Below, piece by piece: positions 1 through 64,000 of a stretch of 64,000 nt of DNA; the first letter of the stretch is position 1; the number at the start of each line of letters is the position of its first letter. Below the pieces are notes generated by a model. The model was not told where the DNA came from. It did not search any database and saw nothing but the letters and a program-made list of their open reading frames with translations. Origin of the DNA: Bacilli bacterium. GTDB lineage: Bacteria; Bacillota_I; Bacilli_A; RF39; UBA660. Both the position numbers and the translations under genes were made by a program. Where the stretch lies: the NCBI GenBank assembly GCA_017511375.1, contig JAFWKJ010000012.1:1-64000 (forward strand), read 5' to 3'.

Positions 1-118
1 ATTCACCATCTGCTGCTTTAGCTCCAAGTCTACGTCCTGCAGAATCACGACCATTAGATGTTGATCCTTGCCCTTTGTGGTGAGCAAATAATTGAATATC
101 TAATTTTAATAATTTCAT
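1..118 (-). CDS. rpmA: Ribosomal protein bL27, N-terminal part (cut by window edge)
   Basis: Component of the 50S subunit near the peptidyl-transferase centre. Only the first 39 codons are in the window. They begin with [12 protein letters not shown] followed by [14 protein letters not shown], the conserved L27 start. The extra N-terminal LDIQLFA segment is the Firmicutes-type extension that the protease Prp removes during ribosome assembly. The start is preceded by AGGAGG at about 8 nt. The gene lies 11 nt downstream of prp and is probably cotranscribed with rplU-prp. Confidence 0.95.
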
Positions 119-129
119 AATTCTCCTCC

Positions 130-432
130 TTATTTCACTTCGACATTTTCTGGAAATTGTTTTTCCAGATCTTTTAATAGATTAACCATATTATGAATGA
201 GTAATTGAGTAGTCTCATCATTGCTTTTTACTTCAATCGTCATACCCTTCTTACCAACCATATATGATAGACTTCCTTTATTAAGAGAAAGGATTCCATT
301 CACTGTCGTAATAACAATACTACTAACAGAACTACATACAATATCTTTCCCTCTATCAGCATACATGGCATGCCCTAAAATACTAATCTTTTTAAATTTT
401 TTATTATTTTTTTCAATATTAATCGTTATCAT
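130..432 (-). CDS. prp: Prp, ribosomal-processing cysteine protease
   Basis: A 100-aa cysteine protease that trims the N-terminal extension of bL27. The sequence shows the two family motifs: GHA near residue 20 (catalytic His) and DIVCSSVS near residues 30-37 (catalytic Cys). Its location between rplU and rpmA is the standard Firmicutes order. The rpmA product in this window carries the LDIQLFA recognition segment, so enzyme and substrate are encoded side by side. The stop is 11 nt from the rpmA start and the start is 2 nt from the rplU stop, so translation is likely coupled. Confidence 0.93.
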
Positions 433-434
433 AA

Positions 435-734
435 TTAACCAATTTTAGTAATTTTTATTTTAGTATAAGGTTGTCTATGTCCTTGTGTTACACGGTTAGA
501 TCTATCTTTACTTTTATATTTGAAAACTTTAATTTTCTTATTCTTACCATTCTTAAGAACTTCTCCTTGAACAGTAACACCTGTAAGATAAGGATTTCCA
601 ATTTTCTTATCAAGCATCAAAACTTGATCAAAAGTCACTACATCACCAACATTACAATTGATTTTTTCAACATAAATCTCTTGGCCTTCAGTAACATAAT
701 GTTGCTTTCCACCGACTTTAATGACAGCGTTCAT
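435..734 (-). CDS. rplU: Ribosomal protein bL21
   Basis: 50S subunit protein of 99 aa. It begins MNAVIKVGGKQHYV and contains the bL21 pattern GVTVQGEVLKNGKNKKIKVFKYK followed by a HRQPYTKIKITKIG tail. An upstream in-frame ATG exists at 773, but the ATG at 734 is chosen: it has an AGGAGGT ribosome binding site about 8 nt upstream and matches the family start. It is the first gene of a rplU-prp-rpmA operon with a consensus promoter at 836-864 and an about 95-nt leader. Confidence 0.96.
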   Translation of the reverse strand: MNAVIKVGGKQHYVTEGQEIYVEKINCNVGDVVTFDQVLMLDKKIGNPYLTGVTVQGEVLKNGKNKKIKVFKYKSKDRSNRVTQGHRQPYTKIKITKIG

Positions 735-829
735 AATTCTACCTCCTTTATAAAACTTAAGACTCGCTCTCAAGGTACGTTTTCTCGTTTATAACCTTTT
801 CAATGCGGTTTGAGCATGAGGCGTCAAAC
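735..829 (-). ncRNA. Probable L21 leader (ribosomal protein autoregulatory leader)
   Basis: About 95 nt separate the predicted transcription start (near 829) from rplU, unusually long for this compact genome. The transcript contains GCTCAA and CTTGAG segments that can pair around a central region, and GAC/GTC segments that can close an outer helix. Position and operon match the Firmicutes L21 leader, which senses bL21. I judged the fold by eye only. Confidence 0.45.
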
Positions 830-835
830 ATTAAG

Positions 836-864
836 ATTATAACATACCACTACTAGGTTGTCAA
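836..864 (-). promoter_or_regulatory. Sigma-A promoter of rplU-prp-rpmA
   Basis: On the minus strand, TTGACA and TATAAT are separated by 17 bp, a perfect consensus match. The -10 box is also preceded by TGT, giving an extended -10. This fits a highly expressed ribosomal operon. Confidence 0.9.
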
Positions 865-876
865 ACAAATCCTATA

Positions 877-2760
877 TTATTTTTGAATATAAGGAGCCAA
901 TGCTTGCCTCATATTTTCATATTCTTCCTCTGAATATTTACGACCAGAAAAGATGGCCTCCTCAGGGGACATCCCTTGTGCTACTTTTCGTTTAATCTTT
1001 GGAAGGGAAATAAGAGAATTCCCTATCGAAACAGAAAGTCCATCACTCGACTCATCTTCTAAGTCCTCAAGAGACATATGAAGAGATAATGGTTCTTTCA
1101 ATGGCACAACATCTAATAAATAATCCCCTATCTCATTGTCTTTTATAATAAACTTACTATTTTCAAGCACACCAAATAATGTATCAATATCATCAATCGG
1201 AATATTCATCGCTTTCAATAATTCTAATCGTTGAAATCTTTCTTTTCCATAATTTAGTAGACCTATATTCTGTTCCAAAAAGGAATAATAACCAAGTTCT
1301 ATTAATTGATCAATTTTTTCCACCATCAAAGGATGAAGTAAAAAGTCATAACAAGAAGTAGTTCTCATAGATTTTAATAAATTATACATGCTTAAATATT
1401 TAATATTTTGTTGAAAAACACCTGAATCTCCCAATAAAACAGGAAGAGATTTCGCAAATAGTTTTTGATTAATTCCATAAGAACCTAATACATTAATAGA
1501 TTCTTCTAATTTCTTTAATTTTTCTCCCCCTACTTGAAATAAATCCATATTATCAGACAAATCTTTTGGTCGAACAAACCCTAAATCAATCATTTTCTTA
1601 ATTGTTTGAACAATTGATAAATTAGAATTTTGTAAAATACTAAATATTTGTTCTCTTGTGAAAAGATCTAAAGGTATTTGATTCAACATTTCATCTACAT
1701 CATCTAAGGTATGATGCATCATAGAAGGAATCTTTGAAACATCCACAGTAATTCTATACTTTTTTAATATAGCAATATAGTGATTAATAGAATTAGAATT
1801 CAATTCATCTAATCTTTCTTGTAATCTTTGATGATATTGATTATTTTTCTGATAAATCCAAAGAAGTACTTTTTTCTTTAATTCTTCATCTGGAAGATGC
1901 TTAATAAGTTCTCTTGCATTCAAAACTTCATCACAAGACTCCGCTTTTTTTAACGTACGAACTAGTTCATCATAGTAATACAAATTTCTTCTTCTCTGTT
2001 TTTCATGTTCTGTCTTTTTCTTTTCTTCTTCTTGCACAAAATTAAGAATGACATCATGTTCAGATTTAATAATAGGAAAAGAATACATAGAATTATAAAA
2101 CTCATGAGCCGCTTTTGCTTTGACTCTTTTACTACAAGGAATCGCATCTTTTCCATTTACCACATTATCACGACTATCAATCAATTTTTTACGTTGACTG
2201 ACAAAAGCAAGAATTCTCATCGGTAATTCAATATCTGATTCAATGAAACGAGCAAGGGCTTTAAATCCACCTCGTTTTTGTTCAATTTCTCTTATTTCTT
2301 TTAAACAATCATGAAGTTTTACATCGGAAATATCTCCATGTGTTAATTGAGAGATAGGTAACGTTTCATTACGTATCGCAACTAAAAGAGTTCCAGCACG
2401 TAATTTATTAGGCTCCGTAATATAAGCAGCAATCTCTTTACTTTTTGGATGATCAACAATAGAAATAATCATACTAAGTAAACGATTAAAGGCATAATAA
2501 GGACAATCTCCAAATATGCTTTTACAAGCATCCGCAATCTTTGATGCTTCTTCTATAGAAATGCTTTTGTTAGATTGAAGATAAATGGCACCCTTCATAT
2601 AACCCCAAGGATCTATTTCCATCATATCTTCAATTCTTTGCAATTTGTTTTTTAAAACATATTCCTTACAAACACCATAGCCAGGATCTACATCATATTC
2701 TATATCTATCTCTTGTTTTTTTATTTCAATTTCATCTAATATTGACTGTAACGTTATCAT
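877..2760 (-). CDS. Unknown 627-aa helical protein
   Basis: I do not recognise a family. The product is soluble, with no signal peptide or membrane segment, and appears mostly helical and rich in charged residues, with an E/K/R-rich stretch around residues 230-260. The C-terminal half looks like a run of short helices, with NIKYLSMYNLLKSM and IDQLIELGYYSFLEQNIGLL as examples. A helix-repeat solenoid is possible. Its start overlaps the stop of the upstream gene by one base (TAATG), so the two are translationally coupled and probably act together. The style resembles the 566-aa protein at 50747-52447, but I cannot establish homology by eye. Confidence 0.75.
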   Translation of the reverse strand: MITLQSILDEIEIKKQEIDIEYDVDPGYGVCKEYVLKNKLQRIEDMMEIDPWGYMKGAIYLQSNKSISIEEASKIADACKSIFGDCPYYAFNRLLSMIISIVDHPKSKEIAAYITEPNKLRAGTLLVAIRNETLPISQLTHGDISDVKLHDCLKEIREIEQKRGGFKALARFIESDIELPMRILAFVSQRKKLIDSRDNVVNGKDAIPCSKRVKAKAAHEFYNSMYSFPIIKSEHDVILNFVQEEEKKKTEHEKQRRRNLYYYDELVRTLKKAESCDEVLNARELIKHLPDEELKKKVLLWIYQKNNQYHQRLQERLDELNSNSINHYIAILKKYRITVDVSKIPSMMHHTLDDVDEMLNQIPLDLFTREQIFSILQNSNLSIVQTIKKMIDLGFVRPKDLSDNMDLFQVGGEKLKKLEESINVLGSYGINQKLFAKSLPVLLGDSGVFQQNIKYLSMYNLLKSMRTTSCYDFLLHPLMVEKIDQLIELGYYSFLEQNIGLLNYGKERFQRLELLKAMNIPIDDIDTLFGVLENSKFIIKDNEIGDYLLDVVPLKEPLSLHMSLEDLEDESSDGLSVSIGNSLISLPKIKRKVAQGMSPEEAIFSGRKYSEEEYENMRQALAPYIQK

Positions 2761-3704
2761 TAACTAATATCCTTTCTATATGTTTTAGGAGCTTCAGAAT
2801 ACCCCAATTTATTCCATAACTCCAATAAATTATCTTCATTCATTTCCATAAATTCCGAATTAGATAAATTCGCTCTAATCTCATTTTCCATATCTTTAAA
2901 TTCACGAATACGTGTTCTTAATTGATTTTGTAGTCCACTATCATTCGTCGTTTTCTTCATAAAAACAGAGAAAACAGCATAGGTATCATGATTTAAACGT
3001 TGAAATAATATTCGGATTTTCGTTCCTCTTACCTCAGTAGCTCCTCCAATCAAACTGGCATTGGTACCACGAGTTAAACGTTTAATTCTTTTAAAAGTAC
3101 CCTTAATAATGGTTCCCATTAATTGATATACTTCCGAATAATACTCCCTAGGGATCATTTCTAACTCTTCCAAAACTCTAATATTTCCACTTTTATTAGG
3201 AACTAATATGATTTTATTAAACTCTGGTTTTTCATCAGACACTTCATCTTCCATCGTAAGTAATTGTTGTAGTAAATTAATTTTATGTTTTTCTCTTGCG
3301 ACTAACTCCTGAGCATCCTCCCCTATAGTAGGATCCTCATAAGAGTATTCTACAATTTCCTTCATCACTTTCAATGACTCTGCATGTAACCTCAAAAGAA
3401 TATCTTCATAATGATAGTCATCTCTACTTGGCATAATACAAGATAATTCTTCCGCTGTTTCCCCTGAAAACTTTAGATAATCATCTAAATAATCACGATA
3501 ATCATCAAAAGAATCAACAGTTTCTTCCTCTTGATAAGAAGATCCTTGTGAGACTGTTGAAAACAAACTCACATCTCCCTGTACAGGAAATTCAACTTCT
3601 AAAGACTTAATCTTACTACGAAGTGTTTGGGTGTTTTTGAAGCCACTTTCTATGGATTGCAAAAGACTATCAATACTTGTTGTTTCATCTATCTCATTGC
3701 TCAT
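2760..3704 (-). CDS. Unknown 314-aa protein, coupled to the gene at 877
   Basis: No family recognised. The N-terminal third is acidic and Ser-rich, including DSFDDYRDYLDDYLKF. A more structured C-terminal half contains RGTKIRILFQRLNHDTYAVFSVFMKK, which reads like beta strands. There is no signal peptide or membrane segment. The start is supported by GAGGAG 7 nt upstream and by a promoter at 3730-3758. Transcription continues into the 627-aa gene through a one-base overlap. It is divergent from pyrH. Confidence 0.75.
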   Translation of the reverse strand: MSNEIDETTSIDSLLQSIESGFKNTQTLRSKIKSLEVEFPVQGDVSLFSTVSQGSSYQEEETVDSFDDYRDYLDDYLKFSGETAEELSCIMPSRDDYHYEDILLRLHAESLKVMKEIVEYSYEDPTIGEDAQELVAREKHKINLLQQLLTMEDEVSDEKPEFNKIILVPNKSGNIRVLEELEMIPREYYSEVYQLMGTIIKGTFKRIKRLTRGTNASLIGGATEVRGTKIRILFQRLNHDTYAVFSVFMKKTTNDSGLQNQLRTRIREFKDMENEIRANLSNSEFMEMNEDNLLELWNKLGYSEAPKTYRKDIS

Positions 3705-3729
3705 ATATACTCCTCATTTCTGATTGCAT

Positions 3730-3779
3730 ATTATATCATATTTTTTTCTATTTTGCAACAAGGAAACATGTGATAAAAT
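3730..3779. promoter_or_regulatory. Back-to-back promoters sharing one palindromic -35 box
   Basis: TTGCAA at 3753-3758 is its own reverse complement. Leftward it pairs with TATAAT (3730-3735) at a 17-bp spacing and would drive the 314-aa gene. Rightward it pairs with TAAAAT (3774-3779) at 15 bp (16 if the overlapping TTTGCA is used) and would drive pyrH. Both -10 boxes are extended by TGA. Confidence 0.65.
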
Positions 3780-3798
3780 AATATCAGGAGATGATATT

Positions 3799-4500
3799 TT
3801 GAAATATAAGAGAATACTTTTGAAACTAAGTGGCGAAGTCCTTGCAGGAGACAAAAAAACAGGAATCGATTTTGAAAGAACCCTTGAGATTGCAAGAGAA
3901 ATAAACGAATGTGTAAAACTAGGATATGAAATTGGAATTGTGGTGGGTGGAGGAAACTTTTGGAGAGGAAAAAGTAATGAATATATGGATCGAGCAACCA
4001 GTGATTATATTGGAATGCTAGGTACTGTCATGAATGCCCTTGCCTTAGGAGATGCTTTTAAACAAATTGGAACTCCTGTCAGAGTCCAAACCGGTGTAGA
4101 AATGAGACAAATTGCAGAATTCTACATCAAAGATAGAGCAACCCGTCATCTTGAAAAAGGAAGAGTTGTCATCTTTGGTTGTGGAACAGGAAGCCCTTTC
4201 TTTTCAACAGATACAGCTTCTAGTTTAAGAGCTGCCGAAATAAGAGCAAATGTTTTAGTAAAAGCAACCAAAGTAGATGGAGTTTATGACAAAGATCCAA
4301 AAAAACATGAGGATGCAAAAAGATTTAAAGAAATAACCTATATTGAAGTATTAAATAAAAAGTTAAATGTCATGGATTCCACAGCCATTAGTTTATGTAT
4401 GGAAGAAGATATCCCTATCATCGTATTTGATATTAATAAAAAAGGAAACTTATTAAAAGTTCTACAAGAACATGGAACTTATACCGTAATTCATAATTAA
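3799..4500 (+). CDS. pyrH: UMP kinase
   Basis: Phosphorylates UMP to UDP in pyrimidine nucleotide synthesis; hexameric cytoplasmic enzyme of the amino-acid-kinase family. The product begins [17 protein letters not shown], with the KxSGE nucleotide-binding motif, then [10 protein letters not shown] and the uridylate-binding [18 protein letters not shown] chose the TTG at 3799 (233 aa) because CAGGAG lies 8 nt upstream and the family starts just before the KLSGE strand; an ATG at 3724 would add 25 unrelated residues and lies upstream of the promoter. The predicted leader is only about 12 nt. It converges on gltX across a shared terminator. Confidence 0.95.
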
Positions 4501-4503
4501 AAA

Positions 4504-4525
4504 AAAGAGATACATTTATCTCTTT
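4504..4525. terminator. Bidirectional terminator between pyrH and gltX
   Basis: A 9-bp stem AAAGAGATA/TATCTCTTT with loop CATT is flanked by an A-run on the left and a T-run on the right, so it can serve both converging genes. It overlaps the gltX stop codon. Confidence 0.85.
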
Positions 4526-6168
4526 TTTTCTTTATAAAATTCAATTCTATCAAGGATTCTATCTTTTCCTAGTATTTTCATAATACTAAACAAATCTGGA
4601 GATTTTAATCTTCCTGTAATCATAACACGAATGGCTTCACAAATGTCCCCCACATGTCCCTTATAAGAATCTGGATTGTTTTTATAATCTTTTGGACTTG
4701 CCGCATAACCATGATTACTTGCAAAATCCTTGATTCCATTAAACCAAGTTTCATTATCAACTTCTAAGTCTAAATGATTGTTTATATAGTCAAGAATTAA
4801 ATCCACATCATAGGTTTTATCTCCATCATATTTTGCATAACCTTCTTCTTTAAATTGAGAATCAATAGCATAACTAAACTCTTCTTTTACTTCACTATAT
4901 TTAGAAATATCTTTTCTAGGTCTAGGGCCATCTTTTTCAATACTAAAGAAGGAAATCATATCTTCTTTATTTTCTTCTAATAATTTTGCATATTCTGGAT
5001 CATGCTTATGAGCCCAAACAAGCGTTTCTTCATAAACATCTTTCCCACTTTTATGAGCAAAATATGTTTTAGAAATATTATTCAATTTATCTAAATCAAA
5101 TAAGGTACCTCCAATAGCCATCTTATCAAACGTAAAAGTAAAGTCCTCTAATGTTTTATCACCATTATTTAAATACCACTCTTCAAAATTAGAATTTAAA
5201 ATTGTTGCAAGATAAAGTTTCACAGCTTCAATAGGAATTCCTACTTCATCATAATAAGATACTTTTGCCTCTGGATCCTTTCTTTTAGAAAGCTTACGAA
5301 TAATGTCTCCTTCTTTTTTTGTAACAGCTGCATGATGAACGTATTCTGGTCTTTGGAACCCTAAAACCTCAAACAACTGTACATGAAGAGGAATAGAAGA
5401 AACCCATTCATCTCCCCTAATAACATGCGTCGTATGCATCAAATGATCATCAATTGCGTGAGCAAAATGATATGTTGGTGTTCCATCTTTCTTAAGTAAA
5501 ACAATATCCATATCATTTTCAGGAAACTTAATTTTTCCTTTAACACAATCTACAAACTCTATTTCTTTCTTAGAATCTCCAGGAGATTTTAAACGAATAA
5601 CATACTCATCCCCTTTTTCAATTCTAGCCTTTATTTCTTCTAAAGATAAATCTCTATCAACAGCATACATTCCATAAATACCTATTTTCGTTTTATTTAT
5701 TTCTTGTTCTTCACGAATAGAAGCAATTTCTTCTTCCGTCATAAAACACGGATAGGCATAACCTTTCCCAATTAAATCCTTTACGTAAGTTTGATAAATC
5801 TCTGTTCTAGCGCTCTGAATATAAGGTCCATATTTTCCACCAACTCTTTCAGACTCATCTGGAATAATGTCGAAAGCATCTAAATCATGGTAAATACCTT
5901 CTACTCCATTTTCCACACTACGCTTTTGATCTGTGTCCTCAATTCTTAAAAAGAAAACACCTTTACTTTGTCTTGCGAAAACACTATCACAAAAAGATCC
6001 AAACAAACTTCCCATATGAACAAATCCCGTAGGAGAAGGTCCAAATCTTGTTACCATAGCTCCTTCTGGTAAATCTCTCGCAGGATATTTTTCTTCATAA
6101 TAAGAAACAGTATGTTCTAAATTAGGAAACAATAAATCCGCAAGTTCTTTCTTTTCTGTATCTGTCAT
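4516..6168 (-). CDS. gltX: Glutamyl-tRNA synthetase
   Basis: Class I aminoacyl-tRNA synthetase of 550 aa that charges tRNA-Glu. In Firmicutes this enzyme usually also misacylates tRNA-Gln, which GatCAB then amidates. The Rossmann core shows FGPSPTGFVHMGSLF (the HIGH-like motif reads HMGS) and IRKLSKR (the KMSKS-like motif). The ATG at 6168 is chosen because GAGGTG lies 6 nt upstream; a GTG at 6177 would place the start inside that site. The protein is longer than typical bacterial GltX (about 480 aa). It lies just downstream of tRNA-Gln(CUG). Confidence 0.93.
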   Translation of the reverse strand: MTDTEKKELADLLFPNLEHTVSYYEEKYPARDLPEGAMVTRFGPSPTGFVHMGSLFGSFCDSVFARQSKGVFFLRIEDTDQKRSVENGVEGIYHDLDAFDIIPDESERVGGKYGPYIQSARTEIYQTYVKDLIGKGYAYPCFMTEEEIASIREEQEINKTKIGIYGMYAVDRDLSLEEIKARIEKGDEYVIRLKSPGDSKKEIEFVDCVKGKIKFPENDMDIVLLKKDGTPTYHFAHAIDDHLMHTTHVIRGDEWVSSIPLHVQLFEVLGFQRPEYVHHAAVTKKEGDIIRKLSKRKDPEAKVSYYDEVGIPIEAVKLYLATILNSNFEEWYLNNGDKTLEDFTFTFDKMAIGGTLFDLDKLNNISKTYFAHKSGKDVYEETLVWAHKHDPEYAKLLEENKEDMISFFSIEKDGPRPRKDISKYSEVKEEFSYAIDSQFKEEGYAKYDGDKTYDVDLILDYINNHLDLEVDNETWFNGIKDFASNHGYAASPKDYKNNPDSYKGHVGDICEAIRVMITGRLKSPDLFSIMKILGKDRILDRIEFYKEKKR

Positions 6169-6187
6169 AATAAACACCTCATTAAAA

Positions 6188-6262
6188 TGGCTGCCCCAGT
6201 TAGATTCGAACTAACGCGTCGTGCGGTCAGAGCGCACTGCCTTACCACTTGGCTATGGGGCA
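6188..6262 (-). tRNA. tRNA-Gln (anticodon CUG)
   Basis: A 75-nt cloverleaf with acceptor TGCCCCA/TGGGGCA, anticodon stem GTGCG/CGCAC and 7-nt loop CTCTGAC, so the anticodon is CTG. The D-arm GCCAAGTGGTAAGGC is typical of tRNA-Gln. The discriminator is G and CCA is encoded. Confidence 0.93.
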
Positions 6263-6416
6263 ATTACAAATATCATAATACACCATTTTTCATAATTTTG
6301 AAAGAAAAACGCGTATTTTATTGATGTAAAGTCCTTTTTTTTATGACAAAAGACTTGGTAGTTAGTGATTTATAATGATAAAATATTATTATAGTGATAG
6401 TAAGGATGTGTTGATT

Positions 6417-7484
6417 ATGGCAAGATTTTGTAATAAATGTAACGCCCCTATTGAAGCAGGAGGCTATTTTTGTACAGAATGTGGAAGTAATGACATTAGA
6501 GACGACGAGGAACAAAAAGAAGAAGAAAAAGAAACAACTCCATCAGAAGAAATAGAAGTAAAGGATACAAGTACTCCTAGTACAGAAATTCCAGAAATGG
6601 AAACAAACACTGTTAGAAGTTTTGGAGACAAGTCGATTGAACAACTACAAAATGCGGAGATTAAATCAATCAATTCTCTCGAACCAACGACAAACGAGAT
6701 GAAAGAAACTACCCAAGAAGAGGCTCAACCAAACCCTTCTACCAATTCTTTTGCAGATGTTCCTGATTATATGAATCACACACAAACCATTAATATTCCA
6801 TCAGATTTTCAACTACAAGAAGGAGATTATAACAACTACAACAATCAAGAAAATGTATCCCAAACAATTCCTTACAATCCAAAAATAAAAAGCCGTTCTA
6901 AACGAAGTGATAAAAAAATACTAAGAGTTGTATTTGCGATAGTAGGAGCAATGGTAGTCTTATTCCTAATCGCATTTGTCTTATCAAATAGAACAGATAA
7001 CGCTCCTTTCTCAGAAACAGATATAGAGCCAAACACAGGAGAAACACTTGATTTTTCTACCATATTTACACCAGAAAACTCCTTCCGTGTTGGAAATGCC
7101 ACTTTAGGATATATATCCATCCCAAATACTTGGGCCCAAGTACAACAAGAAGAAGGAAGTAAAGCGCAACAATTTACAGATGGTACCTCTTGGGTAGTAA
7201 CCCTTATGTCAACTCCTACGGATGAATATTCCGCCGTTACTTATGCAAATAATGTCTATGATTCTATAAAAGTAGATGGAGGACAAAATATCACGACAGG
7301 AAAAACAAAAATTGCAGGATATACGGCTCTTACTATTACTGCTTATTATCCTAATCAAAAACAATATCTAACAACTTGGTGTCTAGAATCAAAAAATGGT
7401 CAAACACACTATTTAGCAATCGAAGGACCAGAATCAGGTGGAGACAACTATAACATCATATATAGTTTCCAAGAAGATAAATAA
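6417..7484 (+). CDS. Zinc-ribbon, single-pass membrane protein with outer domain
   Basis: A 355-aa protein. Residues 4-21 form a zinc ribbon (CNKC and CTEC pairs). An acidic, Thr/Asn-rich linker of about 140 residues follows, then a membrane segment (VVFAIVGAMVVLFLIAFVL) near residue 180. The external domain of about 150 residues contains LGYISIPNTWAQV and a pattern reminiscent of PsbP/DUF-type lipoprotein domains. The role is unknown. The start at 6417 follows AAGGATG; a weak promoter (TTGGTA at 6355, TAAAAT at 6379, with TGA) lies upstream. It is one of five zinc-ribbon membrane proteins in this window. Confidence 0.8.
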   Translation: MARFCNKCNAPIEAGGYFCTECGSNDIRDDEEQKEEEKETTPSEEIEVKDTSTPSTEIPEMETNTVRSFGDKSIEQLQNAEIKSINSLEPTTNEMKETTQEEAQPNPSTNSFADVPDYMNHTQTINIPSDFQLQEGDYNNYNNQENVSQTIPYNPKIKSRSKRSDKKILRVVFAIVGAMVVLFLIAFVLSNRTDNAPFSETDIEPNTGETLDFSTIFTPENSFRVGNATLGYISIPNTWAQVQQEEGSKAQQFTDGTSWVVTLMSTPTDEYSAVTYANNVYDSIKVDGGQNITTGKTKIAGYTALTITAYYPNQKQYLTTWCLESKNGQTHYLAIEGPESGGDNYNIIYSFQEDK

Positions 7485-7493
7485 AAAACAAAA

Positions 7494-7516
7494 AAGAATA
7501 CCAAAAGTATTCTTTT
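7494..7516. terminator. Terminator between the zinc-ribbon gene and tRNA-Met
   Basis: Stem AAGAATAC/GTATTCTT with loop CAAAA, followed by T residues on the plus strand and preceded by A-rich sequence, so it can also end the opposing tRNA transcript. Confidence 0.8.
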
Positions 7517-7526
7517 ATAATGCACT

Positions 7527-7603
7527 TGGTAGCGAAGGAGGGGATCGAACCCCCGACCTTTCGGGTATGAACCGAACGCTCTAGCCAGCTGAGCTACTTC
7601 GCC
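7527..7603 (-). tRNA. tRNA-Met (elongator, anticodon CAU)
   Basis: A 77-nt cloverleaf beginning GGCGAAGTAGCTCAGCTGGC, with anticodon loop TTCATAC and encoded CCA. The G1-U72 pair and overall sequence match Bacillus-type elongator tRNA-Met rather than initiator or lysidine tRNA-Ile. Confidence 0.93.
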
Positions 7604-7654
7604 ATCTCACGTAAATTGATTTTATCAAAACAATTCCTTTTTTGCAAGTATTTT

Positions 7655-7683
7655 TTGACTTATTGTAATTTTTGTGATACCAT
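7655..7683 (+). promoter_or_regulatory. Promoter of the 122-aa gene
   Basis: TTGACT and TACCAT are spaced by 17 bp, with TGA just before the -10 box. The predicted leader is about 17 nt and carries GGAGGG. Confidence 0.65.
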
Positions 7684-7706
7684 GGAAAGGCATTGGAGGG
7701 CAGATT

Positions 7707-8075
7707 ATGAAAAACATTTTTAAAGGTCCAGTTAGAAAAGTAGTGGTATCCAAGCTAGAATTAAAAAATGGACTACACAAATTAGCAGACTATGATACCC
7801 CTATTATTAAAGAAGATTTACTATTTTATAGAGGGATAGGAGATTCCTATATATCTTTTGATTATGGTACAATCATACCGGATCAACATGAAGCAATCGA
7901 TTTTATAGAGGATACTATTACATCACAGAATGTCACAGAAGAACCATTCCCAAGTTGTTTCTTTGTAAATAATTCTGAAATTGAATTGTCTCATCAACTT
8001 AGCAACAAAGAATTTAAAACATTAAAGAAAGAATTTAAACAGCGTCGAAAATTGATGCAACAAGAAAAGAAGTAA
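7707..8075 (+). CDS. Unknown 122-aa protein
   Basis: No family recognised. The product is soluble, mixed in character, with a basic, helical C-terminus (KEFKTLKKEFKQRRKLMQQEKK region) that could bind nucleic acid. The start is set by GGAGGG at 7695-7700, 7 nt before ATG; an earlier ATG at 7674 lies within the promoter. It is a monocistronic unit that converges on the ClpX-like gene. Confidence 0.75.
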   Translation: MKNIFKGPVRKVVVSKLELKNGLHKLADYDTPIIKEDLLFYRGIGDSYISFDYGTIIPDQHEAIDFIEDTITSQNVTEEPFPSCFFVNNSEIELSHQLSNKEFKTLKKEFKQRRKLMQQEKK

Positions 8076-8092
8076 AACTACTTCTTTTTTTT
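8066..8092. terminator. Bidirectional terminator overlapping two gene ends
   Basis: Stem AAAAGAAGTA/TACTTCTTTT with loop AAAC, then a T-run. The left arm is inside the end of the 122-aa gene and the right arm is inside the end of the ClpX-like gene. Confidence 0.85.
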
Positions 8093-9802
8093 CTTCACTT
8101 TTTGATAGTGAGAAGGATCCTCTACCGTTTCTTTTCCTAAAATAATTTCTTGATATTCTCCCAAATGCGTATAAGCATCCCCATAAGCTTGCCAAGTAGA
8201 TTCATCCACAACATTGTTTAGACCTCTTGCCCCCGTCTTTCTTTGGATAGCCTGGTGCGCAATAGCATCAATATAATCATCCCCAGGTGTTAATTTAACG
8301 CCTAATTCTCTAAATAATTCTTGTTGAACTTTCAAAGCCGATTCATCTGATTCTGTAAGTATTTTCTTGATAGCCTCATAATCTAAATCATTTAATTTTA
8401 TAATGGCTACTCTACCCATAAACTCTCTAGGCATTTTCGCATATTCCACGAAATCCTCAACCGTTGCTTCCCTTGTCTTAGGACTTGGAATAGAAGAGGA
8501 AGAAAAACCAATATTATTTTTTACATGTAATTCCCTATATACATCTTCAAATGCTCCTCCTAAAATAACTAACATTTTACGCGTATTAATAGGAACAATT
8601 TCTCTTTGATATTTCATACTCTCACAAGCATCATAGGTAGTTCCATCTAAAAAGGTAAGTAAAACATTTAAAACACCTTTTCCACTAACATCATCTTTAT
8701 TAGAAGAACCTTTTTTATCAATCTCATCAAAGAATACAATAGCACGTTCTGCCTTTTGAACATCTCGACCACATTGAATATATAATCTCCATAATTCTTC
8801 TTCAATATCTTTTCCCACATATCCAGGAATCGTCAATTGCGTAGAATCAATTTTTATGAAAGGTCGATTTAAATATTTCGCAATCAACTCCATCATTTTC
8901 GTTTTACCAGAACCAGTAGCACCTGTAATTAAAATACCTCGATCATTATTTTGCTCGCTTCTTTCTTTTCGGATAATTTCTGTCAAAACTCTTTTTAATG
9001 GTTCATTTTGAGCAATCAAAGTTTTGGTAATATTTTGATATAAATCTACGATATCAACATAATCCGTTAATTTAATGATGGTAGGATCTGACTCATCACG
9101 AACCTTTCTCTTGGTATGTTCATCTTCTCCTCTTAGAAGAATCTGAGATTCACCATATTCACTAGATTCAATTTGTAAATCAAGACTATCTAACAAATTA
9201 TCATAATCATTACGTTGTTTTTCAATTCTTTTCTTAATTTCTTTTAAATCATCTAAAGAATAAACCCCATCCATTAAATCCATTAAGAAAGAGGCAATTG
9301 TTGGATTAATATCCTCTGAAAAAATAGGATTCTTATTAATATCTACTCTCTTTGCCTTAGGAAAAGGTTCCTCTTTTTTGGCAGCCTTTGCTTTGGCTTT
9401 TTCATATTCTTTATCCAAATCTTCAAGAGCTTGATTCAAATCATCTTTTATTTTTACAACATCGATAGGATAACAAAAAATCCCTCCATCCATTGTATGA
9501 GAAACATAATAAATGAAGCGACAACTTTGGTAAAAGTATTCTGCAATCGCATCTGACATTTTATCTTTATCAAATTTTTTTAATAGACCTTGCATTTCTT
9601 CCAAATTAGCAAATCCATGAGAGATTTCTGATTGAAGAGAAAATCCATCTGTAATTCTAAAATATTCTAATCCGTTATTATCAGAAAAAACATGAGACTC
9701 CTTATCATATTCTCCTACTGCAGGATGATTCGGAACAAAAATAAAGTTTTCTGATCCTAAAGAAATACGATCCATAATAGTAGCTACATATTTTTTAGAC
9801 AT
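8078..9802 (-). CDS. ClpX-like AAA+ unfoldase lacking the zinc-binding domain
   Basis: A 574-aa AAA+ ATPase. The C-terminal 300 residues align with ClpX motif by motif: Walker A GATGSGKT (294-301), pore-1 loop GYVG (about 327-330), Walker B AIVFFDEID (354-362), VSGKGVLNVLL, sensor region, an IGF tripeptide (ClpP-docking loop in ClpX), REFMGRV, and sensor-2 GARGL (about 524). The N-terminal 260 residues are not the four-Cys ClpX zinc domain; they include an acidic/coiled region (KKRIEKQRNDYDNLLDSLDL). It is therefore a ClpX paralogue with a different substrate-recognition domain, possibly still docking on ClpP. HslU or a phage-type ClpX relative are alternatives. SD GGGGGAG precedes the ATG. 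Confidence 0.85.
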   Translation of the reverse strand: MSKKYVATIMDRISLGSENFIFVPNHPAVGEYDKESHVFSDNNGLEYFRITDGFSLQSEISHGFANLEEMQGLLKKFDKDKMSDAIAEYFYQSCRFIYYVSHTMDGGIFCYPIDVVKIKDDLNQALEDLDKEYEKAKAKAAKKEEPFPKAKRVDINKNPIFSEDINPTIASFLMDLMDGVYSLDDLKEIKKRIEKQRNDYDNLLDSLDLQIESSEYGESQILLRGEDEHTKRKVRDESDPTIIKLTDYVDIVDLYQNITKTLIAQNEPLKRVLTEIIRKERSEQNNDRGILITGATGSGKTKMMELIAKYLNRPFIKIDSTQLTIPGYVGKDIEEELWRLYIQCGRDVQKAERAIVFFDEIDKKGSSNKDDVSGKGVLNVLLTFLDGTTYDACESMKYQREIVPINTRKMLVILGGAFEDVYRELHVKNNIGFSSSSIPSPKTREATVEDFVEYAKMPREFMGRVAIIKLNDLDYEAIKKILTESDESALKVQQELFRELGVKLTPGDDYIDAIAHQAIQRKTGARGLNNVVDESTWQAYGDAYTHLGEYQEIILGKETVEDPSHYQKVKKKKK

Positions 9803-9826
9803 ACCTACTCCCCCTATGTAGATTAT

Positions 9827-9855
9827 ATTATAATGAAAAAAAATGAATGTGTAAA
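9827..9855 (-). promoter_or_regulatory. Promoter of the ClpX-like gene
   Basis: On the minus strand TTTACA and TATAAT are 17 bp apart. The -35 box lies in the loop of the murD terminator hairpin. Confidence 0.7.
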
Positions 9856-9863
9856 TTCATTTT
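9836..9863 (-). terminator. Terminator of the murL-murD operon
   Basis: Stem AAAATGAAT/ATTCATTTT with a 6-nt loop followed on the minus strand by a T-run. It starts at the murD stop codon. Confidence 0.8.
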
Positions 9864-11203
9864 TAACCATTTTTAACAAGTTCTTCAAATGCTTTTCCTT
9901 TTTCTTCAAAATTTTTAAAGAATTCGTAACTAGCCGCAGCCGGAGATAAGATACAGGCTCCCCCCTCCTTGGTAGCTTTCAAACTGATTTGATATGCTTC
10001 CTCCAAGGTATTAGCATAATAAATATCTTTATCAGATTTTTCCTCTAAAATTTTCCCTATTTTTAAACCCGTCGTGGGCATACAAATAATAGATTTTAGA
10101 TGAGAATTCCTTAGAAACTCTATAAATGCTTGGTAATCAATTCCTCGATCTAATCCTCCAATAATCACTGTTTCTATATTAGGAATAGCAGTAATTGCAT
10201 TCATCGTTGCATCAGGAATAGTCGCAATCGTATCATTATAAAAATCAATGCCATGACTTTTTCCAATATATTCCATACGATATTTTAACCCATGAAAATT
10301 CTTAATAACTTGAGACGCTTTCTCCATATCTAATTGAAGAAGATAAACAATCGCCAAAACAAACATAATATTTTTTAAATTGTGATCTCCCAATAAATAA
10401 CGAGTATCATCATGATAGACAACTTGATGATTAATAACGATATCGTGATCAACCAAACGTACAGCATTTCCCACTGAATCAGAAGAATCAAAACGAACAG
10501 AAAAAGGAATTCCTGGATATTCATACTTTTCAAGTTCTTTTTCTAAATAATCATTATCTTCTGCATAAATTCTATAGTCTAGTTCATTTTGATAACGAAA
10601 GATATTCATTTTGTTTTGATGATAATGTTCTAAAGTCCCCGCATGATCTAAATGATCTTGAAATAGATTCAAGATAGCCGCAATATGAGGACTCTCATGA
10701 ACAAATTCTAATTGATGAGAACTCATTTCAATTACTAAAATAGAATCCTCTGTATAATTTTCCACTTCATCTAAAACAGGAACACCAATATTTCCAAGTA
10801 AATAAACATCTGGCAATTGATCTTTCAACACTTCATAAAGAAGAGAACTCGTAGTAGATTTTCCTTTCGTTCCTGTAATACCAATGATATGTTCTTTATC
10901 AACTTCCAACAACAATTCTAATTGAGAAGTAATTTTATTTTGAATAGAAGTTAGATCAAGATCCTTTAAACTAATTCCTGGAGATTTAATTATAAGATCA
11001 TATTGATCCAATCCCTCTAAATAAGAATCTCCTTCGACTCTTTTAATAGAAGCGTCTAAATCCACGGGGTTCTGATCTAAAATCGTAATATCAGCATCTT
11101 CTATATGTCTCGTAATAAACTGATACGTTGATTTTCCTTCTCTTCCAAATCCTAAAATAGCAATTTTTTTGTTTCTTAATTTTTCAATTATTTTTCTATA
11201 CAT
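9863..11203 (-). CDS. murD: UDP-MurNAc-L-alanine glutamate ligase (probably L-Glu-adding MurD2 type)
   Basis: A 446-aa Mur ligase that adds glutamate to UDP-MurNAc-L-Ala in the cytoplasm. The N-terminal domain has IAILGFGREGKST, the ATP-binding loop is GITGTKGKSTTS (about residues 107-118), and NLFQDHLDHAGTLEHYHQNK is the Mur-ligase central motif. The start overlaps the end of murL by 8 bp. Canonical MurD adds D-Glu made by MurI. Pairing with MurL, a glutamate epimerase that acts on the ligated product, suggests that this enzyme adds L-Glu instead; that specificity is inferred from context, not seen directly. Confidence 0.9.
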   Translation of the reverse strand: MYRKIIEKLRNKKIAILGFGREGKSTYQFITRHIEDADITILDQNPVDLDASIKRVEGDSYLEGLDQYDLIIKSPGISLKDLDLTSIQNKITSQLELLLEVDKEHIIGITGTKGKSTTSSLLYEVLKDQLPDVYLLGNIGVPVLDEVENYTEDSILVIEMSSHQLEFVHESPHIAAILNLFQDHLDHAGTLEHYHQNKMNIFRYQNELDYRIYAEDNDYLEKELEKYEYPGIPFSVRFDSSDSVGNAVRLVDHDIVINHQVVYHDDTRYLLGDHNLKNIMFVLAIVYLLQLDMEKASQVIKNFHGLKYRMEYIGKSHGIDFYNDTIATIPDATMNAITAIPNIETVIIGGLDRGIDYQAFIEFLRNSHLKSIICMPTTGLKIGKILEEKSDKDIYYANTLEEAYQISLKATKEGGACILSPAAASYEFFKNFEEKGKAFEELVKNG

Positions 11204-12545
11204 AACGATCCAATTCCTTTTTTATCATCGTATTATACTGTTCATCTAAATGATTTTCTTCATTATACTTTTCAATGAAAGAACCATCTAATTCTAAAGG
11301 ATAATGTTCTCTATAATAATCTAATAAATATCCTTCTTCTCCCTTTTGAACAACCTGACTTACAGCATATCTTGCTTCCTCATAAGTACCCACACATTCA
11401 AATGGCTTATTTTTAGAATATCCAAGTATCTCTTGAAACATCTCCAAAAGATCTTCTCGTTGATATAAATCTTGTCCAAAAATATTAATCCTTTCCACCT
11501 TCGTTAGAAAAGGACTAAGAATTATATAAATAAACAAGCATTTAGAACAATTACAACACCATTTCCAATCTTTTTCTTTACTACCTAAATTACAACTTCT
11601 AAATACAGGATGATAGATTCTATAATGAGAAAATAACTTAGCGATATTGTATTCAGACAATCCTCTTAATAAACTAAAATAAGAAATATTTAAATGCATA
11701 ACTCGATCCATATATTCTCTGAAATCATGTTCAAATTCAAAAGTCTTAGAATACTGATGATTGATATTCGTACCTAAAACCGTAGATTCATTGGCACTTG
11801 ATTCATTAGATAAAACAATGTTTTCTTTTCCTGCCAAGTAAGCACATAAGTAAGAAATAAAGGCAACGACAGAAGAAAATGGAGTGTGTCCATTTAAAAA
11901 TCCCTGGGCATTTAATTCTATAATTTTACGATCAAGATTTCTTTCAACTTTCATAATAGAAGAATCTGGATATCCTGCAAGTGTCGCACAAGATAAAGCC
12001 GGCTTTTTAGGATTAATAATAAGACACATATTATTTTTCTCTTGTTTTAATAGTTCAAGAGAAACACAAGAGTCTTTTCCTCCCCCTACGCAGATTAAAT
12101 TTCCTTCTCCCTGATAATCAATTGAAGGAAGTTCCTCTTTCTCATGATTACATTGAATCGTAAACAAATCCTCTTCGGAAATAGAAATACCATTTACATA
12201 TAAGAATTCTCCAAGGCCATTGTAAAAAAGCTTTTTTAAAAAGGCTATTTGTCCCTCATCGATATATCCTGCCTGAATTAAAATATTTTTAGAACAAGTA
12301 CATTTCACATAACTAATACATTCTATCAAACCAATTTGAAAAATCAAATACTCTAATATTTCTTTTACAGGAGTAATCTTGATATCACTTTTGTGAATGA
12401 CTAAAGTAGGATAAAAATCTGTAAGACCTGGTATCTCAAAATGATATGTTATTTTTAAATCCTCTTGCTCCTCATAGACATAATCATGATAGATGAATGT
12501 AGGATATTCTTCTCTCAATTGATTAAAATCTTCTAAACGATTCAT
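11196..12545 (-). CDS. murL: MurL-like UDP-MurNAc-L-Ala-L-Glu epimerase
   Basis: A 449-aa protein that matches the MurL family, which epimerises the terminal L-Glu of UDP-MurNAc-L-Ala-L-Glu to D-Glu in an ATP-dependent reaction. Diagnostic motifs are the PP-loop-like ICVGGGKDSCVSLELL (near residue 150), LSNESSANES (near 245), and the Cys pair in WKWCCNCSKCLF. The ATG at 12545 is chosen because the upstream ATG at 12560 is itself part of the AGGAGGT ribosome binding site. It is followed by murD with an 8-bp overlap, the same partnership known from Xanthomonas. Confidence 0.85.
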   Translation of the reverse strand: MNRLEDFNQLREEYPTFIYHDYVYEEQEDLKITYHFEIPGLTDFYPTLVIHKSDIKITPVKEILEYLIFQIGLIECISYVKCTCSKNILIQAGYIDEGQIAFLKKLFYNGLGEFLYVNGISISEEDLFTIQCNHEKEELPSIDYQGEGNLICVGGGKDSCVSLELLKQEKNNMCLIINPKKPALSCATLAGYPDSSIMKVERNLDRKIIELNAQGFLNGHTPFSSVVAFISYLCAYLAGKENIVLSNESSANESTVLGTNINHQYSKTFEFEHDFREYMDRVMHLNISYFSLLRGLSEYNIAKLFSHYRIYHPVFRSCNLGSKEKDWKWCCNCSKCLFIYIILSPFLTKVERINIFGQDLYQREDLLEMFQEILGYSKNKPFECVGTYEEARYAVSQVVQKGEEGYLLDYYREHYPLELDGSFIEKYNEENHLDEQYNTMIKKELDRYV

Positions 12546-12556
12546 AATATACCTCC

Positions 12557-13459
12557 TCATCGGTAATTAACATTTCGATCAAATTTCTCAACAATTTTCA
12601 TAATACTTCTCGAAGTATCTCTTATTTTATTTAAAGTAAACCCTTTTAGTAATTTTTTATTGGCATACTCTAATTCTAAATCATAGATTTCATTCAATAA
12701 ACGAACGAGTTCTTTATAAGAACCTTCCTCCCCCGTAATATCATCAAACCATTTTTGAATATCATATACTTCACCATCAATTCTTAAGTTCGCTAAAGTA
12801 TGAATAAAAGTTCGATTCTGTAGAATTTGCTTACAAATACTACTTTCTAAATAATAGGAATTAGAACTATACTTATGATGCGTTTCACTATTCAATGCAT
12901 AAATCATATTATCCAAATCCCGATTAGAAACATCAAAAGATTTCATAATATTAATAATCTCTTCTGTTTGTTTAGTATTAATGATTTCTTCTAAGATATA
13001 AGAAGAATCCTTCTTAACAAAAGTTAAAGAATCTTTTTTATAAATACGATACGTTAAACCCGTTCGTAGATAAAGATAATTCTTAGTAACCTTTACCTCA
13101 TTCACATAAGAATTAATGGCATGATTAAATTCATGAACCAAATTATCAATCAAATTCACTAAATCCGTATCAGAATAGTTTTGTAATACCATATACTTAG
13201 CCGTTTTATATTCTTCCCCTACTTGAATAGGTTTAGAAGAATAATAAGCTTTGATATGTTTATCTTTTACATCGGATATAACAATCTTAATATCTCGAAA
13301 TGTATTCAAAATAAGATTTTCTTTGTTGACACCATACTTTATGATAAAAGCTGGAATAATTGCATACAACAAATGTCGAATATTTTGATCATAACCATTC
13401 GCATCACAAATTTTATCAATAAAACCTTTTTCTCTTTGAATGACTAAATTGGGATTCAT
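12557..13459 (-). CDS. Putative zinc metallopeptidase (HEFNH), unknown target
   Basis: A 300-aa protein with one clear motif, NLVHEFNHAINSYVNE near residue 130, an HExxH zinc-protease site. The rest is not recognised. There is no signal peptide, so it looks cytoplasmic. The start at 13459 (GGTGA 6 nt upstream) is preferred over a GTG-like start at 13471, because an extended -10 box (TGT-TATAAT, 13476-13481) places the transcript start near 13469. It is the first gene of a metallopeptidase-murL-murD transcription unit, 11 nt before murL. A link to cell-wall synthesis is inferred from the operon only. Confidence 0.7.
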   Translation of the reverse strand: MNPNLVIQREKGFIDKICDANGYDQNIRHLLYAIIPAFIIKYGVNKENLILNTFRDIKIVISDVKDKHIKAYYSSKPIQVGEEYKTAKYMVLQNYSDTDLVNLIDNLVHEFNHAINSYVNEVKVTKNYLYLRTGLTYRIYKKDSLTFVKKDSSYILEEIINTKQTEEIINIMKSFDVSNRDLDNMIYALNSETHHKYSSNSYYLESSICKQILQNRTFIHTLANLRIDGEVYDIQKWFDDITGEEGSYKELVRLLNEIYDLELEYANKKLLKGFTLNKIRDTSRSIMKIVEKFDRNVNYR

Positions 13460-13492
13460 ACAATTCACCATATTAATTATAACAAATAACCA

Positions 13493-13936
13493 CTAATCTG
13501 ACGACTGAATTATCTCAATCTTTACAATATCTTGCATTTTTATCACCGTTTTATCGCAAAATAGGAGTAACCGATGAATCGAATCAATCCGATGAAGGGC
13601 CCCCACCTTATCGATATATTTACCTCCCGTCTTTTTTAAATCCTTCTGAAAATAAGTAATTTTAACATATCTGTGGTTGTGGTATTGAATCCATTGAATC
13701 TGTTGATCCAATTCTTCTTTTTCTGATTCACTCAATAAAACTTTTTGCGTTGTATATCGAGAAACCTCTTTAATTTGACCATCATAACCACTAAGAGCCG
13801 CAAAAGGAGAAAATTGTCCCGCACGAGATTCCCTCTCTTGTCTAGGATGTTTTCTAGGACTTAAATACTCAAAAAGAAGAAGATCTCGATAAGGAAAATC
13901 ATTCTCTATGTCCTCCAATTTGTTTTCCTCTTTCAA
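13493..13936 (-). CDS. YolD-like protein
   Basis: A 147-aa member of the YolD-like family, small proteins encoded next to Y-family polymerases in Firmicutes. The signature is RAGQFSPFAALSGYDGQI near residues 39-56. It starts at a TTG that overlaps the polymerase gene by 38 bp; GGAGGG lies 8 nt upstream inside the polymerase reading frame. Its biochemical role is not established. Here it would be induced together with the polymerase from the SOS-type promoter. Confidence 0.85.
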   Translation of the reverse strand: MKEENKLEDIENDFPYRDLLLFEYLSPRKHPRQERESRAGQFSPFAALSGYDGQIKEVSRYTTQKVLLSESEKEELDQQIQWIQYHNHRYVKITYFQKDLKKTGGKYIDKVGALHRIDSIHRLLLFCDKTVIKMQDIVKIEIIQSSD

Positions 13937-15371
13937 TGGCAGTCCCTCCTTCCTCTAAATTCATTCCTTTTAAAATGGAATTTTTTCCAAATTTATATTT
14001 AATAGATAAAATTGTCTTTTGTAGTTGATTTTCTTCTTCTAACTTCGAAGCATTTTTTACATTTTCTTCGACACTTGAAAATAAATCTAACTGTTCTATT
14101 TTAGGCTTCTCTTCTATCTCTTTTTTAGAGGCTAAGTTTCCTGCAACTACTACAATTCTTCTCACTAACAAATCTTGATTAATAATTTGTTCAAATAATT
14201 GAATCATTTTTTTAGAAATAATTTTAGTAGAAGATGTATAGGTATCTAAACGAATTGTCCCATGGGCATGTTTCGGAATTCTTCTCCCATAATAATCTAA
14301 GGTGGTCTCTCCTTGGTAAAAGTTTAAATTTTCCACATCATAGCCAATATCTAATACAAGTTGATCCGTAACAAAAGATTTAGAAACTAAATCAAGTACT
14401 AGATGATCTGTCATTTCTTTCACAATCAGTTTTGTATGTTCATAATCATAAGGAACAGGGAGAACTTGCCCAGAAGATAAACTTTTTACTTTAGGACGAT
14501 ACTTTTTCACATCCTGCATTGTACAAGATTCCAATCCCCAAGCATGATCAATTAAAAATTCTGCATTCACCCCAAACAATTTATACAATAAGTCCTCTCT
14601 TTCCAAAGAAGCGCGTGCTACATCCCCCATCGTATAAATAGAATGTTTAGCAAGTTGCGTCGAAATCCCCTTCCCAACTCTCCAAAAATCAGTAATAGGC
14701 CTATGATCCCATAATAATTTTCGATAGGAAATTTCATCTAATTCAGCAATTCTTACACCAAATTCATTCGCATCAGCATGTTTTGCCACAATATCCATAG
14801 CAATTTTCGCAAGATACATATTTGTGCCAATTCCCCCAGTTGCTGTAATCCCCATCTCTTCATAAACCGTTTGAATCATTTTAGTTATTAATTCCTTAGG
14901 AGTCATCTTATACGTTTTCAAATAATTAGTAATATCACAAAAAACCTCATCAATCGAATAAGCAAAAATATCCTCTGGTGCCACAAACCGTAAATAAATA
15001 TCATAAATTTTAGTACTATAATCCATATAATATTTCATCCGAGGAGAAGCCACAATATAATCAAGTTCAAGAGAAAAATCCTGATTTAATTCCTCGTCTA
15101 AATAACTTTTTCCTTGAAAAGGTTTTCCGTGATTTTTATTTTTTCTTTCTAGATTCACTTCTTTTACTTTTTGAACCACTTCATAAAGTCTCGCTCTTCC
15201 TGGAATTCCATATTTTTTAAGAGAAGGAGATACCGCTAAACAAATCGTTTTTTCTGTACGAGTAGAATCTGCCACTACTAAATTAGTATGAAGAGGATCT
15301 AACCCTCTTTCACAACATTCTACAGAGGCATAAAAGCTTTTTAAATCAATACAAATAAAAACTTTGTTCAT
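13899..15371 (-). CDS. Y-family (UmuC/DinB-type) lesion-bypass DNA polymerase
   Basis: A 490-aa translesion polymerase. The palm begins FICIDLKSFYASVECCERG (metal-binding Asp) and carries YSIDEVFCDIT (catalytic SIDE motif, about residues 137-147). The HhH and little-finger domains follow, and the C-terminus has a short QLDLFSSVEE motif, which resembles a beta-clamp-binding QxxLF element. The neighbour is a YolD-like gene, as in the UvrX/YqjW group. The promoter at 15392-15420 contains a near-consensus LexA box, so damage-inducible expression is likely. SD GAGGGGTGAT precedes the ATG. Confidence 0.92.
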   Translation of the reverse strand: MNKVFICIDLKSFYASVECCERGLDPLHTNLVVADSTRTEKTICLAVSPSLKKYGIPGRARLYEVVQKVKEVNLERKNKNHGKPFQGKSYLDEELNQDFSLELDYIVASPRMKYYMDYSTKIYDIYLRFVAPEDIFAYSIDEVFCDITNYLKTYKMTPKELITKMIQTVYEEMGITATGGIGTNMYLAKIAMDIVAKHADANEFGVRIAELDEISYRKLLWDHRPITDFWRVGKGISTQLAKHSIYTMGDVARASLEREDLLYKLFGVNAEFLIDHAWGLESCTMQDVKKYRPKVKSLSSGQVLPVPYDYEHTKLIVKEMTDHLVLDLVSKSFVTDQLVLDIGYDVENLNFYQGETTLDYYGRRIPKHAHGTIRLDTYTSSTKIISKKMIQLFEQIINQDLLVRRIVVVAGNLASKKEIEEKPKIEQLDLFSSVEENVKNASKLEEENQLQKTILSIKYKFGKNSILKGMNLEEGGTAIERGKQIGGHRE

Positions 15372-15391
15372 AGGATCACCCCTCTAAAAAA

Positions 15392-15420
15392 ATTATATCA
15401 CTCAAACATTTGTTTGTGAA
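15392..15420 (-). promoter_or_regulatory. SOS-regulated promoter with LexA box
   Basis: Minus strand TTCACA and TATAAT are 17 bp apart with TGA before the -10. The spacer and -35 edge hold CAAACAAATGTTTG (15403-15416), which differs from the Bacillus LexA consensus CGAACRNRYGTTYG at only one position and is a perfect inverted repeat of its 6-bp arms. LexA binding here would block the polymerase-yolD operon. Confidence 0.8.
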
Positions 15421-15429
15421 TACTCAAAT

Positions 15430-15453
15430 AAAAAAAAACTAGATTTCTCTAGT
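15430..15453 (-). terminator. Terminator of fructose-bisphosphate aldolase gene
   Basis: Minus-strand stem ACTAGA/TCTAGT with GAAA tetraloop followed by eight T residues. Confidence 0.85.
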
Positions 15454-16354
15454 CTTTATTAATAGAAGCATCATAGATTTCATCAATTGCCTTTTTCAAA
15501 GCCGCATTAAACTCTTCCTCCGTCTGGTTAGCATATAAATTTTGTAATAAAGCACGAGAAAAGGAAGCAATCATTTTATGATTTTGTTTTAGTAACTGAC
15601 AAGCATGCTCCGTATCATATCCTCCCGATAAGGCAACCACCCTAACCACACAAGGATAACGATATAAATCTTCATATAAATCCGCATTCGTAGGAATAGA
15701 AAATTTAAACATAATCAAATGATTTGGATTCCAATTATCTAAAACACGAATGATTTCTTCTTTTAAAATATTTTCTGCTTTTTCTTTATCAGAAATAAGA
15801 ATATCAACCTCAGGTTCAATAATAGGAACTAAACCATATTCGCAAATCGTCTTTGCTAAAGCAAATTGTTGTCTCACCACATCTCGAATTCCTTCTGGAT
15901 CAGCTCCTAAGATAACACTTCTCATCTTAGTTCCAAAAATACCTCTTTCACGTGCCACCCGCATCTGACCATCAAAATCTAAAATAGGTTTCATCAATTT
16001 TACATGATGTTCTTCTTCTGCTAAACCTTTATCTATCTTCAAAAAAGATACAATCTTCTTCTCATCCCATAAATAATCAGCTGTATATTTACCATTAACC
16101 ATAGATTGCATCGTTTTAAAAAACAAAATACTACCTAAAATTTTTTCACTCGTAAAAACAGGAGAAGTAAAAACTCTCATTCTCATTTCATGAATAAGAG
16201 AAAACATTTCCTCTTCTGTGGAGTATGCACTATCGGATATTCCATAATTTTTAAGAGTATTGGCCGTTGATCCACCACTTTGATCTAATGCAGCAATAAA
16301 ACCCGCTCTATTTTTAACAATATTTAATTTTTCCTGGTTTAGATAATCGTTCAT
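15449..16354 (-). CDS. fda: Fructose-bisphosphate aldolase, class I
   Basis: Cleaves fructose 1,6-bisphosphate to glyceraldehyde 3-phosphate and dihydroxyacetone phosphate by a Schiff base. The 301-aa length and motifs match the class I bacterial enzyme known from staphylococci: RAGFIAALDQSGGSTANTLKNYG at the N-terminus, LKIDKGL, IIEPEVDI and MFKFSIPTNADLY (Schiff-base Lys region), then ALSGGYDTEHACQLL. SD AGGAGG is well placed. It is a single-gene unit ended by its own terminator. Confidence 0.92.
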   Translation of the reverse strand: MNDYLNQEKLNIVKNRAGFIAALDQSGGSTANTLKNYGISDSAYSTEEEMFSLIHEMRMRVFTSPVFTSEKILGSILFFKTMQSMVNGKYTADYLWDEKKIVSFLKIDKGLAEEEHHVKLMKPILDFDGQMRVARERGIFGTKMRSVILGADPEGIRDVVRQQFALAKTICEYGLVPIIEPEVDILISDKEKAENILKEEIIRVLDNWNPNHLIMFKFSIPTNADLYEDLYRYPCVVRVVALSGGYDTEHACQLLKQNHKMIASFSRALLQNLYANQTEEEFNAALKKAIDEIYDASINKD

Positions 16355-16451
16355 AAAAACCTCCTACTATTCTACTATTCTATTATACAATCTTTTAACC
16401 ATTATCTAATGAAGAAAAAGTCATACTTTACTCTACTTGACAAGAAATAAG

Positions 16452-16476
16452 AAAAAAAAGACTTCAAAAGTCTTTT
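16452..16476 (-). terminator. Terminator of the 374-aa zinc-ribbon gene
   Basis: Minus-strand stem AAGACTT/AAGTCTT with 3-nt loop and a run of eight T residues. Confidence 0.85.
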
Positions 16477-16477
16477 T

Positions 16478-17602
16478 CTACCAATCAGAATCCCAATCAG
16501 TACTTCCACTATCCCAGGAATCATTACTGTCCCAAGAAGAACCACTATCCCAGGAATCATCATTACTACTGCTGCTCCAACTACTATCATTATCACTAGA
16601 ACTACTACTGCTAGAATAATAGTCTTCATAATAATTTGTATCTTTAAAACTATAAATATCTTGCCTAGAAGAAGAACTATCATAGTAACGATCAGGATTT
16701 ATTTCTACATCATGATCAGGGACAGAAGATTTGTCCCAAGAATCATTATTATAAAGATACCAACCATGGAAATAATAATAAGTCTTATCACCAAATTTAT
16801 AATATCCTGTAGATGGAGTTGGAGGATGAATCTCTTTAAAAAAATCTTCATCTTGTAGTCTTTTCGTAATATTAATACCTAGGTACTGATGCCAATCCGA
16901 TCCAACGTATTTTACTTCTTCTAAATCAACATTTTCTCCTTTAGACCATTCATTAGAATCTGGATTATAGTGATACCATTCACAAGCAGCACTATTTGTT
17001 TTCATACAAGCTTCATATAAATAATAAGGATGATTTTGATACTCATAATATCCTGCCTGTTGATAATTATTATTAACAGCGGTAATAAATAACATAGGAA
17101 TAAGAGTATTCAAAGAAAGGAAGAAAGCCATGAGACAAAGAATTAAAACAATAATTCTCGCTCTTCTTTTTTCATGAGGAGTGGCCGCAGGCTTCTTAAA
17201 GGCTACTCGTCCAAAATTTTGAGAATGATTTAAGTCCTTTTGATGAAGAATTTCTTCTTTCAATTTTAAATATAATTCATTCACCGCATAAGCCTCGTCT
17301 TTTCCTTCATATCGAATGGCTCTTTCCCCAGAATCTTTATTCTTATAAACAACATAATTTCCTGTTTTTTCATCGTAATAAATCCCAAAGGCTCTAGGTT
17401 CTTGTATATCCTTTCCAATAAAAAACCTCGTAACACCTTCCGGAGGCAAATTATGTTCAACATACCAATTTTTTAATTCTTCAATCGTTTGAGGAACCTG
17501 ATTCCCCACTCTTCTCAAATGTTCATTTGGTGCCATACAATTAGGACATTTTTCTTCTGTATCTGATAAATAATTTCCGCAATATTCACACTTGATTCTC
17601 AT
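16478..17602 (-). CDS. Zinc-ribbon membrane protein with Ser/Asp/Trp-rich tail
   Basis: A 374-aa protein. Residues 4-22 form a zinc ribbon (CEYC and CPNC pairs). A folded cytoplasmic region of about 110 residues includes PRAFGIYYDEKTGNYVVYKN. A membrane segment (IIVLILCLMAFFLSLNTLIPMLFI) sits near residue 155, and a Tyr-rich external domain follows. The last 60 residues are low complexity, dominated by Ser, Asp and Trp with repeats of the DSWDSG type. The function is unknown; no LPXTG signal is present, so the tail is not a sortase anchor. It is a single-gene unit. Confidence 0.8.
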   Translation of the reverse strand: MRIKCEYCGNYLSDTEEKCPNCMAPNEHLRRVGNQVPQTIEELKNWYVEHNLPPEGVTRFFIGKDIQEPRAFGIYYDEKTGNYVVYKNKDSGERAIRYEGKDEAYAVNELYLKLKEEILHQKDLNHSQNFGRVAFKKPAATPHEKRRARIIVLILCLMAFFLSLNTLIPMLFITAVNNNYQQAGYYEYQNHPYYLYEACMKTNSAACEWYHYNPDSNEWSKGENVDLEEVKYVGSDWHQYLGINITKRLQDEDFFKEIHPPTPSTGYYKFGDKTYYYFHGWYLYNNDSWDKSSVPDHDVEINPDRYYDSSSSRQDIYSFKDTNYYEDYYSSSSSSSDNDSSWSSSSNDDSWDSGSSWDSNDSWDSGSTDWDSDW

Positions 17603-17631
17603 AGCATCACCCTATTCTCATTATAACATAG

Positions 17632-17656
17632 AAAAAAAGAACGCAATGGTTCTTTT
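17632..17656 (-). terminator. Terminator of the exonuclease III gene
   Basis: Minus-strand stem AAGAAC/GTTCTT with a 6-nt loop and seven T residues, starting at the gene's stop. Confidence 0.8.
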
Positions 17657-18402
17657 TAAAAAGTTAACTCAATTGGACAGTGATCAGATCCCTCTATCGA
17701 ATCTAAAAGGATTGAATCCTTGATGTGAGAAATAAAATCACGATTTACAATAAAGTAATCCAGTCTCCAACCAATCCCCTTTTCTCTCGCATGTCCTAGA
17801 TAACTCCACCAAGAATATTGAATTTTATCCGGATAAAGATAACGGAACGAATCCACAAATCCACTATCCAACAACTCTGTCATCTTAGTTCTTTCTTCAT
17901 CCGTAAACCCCGCACTTCTTCTATTTGCTTTCGGGTTTTTAATATCAATTTCTTCGTGAGCCACATTTAAGTCTCCACAATAAATCACATTTTTCTTTTG
18001 GGATAGACTCTTTAAATACTTTCTCATCATATCTTCAAAATTCATACGCGAAGGAAGTCTTTCTAACTCTCTTTTAGAATTTGGTACATAACAGTTCACT
18101 AAATAAAAGTCTTGATATTCAGCGGTAATAACTCTTCCTTCCTTGTCATATTCTTCTACCCCTATTCCATATATTACAGAGATAGGTTTTTCTTTTGTAT
18201 AAATCATCGTACCAGAATATCCCTTTTTCTCTGCAGGAAACAAGTATTCATAATATCCATATGGATGAAAAGGATTTTGTTCTTCTAAAACCTTTGTTTC
18301 TTGAAGACAATAAATATCTGCTTTTTCTTCTTCAAAGAAACGATCAAAACCCTTATTAAGACAAGCTCTTAATCCCGCAACATTCCAAGACACAATTTTC
18401 AT
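17656..18402 (-). CDS. xth: Exodeoxyribonuclease III / AP endonuclease
   Basis: A 248-aa member of the EEP nuclease family, acting in base-excision repair at abasic sites. Motifs in order are MKIVSWNVAGLRA, IYCLQETKV (metal-binding Glu), YCGDLNVAHEEIDIKNPK, SWWSYLGHAREKGIGWRLDYFIV and the terminal GSDHCPIELTF with the catalytic Asp-His. SD GGAGTGAT supports the start. It lies 23 nt downstream of the PRPP-synthetase-like gene and is probably cotranscribed with it. Confidence 0.93.
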   Translation of the reverse strand: MKIVSWNVAGLRACLNKGFDRFFEEEKADIYCLQETKVLEEQNPFHPYGYYEYLFPAEKKGYSGTMIYTKEKPISVIYGIGVEEYDKEGRVITAEYQDFYLVNCYVPNSKRELERLPSRMNFEDMMRKYLKSLSQKKNVIYCGDLNVAHEEIDIKNPKANRRSAGFTDEERTKMTELLDSGFVDSFRYLYPDKIQYSWWSYLGHAREKGIGWRLDYFIVNRDFISHIKDSILLDSIEGSDHCPIELTF

Positions 18403-18425
18403 GTTATCACTCCAGTTCTAGCTTT

Positions 18426-19559
18426 TTACTTTTCAAACTTCTCCTCAATCAAACGAATTGGAAGAGATTTATCTCTTAATAAAGTTGTAATAGAAATATC
18501 ATTATGAACACTATAAATAATATTTGCCACATATTCCGAACAATCACATACATGTAACCATTTTTCTTTCTTAAACTCTTCAGGAATATAAGACAAATTC
18601 GTTGTATAGACCCCATGTAACATATCTCTTTCAAAATATTCTTTAAATTTATCAATTCCTTTAGTAAACAAAGCATACGTTACCGCAACAATGACATGTT
18701 TTACTTTATATTTATTTAACTCTTCAATACATTCAAAAATACTACCACCAGAAGAAATCATATCATCTGAAATAATAGCTGTATATCCCTCTAGATCATT
18801 ATTACCACAATACTCATGAGAAGTAATAGGATATTTACCATCTACTAAGGTATTATAATCTCTTTGTTTAATAAAACTTCCTGCTTCTCTATGAATATAT
18901 TTGGAATTAAAAGAATTCAAATAAATATTTCTTCTTCCTGCTGCTCCATTATCTGGTGCAACAAAAACAATCTTTCGAAGTTTTGATTTAGGCAAATCAT
19001 GAATCAACTGTTCCAAGATTGTATTCGTTGGAAAGAAATTATTAAACTCCATATTATGCACAGCATGTTCAACTCCTTGATCATGGGCATCAAAAGTAAT
19101 AAGACTCTTCACACAACTAATACCATCTAATTCATGAAGCATCATTCCACAAGCAAGGTTTTCTCTTGTATTTCTTCTATGTTGCCTTCCGGCATATAAA
19201 AGAGGCATAACAATATTTATGGTTTTCGCATGACAATTACAAGCACCAATACCATCTTTTAATTGTGTCATTAAATCATTTGGACTCGTATGATTCATAA
19301 AACCATGCATTTTATATTCAATAGAATAGTTTCCTATATCGGTAAGCATAAAAACATCTTTTCCTCTTACTGTTTCATTAATTTCAACTTTTGCATGGCC
19401 ATCTTCAAAATAATTCTGCTTAAGTGGCACAATAAACGTATCATTTTCTGGATCTAAATGATACATTTCTAGAAGGTGCTTATCAACCTTCTCTCCTAGT
19501 TCTTTGGCACTATCAAATACCATTAATCGCAAGTTGTCTTTTTCAATTTGTTTCTTCAT
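18426..19559 (-). CDS. Ribose-phosphate pyrophosphokinase family protein
   Basis: A 377-aa protein of the Prs family, which makes PRPP from ribose 5-phosphate and ATP. The family pattern includes CHAKTINIVMPLLYAGRQHRR, SLITFDAHDQGVEHAV and the PRPP-binding loop AIISDDMISSGGSI (about residues 275-288). It is about 60 residues longer than standard Prs (315 aa), like a group of Clostridia and gut Firmicutes proteins. The signature regions are intact enough for activity, but a regulatory, non-catalytic role cannot be excluded. SD AGAGGAGG is present. Confidence 0.85.
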   Translation of the reverse strand: MKKQIEKDNLRLMVFDSAKELGEKVDKHLLEMYHLDPENDTFIVPLKQNYFEDGHAKVEINETVRGKDVFMLTDIGNYSIEYKMHGFMNHTSPNDLMTQLKDGIGACNCHAKTINIVMPLLYAGRQHRRNTRENLACGMMLHELDGISCVKSLITFDAHDQGVEHAVHNMEFNNFFPTNTILEQLIHDLPKSKLRKIVFVAPDNGAAGRRNIYLNSFNSKYIHREAGSFIKQRDYNTLVDGKYPITSHEYCGNNDLEGYTAIISDDMISSGGSIFECIEELNKYKVKHVIVAVTYALFTKGIDKFKEYFERDMLHGVYTTNLSYIPEEFKKEKWLHVCDCSEYVANIIYSVHNDISITTLLRDKSLPIRLIEEKFEK

Positions 19560-19578
19560 ATATATCCTCCTCTACACC

Positions 19579-19607
19579 AAAAAAAGAGCAATTAAAAATC
19601 ACTCTTT
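19579..19607 (-). terminator. Probable terminator of uppP
   Basis: Minus-strand stem AAAGAG/CTCTTT with a long AT-rich loop followed by seven T residues. Confidence 0.65.
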
Positions 19608-20433
19608 ATTTCATCATAATTAAAAAAGTAAGTAAAACTAATATACCTAAAGCAATTCGATAATATCCAAACACTTTAAAGTCATGTTTACGAATATAAT
19701 TAATTAAGAATTTAATAACAAACATACTAACAACAAAAGCCGTAATAGATGCAACGATTAAAACACCCATTTGTAATCCTGAAAAAACAAATCCAGCCTT
19801 TAAATATTTAAAGAGTTTTAAAAGAGAAGCTCCTGCCATAACAGGAATCGCTAAAAAGAAAGTAAATTCAGCAGCAGTAGCTCTTTCTAATCCAATAATA
19901 AGTCCTCCTATAATCGTGGAACCACTTCTAGAAGTTCCAGGAATTAAGGCAAGCAATTGAAAGATTCCAATTTGAAGAGCTTGTTTATAAGTAATTTGAT
20001 TAACACCCTTCGTCTTTCTAGAACCAATTTTCTTATTTTCTAACACAATAAAAATCACACCATAAATAATGAGCGCTAGAGATACTACGATACTATTATA
20101 AAAGTGATCATCAATCCAATCATCTAGTAACAAACCAATAATAGCTGCCGGAACACAGGCAACTAATATCTTGCCCCATAAATCTAAAATATTTTTATCA
20201 AAATATAATTTTCCTTTTTTCTTCTTGAGCGGCCAAATACTTTTAAAATACAAAACAACGACTGCCATAATAGCACCCAATTGAATTACAACTTCAAATA
20301 ATTCAAAAAACTCTTCTGGTTGAATCTTAACAAACTCTTCTAACAAAATCATATGTCCTGTAGAAGAGATTGGCAACCACTCAGTGATACCTTCAATAAT
20401 TCCAAATAAAACTGCTTTTAATATTTCTATCAT
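19606..20433 (-). CDS. uppP: Undecaprenyl-diphosphatase
   Basis: A 275-aa polytopic membrane enzyme (BacA family) that dephosphorylates undecaprenyl pyrophosphate and recycles the lipid carrier for cell-wall synthesis. Both motifs are intact: EGITEWLPISSTGHM near residues 13-27 and LIPGTSRSGSTI near 160-171. About seven hydrophobic segments are visible. The ATG at 20433 follows AAGGAGG at 8 nt; the upstream in-frame ATG at 20454 would put the ribosome binding site inside the gene. Confidence 0.95.
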   Translation of the reverse strand: MIEILKAVLFGIIEGITEWLPISSTGHMILLEEFVKIQPEEFFELFEVVIQLGAIMAVVVLYFKSIWPLKKKKGKLYFDKNILDLWGKILVACVPAAIIGLLLDDWIDDHFYNSIVVSLALIIYGVIFIVLENKKIGSRKTKGVNQITYKQALQIGIFQLLALIPGTSRSGSTIIGGLIIGLERATAAEFTFFLAIPVMAGASLLKLFKYLKAGFVFSGLQMGVLIVASITAFVVSMFVIKFLINYIRKHDFKVFGYYRIALGILVLLTFLIMMK

Positions 20434-20498
20434 GTTTGCTGCCTCCTTATCCATTGTATCATAAAAAGTTTTTCTTTATGCGCATTTTTTTATTTTTT

Positions 20499-20948
20499 TT
20501 ATTTACAAATAAATCTTTCTTTTACATTTGCTTTCTGAAGTTCTTGTTGAAACAACTCAAGATGTTGTTCTACAATAATTTTCGCCGTTTTACAATAAGA
20601 ACTATCTAAATCAATTTCTTCTCCTTGAAACAAACAAATAGTTTTTTTACTCTTTATCTTATATTGATAAGTAACATAATCATAAATATAATGAATTTCT
20701 TGTTCCTGAATATCTAATGTAAAAAAATCATCCAAAGAAAAATCAGAAGCATAATACTTACATTCCTCTAAACAAAACCTTTGAAGAACACCACCTTGGT
20801 CTTTATTATTTGTCTTCTGCAAACAATTTTTTCTTGGTTCATATTGATTGTTTCTTAAATACTCTTTCAATTGTTCTTTTTGTTGAAACATACATCCCGT
20901 CAAGAAGAATAAACCTATCAATAAAACAAATCCTATTTTTCTTTTCAA
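20499..20948 (-). CDS. Small lipoprotein, unknown function
   Basis: A 149-aa product with a lipoprotein signal peptide ending in LTGC at residue 19. The mature part is charged and contains five further Cys residues (KNCLQK, FCLEECKYY, TICLFQ, SYCKTAK), which suggests disulfides outside the cell. The family is not recognised. Ribosome binding is weak to judge. Confidence 0.7.
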   Translation of the reverse strand: MKRKIGFVLLIGLFFLTGCMFQQKEQLKEYLRNNQYEPRKNCLQKTNNKDQGGVLQRFCLEECKYYASDFSLDDFFTLDIQEQEIHYIYDYVTYQYKIKSKKTICLFQGEEIDLDSSYCKTAKIIVEQHLELFQQELQKANVKERFICK

Positions 20949-20976
20949 AACACATCATCTTCTTATCTATCTATTT

Positions 20977-21003
20977 TAAAAAAAGGCTAAATATTAGCCT
21001 TTT
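20977..21003 (-). terminator. Terminator of the PrcB-like membrane protein gene
   Basis: Minus-strand stem AAAAGGCTAA/TTAGCCTTTT with a 3-nt loop and T-run; it overlaps the gene's stop codon. Confidence 0.85.
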
Positions 21004-22247
21004 AATGTTTCATCTCTTAAAATTCCAGCCAAATCCCCTACATCGCTACTAGTGACCTTTCTATTTTGTATGATAGAAGGTTGAGGATTTGGAACAACAG
21101 GGGCATCCAAATTAGGATACTCTTCTCCACTCTCTACATTATAAACATAAATATTCTTTGGAGCATCTTCTAAAGACAATACATAGATTGGATGGGTAAT
21201 AATGGTAGAAACCCCTTCCATAGATTCAGGGCTTTTTTCTTGTACATAGACATAGAAATCATCACCCTTTTTATAAATATAATTAACAATAAGAATATAA
21301 CCACTAGAAGGCTTTTCTCCCATAGAAATACTCAATCTCTTTTGTCCACCAACGACTTCATATTTATATCCTTTTTGATTATAATCTCCCATTTGTTCAA
21401 ACTCGATAGTTGCATATTTCTTATAAGTATTAAATCCTAAGAAATAATCATTATTATGAATAATTCCAAAAAGGCATTTCTTACCAAATTCGGTTTTAAT
21501 ATCTTTATAGGTAATACTCTTATTAGCGCTTTTAAACTTAAGTTCAATATCCATAAATACACGTAACGCTGTCATTTGATTTTTACCAAAATGAATTTCA
21601 TATTCAGATTGATTTTCAAGTTCACAAGGAGCCACAGCGCATTCTTTACGATGACTCTTAACAACTTTTATATCTTGATTATCTCTATGGATTTCATAAA
21701 CATAACTATCTGCACTATAAGTTAACACCTGATGAACATCTTTGGAATAATCAACATATTTATCCTTTAAGAATAAAGCCAACCAAACAATAGCAAGAAT
21801 CTCAGGGATTGTCATAATATTACGGAAGATTTTTTTCATCTTTTTAGATCTTCTTCTTTTTTCTTGAGGGGTTAAAACACGTTTTACTTTCTTAAGAGAA
21901 GTAGGTTTTGATATTGTTTCATTCGTAACGGTTGTCTCTGTAAAACCACCATTACTAACATGCGTAAAACCATTTTCTTCAAAAGGGTCATCTACACTCT
22001 TATGAAAAAAGCCACCTTTCTCACTTGTCTTAGGAGGAGTTGGATTAAGAGTCTCTTTTTCTGCTTTCTCCTGTGCCTTTACTCTCGCAGCCTCTTCCTT
22101 AGCACGTTTACGATCTTCATATTCTTCTTTTACTTTATCAAAAAAACCGCTAACCTTTTTCTTAACGTTTTCAACTTTTTCCTGTCGTTCTTTTTTCCTT
22201 TGAGATTCCTCAATATTATATTCCATCTTGTTATTGTTGTTATCCAT
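20994..22247 (-). CDS. Membrane-anchored protein with PrcB-like domain
   Basis: A 417-aa protein. The first 150 residues are a highly charged, E/K-rich cytoplasmic segment with coiled-coil character, then one membrane helix (IPEILAIVWLALFLKDK near 150-165). The external part contains GEKPSSGYILIVNYIYKKGDDFYVYVQ and P...IYVLSLED, the pattern of the PrcB C-terminal protease-complex domain. Two Cys (ECAVAPCELE) may form a disulfide. The start at 22247 has GGTGAT upstream. Function unknown; it may be a scaffold at the cell envelope. Confidence 0.7.
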   Translation of the reverse strand: MDNNNNKMEYNIEESQRKKERQEKVENVKKKVSGFFDKVKEEYEDRKRAKEEAARVKAQEKAEKETLNPTPPKTSEKGGFFHKSVDDPFEENGFTHVSNGGFTETTVTNETISKPTSLKKVKRVLTPQEKRRRSKKMKKIFRNIMTIPEILAIVWLALFLKDKYVDYSKDVHQVLTYSADSYVYEIHRDNQDIKVVKSHRKECAVAPCELENQSEYEIHFGKNQMTALRVFMDIELKFKSANKSITYKDIKTEFGKKCLFGIIHNNDYFLGFNTYKKYATIEFEQMGDYNQKGYKYEVVGGQKRLSISMGEKPSSGYILIVNYIYKKGDDFYVYVQEKSPESMEGVSTIITHPIYVLSLEDAPKNIYVYNVESGEEYPNLDAPVVPNPQPSIIQNRKVTSSDVGDLAGILRDETLKG

Positions 22248-22318
22248 ATACAATCACCTAGTATAATAATAACATATTTTTTAAAAAAAACATACTTTTT
22301 TATGACAGAAAAAAAGAA

Positions 22319-22510
22319 TCAATCTTTTTTCTTTTGACTCTTTTTCTTTTTTTCTAATTTTTCTACCTTTGCAGGTTCTAGTTTTAATTCAACAGGCTTT
22401 TTTAAGGCCTCTAATTTTTGCTTTTTTCGATATTCCTTTACCATTTTCTCATTACGCATAGACGTAATCGCAACCGCAACAGCTATTCCTAATAGTATTC
22501 CAACATTCAT
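22319..22510 (-). CDS. Small membrane protein with basic tail (63 aa)
   Basis: It begins with a hydrophobic segment (MNVGILLGIAVAVAITSM) and continues as a strongly basic Lys-rich tail. GGGGAG lies 6 nt before the ATG, which supports expression. No family recognised; small membrane proteins of this type are common in Firmicutes. It is 65 nt upstream of the PrcB-like gene on the same strand. Confidence 0.55.
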   Translation of the reverse strand: MNVGILLGIAVAVAITSMRNEKMVKEYRKKQKLEALKKPVELKLEPAKVEKLEKKKKSQKKKD

Positions 22511-22557
22511 AAAATCTCCCCTATTTTCTTAATATCTAACCCTATTATATCATATTT

Positions 22558-22586
22558 TTGTATTTTTTGAATTCTTATATTATAAT
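22558..22586 (+). promoter_or_regulatory. Promoter of the 230-aa lipoprotein gene
   Basis: TTGTAT and a perfect TATAAT are 17 bp apart. The leader would be about 14 nt. Confidence 0.75.
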
Positions 22587-22606
22587 AACATTAGTGAGGA
22601 TAAAAT

Positions 22607-23299
22607 ATGAAAAGAATAATTATACTATTAATCATTCCCCTACTACTAATATGGGGATGTGAAAAGAAAGAAACAAATCAAAAAATAGAAGAAAAAAAAC
22701 AAACAATAGAAACTGAAGAAATCAAGCCAGACTATGAAGATAAGAATCAAACTCCTATTGGAATCTACCAATTAAATGGAAATACACTCAATAAACTATC
22801 CACCATTCATAAAACACCAGTTGTGGAAGAAGATTTAGGTATCTTTCAAATCTATCCATCCCAAGAAGAAAACATATCTTTAGATTCAAGTTTTGCGGAT
22901 TCCTATTTTAATCATTGGCAAGAATATAAGAAAGATACAAATCTAAAAGTTGGTTTTAATCTAAAGTTTCATCTAAATAAAGGAGAAGATGTTTCCTATA
23001 ATATTTTTTCTCCTAATGATTGTATGAACAGATGGGAACACTTAATGAATTATTTATATGATGATTATGCAAATAAAGGCAAAGGGTTCTATTCCCACAT
23101 TGAAAACAACGAATATAATGAAAACACTTTATTTACTGCCATTAAAATACAAAGTAGCTACCAAGTGGATGAAATTGATTCCAAAATACTTCTAACAGTC
23201 TTTACGTATGATACAGAAGACGATTTTGACGAATCAGGAGAATATAGAGGAAACAGTTCTTATACCATGACCATTTGTTTAGAAGGAAGAGAATGCTAA
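22607..23299 (+). CDS. Lipoprotein, unknown function (230 aa)
   Basis: The signal peptide ends in IWGC at residue 18, a near-lipobox. A Lys/Glu/Thr-rich linker follows, then a folded domain with NHWQEYKKDTNLKVGFNLKFHL. Two Cys near the middle and end (NDCMNRW and EGREC) may pair. GTGAGGAT precedes the ATG. It is a monocistronic unit and the family is not recognised. Confidence 0.75.
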   Translation: MKRIIILLIIPLLLIWGCEKKETNQKIEEKKQTIETEEIKPDYEDKNQTPIGIYQLNGNTLNKLSTIHKTPVVEEDLGIFQIYPSQEENISLDSSFADSYFNHWQEYKKDTNLKVGFNLKFHLNKGEDVSYNIFSPNDCMNRWEHLMNYLYDDYANKGKGFYSHIENNEYNENTLFTAIKIQSSYQVDEIDSKILLTVFTYDTEDDFDESGEYRGNSSYTMTICLEGREC

Positions 23300-23302
23300 A
23301 AA

Positions 23303-23330
23303 AAGAAGCCATAATAGCTTCTTTTTTTTA
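23303..23330. terminator. Bidirectional terminator between convergent genes
   Basis: Stem AAGAAGC/GCTTCTT with a 7-nt loop, A-run on the left and eight T residues on the right. Confidence 0.85.
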
Positions 23331-24392
23331 TTTCTTCAAATAAGAATAGTACTTAGGCTTTTCTTGATAAGAGAATATAGAGTCATAGTCTATTTTCTTT
23401 GGATAATCTTTAAAAGACAAATCTCCATTATGATAGATAAATTCAGATTCCCTTACATGATCACCAATCTTTTGTGCTGTCTCATCTCCAAACAATAAAA
23501 ATTTTTTAGAGAAAGACAAAGTAATTAATCCATCTTCAGATGGTGTATCACTTCTTGTAATATTCCATGTATTATCAAAATAATAGTATTTTCCGTCAAC
23601 AAGTATCTTATTCCATACATGGTGAGAACTTTCAACAGACTCAACCTCAACATCAAAATCGGGATTATTTAATAAAAGCGTTGATAAATTCGCAATACCC
23701 ATACAAACCCCATACTGATGATTTAAAATAGTCTCAACCAAACCACTACCAGGAGCGTGTTCAGGAAAGTCAGGAGTAATAAAACACCTTCCACCACCTA
23801 TAGATTCCCTACCATGAATAAACTGTGTTCTACTCTGAATATAATCAGATATTAAACAAAGTTTATCAACAGCATCCTTAGTATGATAATGAGATAATTG
23901 ATGAATGGCCTGACGAATCTTTTGCAAATCCTCTTTGGATAAAGATCCATTTCCATTTCTAAACACATAAGAAGAAAAGTCATTATACTTAAAACAATAA
24001 GTATCTACCTTATCATGAAATTGAACTCCCCAAACAAGATAATCAAGCGGAATAGACAATTGAATGTGTTTTAATTTAGATAAATCAATATATTCTCTAC
24101 TAATACGTTGTCCATCATTTTCCAAAAAGCACTTTTCAGGAAAAACATCTTCTAAAATACGATCTACATATCTTGCCGATTCAAAATCAAGGAATATAAT
24201 GCAAGGTAATGGTTTTTGATTCATAAGTTGTTTTAATAAAGACATATCACAGTCTAAATCTGCAACAGAGATAAAAACCTTACTAACGTAATCTAATGGA
24301 ATATTCTTCTCTAAAATATCCTTATAATGACACTGAAGTGCTGGATGAGAAACAGATGAATTGACTACAGTTCTTCTTCTCGTATTTTCCAT
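23328..24392 (-). CDS. Transglutaminase-fold cysteine protease-like protein
   Basis: A 354-aa cytoplasmic protein with a transglutaminase core in the C-terminal half. The catalytic triad is readable: Cys in YGVCMGIANLST, His in SHHVWNKILVDGKYYY and Asp in FDNTWN. The N-terminal part is not recognised and contains PCIIFLDFESARYVDRILEDV. No signal peptide is visible. Members of this fold act as proteases, amidases or peptide cross-linkers; the target is unknown. It is one of three such proteins in the window. GGGGGA lies upstream of the start. Confidence 0.8.
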   Translation of the reverse strand: MENTRRRTVVNSSVSHPALQCHYKDILEKNIPLDYVSKVFISVADLDCDMSLLKQLMNQKPLPCIIFLDFESARYVDRILEDVFPEKCFLENDGQRISREYIDLSKLKHIQLSIPLDYLVWGVQFHDKVDTYCFKYNDFSSYVFRNGNGSLSKEDLQKIRQAIHQLSHYHTKDAVDKLCLISDYIQSRTQFIHGRESIGGGRCFITPDFPEHAPGSGLVETILNHQYGVCMGIANLSTLLLNNPDFDVEVESVESSHHVWNKILVDGKYYYFDNTWNITRSDTPSEDGLITLSFSKKFLLFGDETAQKIGDHVRESEFIYHNGDLSFKDYPKKIDYDSIFSYQEKPKYYSYLKK

Positions 24393-24440
24393 AAATAATC
24401 CCCCCTTTCTAATAGACTACATTATACCACATTTTACAAA

Positions 24441-24464
24441 AAAAATCCACTCCTAAGAGTGGAT
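24441..24464 (-). terminator. Terminator of the SDR gene
   Basis: Minus-strand stem ATCCACTC/GAGTGGAT with 4-nt loop and eight T residues. Confidence 0.9.
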
Positions 24465-24484
24465 TTAATACAAAAATCACTTTT

Positions 24485-25243
24485 TTAAACGCAAGTATAA
24501 CCACCATCAATTGGTAAGATAATACCCGTTGCATAACTTGCTTCATCACTTGCTAAGAAGATAGCAGCCGCATTTAATTCTCCTTCTTTACCATATCTCT
24601 TCATTGGTACGTGACTTTGAGCAAATGCTTGGAACATTTCCGTATCAAGTACAGCTGTTGTCAATTCAGTATAGAAATATCCTGGGCAAATACAGTTTAC
24701 CGTAATACCATATGGAGCAAGTTCTGCAGCAGCAGCACGCGTAAAGTTAACAACGGCTCCTTTAGATGCGTGATAAGCAATGGTTGGAATTTCAGCATTT
24801 CCTACCATACCATACATGGAAGCAATGTTAATAACTCTTCCATAATTATTTTTCTTCATGATATTTCCAAAAGCTCTAGTCATCTTAAAAACAGAAGTTT
24901 CATCGGTAGCAATTGTAAAATCCCATTCTTCATCATTCATCTCTAAAACGCCTTTATCTTTAGATGATCCAGCACAGTTTACTAAAATATCTACCTTTCC
25001 AAATGCTTGTTCAGCAGCCTCAGCGGCCTTATTAATATCTTCTGTAGAAGTAACATCGCATTTTAAAGGTAATACTCTAACTCCATACTTTTCTAATTCT
25101 GCTTTTGCTTCCTCAAGTCTTTCTACACGTCTAGCAAGTAATACTAAATCAGCTCCTTGTTTTGCAAAACCTTCTGCCATTTGTCTTCCAAGTCCAGATG
25201 ATGCACCTGTGACAACAGCAACTCTTCCTTTTAAATTAAACAT
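24485..25243 (-). CDS. SDR-family oxidoreductase (gluconate 5-dehydrogenase-like)
   Basis: A 252-aa NAD(P)-dependent short-chain dehydrogenase. The cofactor loop is TGASSGLG (residues 13-20), NAG appears as VNCAGSS, and the catalytic Ser-Tyr-Lys are in NIASMYG and AYHASKGAVVNF. The C-terminus GIILPIDGGYTCV is typical. The closest subgroup by appearance is gluconate 5-dehydrogenase or 3-oxoacyl-ACP reductase; the substrate is uncertain. Its coding sequence looks more GC-rich and Ala/Gly-rich than its neighbours, which may reflect high expression or transfer. SD AGGAGG precedes the ATG. Confidence 0.88.
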   Translation of the reverse strand: MFNLKGRVAVVTGASSGLGRQMAEGFAKQGADLVLLARRVERLEEAKAELEKYGVRVLPLKCDVTSTEDINKAAEAAEQAFGKVDILVNCAGSSKDKGVLEMNDEEWDFTIATDETSVFKMTRAFGNIMKKNNYGRVINIASMYGMVGNAEIPTIAYHASKGAVVNFTRAAAAELAPYGITVNCICPGYFYTELTTAVLDTEMFQAFAQSHVPMKRYGKEGELNAAAIFLASDEASYATGIILPIDGGYTCV

Positions 25244-25272
25244 AAAAAATCCTCCTATATCTTACATATCAA

Positions 25273-26262
25273 TTATAACATAGGTCCATTTTTTTTCGTA
25301 TATATTTTACTGTAGTTTACATCAGGCTTGGCATAAATATAATTATCCATAAAATAATCTCTCTTTTGATCTTCTAACCCAAGTCTTAAAACAGTATCCC
25401 CTACGATTAAGTATCGGTACTCCTCAAAGCAAAGATGAACGTCTCCTTGGACAAATCGATCTAAAAAATCAGAATTTAATTCATCAATAAAAGCCATAAA
25501 AGGAACTTTTCCAATTTTATTATACTGAATATCATATACATCTACATCATTAATAAAATCTAATAAAGCATGTCTCTTTTTTTTCGTTTTTTGTTCTCGA
25601 AAAGTAATTAAATTATAGGCATGAGGAACAGATTCTTTTCCTTCTAAAAGAAGATTCCCTATCATAAGAAATGTTTCAAAATCAAATAGTTTTAAGATAT
25701 TATGAGCCATAATAGCATACTCACTACACATAGCATTTCCTTTTCCTTTAAAATCTTTAATACTATGTTTACGAACAGGATCTAAAAACAACCCATTATT
25801 TTTGATAAACAGATGATGCATCTTATCACGATCACATTTCTTAAAGTGACCAAAATAATCACTTAAAAAGTCCCTGACATATTCAAAGAACTCATATTCA
25901 TCCCCAATCTCTTTATCCTTCACATATTTACAAAAATCATATAAGTAATCTTGTTCATCCATGTAATAATAATATCCATTATTAAAACCGATTTCATTTT
26001 CAGTATTCCAGGCCAAACCATAAATCATTTTCGTATCTTTTCTAGCAAATTGACCAAAAACGCAATTAATGGTAAAGGAATCATCCTCATCTATTTCCTC
26101 TAAATCAAAAGAAAGAGGTTGATGTCCCACTTCATAACCAAGTTCCACATCGTAAGGACAATTTTTTTTGCTTTTTCGTTCCAAAACATCAATTTTATGA
26201 CGAACTACTTTTTGTAATTGAGAATCATTTAAATTTTCAATCGTATGTAAAAATCGTAACAT
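25273..26262 (-). CDS. Transglutaminase-like protein (329 aa)
   Basis: Soluble protein with the order Cys-His-Asp expected of the transglutaminase fold: GNAMCSEYAIMAHNIL, PHAYNLITF, and LLDFIND, all in residues 180-260. The first 150 residues are acidic and unrecognised. The start at 26262 (MLRFLH) is favoured because GGGGAG is 7 nt upstream; the ATG at 26268 is too close to it. It lies just upstream of the SDR gene (29 nt), so the two may be cotranscribed. The substrate is unknown. Confidence 0.65.
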   Translation of the reverse strand: MLRFLHTIENLNDSQLQKVVRHKIDVLERKSKKNCPYDVELGYEVGHQPLSFDLEEIDEDDSFTINCVFGQFARKDTKMIYGLAWNTENEIGFNNGYYYYMDEQDYLYDFCKYVKDKEIGDEYEFFEYVRDFLSDYFGHFKKCDRDKMHHLFIKNNGLFLDPVRKHSIKDFKGKGNAMCSEYAIMAHNILKLFDFETFLMIGNLLLEGKESVPHAYNLITFREQKTKKKRHALLDFINDVDVYDIQYNKIGKVPFMAFIDELNSDFLDRFVQGDVHLCFEEYRYLIVGDTVLRLGLEDQKRDYFMDNYIYAKPDVNYSKIYTKKNGPML

Positions 26263-26326
26263 GGGCATTCTCCCCTCTACTTAATTTCTTATTATATGAT
26301 ATTTTCATAGGGATTGCCAGTCTTAA

Positions 26327-26354
26327 AATAAAAAACAGATAAGAAACTTATCTG
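26327..26354 (-). terminator. Terminator of the PRTase-SLOG operon
   Basis: Minus-strand stem CAGATAAG/CTTATCTG with 3-nt loop and six T residues. Confidence 0.88.
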
Positions 26355-26361
26355 CTTTTCT

Positions 26362-26886
26362 TTATATTACCTGCTGAATAGCTAGTTGAACAGCTTCTTG
26401 AGGGGTTTTCGCAACAATACACTTTTCTCTACATCTCTCATCTAAATATAAATTAGATAATTTTTTACTCCAACCATCAAATTGATCAATCGTAATAATA
26501 GGAATCCCCGCTTGATAAGCAATCGCAATTTCCGTAAGTGTTCCGGAGCCTCCTCCTAAAGCAATGATAACGTCACAAGAAGTCACTAAAACAAATTCTC
26601 TGCCTCCCCCAATCTCTTGCCCAGAAGAGATGATAACAGTAGGCCTATATTTCCCAAATACCTTTTTGTTTTTACCTCCCGCAACACCCACAGTCATTCC
26701 TTTCATTTTAGAAGCCATTTTGGCTGCTTCTGTAGATAAAGAAGTATAATCTTTTTCAGCTCCATAAACTAATATATTTTCGGATAAAGCAATCTCTTTT
26801 CCTACCTCTTTCGCAAATTCCAAAGCCTCATTACTATATTTTAAATCAGCAGCCGACCCCATAACACCTATTTGGATTTTTTTCAT
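26362..26886 (-). CDS. SLOG-domain (LOG/DprA-like, TIGR00725-type) protein
   Basis: A 174-aa Rossmann-like protein. It starts KKIQIGVMGSA, has the nucleotide loop LGGGSGTLTEIAIAYQAGIPII (about residues 108-130) and GGGREFVLVTSCD. This is the SLOG superfamily, which includes cytokinin-activating LOG and nucleotide-sensing proteins; this subgroup has no assigned reaction. The start overlaps the PRTase stop by 4 bp (ATGA). It is the last gene of an operon preceded by a histidine-rich leader peptide. Confidence 0.85.
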   Translation of the reverse strand: MKKIQIGVMGSAADLKYSNEALEFAKEVGKEIALSENILVYGAEKDYTSLSTEAAKMASKMKGMTVGVAGGKNKKVFGKYRPTVIISSGQEIGGGREFVLVTSCDVIIALGGGSGTLTEIAIAYQAGIPIITIDQFDGWSKKLSNLYLDERCREKCIVAKTPQEAVQLAIQQVI

Positions 26887-27554
26887 AAACTTCTTCCTTT
26901 CTTTTTTAGCACTTTGACAACTTCTTCGTCTTCATTTGTACCAATTATTTTTTCTGGTAAATCTCCTATACATGTTTTTTTCCCTTGTAACCTATCTATC
27001 TCATTCCATAAAGCAATACTTCTCTCTATACAACCTTTAGAAAAAGATTTAACATCTGGAAGAGGAATGGAAGCCCTAACATTAGGATTTCCAAAAGGTT
27101 CAAAATAAGGTGCTTTTACAAGACCACTATCTGTCTTGACCAAAATACCACTACCAGCAATCCCAAAATAGAAATCTCTTTCACAAATTTGATCAAGAAC
27201 ATCTTCTCCTAAAAGAATATTTGTTTTAAGTCCCTTTTCAAGATTTTGATTAAAATAATCATAACCATCCTTAGTTGAAATAGAAGCAAGAATTCCAACC
27301 ACTTCAATTCCCTCCTTCATAAAATAATCTATTATTTTTCGAAGAACAGAACCAGAGAAAACAACATCATCAGCCAAAATAATTTTATTTCCTTCTACAC
27401 TTTTAGAAATTCTTTGTACTTGCTCTTGAATAGATTCTTGTTTTCTAGAAGTAATACGATCTTCTCCTTCAATTCTCGTACAATCAAAATAGAAGATATT
27501 TTCCTCATCCGGTTTTATATAGATTTTATCCAAAGATACAATGGGGATAATCAC
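26883..27554 (-). CDS. Phosphoribosyltransferase-domain protein (possibly frameshifted from the 80-aa gene)
   Basis: A 223-aa product with a type I PRTase PRPP-binding loop, KIILADDVVFSGSVL (about residues 56-70). A second half contains FYFGIAGSGILV and FGNPNVRASIPLPDVKSF. As annotated it would start at a GTG with no ribosome binding site, inside the end of the upstream 80-aa gene. Losing one base from the GGGG at 27543-27546 would join the two frames into a single protein of about 298 aa (QGDYP then IVSLDKIYI). It may therefore be the C-terminal part of one gene. Translation is coupled to the SLOG gene. Confidence 0.7.
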   Translation of the reverse strand: MIIPIVSLDKIYIKPDEENIFYFDCTRIEGEDRITSRKQESIQEQVQRISKSVEGNKIILADDVVFSGSVLRKIIDYFMKEGIEVVGILASISTKDGYDYFNQNLEKGLKTNILLGEDVLDQICERDFYFGIAGSGILVKTDSGLVKAPYFEPFGNPNVRASIPLPDVKSFSKGCIERSIALWNEIDRLQGKKTCIGDLPEKIIGTNEDEEVVKVLKKKGRSL

Positions 27555-27768
27555 CTTGAATCAAATCATTTACTTGCATCATTTCTTCTTCTAAAACAAT
27601 CGTAACAGCATCAAAAATACCATTTACCTGTCTTGCAAAATCCTCTCTCACTTCTTGTATCATTTTCCCACTAGGAACTTTATCATATTGATAATCCAAT
27701 GCATTCACTCCCTTTAATATTCTTTCAATATCGTTACTAAAAACGATCCCTTTTTTTATTTTTTTCAT
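27526..27768 (-). CDS. 80-aa protein, likely N-terminal part of the PRTase gene
   Basis: It starts after GAAGGA and reads through KKIKKGIVFSNDIERILKGVN to an acidic helical region (DAVTIVLEEEMMQVNDLIQGDYP), then stops after HCIFG. The 3' end overlaps the PRTase frame by 29 bp. No family is recognised. Taken with the lack of a start signal for the PRTase, a single-base frameshift (natural or from assembly) at 27543-27546 is the simplest reading; a genuine overlapping gene pair or programmed frameshift is the alternative. Confidence 0.6.
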   Translation of the reverse strand: MKKIKKGIVFSNDIERILKGVNALDYQYDKVPSGKMIQEVREDFARQVNGIFDAVTIVLEEEMMQVNDLIQGDYPHCIFG

Positions 27769-27810
27769 ATTTTTTCCTTCTTTCTCATCATTTTTTTCAT
27801 TTTTTTTATA

Positions 27811-27906
27811 AAAAAATGCTATACAAGTAGTCCTTGTATAGCATATAGTCTCCTTTATTTATAAGCTAGATACAAGCACTACAAATAGCACTTGTACCTA
27901 CGAGTT
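27811..27906 (-). promoter_or_regulatory. Transcription attenuator with alternative hairpins
   Basis: Read on the minus strand after the leader peptide. A perfect 12-bp terminator hairpin ATGCTATACAAG/CTTGTATAGCAT (27816-27844) is followed by a T-run. Upstream, TACAAGTGCT/AGTGCTTGTA (27871-27896) forms a second hairpin. Its 3' arm with the adjacent TAGC (27865-27876) can instead pair with the 5' arm of the terminator as an antiterminator. The 5' arm ACAAGTGC can pair with GCACTTGT (27921-27928) inside the leader peptide. This is the arrangement of a ribosome-mediated amino-acid attenuator. Confidence 0.75.
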
Positions 27907-27969
27907 TTAATGTCGTATTAACAAGTGCAGACTATTATGATGATGAAGTTGATTATAAATTGAATTCAT
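27907..27969 (-). CDS. Histidine-rich leader peptide (20 aa)
   Basis: A short frame with three consecutive His codons at positions 9-11 and further His at 15 and 20, five of 20 residues in all. AAGGAAGGA lies 6 nt before the ATG. A strong promoter is at 28001-28029. The frame ends before an alternative-hairpin region and terminator. By analogy with classical his, trp and leu leaders, ribosome stalling at the His run when charged tRNA-His is scarce would control read-through into the PRTase-SLOG operon. Confidence 0.75.
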   Translation of the reverse strand: MNSIYNQLHHHNSLHLLIRH

Positions 27970-28000
27970 AATAATCCTTCCTTTCTCATTGATTGACTTC

Positions 28001-28029
28001 ATTCTAACACATTCTATAATATTTGTCAA
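28001..28029 (-). promoter_or_regulatory. Promoter of the leader peptide/PRTase/SLOG operon
   Basis: Minus strand TTGACA and TAGAAT are 17 bp apart, with TGT immediately before the -10 box. Confidence 0.88.
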
Positions 28030-28038
28030 AACAACCAA

Positions 28039-28224
28039 TTATTTCTTTTTATCAGATTTTATTATTTCTACATGGTATCCCTTTTTCTTGGCAATTTCTA
28101 TCACTTCTTCATCCGTTGCCCTTTTAATTTCTTCAATCTCAATCATGGCTCCTCCAAAACCACCTATAAAATAAGCTGGCTCTAAATCACGGATAAGCAA
28201 CTGTCTTAAATCTTCAATTGTCAT
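28039..28224 (-). CDS. Small soluble protein (61 aa)
   Basis: Reads MTIEDLRQLL followed by PAYFIGGFGGAMIEI and a Lys-rich end. The start overlaps the stop of the zinc-ribbon gene by 4 bp (ATGA), which strongly supports translation by coupling; longer upstream frames exist but have no start signal. A repeat-like GGFGGAM segment is present. Family not recognised. Confidence 0.65.
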   Translation of the reverse strand: MTIEDLRQLLIRDLEPAYFIGGFGGAMIEIEEIKRATDEEVIEIAKKKGYHVEIIKSDKKK

Positions 28225-29024
28225 AGAGAAGCCGCCAATAATAGAGCAAGAATAAAAATCAAGATAGAAAATAAAATAGCCGCCAAAATCAAACCAATGT
28301 AAATCCACATCACAACTTTTGCCAATTTATTTCGTGGATATTTAACCCGCGCATAAATCATGGAAGCAATAGCACCCAACCTACAAGGAACAGCTAAAAT
28401 TGAAAGCAAATCTGTAAAAATGGATGACATATCTAAATAAGCCAATACACCAGCAAAAATTGCTAACACCAAAGGCCCTGCAAAATACAATAACAAAGAG
28501 ATAATAGCTAATTGATTACCTTTTCTTTTCTCCTCCGCCTCATTTATTATAGTAGTCGGAAATACTTGTGGTTGGATCACAGGTCTTGGAGTCGAAGGAA
28601 TCACAGGTTGACTGGTTGGAACCGTATCCCCCGGTAACATCGTAATTCGAGCACCACAATTTAGACAAAAATCATTTCCTGGAACTACTGGCTTCTTACA
28701 TTTAGAACATGTAAGTGGCTCATTTTTTGGAACAATTGGTTTTGGCGCAACTGATTGAGAAGAATTTGATTTCAAAACATTCATTCCACAGTTCGTACAA
28801 AAAGTATTTCCTGGCATAATGGGGGTCTGACATCGAGTACAAACGAAGGCTCCTCCCACTTGAGGAGTTGTACTTATTGTTTGATTTTGAGGGGATGGAC
28901 TAGATGGTTGGACAAATGGTTGAGCAGCAGGTGCATTAGATACACCTTCCATCATTCTAGTACCACAGTTCGTACAAAAAGTATTTCCTGACAATATGGG
29001 TTCCCCACACTTTGTACAATTCAT
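28221..29024 (-). CDS. Triple zinc-ribbon membrane protein
   Basis: A 267-aa protein with three zinc ribbons of the form CxxC-x(10)-CxxC at about residues 3-20, 58-75 and 101-118 (CTKCGEPI, CTRCQTPI and CSKCKKPV). Pro/Gln/Ser-rich linkers separate them. Two hydrophobic regions, near residues 175-200 and at the C-terminus (IYIGLILAAILFSILIFILA), anchor it in the membrane with the ribbons in the cytoplasm. Function unknown. It is coupled to the 61-aa gene downstream. Confidence 0.82.
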   Translation of the reverse strand: MNCTKCGEPILSGNTFCTNCGTRMMEGVSNAPAAQPFVQPSSPSPQNQTISTTPQVGGAFVCTRCQTPIMPGNTFCTNCGMNVLKSNSSQSVAPKPIVPKNEPLTCSKCKKPVVPGNDFCLNCGARITMLPGDTVPTSQPVIPSTPRPVIQPQVFPTTIINEAEEKRKGNQLAIISLLLYFAGPLVLAIFAGVLAYLDMSSIFTDLLSILAVPCRLGAIASMIYARVKYPRNKLAKVVMWIYIGLILAAILFSILIFILALLLAASL

Positions 29025-29092
29025 AGTCTCACCTACTTTACTTTATACTAGCATAAATAGCAAAGAAAAACAATGAACGCAAAAAAAAAGAA

Positions 29093-29956
29093 TTAATGCT
29101 TTACATAATTCTTTTTAATATAGAATCCCTTATTTTGGGCTACAAGCTTATCATTTTTAAGATTCATACCTGCAGCCATTATAGCTTTACCATAATTCAA
29201 TGCTTTACGATAAGTTGGAAACTCAGTCTTTTCTGTTAAGTCCGCTTCTTGTACAGCATAGATATAATGAACGGTATCCCATAATACTCCAGCACTTGGT
29301 TTTATACGATATGAATCTTCACCTACATTTATACGGTAAGTAGCTTCATAATCGGTTGGTGAACCAGTTCTTTCAGCAATTCTAATACTAGAATAATCTT
29401 CTGTTGGAATATCTAATTCATCAGCAACTGCACCTTTTACGGCAGCCATCATATATTGGAAAGATATTTTTTGTCCATTGGCATGAACCCAATTTAAACA
29501 ATTATCTTTCAAATAAGATAACATTTTTAAAGCTGTTAATCTTTGTTCTAGTTTCTCAACATCTTTACCTCTATATTTACATTGTTCCTTTTTAGTCTCA
29601 ATGTCTTCCTCAGATAAAGATAATGCTTCAGCACATTGCTCTTTTGTTAAAGGTTCTAATACAGAAACACCCGTAAAGTCTATTTTTGATAAATCCTCAA
29701 TGGTATCCATATAGTCTTCAAGTTTTTCAGCAGCTTCTACAGCATCTAAACCATCTACGAAAGGTAATAATCCTTCTTCCATTAATTCATCAACTAAAGT
29801 TAAATCCTTAATATCAGAGATAGATAATAACTCTTCTGGTGATAGAGACTTCATGTTTGGATTACCAGAACATGCAGATAAAGTAAATGCAATAGATCCA
29901 GCTAATAACATAGCAGATAATTTTTTACCCATATTTAGTTTTTTAATTCTTTTCAT
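29093..29956 (-). CDS. Lipoprotein, unknown function (287 aa)
   Basis: It has a basic N-terminus, a hydrophobic core and lipobox LSAC (Cys near residue 29). The mature part is acidic and helical at first (MEEGLLPFVDGLDAVEAAEKLEDYMD), then contains a region with YRINVGEDSYRIKPSAGVLWDTVHYIYAV. AAGGGGG precedes the ATG by 8 nt. It is driven by a perfect-consensus promoter whose -35 box sits in a palindrome (30029-30045), so expression is probably strong and regulated. Family not recognised. Confidence 0.78.
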   Translation of the reverse strand: MKRIKKLNMGKKLSAMLLAGSIAFTLSACSGNPNMKSLSPEELLSISDIKDLTLVDELMEEGLLPFVDGLDAVEAAEKLEDYMDTIEDLSKIDFTGVSVLEPLTKEQCAEALSLSEEDIETKKEQCKYRGKDVEKLEQRLTALKMLSYLKDNCLNWVHANGQKISFQYMMAAVKGAVADELDIPTEDYSSIRIAERTGSPTDYEATYRINVGEDSYRIKPSAGVLWDTVHYIYAVQEADLTEKTEFPTYRKALNYGKAIMAAGMNLKNDKLVAQNKGFYIKKNYVKH

Positions 29957-30016
29957 TTTAAAAACCCCCTTAAATTCTACACACTGTTGTTTACCCCTCT
30001 AACGCAATGTGTATAA

Positions 30017-30045
30017 ATTATACCACATTTGACACAATTTGTCAA
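30017..30045 (-). promoter_or_regulatory. Perfect-consensus promoter with palindromic operator-like site
   Basis: Minus strand TTGACA and TATAAT are 17 bp apart. The -35 box is one arm of an inverted repeat TTGACA-AATTG-TGTCAA (30029-30045), and the -10 region lies in GTATAAATTATAC (30011-30023), also palindromic. The first repeat could be a repressor operator for the 287-aa lipoprotein gene. Confidence 0.78.
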
Positions 30046-30065
30046 CTATTTGTTCTAGTTTTGGA

Positions 30066-30100
30066 GAAAAATAAAAAGAGCAAGCTTCTATTCAAGAAGC
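30066..30100 (-). terminator. Probable terminator downstream of apt
   Basis: Minus-strand stem GCTTCT/AGAAGC with 5-nt loop, followed by a T-rich stretch that is interrupted. Confidence 0.6.
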
Positions 30101-30130
30101 AATTGACCCTTCTATCATAACTAATAATTT

Positions 30131-30670
30131 CTATTCTTCGTTGACATCCATAAGAGAAAATAAGTCTTCCTTTTGATTTAACTCAACAATGTTGATAATA
30201 ACCCCTTCTCCTACAACTGTCCCACCTAATTGTTCAATACAACTTCGAATGGCATTCATAGTACTTCCTGTCGCGTAAATATCATCCATAATATAAAAAT
30301 TTTTATTCGAATAATCCTCTCCTGCCAATTTAGGTAATTCTAAAACATCTTCTCCATACTCTTTTGTATAGTTCGCAGTAGAAACAACTGTACTAGGAGG
30401 AAGTTTTCCCCTCTTTCGTACTGGAATAAAACCAACATGAAGAGAGGACGCCAACATAGAACCCATTAAAAATCCCCTCGCTTCAGGCCCTACAATATAA
30501 TCGATTTTTTTGTCTTTCATCTCCTCTACAAAGAGATTTACCATTTCATTTAATGTTTCTTTTTGTAAAAATAAAGGATTTATATCAATAAACTCAATTC
30601 CCTTTTTAGGAAAATCTTTTTCCGTTCTAATGTTTGTTTCATTTTGAAATAAACTTTTTAATATTTTCAT
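30131..30670 (-). CDS. apt: Adenine phosphoribosyltransferase
   Basis: A 179-aa purine-salvage enzyme converting adenine and PRPP to AMP. Motifs include the acidic start KDFPKKGIEFIDINPL, DYIVGPEARGFLMGSMLA, IPVRKRGKLP, YGEDVLELPK and the PRPP loop FYIMDDIYATGSTM (about residues 118-131). The ATG at 30670 follows AGGAGTGG; an upstream ATG at 30703 would precede a -10 box (TGA-TATAAT). It is a single-gene unit. Confidence 0.92.
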   Translation of the reverse strand: MKILKSLFQNETNIRTEKDFPKKGIEFIDINPLFLQKETLNEMVNLFVEEMKDKKIDYIVGPEARGFLMGSMLASSLHVGFIPVRKRGKLPPSTVVSTANYTKEYGEDVLELPKLAGEDYSNKNFYIMDDIYATGSTMNAIRSCIEQLGGTVVGEGVIINIVELNQKEDLFSLMDVNEE

Positions 30671-30700
30671 AAATACCACTCCTAAATTCATTATATCATT

Positions 30701-30730
30701 CAAAAAGAAAACGTTCTATATAAGAACGTT
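30701..30730 (-). terminator. Terminator of the VWA/XpaC/SBP/SPFH operon
   Basis: Minus-strand stem AACGTTCT/AGAACGTT with 5-nt loop and T-rich tail. Confidence 0.85.
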
Positions 30731-30733
30731 ATT

Positions 30734-31702
30734 CTATTCTTTTGGTTCTTCTTTATTCGTCGCATTATTAATATTATTATTAACGAATCCTGCTAAAGTA
30801 TTTCCCATATTCATACCCATAACAGTTGTTCCCGCATTACCAGGATTATTAGCCATATCTTTCATAGCCTCTGCTGTATTTAGTTTTGTATAAACATCAG
30901 CTTGTTCTGAATCTACACTTGTTGCCTTCATCTTAATACCAGTCCTTTCATACATAGCCTTCTTAATTTCTTCTGGAACAGTGATTTCTCCAACCACTAC
31001 ACGTGTTAAGGAAATTCCTAAACTATCTGTTTCTTTATTCACATCTGCTAAAATACTTTCTGTTGCATCTGACATTTTACTAGCAATGGAATCAAAAGAA
31101 ACATTAAATCCATTCATTTTTTCCATTAATTCTTTATTGATATAATCATCAATTTGTGTCTTTATATTATCAAAATAATATTCATCTGCATTACTATTAA
31201 CATTTGTTAATAAATTAACTGGATTGCTTATTTTAACTCCATAAGATCCAGATAATTTGATATCCATTGGACCCCACTCAGGATCTTTATATAAAATGTT
31301 TGTTTTTGTTGCATAATCAATATTTGTAATTTCTGCTAAGGAAATAAAGTAAACTGCCTGTGTTGTAATTGTTTGTCCTTGATAAGCAATTCTTTTCATA
31401 GCCTCAAGGAAAGAAGAAGTAATTCCTTCAAAAATATTTACTTGAAATAATGAGGGAGAAGATGTATCCATAAAATACATTCCAGGTTCTGTAATAATGT
31501 CCTTAATAGCCCCATTATCTGTATAAATAGCACATTGTCCAGGCTCTACAAATAACCTTGACTCATTCGTAATAACTCCATTTGGAGTCGTTACCTTTTT
31601 AATTAATAATCTTTTGTTTTTGTTTTCAAAACGTATGACCTCTCTATAAGTGTCTGATAATTGCCCTGTTGTAGCTGTTTCAATTGCTTTAATAAATCCC
31701 AT
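30734..31702 (-). CDS. SPFH-domain (YdjI-like) protein
   Basis: A 322-aa protein of the YdjI-type SPFH group. The pattern is TNESRLFVEPGQCAIYTDNGAIKDIITEPGMYFMDT, then SGSYGVKISNPVNLL, and a long helix with EQADVYTKLNTAEAMKDMANNP near the C-terminus. The end is Asn/Met/Gly-rich. SPFH proteins form oligomeric membrane scaffolds. It is the last gene of a four-gene operon after VWA, XpaC-like and solute-binding proteins, with a 6-nt gap. Start preceded by GGAGAG. Confidence 0.85.
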   Translation of the reverse strand: MGFIKAIETATTGQLSDTYREVIRFENKNKRLLIKKVTTPNGVITNESRLFVEPGQCAIYTDNGAIKDIITEPGMYFMDTSSPSLFQVNIFEGITSSFLEAMKRIAYQGQTITTQAVYFISLAEITNIDYATKTNILYKDPEWGPMDIKLSGSYGVKISNPVNLLTNVNSNADEYYFDNIKTQIDDYINKELMEKMNGFNVSFDSIASKMSDATESILADVNKETDSLGISLTRVVVGEITVPEEIKKAMYERTGIKMKATSVDSEQADVYTKLNTAEAMKDMANNPGNAGTTVMGMNMGNTLAGFVNNNINNATNKEEPKE

Positions 31703-31708
31703 ATTCTA

Positions 31709-32893
31709 CTACTCTCCTTTTTCTAAATATTCTATTAATCGATTATAGGTATCCATTTTTAAACCTTTAGCACCACTCGTAATTCTAGAAGGTATTCCAG
31801 GCATATCTACAACAGATACATCCGTAACCCCTCCAGATCCCGCAACACGGAATCCATAGTTTTTCCAAGCCAACTCTTGTATATCCTTATCATCAAATGC
31901 TTTCAACAATTGATTTCCTTCCTCTGTAAAAGTGGCAATACAATGTGAATTAGTTACAGTTGGTTTAGAATAAAGAATTCTTAAATGATCCTTAACATTT
32001 TCATATCCTTCAGGATCTCTATTTCTAAATTCCATTAAACTCTTTTCATAATCCACAATCAAAGGATAAGTTCCTTGACCAATTTTCATAAATTTTTCAA
32101 ATAAGTCTGCAGGAGTAACTCCCATATAACCAGATTTATCATATAATTGTTTTAATTTTGGAAGAGCTTCTTCTCTAGCGGCATCACTTTCATTTCCGTT
32201 CGTTAAAATTGTTAATAACAAACCATAATAAGTAGCTCCTGGAGAAGAAGAAACTGGATCAACGGATGCAATGTTAATATTTCCAAACATATCATTTAAT
32301 CCTATATCTTTCCAAGTTTTATCTGCCAAAATGTAATCAATCAATTTATTAAAATCGGTAATGTAATAAACATCATCTTCTTTAGAGACAATCCCTTCTT
32401 TTTCTAAAGCATCTACAACAGTATCCCAACTATAAAATACTATAGGAGTATTTAAAGTAAGGGATCCTTTTAAAACTCGATAACGTTCAGCTTCATCCTC
32501 TTTTGGCTCTCCTCTATAATAAGTTAAATAACGCTCATCACTGGTAAATAACAAATCATATTTAGAACATTGATCATTATTAACGGATAAAGAAGATTCT
32601 GGTAAAGACGTATTTCCATAATGTACTGTTTCTCTAACGAGAGGTTTCGAAATAGTACTTCCATTTCCCCAACTATCCGCAACAAACTTAAGGTGATATC
32701 TATCTTTTAATATTTTATTAAACTGTTCATCTGCAATAAAATCCTCTTTTCCTCCACCGACAGCTCCATACACAATAGTTAAGTTTTTTCCAGAAGAATA
32801 ATCTACCACTCCTTTAATGATGACAACTAATACAATTACAACCACTAAAATCGCAAGTCCAATTATTTTTTCTTTCTTACCTTCCTTAAGCAT
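31709..32893 (-). CDS. Membrane-anchored solute-binding-type protein
   Basis: A 394-aa protein with an N-terminal membrane anchor (IIGLAILVVVIVLVVIIKGVV) and no lipobox. The external part looks like a bacterial extracellular solute-binding fold: YDLLFTSDERYL, LNTPIVFYSWDTVVDALEKEGI, NIASVDPVSSSPGATYYGLLLTIL and GTYPLIVDYEKSL. No ABC permease or ATPase is adjacent. The start at 32893 has GGAAGTG upstream and overlaps the XpaC-like stop by 8 bp. Its partners suggest a sensing or assembly role rather than uptake. Confidence 0.8.
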   Translation of the reverse strand: MLKEGKKEKIIGLAILVVVIVLVVIIKGVVDYSSGKNLTIVYGAVGGGKEDFIADEQFNKILKDRYHLKFVADSWGNGSTISKPLVRETVHYGNTSLPESSLSVNNDQCSKYDLLFTSDERYLTYYRGEPKEDEAERYRVLKGSLTLNTPIVFYSWDTVVDALEKEGIVSKEDDVYYITDFNKLIDYILADKTWKDIGLNDMFGNINIASVDPVSSSPGATYYGLLLTILTNGNESDAAREEALPKLKQLYDKSGYMGVTPADLFEKFMKIGQGTYPLIVDYEKSLMEFRNRDPEGYENVKDHLRILYSKPTVTNSHCIATFTEEGNQLLKAFDDKDIQELAWKNYGFRVAGSGGVTDVSVVDMPGIPSRITSGAKGLKMDTYNRLIEYLEKGE

Positions 32894-33491
32894 GCTTATC
32901 ACTTCCTTCATTATTTTTCTCAACATTCTCAACTGTTTTAGAATGTGATTTCATAAACATCTCAACACTAGCATTAATATCAAGCATTTTCGTATAATTC
33001 ATATTTTCTAATAATTTATCTATCTCTTGCTCTATATAGTCAAGGATTTGATTGAATTCATCCATAAATTTTTGTTCTTGTTGTGTTAATTTCTCTTTTT
33101 CTAACAAAGAAACATACTGATCTAATATCTTAATTGTCTGTGGCAAATAGAAATCAAATCCATCATACACTTGCGTAATTTTATTTGGCTTTTGTTCCAA
33201 CATAACCACAATCTTTTCAGACTTACTAGAAATATCTTTGATATTCTTAGACACTTCTTTATTTTTAATTAGATTGGTATAATTATTAATCTTACTAATC
33301 AAATAACAATAATGCATAATGGTATTAGAATCATACTTTCTTACATCTTTCTCTTTAAAGAAGAAGACTCCTCCTACATATACAAGAATCGTAATAGGAA
33401 TGGCAAAATAAATAGGAAAGGAAAAACATAGATATAAAACAATAAAGAATCCAGAAGCAAGACAAGCTGCATAAATATATCTTTTCTTCAT
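32886..33491 (-). CDS. XpaC-like membrane protein
   Basis: A 201-aa protein with two N-terminal membrane segments (ACLASGFFIVLYLCF and YFAIPITILVYVGGVFFF) and a helical cytoplasmic domain with the XpaC pattern NKITQVYDGFDFYLPQTIKILDQYVSL. XpaC relatives are often encoded with TelA-type proteins; TelA is not seen here. The start overlaps the VWA stop by one base (TAATG) and the end overlaps the next gene by 8 bp, so translation is tightly coupled. Biochemical function is not known. Confidence 0.78.
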   Translation of the reverse strand: MKKRYIYAACLASGFFIVLYLCFSFPIYFAIPITILVYVGGVFFFKEKDVRKYDSNTIMHYCYLISKINNYTNLIKNKEVSKNIKDISSKSEKIVVMLEQKPNKITQVYDGFDFYLPQTIKILDQYVSLLEKEKLTQQEQKFMDEFNQILDYIEQEIDKLLENMNYTKMLDINASVEMFMKSHSKTVENVEKNNEGSDKHA

Positions 33492-35104
33492 TAGTTGTAC
33501 CCCCTAACCTCTTTAAAGGCTTGTAGAAGGCCACTCTTACCATTAAAGACTTTTGCATTTGTTAAATCAGCAATTTCTTTTAATTGTTTTTCTTTCGCAG
33601 AACCAAATGTAATACTATAAATAGGAACGGTTGAATTTAATTGATTATATTTTCTCTCTAACTCTTCAAAAGTCCCTATATTAATTGCCCCATCTGTCAT
33701 CGCAATAATGGTTTTTGTATAATCATCCGACTCTTCATTTAAAACATCTAATCCTGAAATAGCACAATCATATAAAGCCGTTCCTCCCACAGGAGATAAA
33801 TCTTTAATTTGCCTTATCATTTCTTCTGTCTCTTTTCCATTATCTGTTTCTATTTTATCTTTGACTTCATAAGAAAAGGGAATAACGGTAATTTTATCAT
33901 GTTTAGAAAATTGCAATTTGGCTACACTCGCTTGTTCCTGCGATAAGATATATTCCATAGATTCAACCAATTGTTCATTTCCATCTCCAATCATACTTCC
34001 TGAATAATCTAAACAAAAGACTGTATGAGATGGTTTTCTTAATTCTTCAATATAAAGATTGATTGCTTTTGTGATTACTTTCTTAGAAGGAAACTTTGTT
34101 CCTGTTAAATATTCTTCTGTATGAATTCCCCAATCTTTATTAAAGATATTTTTATCTTCATTTTTTGAAATTCCTCCATACCAAGTTCTTCGACCAAGTT
34201 GTTTTAACTTTTCCTGCCCCTCTTTACTTCGTAAGTACTTTTGCAATTCTAAATAATGTTCTTTTTTCTCTGGAACCTCATAATGATCAATAAAAGCAAG
34301 TGTCGAATCATTAATAGGAACTCCATCTATTGGATAGATTAAATAAAGTTCTTCTTTGTTATTAGCTTTTAATTTTTTATTAATATTAATCAAAGAAGAT
34401 TCACTGGCTATAACAGCCTCATAAGTACTTCCGTTTACAAACATCGTCTCAAGATAATCCTGATCTCCTGATACTCTTTCTACCCCTTGAAATAGATTCT
34501 TCATATTATCAATCAATGTCTGATCATCTAACATCTCTTCTGTTAAAACCTCTGGGGAACCAGCTAAAGCATTCAAAAAACCTAAATACGAACTTGCTCC
34601 ATCATTTGTTTGTGTAACAGAACTCATAATATATTTTATTTCTTTATTTTTGATAAGATTTAAAATATCAAGATTCGTTACATCTTTCCCTACAAGGCCT
34701 AAGTTTTCGGCCTTTTTCTTTTGAATCCCCATGACAACAGGACTTACACTAATACTTTTAGATTCACTTGTAATCTTAGAATCATTAAGCATATATAACC
34801 ACATAGAATTAGAAATCCAAACGGCATCATATTGACTAGAATTAACATTCAATTCATCGACAATATCCAAATCACCCATATAAGTAAAATCAACACTAAA
34901 TCCATTTTTTTTAGCATATTCTTTAATTTCTTTTTCCAAATCTTTATTATCATTCGAAGATAAAATACTTATTTTTCTTCCAGAAAAAGAGCTTTGAATT
35001 ACATGAAATATACTAAGCTTAGGATTATTAATTTCTAACAAAATTAAGAAAATTATTATTAAGAGAAGAATCCCCCCACCACGTTTACTTTTTTTCTTTT
35101 TCAT
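33491..35104 (-). CDS. Solute-binding domain fused to von Willebrand factor A domain
   Basis: A 537-aa membrane-anchored protein. Residues 10-24 form a membrane helix (GILLLIIIFLILLEI). Residues 45-300 resemble an extracellular solute-binding domain (AVWISNSMWLYML, SSVTQTNDGASSYLGFLNALAG, LYLIYPIDGVPINDSTLAFI). From about residue 360 a VWA domain follows, with an intact MIDAS: DYSGS (366-370), GGTALYD and MTDGAI. Metal-dependent ligand binding is therefore likely. The domain fusion and the operon are unusual. The promoter is at 35127-35155 and GGAG precedes the ATG. Confidence 0.83.
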   Translation of the reverse strand: MKKKKSKRGGGILLLIIIFLILLEINNPKLSIFHVIQSSFSGRKISILSSNDNKDLEKEIKEYAKKNGFSVDFTYMGDLDIVDELNVNSSQYDAVWISNSMWLYMLNDSKITSESKSISVSPVVMGIQKKKAENLGLVGKDVTNLDILNLIKNKEIKYIMSSVTQTNDGASSYLGFLNALAGSPEVLTEEMLDDQTLIDNMKNLFQGVERVSGDQDYLETMFVNGSTYEAVIASESSLININKKLKANNKEELYLIYPIDGVPINDSTLAFIDHYEVPEKKEHYLELQKYLRSKEGQEKLKQLGRRTWYGGISKNEDKNIFNKDWGIHTEEYLTGTKFPSKKVITKAINLYIEELRKPSHTVFCLDYSGSMIGDGNEQLVESMEYILSQEQASVAKLQFSKHDKITVIPFSYEVKDKIETDNGKETEEMIRQIKDLSPVGGTALYDCAISGLDVLNEESDDYTKTIIAMTDGAINIGTFEELERKYNQLNSTVPIYSITFGSAKEKQLKEIADLTNAKVFNGKSGLLQAFKEVRGYN

Positions 35105-35126
35105 ACGACACTCCTTACCATAGATA

Positions 35127-35155
35127 ATCGTATCATAGAATTATTCTTTTTTCAA
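35127..35155 (-). promoter_or_regulatory. Promoter of the VWA/XpaC/SBP/SPFH operon
   Basis: Minus strand TTGAAA and TACGAT are 17 bp apart, with TGA before the -10 box. Confidence 0.65.
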
Positions 35156-35188
35156 TCATCTCAAAAGATGGGTAGATAAATTTTGACA

Positions 35189-35214
35189 CAAAAAAAGTGT
35201 GTAAAAACACACTT
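35189..35214 (-). terminator. Terminator of the PfkB-family kinase gene
   Basis: Minus-strand stem AAGTGTGT/ACACACTT with 4-nt loop and six or more T residues. Confidence 0.9.
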
Positions 35215-35218
35215 CTTT

Positions 35219-36145
35219 TTATTGTTTTTGATATACTTTTGGATGCATTACATCTTCTACTTCTTGTAAGTCTGGGCAAGATTTTCTTCCTCCCCTTCTT
35301 GTCGTAGAAATTGCAGCAGTTATATTAGCAAATTGTAAACCATCATAATAACCATAGCGATTGGCTAATGCATGAGTAAATGCTCCATGAAAAATATCTC
35401 CTGCGCCATTAGTATCAATCGATGGATTTTGTGGATCATAAGCAGGACAACATAGTACTTTTCCATCTCTATCACAAATATATCCATTCTTTCCCACTGT
35501 AATAGTAATTCCTATGGCTTGAGGATAAAGACTTTTTAATGTATTGAAAACCTCTACATTGTTCTGATAATCATTATTTAATTTCTTTCCCGTTACTTTA
35601 TTAGCAAATTCTTCAGAACAAACAATATAATCTATATATTGGCACAATTCCAAAACATCCGAATTCACTCTACCCGCATCTATAATAGAAACAGCATTGG
35701 GATTAGCCATAATAAGTTCAATGGAATCCTTTTTGTATTTTCCATCTGTTAAAATATAATCATAATCTGTCTCAAATTGCACTTGATCAATCTTAGGATC
35801 TTTAAAATCCAGTGGCGATCTCAAGGAAAAAATCGTTCGATCATTATTAGAAACAAGAATAAAACCAAAAGGAGTCATCACTTCATCTGATATATAAACA
35901 TGTTTCATATTAATTCCTTCCTCTAACATCTCTTGAAAAACAATATTTCCAGGAGCATCTTTTCCAATACGGCCATAAAAATCAACTTGATCTCCATATT
36001 TAGCTAATACACTCGCAGCTGTGGATGCTGGACCACCTGTTGCAAAAACAGCATTATTAAAACTATACTTACCTCCTTCCTTAACAAATTCATCGCTCTT
36101 TACCGTACAATCATATACGATATTCCCGATACAAGCAATTTTCAT
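35219..36145 (-). CDS. PfkB-family carbohydrate kinase
   Basis: A 308-aa ribokinase-type sugar kinase. The N-terminus is MKIACIGNIVYDCTVKS, then ATGGPASTAASVLAKYG, FYGRIGKDAPG, and the C-terminal catalytic motif DTNGAGDIFHGAFTHAL (about residues 235-251), with the catalytic Asp. The sugar is not predictable. The ATG at 36145 follows AAGGAGG; the ATG at 36163 overlaps that site. It is divergent from a LysR regulator, which is a plausible controller. Confidence 0.88.
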   Translation of the reverse strand: MKIACIGNIVYDCTVKSDEFVKEGGKYSFNNAVFATGGPASTAASVLAKYGDQVDFYGRIGKDAPGNIVFQEMLEEGINMKHVYISDEVMTPFGFILVSNNDRTIFSLRSPLDFKDPKIDQVQFETDYDYILTDGKYKKDSIELIMANPNAVSIIDAGRVNSDVLELCQYIDYIVCSEEFANKVTGKKLNNDYQNNVEVFNTLKSLYPQAIGITITVGKNGYICDRDGKVLCCPAYDPQNPSIDTNGAGDIFHGAFTHALANRYGYYDGLQFANITAAISTTRRGGRKSCPDLQEVEDVMHPKVYQKQ

Positions 36146-36194
36146 CCAGTAACCTCCTTTCACCTAGATAGTAACATGTAGAATATGCATTTAA

Positions 36195-36223
36195 TAGACA
36201 AATCAAGAAAAAAATATTATAAT
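36195..36223 (+). promoter_or_regulatory. Promoter of the LysR gene
   Basis: TAGACA and TATAAT are 17 bp apart. Confidence 0.65.
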
Positions 36224-36268
36224 CTAGATGAATATTTTTTATACCAATTATTACCGGGAGGAATAATT

Positions 36269-37177
36269 ATGAATGTAAGTTTTGATTTACTAAGAGTATT
36301 TAAAACCGTAGCATACTATGGAAATGTTAGTAAGGCTGCAAAGGTACTATGTGTAACCCAGCCATCAGTTACAAAATCAATTAAGAAATTAGAGCATGAA
36401 TTAAACATGCCACTCTTTGTAAGAGAAAAGAAAGGAATGGTTCTAACAGATAGAGGAAAAACCTTATATCGATATATCATCGATTCTATAAATACTTTAG
36501 ATAATGTGGAACTGATTGCCAAAAACATAAGTGCAAACGATGTAGGAAAATTAAGAATAGGTGCAGGAGAATCTGTTACGAAGACTTTACTGAAAGACAC
36601 AATTATCGAGTATAAAAGAATATATCCAGGAATAACAATCGAATTATTAAATTTAAGTTCCGATGCATTATATAATGATCTCCGTTATGGAAGACTAGAC
36701 TTAGTTTTTATCAATTCTACCATTATTATTAATGAAAATAGATATAAATGTTTTAAACTGATAGATATTGAAGATTGTTTTTTCACAACTCCAGAGTATT
36801 ATGAAAAAATAAAGAAAGTTACCAATATGAAATCCATTCTTTCAGAATCCTTAATTATTCAAAATGAAAATTATGATACAAGAACTTTCTTAAACAATAT
36901 ATGTATTAAAAATAATATTCAATTAAAACCAACCTTAGAAATGGATAGACATGGTTTAATTGTTGAATTTGTAAAATCAGGACTTGGAATTGGTTTTGCT
37001 ACGAAACAATACATTGAACCATATCTAGAAACAGGAGAACTAGTAGCTATAGATGTGAATTTCAATATAGAAAAAAGATTCATAAACTGTGTATATAAAA
37101 ATGATAAAAATCCAAAAGTAAATAATTTTATTAAGATGTTAAAATATAATATTAGTAAAAAACATACAACAAAATAA
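36269..37177 (+). CDS. LysR-family transcriptional regulator
   Basis: A 302-aa regulator. The winged helix-turn-helix is at residues 5-60 (FDLLRVFKTVAYYGNVSKAAKVLCVTQPSVTKSIKKLE region) and a two-lobed effector-binding domain follows (LRIGAGESVTKTLL; SGLGIGFATKQYIEPYL). The start follows GGGAGG at 7 nt. It is divergently arranged with the PfkB kinase, the usual layout for a LysR regulator and its target; the effector is likely the sugar or a derivative, by inference. Confidence 0.9.
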   Translation: MNVSFDLLRVFKTVAYYGNVSKAAKVLCVTQPSVTKSIKKLEHELNMPLFVREKKGMVLTDRGKTLYRYIIDSINTLDNVELIAKNISANDVGKLRIGAGESVTKTLLKDTIIEYKRIYPGITIELLNLSSDALYNDLRYGRLDLVFINSTIIINENRYKCFKLIDIEDCFFTTPEYYEKIKKVTNMKSILSESLIIQNENYDTRTFLNNICIKNNIQLKPTLEMDRHGLIVEFVKSGLGIGFATKQYIEPYLETGELVAIDVNFNIEKRFINCVYKNDKNPKVNNFIKMLKYNISKKHTTK

Positions 37178-37201
37178 AAATAGGAACTACCCTATTTTTT
37201 T
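37177..37201 (+). terminator. Terminator of the LysR gene
   Basis: Stem AAAATAGG/CCTATTTT with 6-nt loop and T-run, starting at the stop codon. Confidence 0.8.
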
Positions 37202-37275
37202 ATGACTTATAAAAGAATGCTTAAACAATTTTCTTTTTCAATCTATATATGTATAATAATAGTTAGAGGTGTCAT

Positions 37276-38991
37276 ATGAAAAAGTATCAAAAAGACATGA
37301 AAAAAAAGTTTAAAAAGATTAAAAAAAGAATAATAAGTTATAAAAAGAAACATCCCCAATTATGTGTGTATGGCTGTGTCTTTTTAATTGGAATACTATT
37401 TTCAATATGGCTAGTAAAACACGATATGATTATAGGAGATGATTTAGTATTTCATATATCTAGAATTGGGGGAATTAAAAATTCTATTTTAAATGGGGAT
37501 TGGAAAGCTTTAATACATAATGGCTTATATGGATATGGATACGCGACTGGTTTGTTCTATGGAAATTTATTATTCTACATTCCTGCTATCGCATCTATCT
37601 TAAAACTTGATCTCAGTAACGCCTATAAACTATATGTCTTATTATGTTCCGTAGGGTCTGCCTTAACCATGTTTTGGTGTATAAAAGGCATTACAAAATC
37701 CAACAAGGCAGGACTACTAGGTTGTTTCTTATATAGTGGATGTTCTTATAAAGCATGTGACTTTATAATTCGCGCAGCAGGTGGAGAAATGGGAGCATTT
37801 GTTTTCTTACCTTTAGTAATACTTGGCTTCTATTATTTAGTATATGATGACTATAAAAAGTGGTGGATTTTATCTATTGGTTTCTTCGGAATTATACAAT
37901 GTCATATAATTTCATCTGTACTTCTATTTTGTATGATCGTCATTATGCTACTTATTAATTGGGAAAGATTTTGGAAAGAGAAAGAAAGATTTTTATACTT
38001 ATGTATCTCAGGAATTGCGGGCTTACTACTAACCGCGTCTTTTATCTTCCCAATGTTAGAAGGCCTAGCAAAAAATTCATTGAGAGTGGATACTTATAAT
38101 AAATATAATTCTATTAAATGGGCAATTCCTTTTGAAAAACTATTCTTGGGATTTCCTAATTATAAAACCGACGCATATAATAGAATCTTTTACCCACCTG
38201 GTATTGGAATACTCCTAATCTTCTTAACTTCATTAAGATTAAAAATCAAACCAAAGAAAGAGGATAAAAGAATAAAACTAAATGATTTATGTATCATAAT
38301 GGGATTTGGTTCATTAATGTGTTCCACTACACTCTTTCCTTGGGAAGAACTAGAATTTTTAAACAAAGTACAATTTCCATGGAGATTCTACTTATTTGCT
38401 TCTGTATTTTTAGTTGTTTCTAGTACAATCGCAACACATTACTACTTAGAAAAGAAAAAACTAAGTGAAGTACTAAAATTTATAATACCCGTCTTATTAA
38501 TCGCAACACTTCCTACCATCTTAATCTTATATTATTATAGAAATGATACATATGATTATTATGGATGGAAAGAATATTTTATTGCGGCAGGAGAATATCT
38601 ACCGCAAGCCACCAATGTCGGAAGTCTAAAAGAACGGGGAAGCATTATTACCTCAAATAAGGATAATATAAAATTTCATTTTAAGAAAAATGGAAATGAT
38701 ATAGTATTGACCTATAATCATAATGATTATAAAGATGAAAATAAGACCTATTTAGAATTACCACTTCTTTATTATTATGGATATGCCGCTATTGATCAAG
38801 ATGGAAAACCCTTAAAAATAGAACCTGGCAGCAATAACATAATTCGAGTTTATCCTGATAAAGAAAAAGGCAAGATACATGTATATTATAAAGGAACTCC
38901 AACACAAAAAATATCATTATGGATTAGTATACTCTCATGGATGATACTGATTGGATACTTATATATTAATAGAAAAAAGAACTTATCATAA
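37276..38991 (+). CDS. Polytopic membrane protein, GT-C/YfhO-like
   Basis: A 571-aa protein with a basic Lys-rich N-terminus and about 11 membrane segments. The first loop has DDLVFHISRIGGIKNSI, a pattern shared by GT-C-type glycosyltransferases and the YfhO/PTPS-related membrane proteins. A C-terminal external domain with beta-strand pattern (ITSNKDNIKFHFKKNGNDIVLTY) precedes a final membrane helix. It probably transfers sugars from a lipid carrier, but the substrate is unknown. GAGGTG lies upstream and a TATAAT is at 37252. It lies at the left edge of the tRNA-Arg island. Confidence 0.75.
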   Translation: MKKYQKDMKKKFKKIKKRIISYKKKHPQLCVYGCVFLIGILFSIWLVKHDMIIGDDLVFHISRIGGIKNSILNGDWKALIHNGLYGYGYATGLFYGNLLFYIPAIASILKLDLSNAYKLYVLLCSVGSALTMFWCIKGITKSNKAGLLGCFLYSGCSYKACDFIIRAAGGEMGAFVFLPLVILGFYYLVYDDYKKWWILSIGFFGIIQCHIISSVLLFCMIVIMLLINWERFWKEKERFLYLCISGIAGLLLTASFIFPMLEGLAKNSLRVDTYNKYNSIKWAIPFEKLFLGFPNYKTDAYNRIFYPPGIGILLIFLTSLRLKIKPKKEDKRIKLNDLCIIMGFGSLMCSTTLFPWEELEFLNKVQFPWRFYLFASVFLVVSSTIATHYYLEKKKLSEVLKFIIPVLLIATLPTILILYYYRNDTYDYYGWKEYFIAAGEYLPQATNVGSLKERGSIITSNKDNIKFHFKKNGNDIVLTYNHNDYKDENKTYLELPLLYYYGYAAIDQDGKPLKIEPGSNNIIRVYPDKEKGKIHVYYKGTPTQKISLWISILSWMILIGYLYINRKKNLS

Positions 38992-39006
38992 GTTCTTTTG
39001 TTTTTT
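38977..39006 (+). terminator. Terminator overlapping the end of the GT-C-like gene
   Basis: Stem AAGAACTTA/TAAGTTCTT with loop TCA that spans the last codons and the stop, followed by TTTGTTTTTT. Confidence 0.88.
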
Positions 39007-39009
39007 ATA

Positions 39010-39041
39010 TGGTGTACCCGACGAGAGTCGAATTCGTCACC
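39010..39041 (-). repeat. Partial tRNA-Arg 3' copy, candidate attachment-site remnant
   Basis: 32 bp match the 3' end of the tRNA-Arg gene at 41907-41938 in the same orientation: 30 of 32 identical, with the first 23 from the CCA end unbroken. No rest of a tRNA is present. A direct repeat of a tRNA 3' end 2.9 kb away is the footprint left by tRNA-targeting integrases. Confidence 0.8.
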
Positions 39042-39057
39042 AATTTCATTTGTTCGA

Positions 39058-39086
39058 TTGACTCATATATGGTTATATACTACATT
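39058..39086 (+). promoter_or_regulatory. Promoter of the small hydrophobic peptide gene
   Basis: TTGACT and TACATT are 17 bp apart. The leader would be about 60 nt, longer than for most genes here, as in type I toxin mRNAs. Confidence 0.6.
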
Positions 39087-39151
39087 GAGATTAGGAACAT
39101 TTAGTTGTTGAGTGTCTGCCTCCAATCCAACATAGAGAGAGGTTTGATAAA

Positions 39152-39244
39152 ATGACGAAAAGAGTTTTTACGATAAAGATTCTTCGCTACATTTCTATCA
39201 TTTTATTACTCCTAATCATTTTGATTATCGTAATAAAAAAATGA
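39152..39244 (+). CDS. Small hydrophobic peptide, candidate type I toxin (30 aa)
   Basis: A 30-residue peptide with a basic N-terminus (MTKRVFTIKILRY), a membrane-spanning stretch of Ile/Leu (ISIILLLLIILIIVI) and a KK tail. This is the composition of type I toxins that insert in the membrane. AGAGG lies 9 nt before the ATG. An own promoter, long leader and terminator are visible, and a convergent RNA overlaps the 3' end. Homology to a named toxin family was not established. It lies in the tRNA-Arg island. Confidence 0.7.
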   Translation: MTKRVFTIKILRYISIILLLLIILIIVIKK

Positions 39245-39349
39245 CACTTAAGTCTATGACTTAAATGTCTAAACAAAAAACTTTTAGGTAGACATTCAAC
39301 ATGCGAAACTGAATGTTCCCTTTTTTATTGTATGAAGTTTCCTTCATCT
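39235..39349 (-). ncRNA. Candidate antisense RNA (antitoxin) overlapping the peptide mRNA 3' end
   Basis: Minus-strand TATAAT at 39356-39361 is preceded by TGT (extended -10; the -35 is weak). A start near 39349 would give an about 115-nt RNA with hairpins ATGAAG-GAAA-CTTCAT and ACATTCA/TGAATGT. It ends at a strong terminator, GACATTTAAGTC/GACTTAAGTGTC with 3-nt loop and seven T residues (39235-39269). It is complementary to the last codons and 3' region of the peptide mRNA, an arrangement like txpA/ratA. Confidence 0.65.
39292..39326 (+). terminator. Terminator of the toxin-candidate mRNA
   Basis: Stem ACATTCA/TGAATGT with an 11-nt loop, then TCCC and six T residues. Confidence 0.7.
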
Positions 39350-39363
39350 GTATACATTATAAC

Positions 39364-39391
39364 ACAAAAACACTCTATTATTAAGAGTGTT
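39364..39391 (-). terminator. Terminator of the Lgt-like gene
   Basis: Minus-strand stem AACACTCT/AGAGTGTT with 7-nt loop and T-rich tail. It directly precedes the antisense RNA promoter. Confidence 0.7.
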
Positions 39392-39481
39392 ATATTTATA
39401 TGGTGCGAATAACGAAGTGGTTTACAACTCTTTCACATAAAGAGATTGATTTATATCAATCATTGTACATATAATACACAT

Positions 39482-40204
39482 CTACTTTTTAATATCAATA
39501 TACTCTTTTTTTAATATAATTAAAGATAAACCAATCAATATAAAAGGAATACACATTATTTGATTAAATGATATTAAATTTTCCATATGTGTAAATCTTA
39601 AAAAATCTAATAAAAACTTACATGTAAAAATTATCGTGGTAAGAATTCCAATACTCTTATTATTCACTTTATCTTTTATTACTATATTGAAAGATAATAT
39701 AAATATTATAAAAAACACTATGGATTCAAGTAACTGAACTGGAAATAAACTAATTCCATTAATATTATTTTGAGAATATAAATATGTAATACTAAATGGT
39801 CCACTATATTCTATACCATAACAACAGCCTGTCAAAAAACAAGCTATTTTACCTATTGAATAAATAAGAGGAATACTACAAAAAAACGTCTCTATAATCA
39901 TTTTAATACTTGATTTAAACAATTTTATATAAATAATTGACATTATAATTATACCTATAACAGCACCAACAGATGAAAATCCAATTTTAAACATATCAAA
40001 TTGATAATTATATTTTGCTGGATTCGAGAAAAAAGAATATAACTTAGCACCAACTATCATACCTATATGTTCAAATATCAGCAAATAGATAAGATCATAA
40101 TTAAACCTATTTTTTTTATAGGAAATATAACATATAACAACAATGTTCATTAAAAATGCTATTAGTATTATTAATGAATAAATTGGTAAATCCGTATTAA
40201 TCAT
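39482..40204 (-). CDS. Lgt-like membrane protein
   Basis: A 240-aa polytopic protein with about seven hydrophobic segments. It resembles prolipoprotein diacylglyceryl transferase: GKIACFLTGCCYGIEYSGPF, LFPVQLLESIVFF and CKFLLDFLRF occur in the right order. The usual HGG(L) region is not obvious, so it is a divergent member and may act on another lipid or protein. The start at 40204 follows AAGGAG and overlaps the upstream zinc-ribbon gene by 8 bp. Codon use here is very AT-rich compared with the core genes nearby. Confidence 0.7.
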   Translation of the reverse strand: MINTDLPIYSLIILIAFLMNIVVICYISYKKNRFNYDLIYLLIFEHIGMIVGAKLYSFFSNPAKYNYQFDMFKIGFSSVGAVIGIIIMSIIYIKLFKSSIKMIIETFFCSIPLIYSIGKIACFLTGCCYGIEYSGPFSITYLYSQNNINGISLFPVQLLESIVFFIIFILSFNIVIKDKVNNKSIGILTTIIFTCKFLLDFLRFTHMENLISFNQIMCIPFILIGLSLIILKKEYIDIKK

Positions 40205-41003
40205 TATAATAATACTCCTTGTCTGATGAATTAAATGTGTTATCAACTCGGTTATATATATTTTTTACTTCGCCTAAATTAGGATTTAATAATCGAATAT
40301 TACGATTAAAATTCCATTCAAATGTAGACTTATTATTTGTATTACTATTTGATATACCAATATGATTATTGTAATTATCACCATAAATTGTAATATTTAA
40401 TGAATTTTTATTATCCTTTTTATAAAAATCAATTATTTCATTGACCATTTTGTATATTTCAATAATATTATTACTATCTATATAATCAACTTCAATGAAT
40501 AAAGAAGATCTCTTTTCCGTTTGATACATATCATCTTCTTCGTCTATGTCTTCATTAAACCCATATTTATTAATTATACTAGAATAAGCATCAATTGATA
40601 TATCACCTTTATTAGAAAAAACAATAATATCTGGATTCCCTATATTAGTATTTGATTCATAATAATACTTAAAACAGCCAACTATTTTAGGAGAATTTAA
40701 ACACGCGCCATCACACGAACCATCACATGCACGACAAGAGTCATATTTAACAAATTGTGCCTCTTTGTAATCAGCTTTTAAATATTTCTCATACAAAGTT
40801 TTATTTAAATTTTTATAATATAAATTATAGCAGGTAATAGTCGTAATTATTCCTAATATAAAAACAATTAAAATTATACTTACAATACGAAATATTTTTT
40901 TCTTATTTATAACTTTTAAATCAACTATATATGTATCGCATTGATTGCATTTAATTACATTGGCTTCTAATTTTTTACCACAATTTGTACAAAAATTATT
41001 CAT
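40197..41003 (-). CDS. Zinc-ribbon single-pass membrane protein with Cys-rich segment
   Basis: A 268-aa protein. The N-terminal zinc ribbon is CTNCGKKL...CNQCDTY, the membrane helix is VSIILIVFILGIITTITCYNLYY (about 40-62), and the external part begins with a compact CRACDGSCDGACLN cluster. The rest is Asn/Asp-rich. Function unknown. It is coupled to the Lgt-like gene by an 8-bp overlap and lies 9 nt after the 129-aa gene, so the three form one operon in the island. Confidence 0.75.
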   Translation of the reverse strand: MNNFCTNCGKKLEANVIKCNQCDTYIVDLKVINKKKIFRIVSIILIVFILGIITTITCYNLYYKNLNKTLYEKYLKADYKEAQFVKYDSCRACDGSCDGACLNSPKIVGCFKYYYESNTNIGNPDIIVFSNKGDISIDAYSSIINKYGFNEDIDEEDDMYQTEKRSSLFIEVDYIDSNNIIEIYKMVNEIIDFYKKDNKNSLNITIYGDNYNNHIGISNSNTNNKSTFEWNFNRNIRLLNPNLGEVKNIYNRVDNTFNSSDKEYYYND

Positions 41004-41012
41004 ATTTTCCTC

Positions 41013-41402
41013 CTAAAATCTATACTCACAAGATATTAACATAAATAGTATAAATAGTATTAATAATATTATTAATAGTAGCATTATCCAAAAAACTATA
41101 TTAAAAAATTTACTATACTTAAGTTTTTTCTTAGCAAAAATAACAAAAATAATCAAAGCTAATGGTAAAAAACTAATTATTGGTGATATTAAAGCATATA
41201 GAACATCTGCATCTGGTAACATAGACTTAACAACGTAATTCATAAAGCATAATATAAACATTGTAAAAAATATCTTTATATATTTTTTTGCTAGCAATCT
41301 ATCTAGTTCTCCAACTCTATCTGTTAATATTTTTGTGCCACATTTTTCACAAACACTAGAATTAGTAAGCTTTTCACCACAATTTCTACAATAATTATTC
41401 AT
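41013..41402 (-). CDS. Small zinc-ribbon membrane protein (129 aa)
   Basis: N-terminal zinc ribbon CRNCGEKL...CEKCGTKI, followed by three hydrophobic segments (IFFTMFILCFMNYVV, LYALISPIISFLPLALIIFVIF and IVFWIMLLLIILLILFILFML). First gene of the three-gene membrane operon in the island. It has the same N-terminal ribbon type as its neighbour. Function unknown. Confidence 0.72.
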   Translation of the reverse strand: MNNYCRNCGEKLTNSSVCEKCGTKILTDRVGELDRLLAKKYIKIFFTMFILCFMNYVVKSMLPDADVLYALISPIISFLPLALIIFVIFAKKKLKYSKFFNIVFWIMLLLIILLILFILFMLISCEYRF

Positions 41403-41491
41403 TTACAAATACCACCTTACCTATATACTATACAAATTATAACATATAAATTCACATTTTAAAATAGTTGGCAATTATAGAATGTTTAGTT

Positions 41492-41830
41492 TTATTTATT
41501 TTCAATTAAATGAACTAATCTATCGGATTGTTTCATATTCATTCTAATCAGTTCTGCATTAGTATTCTCTAAGTTATTTAAAATAATTAGATGAAGTAGA
41601 TCAGTATAATCTCTAATATTACCATTTTTAGCAAACTCAGGATTATCTTCTCTCCATTCTTTAGCTGTCATACCAAATAAAGCAACATTTAATACATCTG
41701 CCTCATATGCATAAACAAATTTTATTTGTTGTTCTGTTAAAGTGGGAACAATGTATTTTTTTATTGTATCAGTATGAACAACATAATTTAATTTAGCTAA
41801 TAATCTATTAGCATGCCATTCTATTTTTTC
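41492..41830 (-). pseudogene. C-terminal remnant of a KilA-N-type DNA-binding protein
   Basis: A 112-codon frame without start codon, ending at TAA. It reads EWHANRLLAKLNYVVHTD, TEQQIKFVYAYEADVLNVAL and FGMTAKEWREDNPE, which I recognise as the C-terminal region of KilA-N-domain proteins carried by Firmicutes mobile elements. An in-frame stop at 41831-41833 cuts it off right at the tRNA-Arg terminator, and the whole KilA-N domain is missing. It is evidence of a decayed insertion. Confidence 0.8.
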
Positions 41831-41840
41831 TTATAAAACG

Positions 41841-41866
41841 AAAAAAATCAATCATTTCTGATTGAT
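41841..41866 (-). terminator. Terminator of tRNA-Arg
   Basis: Minus-strand stem ATCAATCA/TGATTGAT with GAAA tetraloop and seven T residues. Confidence 0.88.
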
Positions 41867-41878
41867 ATCTATCTAAAA

Positions 41879-41895
41879 GTTCGAATAGTTCGAAC
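41879..41895. repeat. Perfect inverted repeat next to the tRNA-Arg 3' end
   Basis: GTTCGAA-TAG-TTCGAAC, 11 bp from the tRNA 3' end. It could be a recombinase or regulator site or just a trailer hairpin. Confidence 0.6.
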
Positions 41896-41906
41896 AGATT
41901 CGTCAA

Positions 41907-41983
41907 TGGTGTACCCGACGAGAGTCGAACTCGTGACCTATCGCTTAGGAGGCGATTGCTCTATCCTACTGAGCTACGGATAC
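41907..41983 (-). tRNA. tRNA-Arg (anticodon CCU)
   Basis: A 77-nt cloverleaf: acceptor GTATCCG/CGGGTAC, anticodon stem ATCGC/GCGAT with loop CTCCTAA, TTCGA T-loop and encoded CCA. tRNA-Arg(CCU) is a frequent integration target; a 3' copy is at 39010. Confidence 0.95.
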
Positions 41984-42005
41984 AAAGGAAGGGCCAAAAG
42001 CCCTT

Positions 42006-43658
42006 TTAAATTTCTTGAATAACCGTAATAATCATTGGTTTTGATTCTGTTTCTTGATAAAAGAATTTTCCTAAAACATCTCTCATGTCATTCTTAATTA
42101 AAGAATAGTCTACTCTCTTTTCATGTCCTTCTATCGTGTTTTCTATGACTTCCTTAGAAATTCTTTTCGTCTCTTCTAATAAATCTTGGCTCTCTTTTAC
42201 ATAGATAAATCCTCTCGTTAAGATTTCAGGTCCTCCAATAATTTCCTTGGTTTCTTTATCAAGAGTACAACTAATAATGACAATTCCATTTTCACCCAAC
42301 ATCTCTCGATCTTTTAATACTAGATTACCAATATCACTTTGACTTTTTCCATCAATTAAAGTTTCTCCCACTTCAATATGTTCTGTAGAATTCGTATTTT
42401 CCCCATCTACCATTTCAAAAACATCTCCATTAAGTTTTAAAATAATGTTTTCTTTAGGGATTCCTAATTCTTCAGCAATCTCTCCATTTGTATATTGATT
42501 TCTATATTCTCCTTTTACAGGAAAATAGTATTTTGGATTCATCAAATTGATCATTAACATCAAATCTTCACGAGATGCATGATGTAATAAATGTTTCTTA
42601 CTTGATAAAGAAATAGCATCTGCCCCTTGCATAGCAATCTCATCCATAATGACAGCTGTTCGTTTTTCAATTCCAGCGTAACTTGGTTCTGTGATAAAGA
42701 TTGTATCATTCTCTCTAATTTGAATATATTTATCAAATCCTTTTAAAATACGATCTAAATTAGCAAATGGTTTTTCTTTTTCATCCGAAATCAAAACAAT
42801 GGCATTTTTACTATCAATATCAGCAAGGGTTCCTATTTTATCTCGATCTAATGTTAAATAGCCATCTTCAATAGCACTATTTATCATTTCTTGTAAGGTC
42901 TTACCCATAATGACTATCTTTCGATGTGTTCTAGACACTTCATCAAAAATTTCCTGTATACGATAATAATGCGCAGGAAAGATTGTCGCAATAATACGAT
43001 TATCTGTTTTCGCAAGAACATCTCTAATGAATCCTCTAATACGATTATTAGGAGAAGTATGTCCTTGTTTATCCGCATAGAAGGATTCACATAGTAAACA
43101 TAACACACCCTGTTTACCTACATAAGCTAGTTTTCCAATATCGGTTTTATAAGAGCCTTGCATCGTAGAATCAAACACAAAGTCTCCTGTATAAACAATC
43201 GCTCCATCTGGTGTATATAATACATAACAAACAGCATCTGGAATCGAATGCGTTACACTAATTGGGAAAACAGAATTTTTTCCAAAATCTATTTTGACAT
43301 GAGGTTTTATTTCAATGAGATGAACCTTATCAACAAGAGATTCATCAATATCTTTTTTAGCAATTTTTAAAGTTAATTTTGTTCCATAAACAGGAACCTC
43401 TGGTAATTGTTCTAAGATATCAGCAATTCCACCAATATTACCATCATGACCATGGGTTAGAAATATACCCTTTATTTTATTACGATTATTTAAGAGATAA
43501 TCAATCGTAGGAATAATATAATCAATTCCTAAATTGATATCATTATCATACTTTAGACCGGCATCAAATACAAAAATATCTTCATCTACATTGACAACGT
43601 ACATATTTTTACCGTTCTCATTTAAACCACCTAAAGCAAATATTTTAATTTTGCTCAT
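42006..43658 (-). CDS. rnjB: RNase J family protein with altered metal-binding motif (J2-like)
   Basis: A 550-aa metallo-beta-lactamase/beta-CASP ribonuclease of RNA turnover. It starts KIKIFALGGLNENGKNMY; the main metal motif reads THGHDGNIGG (68-77), where active RNase J1 has HGHEDHIGG, so the Asp and third His are replaced by Gly and Asn. Later motifs SVTHSIPDAV, YTGDFVFD and PVKGEYRN are present. The same kind of loss is seen in B. subtilis RNase J2, which works in complex with J1. Symbol given by analogy. It lies 100 nt downstream of rnc and seems to have its own promoter region. Confidence 0.85.
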   Translation of the reverse strand: MSKIKIFALGGLNENGKNMYVVNVDEDIFVFDAGLKYDNDINLGIDYIIPTIDYLLNNRNKIKGIFLTHGHDGNIGGIADILEQLPEVPVYGTKLTLKIAKKDIDESLVDKVHLIEIKPHVKIDFGKNSVFPISVTHSIPDAVCYVLYTPDGAIVYTGDFVFDSTMQGSYKTDIGKLAYVGKQGVLCLLCESFYADKQGHTSPNNRIRGFIRDVLAKTDNRIIATIFPAHYYRIQEIFDEVSRTHRKIVIMGKTLQEMINSAIEDGYLTLDRDKIGTLADIDSKNAIVLISDEKEKPFANLDRILKGFDKYIQIRENDTIFITEPSYAGIEKRTAVIMDEIAMQGADAISLSSKKHLLHHASREDLMLMINLMNPKYYFPVKGEYRNQYTNGEIAEELGIPKENIILKLNGDVFEMVDGENTNSTEHIEVGETLIDGKSQSDIGNLVLKDREMLGENGIVIISCTLDKETKEIIGGPEILTRGFIYVKESQDLLEETKRISKEVIENTIEGHEKRVDYSLIKNDMRDVLGKFFYQETESKPMIITVIQEI

Positions 43659-43748
43659 ACTTTTCCGCCTCTTTCTTCTATTTTATTATACCATGCATCT
43701 CTCGAGATGACTAAAAAAACCGCTAAATCATTATACCAAAAAAGTAAA

Positions 43749-43775
43749 CAAAAGAAAAGGCTATTTCTTAATAGC
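43749..43775 (-). terminator. Terminator at the end of rnc
   Basis: Minus-strand stem GGCTATT/AATAGCC with 4-nt loop overlapping the stop codon, then TTTTCTTTT. Confidence 0.8.
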
Positions 43776-44432
43776 CAACTTATCTAAAGCATATTTCGCA
43801 GCCTCTTGTTCTGCATCTTTTTTGGAAGATCCAACCCCTGTCCCATAAACAATATCATCAATTACCACATCGACCGTAAAAGTTTTATTATGAGCAGGCC
43901 CCTCTTCTTTTACAATCACATATTCTAAAGACTTTTGTTCTGTCTGAACAAATTCTTGCAAACTACTTTTATAATCACTAAAAAAAGTAATATTAGGATC
44001 CTCCATATAAGGAACCACAATTTTCAAAATAACATTTCTTACGGTTGCATAACCCAAATCTAAATAAATAGCCCCCATCAACGCTTCAAAGATATCAGCA
44101 ACAATTGCTTTCTTGAGAGAAGCCCCATCTTTCAATTCTCCATGTCCTACTAGAATGTATTGAGGAAGTCCCAAATTTATTGCATAACTATAATTTGCAT
44201 TTTCACAAACATAGGTGGCACGAACCTTTGTCATCTCCCCTTCGCTTTCCTTGTGATGAGTATATAAATAATCTGCTAAAACTAAATCTAGTACAGCATC
44301 TCCTAAAAACTCTAATCGCTCATAATTATTTTTAACTTTATGTTCATTCACATAAGAACTATGAGAAAAAGCTGTTTTATATAATTCCTTATCTTTGGGT
44401 TTAATCCCTAATTTTTTAAATAATTCCTCCAT
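43761..44432 (-). CDS. rnc: Ribonuclease III
   Basis: A 223-aa double-strand-specific endoribonuclease for rRNA and mRNA processing. The signature NYERLEFLGDAVLDLVLADYLY is intact (catalytic Glu and Asp), and the C-terminal dsRNA-binding domain ends GVGSSKKDAEQEAAKYALDKL. The ATG at 44432 is chosen: a -10 box TGA-TATAAT at 44449-44454 would put the transcript start near 44442, after the longer start at 44450. That leaves a leader of about 10 nt carrying GGTGAT. Confidence 0.94.
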   Translation of the reverse strand: MEELFKKLGIKPKDKELYKTAFSHSSYVNEHKVKNNYERLEFLGDAVLDLVLADYLYTHHKESEGEMTKVRATYVCENANYSYAINLGLPQYILVGHGELKDGASLKKAIVADIFEALMGAIYLDLGYATVRNVILKIVVPYMEDPNITFFSDYKSSLQEFVQTEQKSLEYVIVKEEGPAHNKTFTVDVVIDDIVYGTGVGSSKKDAEQEAAKYALDKLAIKK

Positions 44433-44510
44433 AGAAATCACCATCTTCATTATATCAAATATCAGTAAAAAACAAAATAAGAAAGAAAAAGAATATCAAT
44501 TAAGATATTC

Positions 44511-45593
44511 TTATGAATCAACTTCACAAAACGAATCTAAGTCAAAATCATTATTTAATCCACAACGAGCTTTTTTTCCACAAACCGAACAAACATGTAG
44601 TACTTGATTAGCGTCCTTCATACCCGCAGCCCAAAATATATCAAGCATACCAATATCAAATGTTGAACTATTTCCATATGGAATATTACCACACTCATAA
44701 AGGCTCGAATTCAAACTCTCATCATCACAATAACCGGTCCCATTAAAAGTATAATATAATTCTCTTGCAGCAGAATAATAGAGATATTGATTATGAGGTA
44801 AAAAATGAGCATTTTGGTTATAAACAAAACCAAGAGCAGAACCAACAACCTTATTATCGACAATTGTATGTCTTAAAAAGAATGGATATCCATAAGTAGA
44901 AATAATATCTTGATAATTATCCTCAACTCCAGCACCTTCTGGAAGAGGCTCCCCTATCACAACATCCACACCACTAAAGGAATAAACATAATGTCTAACG
45001 ATTTCGGTGGCGGTGGAATCTGCTTGCTCATATGTGACTGCGAAGGAAAAATCATAAGATTCTTCTTCATCCGATAATTGTTGTGGCGTAATATTCGGAT
45101 TATATCCAATCACTACTTTTAATATTTCTCTTGTGCCAGCTCTCAATATTTGTTTGGCAGAAAGCGGGATACCATCAAAATATGAAACATCATAATAAAA
45201 GCGTGCAGGCCACTCATCTTCGCCATCTACGGATACTTCAACATCTTTTATCATAGCATCCAATGTTCCCGCATTTCGAACATCCACATAAATATCCAGA
45301 TAATCTCCTGGCTTTTCAAATCCCAAAACAATATTACTGACAGTCGTTTCCTCAATGGAAGGTTGATCTAAAACAGAAACACCATCTGACATATGATAAT
45401 CAATAGAATCCAAATCAAAAAAAACATCCCAAGTATTTTTAGATACTGTTGTAGTTCCTGAAATCTTCAAAAGAGCCTGCAAAACTGCATATCCAATTCC
45501 AAGGAGAAGAATAATGAGTATTATAGTCAAGACAAATCCTGCTCTTTTCTTGGGAACACTTTCAACATTATAATTAGTATCATATCCATTCAT
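44511..45593 (-). CDS. Membrane-anchored surface-type protein (360 aa)
   Basis: A signal-anchor (AGFVLTIILIILLLGIGYAVLQAL, residues 18-41) is followed by ISGTTTVSKNTWDVFFDLD, a motif frequent at the start of secreted proteins of gut Firmicutes. The external part has Ig-like strand patterns (PGDYLDIYVDVRNAGTLDAMIKD). The last 40 residues have two CxxC-like Cys pairs (CSVCGKKARCGL). No LPXTG signal. Function unknown. Confidence 0.72.
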   Translation of the reverse strand: MNGYDTNYNVESVPKKRAGFVLTIILIILLLGIGYAVLQALLKISGTTTVSKNTWDVFFDLDSIDYHMSDGVSVLDQPSIEETTVSNIVLGFEKPGDYLDIYVDVRNAGTLDAMIKDVEVSVDGEDEWPARFYYDVSYFDGIPLSAKQILRAGTREILKVVIGYNPNITPQQLSDEEESYDFSFAVTYEQADSTATEIVRHYVYSFSGVDVVIGEPLPEGAGVEDNYQDIISTYGYPFFLRHTIVDNKVVGSALGFVYNQNAHFLPHNQYLYYSAARELYYTFNGTGYCDDESLNSSLYECGNIPYGNSSTFDIGMLDIFWAAGMKDANQVLHVCSVCGKKARCGLNNDFDLDSFCEVDS

Positions 45594-45672
45594 ATAACAT
45601 TCTCCTACTATAAGTATAAACTTTTCTTCCTTTTAATGTCAATAAAACAAAAAGGGCTGTTTACAGTCCTTT

Positions 45673-47820
45673 TTATAGTAATGTATCCTTCATAATATTC
45701 GCTTCCACATACATCATTTGTCTAAGTAAAGTACTATCAATATACTCTACAAAACTAATGATTCTTTCATCTTCCTGTAACTCTTCTCCCGCAATAGATA
45801 GCATTTCTAGTTCAGCAAAAGCAGACTCTATTTCTTCTTGCGTGTAAGGCTCTTTCCCCATTTCAACTTCCTTTAAACGCAACTCATAAATTTGTGGATC
45901 TCTTTTTTCTTCTGCTTCTTTTTTCGCCATAAACTTAACAGCCGCTAAATAATTATGACGATCCGTTTCCTCTTTCTTCTTACGATCATCTTCTAAATAA
46001 TAATCACGAAGAGCATTAGGAGATAAAGACAACATATAAGCAATTTTTACATTTAAATCCTTTTCAAGCGTAGATAACTGATCTCTAGCAGCGCCTCTCA
46101 TTTGAAGTCTCTTCCATTCTTTAAATGTTTTTGAATGTAAGTCATATTGCTTTTTATACACAGTAAAAATATGGCGAATTCTATCATATTTTTCTTTTTC
46201 AGAATAAATACCTGCTGCTACAGAACGTACTAACTCGCGGAATTCGTTCACAGCTTCTTTGCCATAACCCCCTCCTGGAAGGGTGGCCAACTCCTCTGCT
46301 CGATTTTCAATATATTTATCGAAATTCATGCGATAACCCATCTTAAATTTAAATTCACGATCAAATTCTTCGATGGCTCTTTGTTTTTCATCATCACTAA
46401 GATGTCTATCATGACGAACTCTTTCAGAGGCATCATATAGTTTTCTTAAATCTTCTTGATAATCCGCAATTAAAGCCACTTGAATTTCACGAATCTCCTT
46501 AATAGCATTTCTAACTTCCATTCGATTCGTAGAAGACTCTAATCTTTTTAATGCCTTTTGTTTGAATTCTTCAATTCGTAACTCTCCATAACCACCATGA
46601 TCTAATCCTTTTAACTCAAGAATCATAGAATTAATTCTTTCTTTAAAATCAATAGGCATTCCCATTTCATCATGGAAATCCTCCAACAATAAAGATTTCT
46701 TCTGATCTTTTTGTTTATTGGAGAAAGACAACTGATCAATTGCATTAATTTGTTCTCTTAGTTTTTGTAGTTTTTCTTGATAACTATCTACCAGTTTCTG
46801 ATACTCTGTTTGAATATCTTTCTTTACCTCTTCTTCTGGTTTCATAATCCTTTGCCCATCAGAAATCATGGTTTGAGCACGTTTCATAAACTGATTTAGT
46901 ACTTCTTCTCCATAACCTCCAAACTCTAGTTTTGTTAGGTTTTGTTGTAATTGTTCAATAAAATTTTCTAAACCTTGTTTATGTCCATTAGAAGCAGAAA
47001 AGTCTTTAATAGCTTTTTGTTTATTTTGTTCCTTTTCAATTAGAGATAAATGAGGTGATTCCTCAATCATCTGAATTTTTTTCTTTAAAAGATCCAAATC
47101 AGATAAATAACGATTTTTCATGGGATTAAATAAATCAGCCGTAATCTTACTTAAAGTAACAGAAGAAATTTCTTGTTTTTGTCTTGCCTCTTCCGCCATC
47201 TTTTTACTAGCTTCTACAAATTTTTGAATTTCTTCTTCTCCATATCCTCCATATGGTAATTGTTTTAATTCATTTACCATATCTTCTATCTTCTTTTCAA
47301 TAGGAATAGGATAACCTAATTCATGTTCCTTATAATAATTTTTCCAATATTCAATCTTAGTTGTTAAATCATTATAATCACTAGCTTCTTCCTCCGCTTG
47401 ACGAAGAGAAGTATTAAAACGAATCAAAATACCTGCGTAAGCAACTATTTCAGCTTCTACAAGAGAAAGAATTTCCTCAATAATCTGTTCTAAAGAGATA
47501 CCTGCCTCTTGCTTTTCAAAAGCAATTTCCATCAAACGATCCCGTAATTGTTGTGTCTTAACAGGACCATATCCAAATTTTGTTTTAGCAAAATATTTTT
47601 CTAATTGTTCTATATTAGAAGGAGCTGTAATATCTAAACGATCCAAAATAGATTCATCATAATTCTCTGACATACGAATACGTTCTCTAATTTGTTCTTT
47701 ATTCATTAGGCTTAAGTTTTCTAACACAAAAAGAATACATTCAATCACACCATGGATGATTTGTGTTGCATCTTTTTTGGTTGTCTCTTTTGAATGAAAA
47801 AGCTTATCAAACAAACCCAT
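45673..47820 (-). CDS. 715-aa protein with five ~109-residue GGYG repeats
   Basis: A soluble, highly charged helical protein. A GYG motif recurs near residues 82, 191, 301, 409 and 517, a period of 108-110. Each later copy is preceded by a helix ending in L(P/E/D) and followed by an acidic helix with EF/KF: LPYGGYGEEEIQKF, LEFGGYGEEVLNQF, LDHGGYGELRIEEF and LPGGGYGKEAVNEF. Between copies are long coiled-coil-like stretches. I do not recognise the family. The start follows AGGAGGGGTG. It is divergent from yidD. Confidence 0.8.
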   Translation of the reverse strand: MGLFDKLFHSKETTKKDATQIIHGVIECILFVLENLSLMNKEQIRERIRMSENYDESILDRLDITAPSNIEQLEKYFAKTKFGYGPVKTQQLRDRLMEIAFEKQEAGISLEQIIEEILSLVEAEIVAYAGILIRFNTSLRQAEEEASDYNDLTTKIEYWKNYYKEHELGYPIPIEKKIEDMVNELKQLPYGGYGEEEIQKFVEASKKMAEEARQKQEISSVTLSKITADLFNPMKNRYLSDLDLLKKKIQMIEESPHLSLIEKEQNKQKAIKDFSASNGHKQGLENFIEQLQQNLTKLEFGGYGEEVLNQFMKRAQTMISDGQRIMKPEEEVKKDIQTEYQKLVDSYQEKLQKLREQINAIDQLSFSNKQKDQKKSLLLEDFHDEMGMPIDFKERINSMILELKGLDHGGYGELRIEEFKQKALKRLESSTNRMEVRNAIKEIREIQVALIADYQEDLRKLYDASERVRHDRHLSDDEKQRAIEEFDREFKFKMGYRMNFDKYIENRAEELATLPGGGYGKEAVNEFRELVRSVAAGIYSEKEKYDRIRHIFTVYKKQYDLHSKTFKEWKRLQMRGAARDQLSTLEKDLNVKIAYMLSLSPNALRDYYLEDDRKKKEETDRHNYLAAVKFMAKKEAEEKRDPQIYELRLKEVEMGKEPYTQEEIESAFAELEMLSIAGEELQEDERIISFVEYIDSTLLRQMMYVEANIMKDTLL

Positions 47821-47897
47821 TGTACACCCCTCCTATCATAAACAATTTTAGCATAATGCGCTATTTTATTCAATTCTTTTTTTCACTTTTATACCCC

Positions 47898-47926
47898 TTG
47901 TATAATTTTCATTTTAATAGTAAAAT
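47898..47926 (+). promoter_or_regulatory. Promoter of yidD and the TroA-like gene
   Basis: TTGTAT and TAAAAT are 17 bp apart. The predicted leader is only about 9 nt and consists of the GGTGAT ribosome binding site. Confidence 0.7.
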
Positions 47927-47941
47927 TGTTATGGTGATTGT

Positions 47942-48166
47942 ATGAAAAAAATATGGATCGCAATCATTTGTTTTTATCAAAAACTACCTCTTTCAAGTCA
48001 TAAACACTGTCGTTATACACCCACGTGTTCTGAATACGCGAAAGAGTGCATTGAAACATATGGATCTTTCAAAGGAATCTATTTATCTCTAAAAAGAATC
48101 CTTCGTTGTAACCCATTTGGTGGTTATGGATATGATCCAGTACCTAAAAAGGAGAAGAAAAAATGA
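47942..48166 (+). CDS. yidD: Membrane protein insertion efficiency factor YidD
   Basis: A 74-aa protein that helps YidC-dependent membrane protein insertion. It shows the family core [18 protein letters not shown] and [17 protein letters not shown] with the three conserved Cys. The start follows GGTGAT. The stop overlaps the start of the next gene by 4 bp (ATGA). Confidence 0.94.
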
Positions 48167-49038
48167 AAAAAACACTAAAATACTTAATCTTTATCTTATT
48201 GATAACCCCTCTATTCTTTTTAACAGAAGGATGTACCAACGATAGTATGGATAATATTGATATTGTGGTAACCAACTATCCAAATGAATATGTGGTAAAA
48301 AAACTATATGATAATCACGCAACGATTACTTCTATTTATCCAGATGGAGTAGATATCAATGAATACAAGATTAGTAATAAACAGAAGAAAGATATTTCAA
48401 AAGTGGATTTATTTGTATACAATGGGCTATTAGAAAAAGAAAGAGATCTTGCTGTAGATCTTCTTACAATCAATCCAAATTTAAAGATTATTGATACAGC
48501 TTATGTACTAGAAACAGATTATTCTCCAGAAGAATTATGGTTAAATCCTTCTTCTCTACTTATGATGAGTCAAAATGTAAGAACAGCTTTAGAAGAATAT
48601 ATCTCTAATAACTATTTAATAAAGGATGTAGAAAGTGCCTACAATGAATTAAAAATAGAATTATCTGAAATAGATGCTGACTATCGTATTGCGGTGGAAA
48701 GTACAGATAATAAAACCATTATCGTAGCAGATTCAGCACTTAAATATCTAGAAAAATTTGGATTAAATGTTATCTGCATAGATACAGACGCTTCTCAAAA
48801 AACTTTAGCAGATGCAGAAAACTTAATTGCAGACGAACAAGTTAGTTATATTATTACTTTTAAAGAATTAGAAGATAATGAAAATGTTACCACTATGATG
48901 GAAAATTATCCTAACCTTCAGAAAATAGAACTACATCGACTAGATAATATTAGCGATGAAGAAAGAAGTAATAAAGATAATTATAATACGATTATGAGAA
49001 ACAATTTGGAACTAATCAAAAAAGAACTATATCAATAA
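48163..49038 (+). CDS. TroA-like metal-binding-type lipoprotein lacking usual His ligands
   Basis: A 291-aa lipoprotein of the TroA/ZnuA solute-binding type (near-lipobox TEGC, Cys 24). The fold pattern is [50 protein letters not shown] and [16 protein letters not shown]. Zinc or manganese binders have His in DPHxYxPS and in PHxWLDP; here these are N and E/L, so two ligands are missing. No ABC permease or ATPase is adjacent. It may bind another ligand or have lost metal transport. Coupled to yidD. Confidence 0.8.
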
Positions 49039-49040
49039 GA

Positions 49041-49064
49041 AAACGAGTCTAATAAGACTCGTTT
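49041..49064. terminator. Bidirectional terminator between convergent genes
   Basis: Stem AAACGAGTCT/AGACTCGTTT with loop AATA; T-rich on the right and A-rich on the left. Confidence 0.85.
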
Positions 49065-50389
49065 CTTTCTTTTAATCTTTTAATTAATTGTTTAGATGCT
49101 TCAATTTCTTGTGGTAAAGCCTCTCTATCGATAATTTTAGAAACTCTATCTTCCCAGGTCTTTGAGTGATTCATTACTCCTACTCTAGGATGTTTTCTTA
49201 AATGTTGTTTATCATATTGAGACAATAATTCAAAGTCTCCGACTTTTAAATTATAGACCGCATTTCCTTCGGCAGTAGCTGGTTTAAATGGATCATATTC
49301 TGTATCCAAAATAACTTCTCCATTATCATAAATATATCCAATGTAACCACGATACATCTCTAAACCAAGCACACGTGCTAAATAAGGAGTTCCTTCATAG
49401 AAGGCTCTTTTTCTTTCTCCTTTTTCACACAATCTTAAATAATCCTCTAATGTCATTTTCACACCAGGAGGAACTACATCTACATCCTTACGTACTCTTG
49501 AATAATCTCTTCCTCCAGGAATTAAAACCCACTCAACTTGACTACTGTCATCACTAATAATACGTTTCAAATTACGAAGACGGTTTTGAATATTTTGTTC
49601 ATCTACTTTCATACCTGAATCCGTAGTAATGACAACATCTTTCTTTTTATCAGAAGATAAATATTTTTCTACAAGAGAAATATATTTTTTCATTTCTACT
49701 CTGTTTTGACATCCTTCTGCCTTAACCAAATACTCATGCATCACATACATATAAAACTTATCCATATCAAAATGAGACGCAATATATCGATTAAAACTCA
49801 TTTGTTGTTGTTTTTGTTGAAGGTCTTTTCTTCTTAAGATAAAACGAGAATAAACCTCTCCTTGTGTCTGAACAAAGTTCTTAAGAGATTTTTTTAATCC
49901 ACAACTATAGAAATAATGCTCTCCAGAAGCATAATCTTGTGGATCATATCCTTCTTGTTTTCTCATTCTTTGTAGATCATGATAGAATTTTCTACCGTCC
50001 ACTAAGTCTCTATAAAGAACAGGAAACTCAATTTCTAATTCTTGTTCAGATGTTACTTGTTTCAATTTTTCAACTTGTGCAAGTAATTTTTGCGTCAATT
50101 GATCATCATCGACAATTTTACCTTTTATAGGTAAATGAAGAATATTCATCAACTTTCTTAAGAATTCTTCATAAGATGGTCGAATCATACCTATTAAGTT
50201 GTTCCCATCATTAAAACAATCTACTCTACCAACAAAATCTTCGTTAAACTTTTTATAACGAAAGACATCATGGATATTCTCTCTATTACGAGACATAAAG
50301 TAGAATTGCTGCTCCATCGCTAAATCAGGATTAAGAGAACATTCCCTTATAATAGTACCCAAAGATAAACTAACTGTTTTTTCTTCCAT
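49049..50389 (-). CDS. Unknown 446-aa protein
   Basis: Soluble, charged, no signal peptide. Visible blocks are HYFYSCGLKKSLKNFVQTQGEVYSRFIL, a Gln-rich stretch (QQKQQQMSF), VEWVLIPGGRDYSRVRKDVDVVPPG and GYIYDNGEVILDTEYD. Family not recognised. It is the last gene of a run of unknown helical genes (50458-53228) on the same strand, but a terminator separates them. Confidence 0.75.
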   Translation of the reverse strand: MEEKTVSLSLGTIIRECSLNPDLAMEQQFYFMSRNRENIHDVFRYKKFNEDFVGRVDCFNDGNNLIGMIRPSYEEFLRKLMNILHLPIKGKIVDDDQLTQKLLAQVEKLKQVTSEQELEIEFPVLYRDLVDGRKFYHDLQRMRKQEGYDPQDYASGEHYFYSCGLKKSLKNFVQTQGEVYSRFILRRKDLQQKQQQMSFNRYIASHFDMDKFYMYVMHEYLVKAEGCQNRVEMKKYISLVEKYLSSDKKKDVVITTDSGMKVDEQNIQNRLRNLKRIISDDSSQVEWVLIPGGRDYSRVRKDVDVVPPGVKMTLEDYLRLCEKGERKRAFYEGTPYLARVLGLEMYRGYIGYIYDNGEVILDTEYDPFKPATAEGNAVYNLKVGDFELLSQYDKQHLRKHPRVGVMNHSKTWEDRVSKIIDREALPQEIEASKQLIKRLKERNESY

Positions 50390-50432
50390 GTCAACCTACC
50401 CCCTCATTGGTACTATATTATACCACATTTTT

Positions 50433-50460
50433 AAAAAAAAATAAAGAGGAAACCTCTTTA
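50433..50460 (-). terminator. Terminator of the unknown-gene block 50458-53228
   Basis: Minus-strand stem TAAAGAGG/CCTCTTTA with 3-nt loop and nine T residues. Confidence 0.9.
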
Positions 50461-50745
50461 TACGCAATCAATCTTATTAATATCAAGATTAATTTCATCG
50501 ACAATTTTCTTTATATTATGCCTTAAAAAAGCATCTTTAACCTCATTAATATCTTTCATAAAGATTTCAATACGGGTTAATAAAAGTAAATCAATTCTTT
50601 CAATTCCAATTCTTTTAAAATAACGAATTACATCACGAACATTCTCTTCTTCTAAAGAAAATTGATAAATAATAGCCATATCATATCTTGTTTTCATCTG
50701 CTGAATAAGGTCCTGGCTAAAACCATCTTCTAATAAAAATTTCAT
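50458..50745 (-). CDS. Unknown 95-aa protein
   Basis: Predicted soluble alpha/beta product (MAIIYQFSLEEENVRDVIRYF and IERIDLLLLTRIEIF). It starts 1 nt after the upstream stop, with GGGGGG upstream, so it is coupled to the 566-aa gene. Family not recognised. Confidence 0.65.
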   Translation of the reverse strand: MKFLLEDGFSQDLIQQMKTRYDMAIIYQFSLEEENVRDVIRYFKRIGIERIDLLLLTRIEIFMKDINEVKDAFLRHNIKKIVDEINLDINKIDCV

Positions 50746-50746
50746 C

Positions 50747-52447
50747 CTATTGCCCCCCTATCATATGCCTTAATTTTTCAACTTCTTCTTGATTTAAGAT
50801 ACTATTGTAGGTAACGGCATAAAACAAACTATCCTCTAAAGCATCTAGATGTTCATTCTTTAAAATATTATAAATTCTTAATACTTTTGGTTTAGAGATA
50901 AAAATACCTTCAAAACTGTAACGAAGAGAATCGTTTGGATCTATATATTGTTCTAGTTTCAAGATTCCTTCATCATTAAAGATAAGATTATATAACTCTT
51001 CTTCTTTGCCTCTATGTTTTTCTACAGCACTATCAAATTCTTTTTTAGAATCACACGCAACAGAAATAGTTCCTGTTAACTCTTTTTTATTCTCCTCTGT
51101 CAAATTCTGATAATCTATACAATCAATCACATCTTCAATATTCTCATTCTTTTTATGTGCAAGATATAAACGATAAAACAACAAATCATGAGGAGATAAA
51201 ATCGTAGAAACACGGCTCAAATGTTCTTTAATATAAGAATGCCCCATTGCATGTATTTCAATAAACTGATCAGCAATCTCATCAAAATAATTAGATAAAA
51301 AGCAACTGAACATATTACTACATAGTTGTCCTTCTTCCTCTTGAGGAATAGAAAAACCATATAGATTAAACTTTTGATAACTTGATACCAACTCAATATT
51401 AGACATAATAAGGAGTTCCTTACATTTTCGAAGAACATAAGAAATATCAAAGCCAGCTTCTTCTAAGAAATCAACATTATTCTTAAAATCAATACTACGT
51501 CCAATCAAAGAACGATTTTCACCCTTAACATGCTTTTCTTGTTTAATAAAAGCAGGCGTCAACATAAATAGAAAATGAGGTGATATTTCTTTTTCTTCAC
51601 AGAAGGAAATAATATCTTCCATGATTTGGGCATCACTACTAATTAAAATGGCAACCAAAAGTTTTCCATTACGTTTCAAATCAAAACGTGGCAAATAATT
51701 TCTCTCCAAACATTCAAATATATCAGGTATTTTTTGAATATTTCCATAAGTTAATAAAGCATCTTGATCTTCAGAATTTAATTCCATAAAATCATAAGAA
51801 AAATTTTGAAAGATTTCTTTTACTTCTTCTATATTAAGACGAGGTCTTTCTTTGATTTCTTTTTGATTCATTTTTTCCGTATATAGAGAGTGGTTATATT
51901 TTAAAATATCATATAACATCTCTTGTTGTTTTTGTTCATCTAAAGAGGATAAAATTTCTCCTAACAAATCCCCTTCTAAAATATATTCTTTATTTTTAGA
52001 ATCCTCTAACTTTCCAAGCAAAGCTCTTAATTTTTTTAATTGATGAGTAACATCAGACACCCCTTCTAACTGCTCACTCATCTTTTCCTTAGACATATTT
52101 TCTAACACTTTAACTTGTTCTTTAAATTTTTCTAAATATCCATTTTGTTCTTCTGTTAATTGAAAAGTCGTACCCTTAGTCTGATTCAACTCTAATAAAT
52201 CTAAAATAGAATTTATTTTTTTCAATTCCTCTTCCTTATCAAGATTAGGAATAGACGTAGCATCTAATATATCCTCAATTTCCTCTAAGGAAAAATGAGT
52301 AATATTGGCAAGATCCTCTTCCAAAAGAGAATAGAATTGTTTATATTTTTCAAAAGCAGAATGAGACTGTCCCATCACTTCTGACACTTGTTTTTCATAA
52401 GAATCTATTTTCTCTTGTATGATTTCTATTAATGCTTTTTGATTCAT
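50747..52447 (-). CDS. Unknown 566-aa helical protein, paralogue of the neighbouring 247-aa protein
   Basis: A soluble helical protein. Its N-terminal third resembles the next gene upstream: LLGEILSSLDEQKQQEMLYDILKYNHSLYTEKMNQKEI aligns with a similar block there. The rest reads as a series of short helices with phrases such as FLEEAGFDISYVLRKCKELLIMS, like a solenoid. No catalytic motif is visible. Function unknown. Confidence 0.72.
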   Translation of the reverse strand: MNQKALIEIIQEKIDSYEKQVSEVMGQSHSAFEKYKQFYSLLEEDLANITHFSLEEIEDILDATSIPNLDKEEELKKINSILDLLELNQTKGTTFQLTEEQNGYLEKFKEQVKVLENMSKEKMSEQLEGVSDVTHQLKKLRALLGKLEDSKNKEYILEGDLLGEILSSLDEQKQQEMLYDILKYNHSLYTEKMNQKEIKERPRLNIEEVKEIFQNFSYDFMELNSEDQDALLTYGNIQKIPDIFECLERNYLPRFDLKRNGKLLVAILISSDAQIMEDIISFCEEKEISPHFLFMLTPAFIKQEKHVKGENRSLIGRSIDFKNNVDFLEEAGFDISYVLRKCKELLIMSNIELVSSYQKFNLYGFSIPQEEEGQLCSNMFSCFLSNYFDEIADQFIEIHAMGHSYIKEHLSRVSTILSPHDLLFYRLYLAHKKNENIEDVIDCIDYQNLTEENKKELTGTISVACDSKKEFDSAVEKHRGKEEELYNLIFNDEGILKLEQYIDPNDSLRYSFEGIFISKPKVLRIYNILKNEHLDALEDSLFYAVTYNSILNQEEVEKLRHMIGGQ

Positions 52448-52484
52448 AACAATTCATTCTCCCTTCTTTTTATTCTTTTTATTC

Positions 52485-53228
52485 TTATACAATAAGATCC
52501 CCTAACATATCATCTAATCCCTTTGGATTTAGTGGTACCTTTTCTTCCTTTTGCATGATAAATCGTTGTACCTGCGTATTAGGTGGAGAAAGGCTTTCCT
52601 TTAACTCCTTCATCTGTTCTTGATAAATCAACCCATTATATTGCAAAATTTCTATTAAAATACGTTTCTTCTCTTCATTCGTTAAATCTAATGCTTCTAA
52701 AGTGTCCTTTAAAAAATCAAAGTCTTCTAAAGGTGTTCCATCTTCTTCTAAAATAGAACCTAGAAGCATTAAATCATCCATTTGTTTAGATAATTTATCA
52801 TGATTCATAATAATTAAATCATAATGAATACTATCCAAATACTTTTCTATTTTAGTAGCCAAAGTATCTAAATTCTCTAAAGCCACTTCTTTTTGAAAAG
52901 AAACATCTTCTTTTTCTAATAATCCACGTTCGTTTAAATAATATAGATTAATAATCTCTTGAATAATACTATCCACTATTCCTTGATCTTTAAATAAACG
53001 AATCAATTTTTTATAAAATAATTCTTTTTCTTCTTCAGACAACGAAAAATAAGAAGAACAAAAATCAATCCTTGATTTTTTTAATTGGTCTAAAACATCC
53101 ATAAAGAATAAATAATCATTTTTCTCAGATTCTAATTCTTCTAATTTCATACCAATTTTTAAACCATAGGATTCTAATTCTTCTAACAAATGGTCAACAA
53201 ATACATGATTTTTATCATTTCGTATCAT
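52485..53228 (-). CDS. Unknown 247-aa helical protein
   Basis: Aligns by eye with the N-terminal part of the 566-aa protein: LKDTLEALDLTNEEKKRILIEILQYNGLIYQEQMKELKES. The two are likely tandem duplicates, the 566-aa one having an added C-terminal solenoid. The C-terminus PLNPKGLDDMLGDLIV is distinctive. GGGGTG is 6 nt before the ATG. First gene of the unit. Confidence 0.7.
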   Translation of the reverse strand: MIRNDKNHVFVDHLLEELESYGLKIGMKLEELESEKNDYLFFMDVLDQLKKSRIDFCSSYFSLSEEEKELFYKKLIRLFKDQGIVDSIIQEIINLYYLNERGLLEKEDVSFQKEVALENLDTLATKIEKYLDSIHYDLIIMNHDKLSKQMDDLMLLGSILEEDGTPLEDFDFLKDTLEALDLTNEEKKRILIEILQYNGLIYQEQMKELKESLSPPNTQVQRFIMQKEEKVPLNPKGLDDMLGDLIV

Positions 53229-53278
53229 ATTAGCACCCCGTTATCCTATTCTATATTTCATTATACAATAAATAGGAA

Positions 53279-53301
53279 TAAAAAAAAAGAAGTTTCTTCT
53301 T
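53279..53301 (-). terminator. Terminator of the gpr-spoIIP operon
   Basis: Minus-strand stem AAGAAG/CTTCTT with 3-nt loop and nine T residues. Confidence 0.85.
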
Positions 53302-53303
53302 TT

Positions 53304-53600
53304 TCATGAGGAGGATTCAATAGAACTAAGTAACTTCCTTAAAATCTTATTGACGCAATCTTCAATGACTTTGGAACATTTCATTCCTATTTTACAGGCT
53401 TTATTACTATAGTCTTTTTTTGGTTGAATATAATAAGAAGGTTGAAGGTTTTTTCCCTCCTTTAAATCTTTCTCAAATTCTAAAATAGCTTCTTGCGTCA
53501 AAACCGCCTCATTATCATAAGTATTGTTATTCATATTTAAAAAAGTAAATAAAAATAACAAGACAAACATTAGAAAAACGACTTTAATTAGTTTCTTCAT
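53304..53600 (-). CDS. Small membrane-anchored protein in the YqxA position
   Basis: A 98-aa product with a hydrophobic N-terminus (LIKVVFLMFVLLFLFTFL) and three Cys in the C-terminal half (KACKIGMKCSKVIEDCV). The gene order gpr, spoIIP, small protein matches B. subtilis gpr, spoIIP, yqxA, so it may be the YqxA counterpart; sequence similarity could not be established by eye. It overlaps spoIIP by 17 bp with GGAGG upstream of its start. Confidence 0.6.
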   Translation of the reverse strand: MKKLIKVVFLMFVLLFLFTFLNMNNNTYDNEAVLTQEAILEFEKDLKEGKNLQPSYYIQPKKDYSNKACKIGMKCSKVIEDCVNKILRKLLSSIESSS

Positions 53601-54453
53601 GAAGAACCTCCATAAAACAACGAGAAAAAGCCATAGACGTATTCATCACTTCTGTCGTGGTGTTTTCATAGCCACCAATTTCTATTAAGATCGTGTGAGG
53701 AGAAAAATCTTGATTATATACCCCATTGACTCCTGCCCCTTCTTTTTTATATATTCCTTTACAAAGAGAAGGATAATAAGTATTCATTTTCTCCACAATT
53801 TTCTCAGTAAAAGATAAATTTTCTTGATAATTACTATTTTCTAACCCAATAATAAACAAAACTTTTGCGTAAGACTCATCCCCTATTTGGACAGTTGTCC
53901 TATCTTTTTCTAAACTATCTCGATGAATATCTATAAAGTATTCTAATGAAGGATACTTTTTTTTCGCATCTTCCATCAAAATTCTACTAGCTCGATAACT
54001 AGAAGCATAATTCCAATTATTCTCATTCAAAATATCTTTCACTGATTCTTCTTCCACATAAGAAGTAATATTATGTTTGCTCCATAAATCCTGTAGTAAA
54101 TAGTTATTCATAATAACAGTGGGCTGCACCATATATTCTCCAATATTACTAGCAGAATATTCTTCAGTTGGATGAGAATTATATAAATAGATTAAAGGTT
54201 CTTCCAAAGAATTAGATACCGAAATGGTTTTCTTAGAATCTGATTGTAATAGACGAATGGTTTTCTTCCAGGGAATAGGAATAGTAGATATTTTTTCCAA
54301 GATACTTTTCTCTTGAAAACTATCATTTAAAACAAGCTCAACAATTTTTTGATCATTATGAAGCGTTGGATGCATTGCAAGTTTCTTATAACCAAGATAA
54401 ACACAAAGAAATAGTAAAAAAAGAAACAAGATTTTTCTTCTTCTCTTTTTCAT
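53584..54453 (-). CDS. spoIIP: Stage II sporulation protein P (peptidoglycan amidase/endopeptidase)
   Basis: A 289-aa membrane-anchored enzyme of the DMP engulfment machinery, which degrades septal peptidoglycan together with SpoIID. The basic N-terminus and membrane segment (ILFLFLLFLCVYLGY) precede LIYLYNSHPTEEYSAS, EYFIDIHRDSLEKD and a C-terminal ILIEIGGYEN. These are SpoIIP motifs with the zinc-ligand His and Glu. It follows gpr in the Bacillus order. GGTGAT supports the start. Confidence 0.88.
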   Translation of the reverse strand: MKKRRRKILFLFLLFLCVYLGYKKLAMHPTLHNDQKIVELVLNDSFQEKSILEKISTIPIPWKKTIRLLQSDSKKTISVSNSLEEPLIYLYNSHPTEEYSASNIGEYMVQPTVIMNNYLLQDLWSKHNITSYVEEESVKDILNENNWNYASSYRASRILMEDAKKKYPSLEYFIDIHRDSLEKDRTTVQIGDESYAKVLFIIGLENSNYQENLSFTEKIVEKMNTYYPSLCKGIYKKEGAGVNGVYNQDFSPHTILIEIGGYENTTTEVMNTSMAFSRCFMEVLHEETN

Positions 54454-54488
54454 ACAATCACCTAAAATGATTGTAGGATATTTCTTAC

Positions 54489-55274
54489 TTACATTTTGTC
54501 GAAGTATGACTTATGAAGAACATGATTTAAACTATTTCCAATCAAGCTTGCGAGATGATTTACTAAAAAATCAATATTGGTAGGAGTTACCATAAAATTA
54601 TCAGAAGAATCTTTCCCCATCATGGTATTCTTATCAACAACAGTAGGAACCCCTATCGCAAACACCTTACATGGAACCGTATGGGAACTGATTTCTCCCT
54701 GATCATTAAAAATACCACTCCCAGGACGAATTCCCGTATCCGTAATTTGAATAATTTTGACAAGGCGATCTAATTTACTAGCCTTTAAAGCATCAATTAA
54801 AATGACTTTGGTTGGCTTAATCTCTTGAATAACTTTTTTTATCAACAAAACAGATTCAATTCCTGTATTGCCACAAACATCTGGTTTAAAAATAGAAACA
54901 TTAGAAAAACCATCCTCAACCTCTCCCAATAAGAATAAATATCTAGTAACCAAAATCTCCTCTAAGGTTTTAGGTCCCAAAGAATCAGGAGTTGATTTAG
55001 AATTACCAAGCCCCACAATGAGGAAAGTGTCCTCTTTACGGGGATGAATCACCTTTTGAATCTCCTCCATGAAACATTCTTCAACCTTTGAATACTCAGA
55101 ATGATCAGTAATGTCCTGAAACTCAATCGTAGTATAGATTCCCTCTTTCATCTTTAAATTCGTTACAAAAATCCCTGGCTGTTTTTCATGGGTTATCTTA
55201 TGAACAGGATTGGTTTCTTGTTCTAGGATTAAGTCTGTACGAACAAATTGACTTGGAACATTGACTTTATGCAT
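54489..55274 (-). CDS. gpr: Germination protease GPR
   Basis: A 261-aa spore endopeptidase (peptidase family A25) that starts degradation of acid-soluble spore proteins on germination. Motifs include VRTDLILE near the N-terminus (propeptide cleavage region), FLIVGLGNSKSTPDSLGPK, VILIDALKASK and GIRPGSG. The start at 55274 follows GGTGAT; ATGs at 55277 and 55289 are possible. Upstream, CATAATA (55289-55295) resembles a sigma-G -10 box, but no clear -35 match is present. It is divergent from rpsT, as in Bacillus. Confidence 0.9.
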   Translation of the reverse strand: MHKVNVPSQFVRTDLILEQETNPVHKITHEKQPGIFVTNLKMKEGIYTTIEFQDITDHSEYSKVEECFMEEIQKVIHPRKEDTFLIVGLGNSKSTPDSLGPKTLEEILVTRYLFLLGEVEDGFSNVSIFKPDVCGNTGIESVLLIKKVIQEIKPTKVILIDALKASKLDRLVKIIQITDTGIRPGSGIFNDQGEISSHTVPCKVFAIGVPTVVDKNTMMGKDSSDNFMVTPTNIDFLVNHLASLIGNSLNHVLHKSYFDKM

Positions 55275-55315
55275 CATATCACCATACATATTATGAACAA
55301 ATCATGATATTTTAT

Positions 55316-55344
55316 TTGCATTTTTTATAATTTTTTGGTAGAAT
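55316..55344 (+). promoter_or_regulatory. Promoter of rpsT
   Basis: TTGCAT and TAGAAT are 17 bp apart, with TGG before the -10 box. Confidence 0.75.
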
Positions 55345-55374
55345 TAACTTGTTTACAAAAAGTGAGGTGAGATT

Positions 55375-55638
55375 ATGCCAAATATTAAAAGTGCAAAAAA
55401 ACGTATGCGTTCAAATGCTAAGAAAGCTGATGTAAATACTTTAGTATCTTCAAGCATGAAAACAGCCATCAAAAAATTTGAAAAGGAAGTAAAAGCTGGT
55501 AACAAAGAAGAAGCAGGAAATTGCTTAAATATCGCTTTACAAAGAATTGATAAAGCTATGGGAAGCGGTTTAGTTCACAAGAACAAAGCTGCTCGTTTAA
55601 AATCAAGACTAATCAAATCAAAAAATGCAATGGAGTAA
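55375..55638 (+). CDS. rpsT: Ribosomal protein bS20
   Basis: An 87-aa 30S protein. MPNIKSAKKRMRSNAKK, SSMKTAIKKFEK and GLVHKNKAARLKSRL match bS20. GAGGTGAG lies before the ATG. It has its own promoter and a strong terminator. Confidence 0.96.
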   Translation: MPNIKSAKKRMRSNAKKADVNTLVSSSMKTAIKKFEKEVKAGNKEEAGNCLNIALQRIDKAMGSGLVHKNKAARLKSRLIKSKNAME

Positions 55639-55662
55639 ACCAATTTTAGAATTGGTTTTTTT
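55638..55662 (+). terminator. Terminator of rpsT
   Basis: Stem AACCAATT/AATTGGTT with 4-nt loop and seven T residues. Confidence 0.92.
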
Positions 55663-55744
55663 CTTGCTTTACAAAAAAAGAAAAAAAACATATTTACTAT
55701 TTTCAAACCATATCTTAAAATAAAGATAGGAGAATGGTTAAGAT

Positions 55745-56665
55745 ATGAAAAAAGTATTAGAACTCATTGTATATCTAGGAAGTTTACTTCTTGCATTAGG
55801 GATTCTCTTTACGGTAAGAGGAGATCTCTGGGTCCATGTTGAAAAATATATAAAACCAAACAAATATAATACAATTGGAGAAGTAAACGAATATTATCGA
55901 GAAGAAAACTTTTTGTTTGTCCAAAATGCGGAGCAATTTACTCCTATGAATAAACAAGATATACTAAATATTTATTATTCGGCCATTAACGCAGGTAAAA
56001 ATGAATTTACTTTCTTTTGTACTGCTGAGTTTCCTGATTGTATTCAAGTCATTGAAGAAATTGCGAATGATCAAAATATACTTTCTGATATCAACAACTA
56101 TGTTCATCCTTTCAATTCCTTTTCTCATATTGAAACAGAATATGATACGAGAGGAAAAGTAACAATTAGTATTGTTCACACTTATACCAAAGATAGAATT
56201 GATGCCATCACACAAAAGATGGATGAGTTAGCCCCTGAACTAATAAAAGAAGATGATACCATTTATAATAATATAAAGCGTATTCACGATTATATAATTG
56301 AAAATGCAGAATATGATTTAGAAAGAGCAGACTTTGGAGATGATACATATCAATCTGATACAGCCTATGGTCCTCTCATTCAAGGAAAAGCAGTATGTGG
56401 AGGCTATACAGACTTGATGGCATTGTATCTAGATAGAATGAATATACCAAACTTTAGAGTATCCTCTGACAAACATATATGGAATGCTGTATTGATAGAT
56501 GATAAATGGGTACATTTAGATTTAACTTGGGATGACCCTGTATATGAAGATGGTAGTCAACAAGTAGATCATAGATTCTTCCTAATCAACACACAAACAC
56601 TCTACGCAGAAGAAGAAACAGAACACAATTTTGATACCAATAATTATCCAGAATTAGTCGCATAA
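55745..56665 (+). CDS. Membrane-anchored transglutaminase-like protein
   Basis: A 306-aa protein with an N-terminal membrane segment (LIVYLGSLLLALGILFTV). The C-terminal transglutaminase domain has an intact triad: Cys in GKAVCGGYTDLMALYLD, His in DKHIWNAVLIDDKWVHLD and Asp in LDLTWDDP. It probably acts outside the membrane as a peptidase or transpeptidase. Substrate unknown. TAGGAGAATGG precedes the ATG. Third protein of this fold in the window and the only one with an anchor. Confidence 0.85.
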   Translation: MKKVLELIVYLGSLLLALGILFTVRGDLWVHVEKYIKPNKYNTIGEVNEYYREENFLFVQNAEQFTPMNKQDILNIYYSAINAGKNEFTFFCTAEFPDCIQVIEEIANDQNILSDINNYVHPFNSFSHIETEYDTRGKVTISIVHTYTKDRIDAITQKMDELAPELIKEDDTIYNNIKRIHDYIIENAEYDLERADFGDDTYQSDTAYGPLIQGKAVCGGYTDLMALYLDRMNIPNFRVSSDKHIWNAVLIDDKWVHLDLTWDDPVYEDGSQQVDHRFFLINTQTLYAEEETEHNFDTNNYPELVA

Positions 56666-56696
56666 AAAAAAAGAACAAATCTTTGTTCTTTTTTTA
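56664..56696. terminator. Bidirectional terminator between convergent genes
   Basis: Stem AAGAACAAA/TTTGTTCTT with a 2-nt central loop, A-run on the left and T-run on the right; it overlaps the miaA stop. Confidence 0.85.
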
Positions 56697-57575
56697 TGCT
56701 TCTCTATGACAAATATCCTCCCATACTTTTTGAATTGTTAAATCAAAATGATCAAAATTTACATCATACCAATTCGTAGGAAACTGATGTTTAAAGAAAG
56801 TATATTGTCTTTTAGCATATCTTCTAGAATTCAATTTAACCTCTTCAAGGGTCTCATCTAAAGATTTTTCACCGTTTAAATAACCTCTAAACTCTTTATA
56901 CCCTATTCCACTATTTAAAATCCTAGAACGGTTATAGAATTCTTTCAAAGAAGTTACTTCATCTAAAAGACCATTCTTTACCATATGATCTACTCTTTTA
57001 TTAATTCTCTCATATAAAAGTTCTCTCTCACAAGTAAGGCCAACCACATAGATAGGATATAAACAATCATCTTTCTCATAAGAAATCTCTTCCTCATTTT
57101 CCAGTTTGTTCAATAAACGAACTAATCTTTTTCTATTTTGAACTTCTGGTAGTTTATCAACAGAATAACTTCTAATTTTTTCTAATAATTCTTCATTCGA
57201 TAAATCTTGATAATCATGGTTCGTTGTTCCTTCCGTGAATTGATAATTGTAAAGAGCTGCTTTTATATATAATCCCGTTCCACCAACAATAATTATTCTT
57301 TTTCCACGATCTTGAATTTCTTGGATTAAACGTCTTACATCTCGTTGATAGTCAAACACCGTATAATCTTCTGTTACTTCTTTAATGTCCATTAGATGAT
57401 GAACAATCCCATCTCGCTCTTCTACAGAGGGCTTGGCGCTACCAATATCTAACTTTTTATAAATAGAAACACTATCTCCATTAATAATCTCCGCATCTAA
57501 TTTTTTTGCCAACTCAACACTCAATTTTGTTTTTCCAACTCCAGTTGGCCCCACAATCACAATTATTTCCTTCAT
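56694..57575 (-). CDS. miaA: tRNA dimethylallyltransferase
   Basis: A 293-aa enzyme that adds dimethylallyl to A37 of tRNAs reading UNN codons. The P-loop GPTGVGKTKLSVELA, NGDSVSIYKKLDIGSAKP and IIVGGTGLYIKAALY are present, followed by RRYAKRQYTFFKHQF. It lies 9 nt downstream of mutL; AGGAG is upstream. mutL-miaA is a common order. Confidence 0.95.
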   Translation of the reverse strand: MKEIIVIVGPTGVGKTKLSVELAKKLDAEIINGDSVSIYKKLDIGSAKPSVEERDGIVHHLMDIKEVTEDYTVFDYQRDVRRLIQEIQDRGKRIIIVGGTGLYIKAALYNYQFTEGTTNHDYQDLSNEELLEKIRSYSVDKLPEVQNRKRLVRLLNKLENEEEISYEKDDCLYPIYVVGLTCERELLYERINKRVDHMVKNGLLDEVTSLKEFYNRSRILNSGIGYKEFRGYLNGEKSLDETLEEVKLNSRRYAKRQYTFFKHQFPTNWYDVNFDHFDLTIQKVWEDICHREA

Positions 57576-57584
57576 AAAATACTC

Positions 57585-59369
57585 CTAATCTAGTTGTCTT
57601 TTAAACAATTTTTCTAATTCATACTTTGTATACGTAATAATAGTAGGTCTTCCATGAGGACATGTAAATGGATTTTCACAATATCTAATATTATCTAGAA
57701 TCCATTCTTGATCATCTATGGAAATATAGTCCCCCGCCATTACGGACATACGACAAGCCGTTGTGGCAGCCATACGCCATACAAATTGATCAAAATCAAA
57801 ATCTTTCTTTTCAATAATTAAATCCATTAATTTTCGAATAATATCTTCTGCACGCTCCTCCGGAATCCAACTCGGATGAGATCTTACTAAAATCGTATTA
57901 AATCCAAATTCATCAAAAACAAAACCGTGCTCTTCCAAAAGAGAAAGCCTTTCTTTTGCTAAAATAAACTCATCTTTTCTTAACTCTATCTTAATAGGAA
58001 TTAATAAATCAATAGATGGTTTATTTTCTTTCATTTCTTTTAATACTTTTTCATAATTAATTCTTTCCGCTGCAGCATGTTGATCAATTAAATACATACC
58101 CTCTTCGTTTTCCGCCACAATGTAAGTTAACATCACAACTCCTATCGGATGCATTTTCTTGATTCTCTCTTCTTTCTCTTCTTCTACATCAAAAGGAAGA
58201 CTTTCCTCTAATTGTTTTTTCTCTTCTTTTTTCTTCTTCTCTTTTTCTTCATGAACTTCAAAATCTAATTGAATTTCCTCATACTTTGTATCATCCACTA
58301 ATTCTTCTTTTTTCTCACGATTCACAATTTGTTTATGGACTTCACTGACAGAATAATTATCTCTTACAGATATTTCTGGAATCAAAGTAAGTTCTTCCAA
58401 TCTCTCTGTAATCGTTTTAATAAGAAGATCTTTTAAAGAATCTATTTTAGAAAACTTAATATCCATTTTAGTAGGATGAATATTAATATCTACAAGAATA
58501 GGATCTACCTCAATATTAAGAATGATAACCGGATATCGATCTTTATGGATATAGGTATGGTAACAATCAATAATACATTTATTCAATTCATTATTTTTAA
58601 TAACTCTTCCATTGACTAAAGTCGTAATTGAATTGCGATTCCCTTTCGTTACTTCCGGATAAGAGATGAATCCATGAATCATATAATCATCATTTTCATT
58701 CGCAATGGGAATCATTTTTTTGGTAATATCGGCCCCATATATTTCATAAATAACTTTTAATTGATCTCCCTTTCCATCTGTTTGTAGTAAAACTTTATCA
58801 TTATTAGTAAGGGTAAATTTAATATGAGGATAAGATAAAGCCATTTTATTTACATATTCTACAATATAGGATAATTCCACATATAAATTCTTTAAGTATT
58901 TTAAACGAACAGGTGTGTTATAAAACAAATCCGACACAGTGATACTAGTTCCTGGTTGCAAATCACACCTATTAACTTTCATATCTTTTCCACCAGAAAG
59001 AGTAATTTCTGTCCCTACTTCTCCATTACTGGTCTTTAATCTTACATTCGATACGCTTGCAATAGAAGGAAGAGCTTCTCCACGAAACCCCAAAGACTCA
59101 ATATTAAATAAATCATCCAATTTTTTTAATTTAGAAGTAGCATGTCTTTGAAATGCCATTTTAGCATCTTCTTCATCCATACCAATTCCATTATCGATTA
59201 CATCTATTTCTTTGACACCTGAGTCTACTAAACGAATGGATATTTCAGTGGATCCTGCATCGATAGAGTTTTCAACCAATTCTTTGACTACGTTCATACA
59301 TTTTTCAACAACTTCTCCAGCAGCAATTTTATTGGCTAATACTTCATCCATTACATGTATTTTACTCAT
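57585..59369 (-). CDS. mutL: DNA mismatch repair protein MutL (endonuclease type)
   Basis: A 594-aa GHKL ATPase and nickase. The N-terminal ATPase has IAAGEVVEK, NSIDAGSTEIS, VIDNGIGM and FRGEALPSIASV. The C-terminal domain has DQHAAAERINYE, the metal-binding endonuclease motif, and FTCPHGRPT. A charged K/E-rich linker separates the two. EVVEK is followed by CMN rather than the usual RPA. mutS is not visible in the window. GAGGTGAT precedes the ATG. Confidence 0.95.
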   Translation of the reverse strand: MSKIHVMDEVLANKIAAGEVVEKCMNVVKELVENSIDAGSTEISIRLVDSGVKEIDVIDNGIGMDEEDAKMAFQRHATSKLKKLDDLFNIESLGFRGEALPSIASVSNVRLKTSNGEVGTEITLSGGKDMKVNRCDLQPGTSITVSDLFYNTPVRLKYLKNLYVELSYIVEYVNKMALSYPHIKFTLTNNDKVLLQTDGKGDQLKVIYEIYGADITKKMIPIANENDDYMIHGFISYPEVTKGNRNSITTLVNGRVIKNNELNKCIIDCYHTYIHKDRYPVIILNIEVDPILVDINIHPTKMDIKFSKIDSLKDLLIKTITERLEELTLIPEISVRDNYSVSEVHKQIVNREKKEELVDDTKYEEIQLDFEVHEEKEKKKKEEKKQLEESLPFDVEEEKEERIKKMHPIGVVMLTYIVAENEEGMYLIDQHAAAERINYEKVLKEMKENKPSIDLLIPIKIELRKDEFILAKERLSLLEEHGFVFDEFGFNTILVRSHPSWIPEERAEDIIRKLMDLIIEKKDFDFDQFVWRMAATTACRMSVMAGDYISIDDQEWILDNIRYCENPFTCPHGRPTIITYTKYELEKLFKRQLD

Positions 59370-59412
59370 CGTATCACCTCTTCCTCATTATAACATTTTT
59401 ATAAAAAAATAA

Positions 59413-59444
59413 AAAATAAAAAAAATAGGATAAAATCCTATTTT
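59413..59444 (-). terminator. Terminator of the pseudopilin gene
   Basis: Minus-strand stem AAAATAGGAT/ATCCTATTTT with 3-nt loop and eight T residues. Confidence 0.9.
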
Positions 59445-59455
59445 AAATTTTTTAA

Positions 59456-59971
59456 TTAAGTAACGGGGCAACTAGAAAGATCATAAATGGGTTCATATGA
59501 TTCATAAGTGCTTCCCGATTTTTTTAGAGTAAAAACATGTTCTTTCGTATAATTATAACAACATACTTTTACATCATAGATATATTGATCAAGTGCTGGT
59601 CCTGTGCCATTAATAACACCCACATTGACACTCCCTATACACTCATGAGATTTTAAGCCGGGATCCACAGGAGTAGAAAAATATCCCTGTTCTTCAAGTT
59701 CTTTGAATGTAATGGCATAACTATGATCCTCTGAAGGCAAATAATAAGTAAGAGATCCCACATGCTGCTCCGCTGCGCCACCTGCAATTCCAGGATGATC
59801 CATTAGATAATCCTCAGCAGCCTGTTTAGCAGAATGAGCCATAATACTATAAGCTTCTGATCTTGCCCAATCTTGATATTCCGTATAACCTGCATAAGTC
59901 ATAGCAAGTAATAATCCTAGGATAGTAACCGTTACTAATATTTCCACCATCGTGAAACCATTTTGATTCAT
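59456..59971 (-). CDS. Type IV pilin-like protein (orphan pseudopilin)
   Basis: A 171-aa protein with a prepilin start MNQNGFTMVEILVTVTILGLLLA: a short leader, Gly before Phe, and Glu five residues after the cleavage point. The C-terminal domain has an acidic, Gly-rich part and Cys (CCYNYTKEH; SSCPVT). No prepilin peptidase, pilus ATPase or other pilin is present here; such genes, if any, must be elsewhere. GAGAGG is upstream of the ATG. Its neighbours mutL and uvrC have no relation to it. Confidence 0.85.
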   Translation of the reverse strand: MNQNGFTMVEILVTVTILGLLLAMTYAGYTEYQDWARSEAYSIMAHSAKQAAEDYLMDHPGIAGGAAEQHVGSLTYYLPSEDHSYAITFKELEEQGYFSTPVDPGLKSHECIGSVNVGVINGTGPALDQYIYDVKVCCYNYTKEHVFTLKKSGSTYESYEPIYDLSSCPVT

Positions 59972-60001
59972 TCTATCAATCCTCTCTCCTATTATATTGT
60001 A

Positions 60002-61762
60002 CTATAATTCTTTTAAATATGAAAAGAGTTTTTCTGCTACATCCTGTCCAATTACTGTCTTTAATTCTTCTAAAGAGGCTTCTTTCATTTTTTTCAAAGA
60101 ACCAAATTTTTTTAATAATTCTTTTTTTCTAACTTCTCCTATTCCAGGAACAGCATCTAAAAAACTAGATAAAGCCCCTTTCGCTTTTATATTTCTATGA
60201 TAGGTAATAGCATATCTATGAACTTCCTCTTGAATTCTCGTTAAGAACAAGAAAAGTTTTGAATCTTTAGAAACATCTAACACCTCAAATTGATCATTCA
60301 TAATATAACTAGTTCTATGTCCCTTATCTTTCACAAGACCAATGATAGGAATATCTAAATGAAGAGAAGCAAGTATTTCCTTCGCCACACCAATTTGTGT
60401 ACGTCCTCCATCCATGACAATTAAATCTGGTTGATATGACTCTTCCATGATTGTTTTAAAGTATCTTCGATATAATACTTCCTTCATCGCAGATAAGTCA
60501 TCTTTGACATCCGTAGAGATTTTATATTTTCTATATAAATCTTTATTGGGTAAGAAATCATCAAATACAACCATTCCACCTACATAGAAAGTTCCAAACA
60601 AATGAGAGTTATCAAAAGATTCCATTCGATGTAAAGATTCGAGTTTCAATAGTTGTCTTAATTCTTCTAAGGCCTTAATTCTTTCTTCGTCATCTCTTTT
60701 TAATGACTCTTTTTCCAAATCCATTTGTTCTCTTGCATTTTCTCTTGCTAAATCTACTAATTTTTTTAATTTACCCTTTTGTGGTTTAGATACCTTGATT
60801 TGGAAATAATCTTTCAATAAGGTTTCATCCAATTCTTCGGGAATAACCAATTCATTTGGTAAAATTCCTTTGTCATAAAATTTTATTAGATACTCAACCA
60901 CTTCATTTTCAACATCTCCCAAAGAAGATAGTATTTCATTATGTCTACCAAACAATAGACCTTGTCGAATAAAAAATAATTCAATTCCCAAATAGTTTTG
61001 ATCATAATAGAAATTCACTAAATCAAAATTTGCATTATTATTCAAATCAATTTTTTGTTTCTTAAGAGTTGTATCAATATCTTCTAACATGTTCTTTAAT
61101 TCTAGAGCTTTTTCGTAATTAAGATTTTCACTCGCAACTTTCATTTCTTCTTCTATCTTTTTACAAATACTAGTAGAATCCCCTTTTAAGAAAGAAATGA
61201 TTTCCTTCTTCATCTCATCAATGGCATCTTTCGAAATATCTTTCTCACAATAACCTAAACATTCATGAATATGATAATAAAGACAAACATTTTTCTTTAA
61301 CTTATCACACTTTCTTAGAGGATAAATCCTATTAATCATATTCACTGTTTTTCTCGCAGCTAAAACATTAGGATAAGGACCATATAGATGATTTTTATTT
61401 TTCTTTCTATGAACATTTCTCACAATCTTTAAAGTAGGATACTTATCATTTGTAAGTTCAATATAAGGATAAGACTTATCATCCCTTAATAAAATATTAT
61501 ATTTAGGATCATACTTTTTAATAAGTGTAATTTCTAATATCAAACTTTCTAACTCACTAGAGGTAACAATATAATCAAAATCATCAATATCATCCACTAA
61601 CATTTTAGTTTTACCCGTAACAGTTCTAGTAAAATAACTTCTAAGTCTTCTTTGAAGATTTTTTGCTTTTCCTACATAAATAATAACCCCATCTTTATTT
61701 TTCATTTGATAACTACCCGGTTTTGTAGGAACTAAAGATAATTTTTCTTTAAAGTTTTTCAT
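60002..61762 (-). CDS. uvrC: Excinuclease ABC subunit C
   Basis: A 586-aa nucleotide-excision repair nuclease. The N-terminal GIY-YIG region has KPGSYQMKNKDGVIIYVGKAKNL and RRLRSYF, the UVR motif is SENLNYEKALELKNMLEDID, the RNase H-like domain carries RMESFDNSHLFGTFYVGGMVVF and LIVMDGGRTQIGVAKEIL, and HhH motifs close it (AVPGIGEVRKKELLKKFGSL). The ATG at 61762 follows AAGGAGG; the ATG at 61780 precedes it. Confidence 0.95.
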   Translation of the reverse strand: MKNFKEKLSLVPTKPGSYQMKNKDGVIIYVGKAKNLQRRLRSYFTRTVTGKTKMLVDDIDDFDYIVTSSELESLILEITLIKKYDPKYNILLRDDKSYPYIELTNDKYPTLKIVRNVHRKKNKNHLYGPYPNVLAARKTVNMINRIYPLRKCDKLKKNVCLYYHIHECLGYCEKDISKDAIDEMKKEIISFLKGDSTSICKKIEEEMKVASENLNYEKALELKNMLEDIDTTLKKQKIDLNNNANFDLVNFYYDQNYLGIELFFIRQGLLFGRHNEILSSLGDVENEVVEYLIKFYDKGILPNELVIPEELDETLLKDYFQIKVSKPQKGKLKKLVDLARENAREQMDLEKESLKRDDEERIKALEELRQLLKLESLHRMESFDNSHLFGTFYVGGMVVFDDFLPNKDLYRKYKISTDVKDDLSAMKEVLYRRYFKTIMEESYQPDLIVMDGGRTQIGVAKEILASLHLDIPIIGLVKDKGHRTSYIMNDQFEVLDVSKDSKLFLFLTRIQEEVHRYAITYHRNIKAKGALSSFLDAVPGIGEVRKKELLKKFGSLKKMKEASLEELKTVIGQDVAEKLFSYLKEL

Positions 61763-61814
61763 AGGATTTCCTCCTTTCATATATATTTTATAAAACTAGT
61801 AGACTCTCTGTAAA

Positions 61815-61839
61815 GAAAAAATAGGATTTCTCCTATTTT
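61815..61839 (-). terminator. Terminator of the 320-aa gene
   Basis: Minus-strand stem AAAATAGGA/TCCTATTTT with GAAA tetraloop, overlapping the stop codon. Confidence 0.8.
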
Positions 61840-62795
61840 ACTGATTTCTTTTCATCTTGTTGTTCTACTATAATAGCCTTTGCTTTATATCTAGCAAATA
61901 TTCTTGTTAAAATATCTCTTCTCACATAGATACCTACTTTTAATGGCTCTTCTGCATAATATTCTACTCCCTGAATATTGAGTTTTTTATATTCTTCATA
62001 GCTATGAAATTCTTTTCCTACTAAAGGTTTCCCATAACGAATCACTCCGTTTTTAGTTAGAATAGCATAAGCTTCTTCTACCACTTCTTTTAAAGATTTA
62101 ACAACTCCATCATCTCTGATAAATTGAAAACTAGAAGCTGTAGGATGTTTTTCAATCAGATGGTCAATCAAACGATCCAAGTATTCTTGATAATTTACAT
62201 AATATCCAGATTGAACACTTAATCGATTATGATAGTATAATTGTTCTCCCTTTAAAGTATTCTTTTTGGCATCATGATAATACAAATGAGTTCTTGCTGT
62301 TTTATCCTCTCTCACAACAGCAAATCCATTTAATAAATCAGATAATTTTCTTCCAATAGAAGTTAGTTTTCCCTTTACAGAAGACACCACACCTAATTTT
62401 TCATTAATAACATCTTTCATATCATCTCTAGTAAGTTTTTTATCTCTATTCGGAGTTATACTTCTCAACTTCTCATTCACAATCTCTTGTATCTCTTCCC
62501 TCGTTACAGAATGATATTGATTAGAATACTCTTCGTTGGATAAAGAAGCTTGTTGAAGAGAAATAATTTTAGTCATAGCAGATGCATAATATTCTTCAAT
62601 TCTAGAATCATTATTATTCAGTAAAAATTGAACTTCACGAGTTGTTATGAATGGATTTTGTAATTCAAACTCAGGTATTTTAAAATTCCCTCTTTCACGA
62701 ATATACTTAGCACAATACCAGTAGTAATCATAAATAGAAATACCATTTGTCATCGTATACTCTTTTAGTTTATTAATATACTCTCTCTTTTCCAT
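61833..62795 (-). CDS. Unknown 320-aa protein
   Basis: Soluble protein with no signal peptide. It has two similar helical segments, VTREEIQEIVNEKLRSITPN and LTRDDMKDVINEKLGVVSSV, an internal repeat of about 32 residues. A domain with YYHNRLSVQSGYYVNYQEYLDRLIDHLIEKH follows. GGGGGA lies before the ATG. Family not recognised. Confidence 0.72.
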   Translation of the reverse strand: MEKREYINKLKEYTMTNGISIYDYYWYCAKYIRERGNFKIPEFELQNPFITTREVQFLLNNNDSRIEEYYASAMTKIISLQQASLSNEEYSNQYHSVTREEIQEIVNEKLRSITPNRDKKLTRDDMKDVINEKLGVVSSVKGKLTSIGRKLSDLLNGFAVVREDKTARTHLYYHDAKKNTLKGEQLYYHNRLSVQSGYYVNYQEYLDRLIDHLIEKHPTASSFQFIRDDGVVKSLKEVVEEAYAILTKNGVIRYGKPLVGKEFHSYEEYKKLNIQGVEYYAEEPLKVGIYVRRDILTRIFARYKAKAIIVEQQDEKKSVK

Positions 62796-62848
62796 ATTAA
62801 TCCCCCTAATTACTGCATACTATAACATAAAAGTAACGATTATTCAAC

Positions 62849-62875
62849 AAAAAACCACTTAATAAATAAGTGGTT
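62849..62875 (-). terminator. Terminator of the surface-protein gene
   Basis: Minus-strand stem AAACCACTTA/TAAGTGGTTT with 5-nt loop and T residues. Confidence 0.88.
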
Positions 62876-62879
62876 TCTT

Positions 62880-64000
62880 TTATCTATATTTTTTCCTAAA
62901 ATATTTTTTCTTTAAATAGATTCCAATATATACAATGTCGATTAAAATAAATACAAAAGCAACCATCTGAAGTATATTCGTTTTAATTTCACTTGTATCC
63001 GGTGGAGTTTGCCCTTCTTCTGTTTGATTCTCATCAGATGGACTTGGTGAAACACTTGGTGATGGACTTGGTGAAACACTTGGTGATGGACTTGGTAACA
63101 CACTTGATGATGGACTTGGTGATATGCTTGGTGACAAACTTGGTGATGGACTTGGTGATGGACTTGGTGACGGACTTGGTGACGGACTTGGTGATGGACT
63201 TGGTGATGAACTTGGTGACGGGCTTGGTGATGGACTTGATGACGGACTTGGTGATGGTTCTGGATCATCAGCTATTTCAGTATAGGTTACTGTTACTACA
63301 ACATCTTTTTCTGGCATAACAAATGAATAATTATCACCATCTTTACTTACAGTTATTGGTTCTCCTTCAGAGTCTGTCACTACAACAGATTCCTCAAACC
63401 CTTCTTTTGGTTCTACATGAATAATAATATTATTTCCGCCACTAGCCGAGTTAGGGTTTTCAATCAAATCAATTCCAGTAGATGTATTTAAATCAACATC
63501 TCCTTTAGATTCATCATTTAAGAGAGTAACATTTAAAGATTCTTTCTCAGTTAATATGAGTGAAAAAGAACAAGACCCTTGATAAAAGTAATTCGTAATA
63601 TCCCCAATTAATTCTATATTCCATTCCGCAATACCATAATCATCCCCAATTATATAAAATGCATCATCTATATCATCTATATCATCTTCTAATACATCTT
63701 TTCCAAGCAACTCACCATTACGATTATGATACTCAATATAATCCAATGGACATTCACTATAACCCCTGTCCCACACTTGACCTTTTTGTACAACACAAGA
63801 AGCTGGTTTTCTTATACAGCTATAACTCAATCCATTAATTCTTACAGGCATAAAAGTAACAGAATAATCCGCAACCTCAACAATTTGCCATGCAATATGA
63901 TTCCTAAGCTTTGCAGATAAAATATAATTAGCATCAGCATATAAACAACCACCTTCTGGTTTGAAACCATCACAATTGGTCGTTCCTAAATAAGCTTCAA
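62880..64000 (-). CDS. Surface protein with Ser-Pro repeat and C-terminal membrane anchor (5' part beyond window)
   Basis: The frame stays open to the window edge, so only the C-terminal ~373 codons are seen. From N to C: a part with several Cys (NCDGFKPEGGCLY; CIRKPASCVV); a small beta domain, IIIHVEPKEGFEESVVVTD then FVMPEKDVVVTVTY, a pattern seen in bacterial surface repeats; a Ser-Pro linker of about 70 residues; and a membrane helix (MVAFVFILIDIVYIGIYL) with a basic KKKYFRKKYR tail. The linker likely spans the cell wall. There is no LPXTG. Binding function unknown. Confidence 0.82.
   Translation of the reverse strand, partial: EAYLGTTNCDGFKPEGGCLYADANYILSAKLRNHIAWQIVEVADYSVTFMPVRINGLSYSCIRKPASCVVQKGQVWDRGYSECPLDYIEYHNRNGELLGKDVLEDDIDDIDDAFYIIGDDYGIAEWNIELIGDITNYFYQGSCSFSLILTEKESLNVTLLNDESKGDVDLNTSTGIDLIENPNSASGGNNIIIHVEPKEGFEESVVVTDSEGEPITVSKDGDNYSFVMPEKDVVVTVTYTEIADDPEPSPSPSSSPSPSPSPSSSPSPSPSPSPSPSPSPSPSPSPSLSPSISPSPSSSVLPSPSPSVSPSPSPSVSPSPSDENQTEEGQTPPDTSEIKTNILQMVAFVFILIDIVYIGIYLKKKYFRKKYR
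63038..63252 (-). repeat. Tandem 6/12-bp repeat encoding the Ser-Pro linker
   Basis: Near-repeats of the plus-strand unit GGTGATGGACTT, with variants, in about 18 copies. It encodes alternating Ser-Pro. Length variation by slippage is likely in multiples of 6 bp, keeping the frame. Confidence 0.9.

Follow-up and report, generated by a model that had tools for sequence, protein, structure and literature searches.

Attenuators of his operons in the Firmicutes, including the Erysipelotrichales, comprise a leader with three to five His codons, an attenuator, an antiterminator and a terminator (Ashniev 2022, PMC9413887), and a leader with a run of His codons has also been predicted upstream of a second hisS gene (hisS*) and of hisZ in Bacillus, among the Firmicutes (Naville and Gautheret 2010, PMC2965389). 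At the level of translation, a CUU UGA cassette stimulated by a Shine-Dalgarno (SD) sequence has been described in a 2016 review of recoding, where it was also pointed out that frameshifting at hungry codons could yield starvation-specific proteins, no examples being known (PMC5009743). A search of the later literature found no starvation-specific product of hungry-codon frameshifting.

The locus considered here lies in a window of 64,000 nucleotides from a Bacilli bacterium (contig JAFWKJ010000012.1), and the leader and operon coordinates given below are on its minus strand. Judged from its sequence, an operon encoding a phosphoribosyltransferase (PRTase) and a SLOG protein is, with good confidence, controlled by a his/trp-type transcription attenuator that would respond to His-tRNA, the PRTase being completed by a +1 slip, in bacteria that appear to be histidine auxotrophs.

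The Histidine Leader

A sigma-70-type promoter can be read at 28001..28029, where TTGACA (28029-28024) and TAGAAT (28006-28001) are separated by a 17 nt spacer; similar sequences (TTGACA...TATAAT) occur upstream of the leaders of many relatives. It is followed by a ribosome binding site, also read in the sequence (AAAGGAAGG, 27976..27984), with GAAAGG-type counterparts upstream of most relatives' leaders, and by a leader peptide ORF of 20 codons (MNSIYNQLHHHNSLHLLIRH, 27907..27969) in which codons 9, 10, 11, 15 and 20 specify His, the control codons His 9-11 occupying 27945-27937. As expected of a his/trp-type attenuator, the leader hence has a short ORF that can be translated and that contains a run of the regulating codon, and a first-pass annotation of the window had placed promoter, ribosome binding site and the 20-codon leader with its five His codons correctly.

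There are five pairing segments, the first of them inside the leader ORF, with the alternative helices that had been claimed for them: segment 1 (GCACUUGU, 27921..27928), segment 2 (ACAAGUGC, 27888..27895; helix 2:3 uses 27898-27886), segment 3 (UAGUGCUUGUAUC, 27869..27881), segment 4, which is the 5' arm of the terminator (27833..27844), and segment 5, which is its 3' arm (27827-27816) and together with the U tract spans 27809..27827, seven U residues coming directly after the arm. Helix 1:2 also contains an inner UACGA/UCGUA stem, and the antiterminator helix 3:4 runs on into the terminator loop, where UAGUGCUUGUA is paired with UACAAGGACUA. The RNA of 27811-27993 folds at -56.5 kcal/mol, compared with -30.35 ± 3.75 kcal/mol for dinucleotide shuffles (z -6.97), and none of 200 such shuffles folded as well as the leader.

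Pair counts taken over 20 leaders show the outer pairs of 1:2 to be kept in 160/160 cells (100%), 2:3 in 90%, 3:4 in 91% and 4:5 in 97.6%. Compensatory changes were found mainly in the terminator, where six pairs of 4:5 carry double changes, compared with one pair each in 1:2, 2:3 and 3:4; covariation in segments 1-3 is thin because these arms are too strongly conserved.

Predicted folding of the window leader indicates pause, antiterminator and terminator helices that exclude one another and are set by ribosome position. For a ribosome whose A site is at His 9 or 10, and before segment 5 is complete, the predicted probability is 1 for 1:2 and 0.9 for 3:4, as had been supposed for a stall at the first His codon; when the A site has reached codon 15 or 20, it is 1 for 2:3 and 0 for 3:4. 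Most of the sensing therefore falls to two codons: His 9 and 10, and in part 11, act as control codons, but 15 and 20, which had been counted with them, do not. A ribosome at the stop codon, expected to leave 2:3, gives a mixed prediction (2:3 0.52, 3:4 0.30). In the complete window RNA the terminator always wins (0.85-0.98), the antiterminator being preferred only before segment 5 exists. Since the terminator is favored in the finished RNA even with a stalled ribosome, in the window and in more than half of the relatives, readthrough there rests on kinetics, and the window leader is predicted to act as for a kinetic attenuator. In eight relatives, the minimum of the stalled full-length RNA already has 1:2 together with a long 3:4 extending into the terminator loop.

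When His-tRNA is ample, the ribosome would thus be expected to clear the His run, 2:3 to form and the terminator to end transcription; when it is short, the ribosome would wait at His 9-10 and 1:2 would form, leaving segment 3 free for segment 4, and RNA polymerase would continue. The attenuator is taken to be real and to lie on the minus strand, in support of the original interpretation, with the response to starvation read from its architecture.

Conservation Among Relatives

Genome contigs were scanned with the C-terminal part of the PRTase, and 25 relatives were found, in metagenome-assembled genomes of Bacilli, Tenericutes and Clostridia, mostly from rumen and gut. With the window counted, a leader with a His run (CAT codons, some CAC) is present upstream in 25/26 PRTase-SLOG loci; examples are MKYSYNQIHHHNSLHLLIRH, MFKKIIKFNHHHNSLHLLIRH and MKNIQTLIHHHNNLHLLIRH, and, upstream of hisS-PRTase-SLOG at L036, MNIYIINIELHHHCRSTCIA. 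The RNA motif is near-invariant in 20 loci and rebuilt with a different sequence in others, including a second leader type at L025, L028, L029 and L030, which by reading appears to keep the arm order of the main type. Loss of the His run and of the paired arms in close relatives, which would have counted against the attenuator, is clearly not what is seen, the leader also being found before hisS2 and a histidine-racemase-like gene (see below).

The most distant locus, L037, has no His-run leader; a YerC/TrpR-like gene (named by eye), whose protein ends in HHHA, lies upstream of the PRTase gene. A CACGC/GCGTG hairpin upstream of position 5001 at this locus spans the stop codon of the YerC/TrpR-like gene, where an attenuator has possibly been built from a regulator's own C terminus.

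The operon is patchily spread, in 2/395 genomes of the class and 1/392 of the phylum, and was not found in IMG/VR by the search run; a viral origin was rejected on that ground.

Links to Histidine and an Arginine Sister Leader

A hisS gene adjoins the PRTase-SLOG pair in eight loci (one a fragment), and five genomes with an operon hisS contain a second, housekeeping hisS elsewhere. The products of the second histidyl-tRNA synthetase gene (hisS2), which occurs either within the operon or alone, form a group apart from housekeeping HisRS (support 98/98) and have the motif RYDLT, compared with LRPEGT in the housekeeping HisRS of Bacilli. At L017, the hisS2 downstream of the SLOG gene appears to be a fragment of 117 aa, and another RYDLT-type hisS is located elsewhere in the genome.

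A covariance model of the leader, searched against the relatives' genomes and across the class, matched in 20/22 of the relatives' genomes. Extra leader copies were detected directly before separate hisS2 genes in G567, G574, G582 and, in the class scan, G289. In G581, which also carries L031, another copy precedes a histidine-racemase-like gene that is partial (L138:3-428, minus strand; G581:C17), which suggests that D-histidine is used there when histidine is short. This gene matches NCBIfam racemase models at 2.5e-16, although below cut-off, and a histidine racemase in the PDB at 2.7e-9. The downstream genes had been described as unrelated to his biosynthesis, and this holds in so far as no hisD was found in 23 genomes (the control search also missed that of B. 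subtilis, hence single absences are weak); they are not remote from histidine, however, as the operon often includes hisS2 and both hisS2 and the racemase-like gene tie downstream genes to it in relatives. The host bacteria are apparently histidine auxotrophs.

Three weak matches of the covariance model, L146 (G573:C2), L147 (G572:C20) and L151 (G574:C2), are leaders with arginine runs, such as MKLFLQNNRRRYR and MSYLILNIRRRGMITLVMR, that precede M20 ArgE/DapE-like deacylase genes and a following gene. They probably represent a sister attenuator responsive to Arg with the same RNA architecture. The leader would then be modular, a change of codons switching the amino acid, with His before hisS2, the racemase-like gene and PRTase-SLOG and Arg before ArgE/DapE-like genes.

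It is highly improbable that what the leader senses is slowed translation, a drug or, at NAU codons, a lack of tRNA modified with queuosine, and not the charging of histidine tRNA. The leader is indeed rich in CAT, AAT and TAT codons, but among relatives the His run is retained where codons for Asn and Tyr change (HHHRRSL, HHHMH), and the His-related neighbors and the Arg leaders before ArgE/DapE-like genes also speak against it.

The Split PRTase Gene and its Putative Frameshift Site

The first gene downstream of the leader is split, a feature missed in the first-pass annotation. Its zero-frame N part of 80 codons (27526..27768) ends in ...GDYPHCIFG*, and the C part is read on in the +1 frame, as PIVSLDK, to 26883; joined by a +1 frameshift, they would form a PRTase of 294 aa (P0001; 26883..27768) that scores above the PF00156 cut-off. 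The putative frameshift site is CCC CAT (27541..27546), a slippery Pro codon followed by a His codon that would occupy the A site. The gene is split in 21/26 loci, with the junction CCC CAT YGT, and CCC CAT is invariant in all 21. A P-site codon able to re-pair in the +1 frame (CCC-C) is accordingly fixed in 21/21 split genes, and CCC makes up only 6.5% of the Pro codons in the C parts. In the five unsplit genes, this position reads CCT ATT, CCA AT(T/A) or CCC GTC.

Three nucleotides before the slippery codon is an SD-like stretch (AAGGTGAT, 27550..27557; anti-SD duplex -10.4 kcal/mol). The anti-SD duplex of the 14 nt before the junction averages -9.1 kcal/mol in split and -2.8 kcal/mol in unsplit genes (Mann-Whitney p 0.003, uncorrected for kinship; the relatives are phylogenetically related, and counts and p-value overstate independence). 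A stretch of -6.8 kcal/mol or better is present in 17/21 split genes, the exceptions being L014, L025, L029 and L030. At L023 and L031 the junction reads AGGAGG TAT CCC CAT; the order in prfB of Escherichia coli is AGGGGG TAT CTT TGA.

Both halves are under selection, dN/dS being 0.1 to 0.45 in every pair computed (the window N part and six others). A sequencing error or pseudogene was rejected as the cause of the split, the same junction being found in 21 assemblies and dN/dS being below 0.45. The one-frame homologue L033, modeled with the other members' halves as alignment, gave a pLDDT of 94.1, and 94 across the junction. In G014 (98% complete), ARAGORN, applied to tRNA loci but not to every one, identified a single tRNA-Pro, with anticodon UGG; a tRNA search pattern (CTNNTTNGGGANNAG) was dropped as its matches were mostly non-tRNA.

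That the PRTase functions as two chains, the C part being started at GTG, TTG, ATG or AUU by means of the SD-like stretch, is very unlikely. The distance from the stretch to the ATT codon is indeed about 7 nt; a GTG occurs at 27554 in the window, and in several relatives GTG or ATG can be found a short way upstream. L025, L027, L029, L030, L032 and L034, however, have no upstream ATG, GTG or TTG, nor any for 19-249 residues, and three of these six also have no good SD-like stretch; a separate start was rejected for these six and is excluded less surely elsewhere. Two chains would, moreover, make the invariant CCC needless; homologues with an unsplit gene consist of a single chain, and the model shows a single fold. 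A +1 frameshift is thus very likely, given the invariant junction, the SD-like stretch, six relatives with no start for the C part, dN/dS in both halves, the single-fold model and the one UGG tRNA-Pro.

Control of the frameshift by His-tRNA is plausible. The PRTase would be completed only when the ribosome slips from CCC to CCC while the His codon CAU stands empty in the A site, usually aided by the SD-like stretch; failing a slip, translation would end within about five codons. CCC CAU would then be a hungry-codon programmed frameshift site, and a shortage of His-tRNA would both open transcription and complete the PRTase, a double lock on one signal to which we give even chances. If so, the trans-frame PRTase would be a starvation-specific protein.

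The competing account, somewhat short of even, accepts the attenuator as described but has the +1 shift occur at a roughly constant rate, ungoverned by His-tRNA, CAU being simply what results when CCC-C precedes an Ile codon. The A-site CAT is indeed forced by the slip base C and the Ile codon ATY of the conserved Pro-Ile, so that the identity of the His codon is only modest evidence, weaker than its invariance suggests; the chance of the A-site codon being His is by estimate one in four or five. CCC-C is slippery by itself with a UGG tRNA (PMC4519876), which is in keeping with the single tRNA-Pro of G014. On the other hand, slow A-site codons generally matter in +1 shifts (PMC5009743), the mRNA would arise mainly when His-tRNA is short, and the gene can do without a shift, as the one-frame homologues show.

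The PRTase and SLOG Proteins

The window protein is a type I PRTase (PF00156, 29.8 bits against a cut-off of 26.3) with the PRPP loop IILADDVVFSG. Its best fold comparison is a middling one, to HGXPRT (Z 8.5), and the Foldseek match to HGPRT (E 7e-4) has a low TM-score, so that the fold gives no indication of the substrate; a sequence search of the PDB gave low-complexity PPR matches and one HPRT. The SLOG protein (LDcluster4/TIGR00725-like; 26362..26886), whose start overlaps the PRTase stop (ATGA), matches SLOG cluster 4 (PF18306) at 96.3 bits (cut-off 26.3), and adjoins the PRTase in 26/26 loci. The SLOG gene is followed at 25273-26268 by a gene for a protein of 331 aa with no Pfam match, a relative of which also follows hisS2 at L027; it may be part of the operon. 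A second, apt-like PRTase gene (30131-30703), apparently unrelated, is located some 2 kb upstream of the leader.

Most likely, the PRTase-SLOG pair serves to recover histidine or His-tRNA in auxotrophs, the operon probably restoring the supply of one or the other. A PRPP-using enzyme together with a LOG-type protein could make or break an N-ribosyl link, perhaps on a source of histidine, although this is a guess. An unassigned enzyme pair would thereby be placed in histidine supply, in little-studied gut and rumen Bacilli.

A resistance or defense module, in which HisS2 would be an inhibitor-insensitive HisRS and the PRTase-SLOG pair would inactivate or answer an agent attacking the charging of His-tRNA, is considered unlikely. 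The very patchy spread described above and the RYDLT motif would suit it, as would a weak similarity to PRTase-CE (PF24390), which 19/25 members match (E up to 0.01, best 9e-9), the window protein scoring 16.9 bits against a cut-off of 27. The racemase-like gene, however, points to nutrition, IMG/VR gave no match, and no defense genes were recognized next to the operon. A literature search for natural HisRS inhibitors or frameshifted PRTases found none.

Comparison with Known Systems

Rfam RF00514, the enterobacterial his leader, had no match in the window leader at the gathering score, and no T-box model matched near the operon, tRNAs alone being found in the window by Rfam; both identities were rejected. 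The working principle is nonetheless common to the enterobacterial his leader and the one described here. Firmicutes his-operon attenuators precede biosynthesis operons, but the targets here differ and, as noted, hisD was not found. The leader of Bacillus hisS*/hisZ is alike in its His run before a second hisS, but belongs to another lineage and has another RNA sequence, and no PRTase-SLOG, racemase or frameshift has been described there. A His-responsive PRTase-SLOG operon had been put forward as new. The principle of the leader layer is known, both from his operons and from the His leaders that had been reported upstream of a hisS paralogue in Bacillus (PMC2965389); its RNA sequence and targets are new.

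The Listeria phage +1 shifts likewise have CCC as the slippery Pro codon, in a host of low GC content, but concern structural phage genes, occur at CCC_UGA or CCC_UCC, and have no link to an amino acid (PMC5009743). The prfB frameshift has the same order of SD-like stretch, UAU, slippery codon and slow A-site codon, with both frames conserved, but there the A site holds UGA, the slippery codon is CUU and the product is release factor 2, whereas here a sense His codon CAU follows CCC and no release factor is involved. If confirmed, control by starvation would make the present site a frameshift of a type for which the 2016 review had no example. The candidate is conserved in about twenty genomes and combines a slippery site, a stimulator that is usually present and, at the level of transcription, a putative sensor of the same amino acid.
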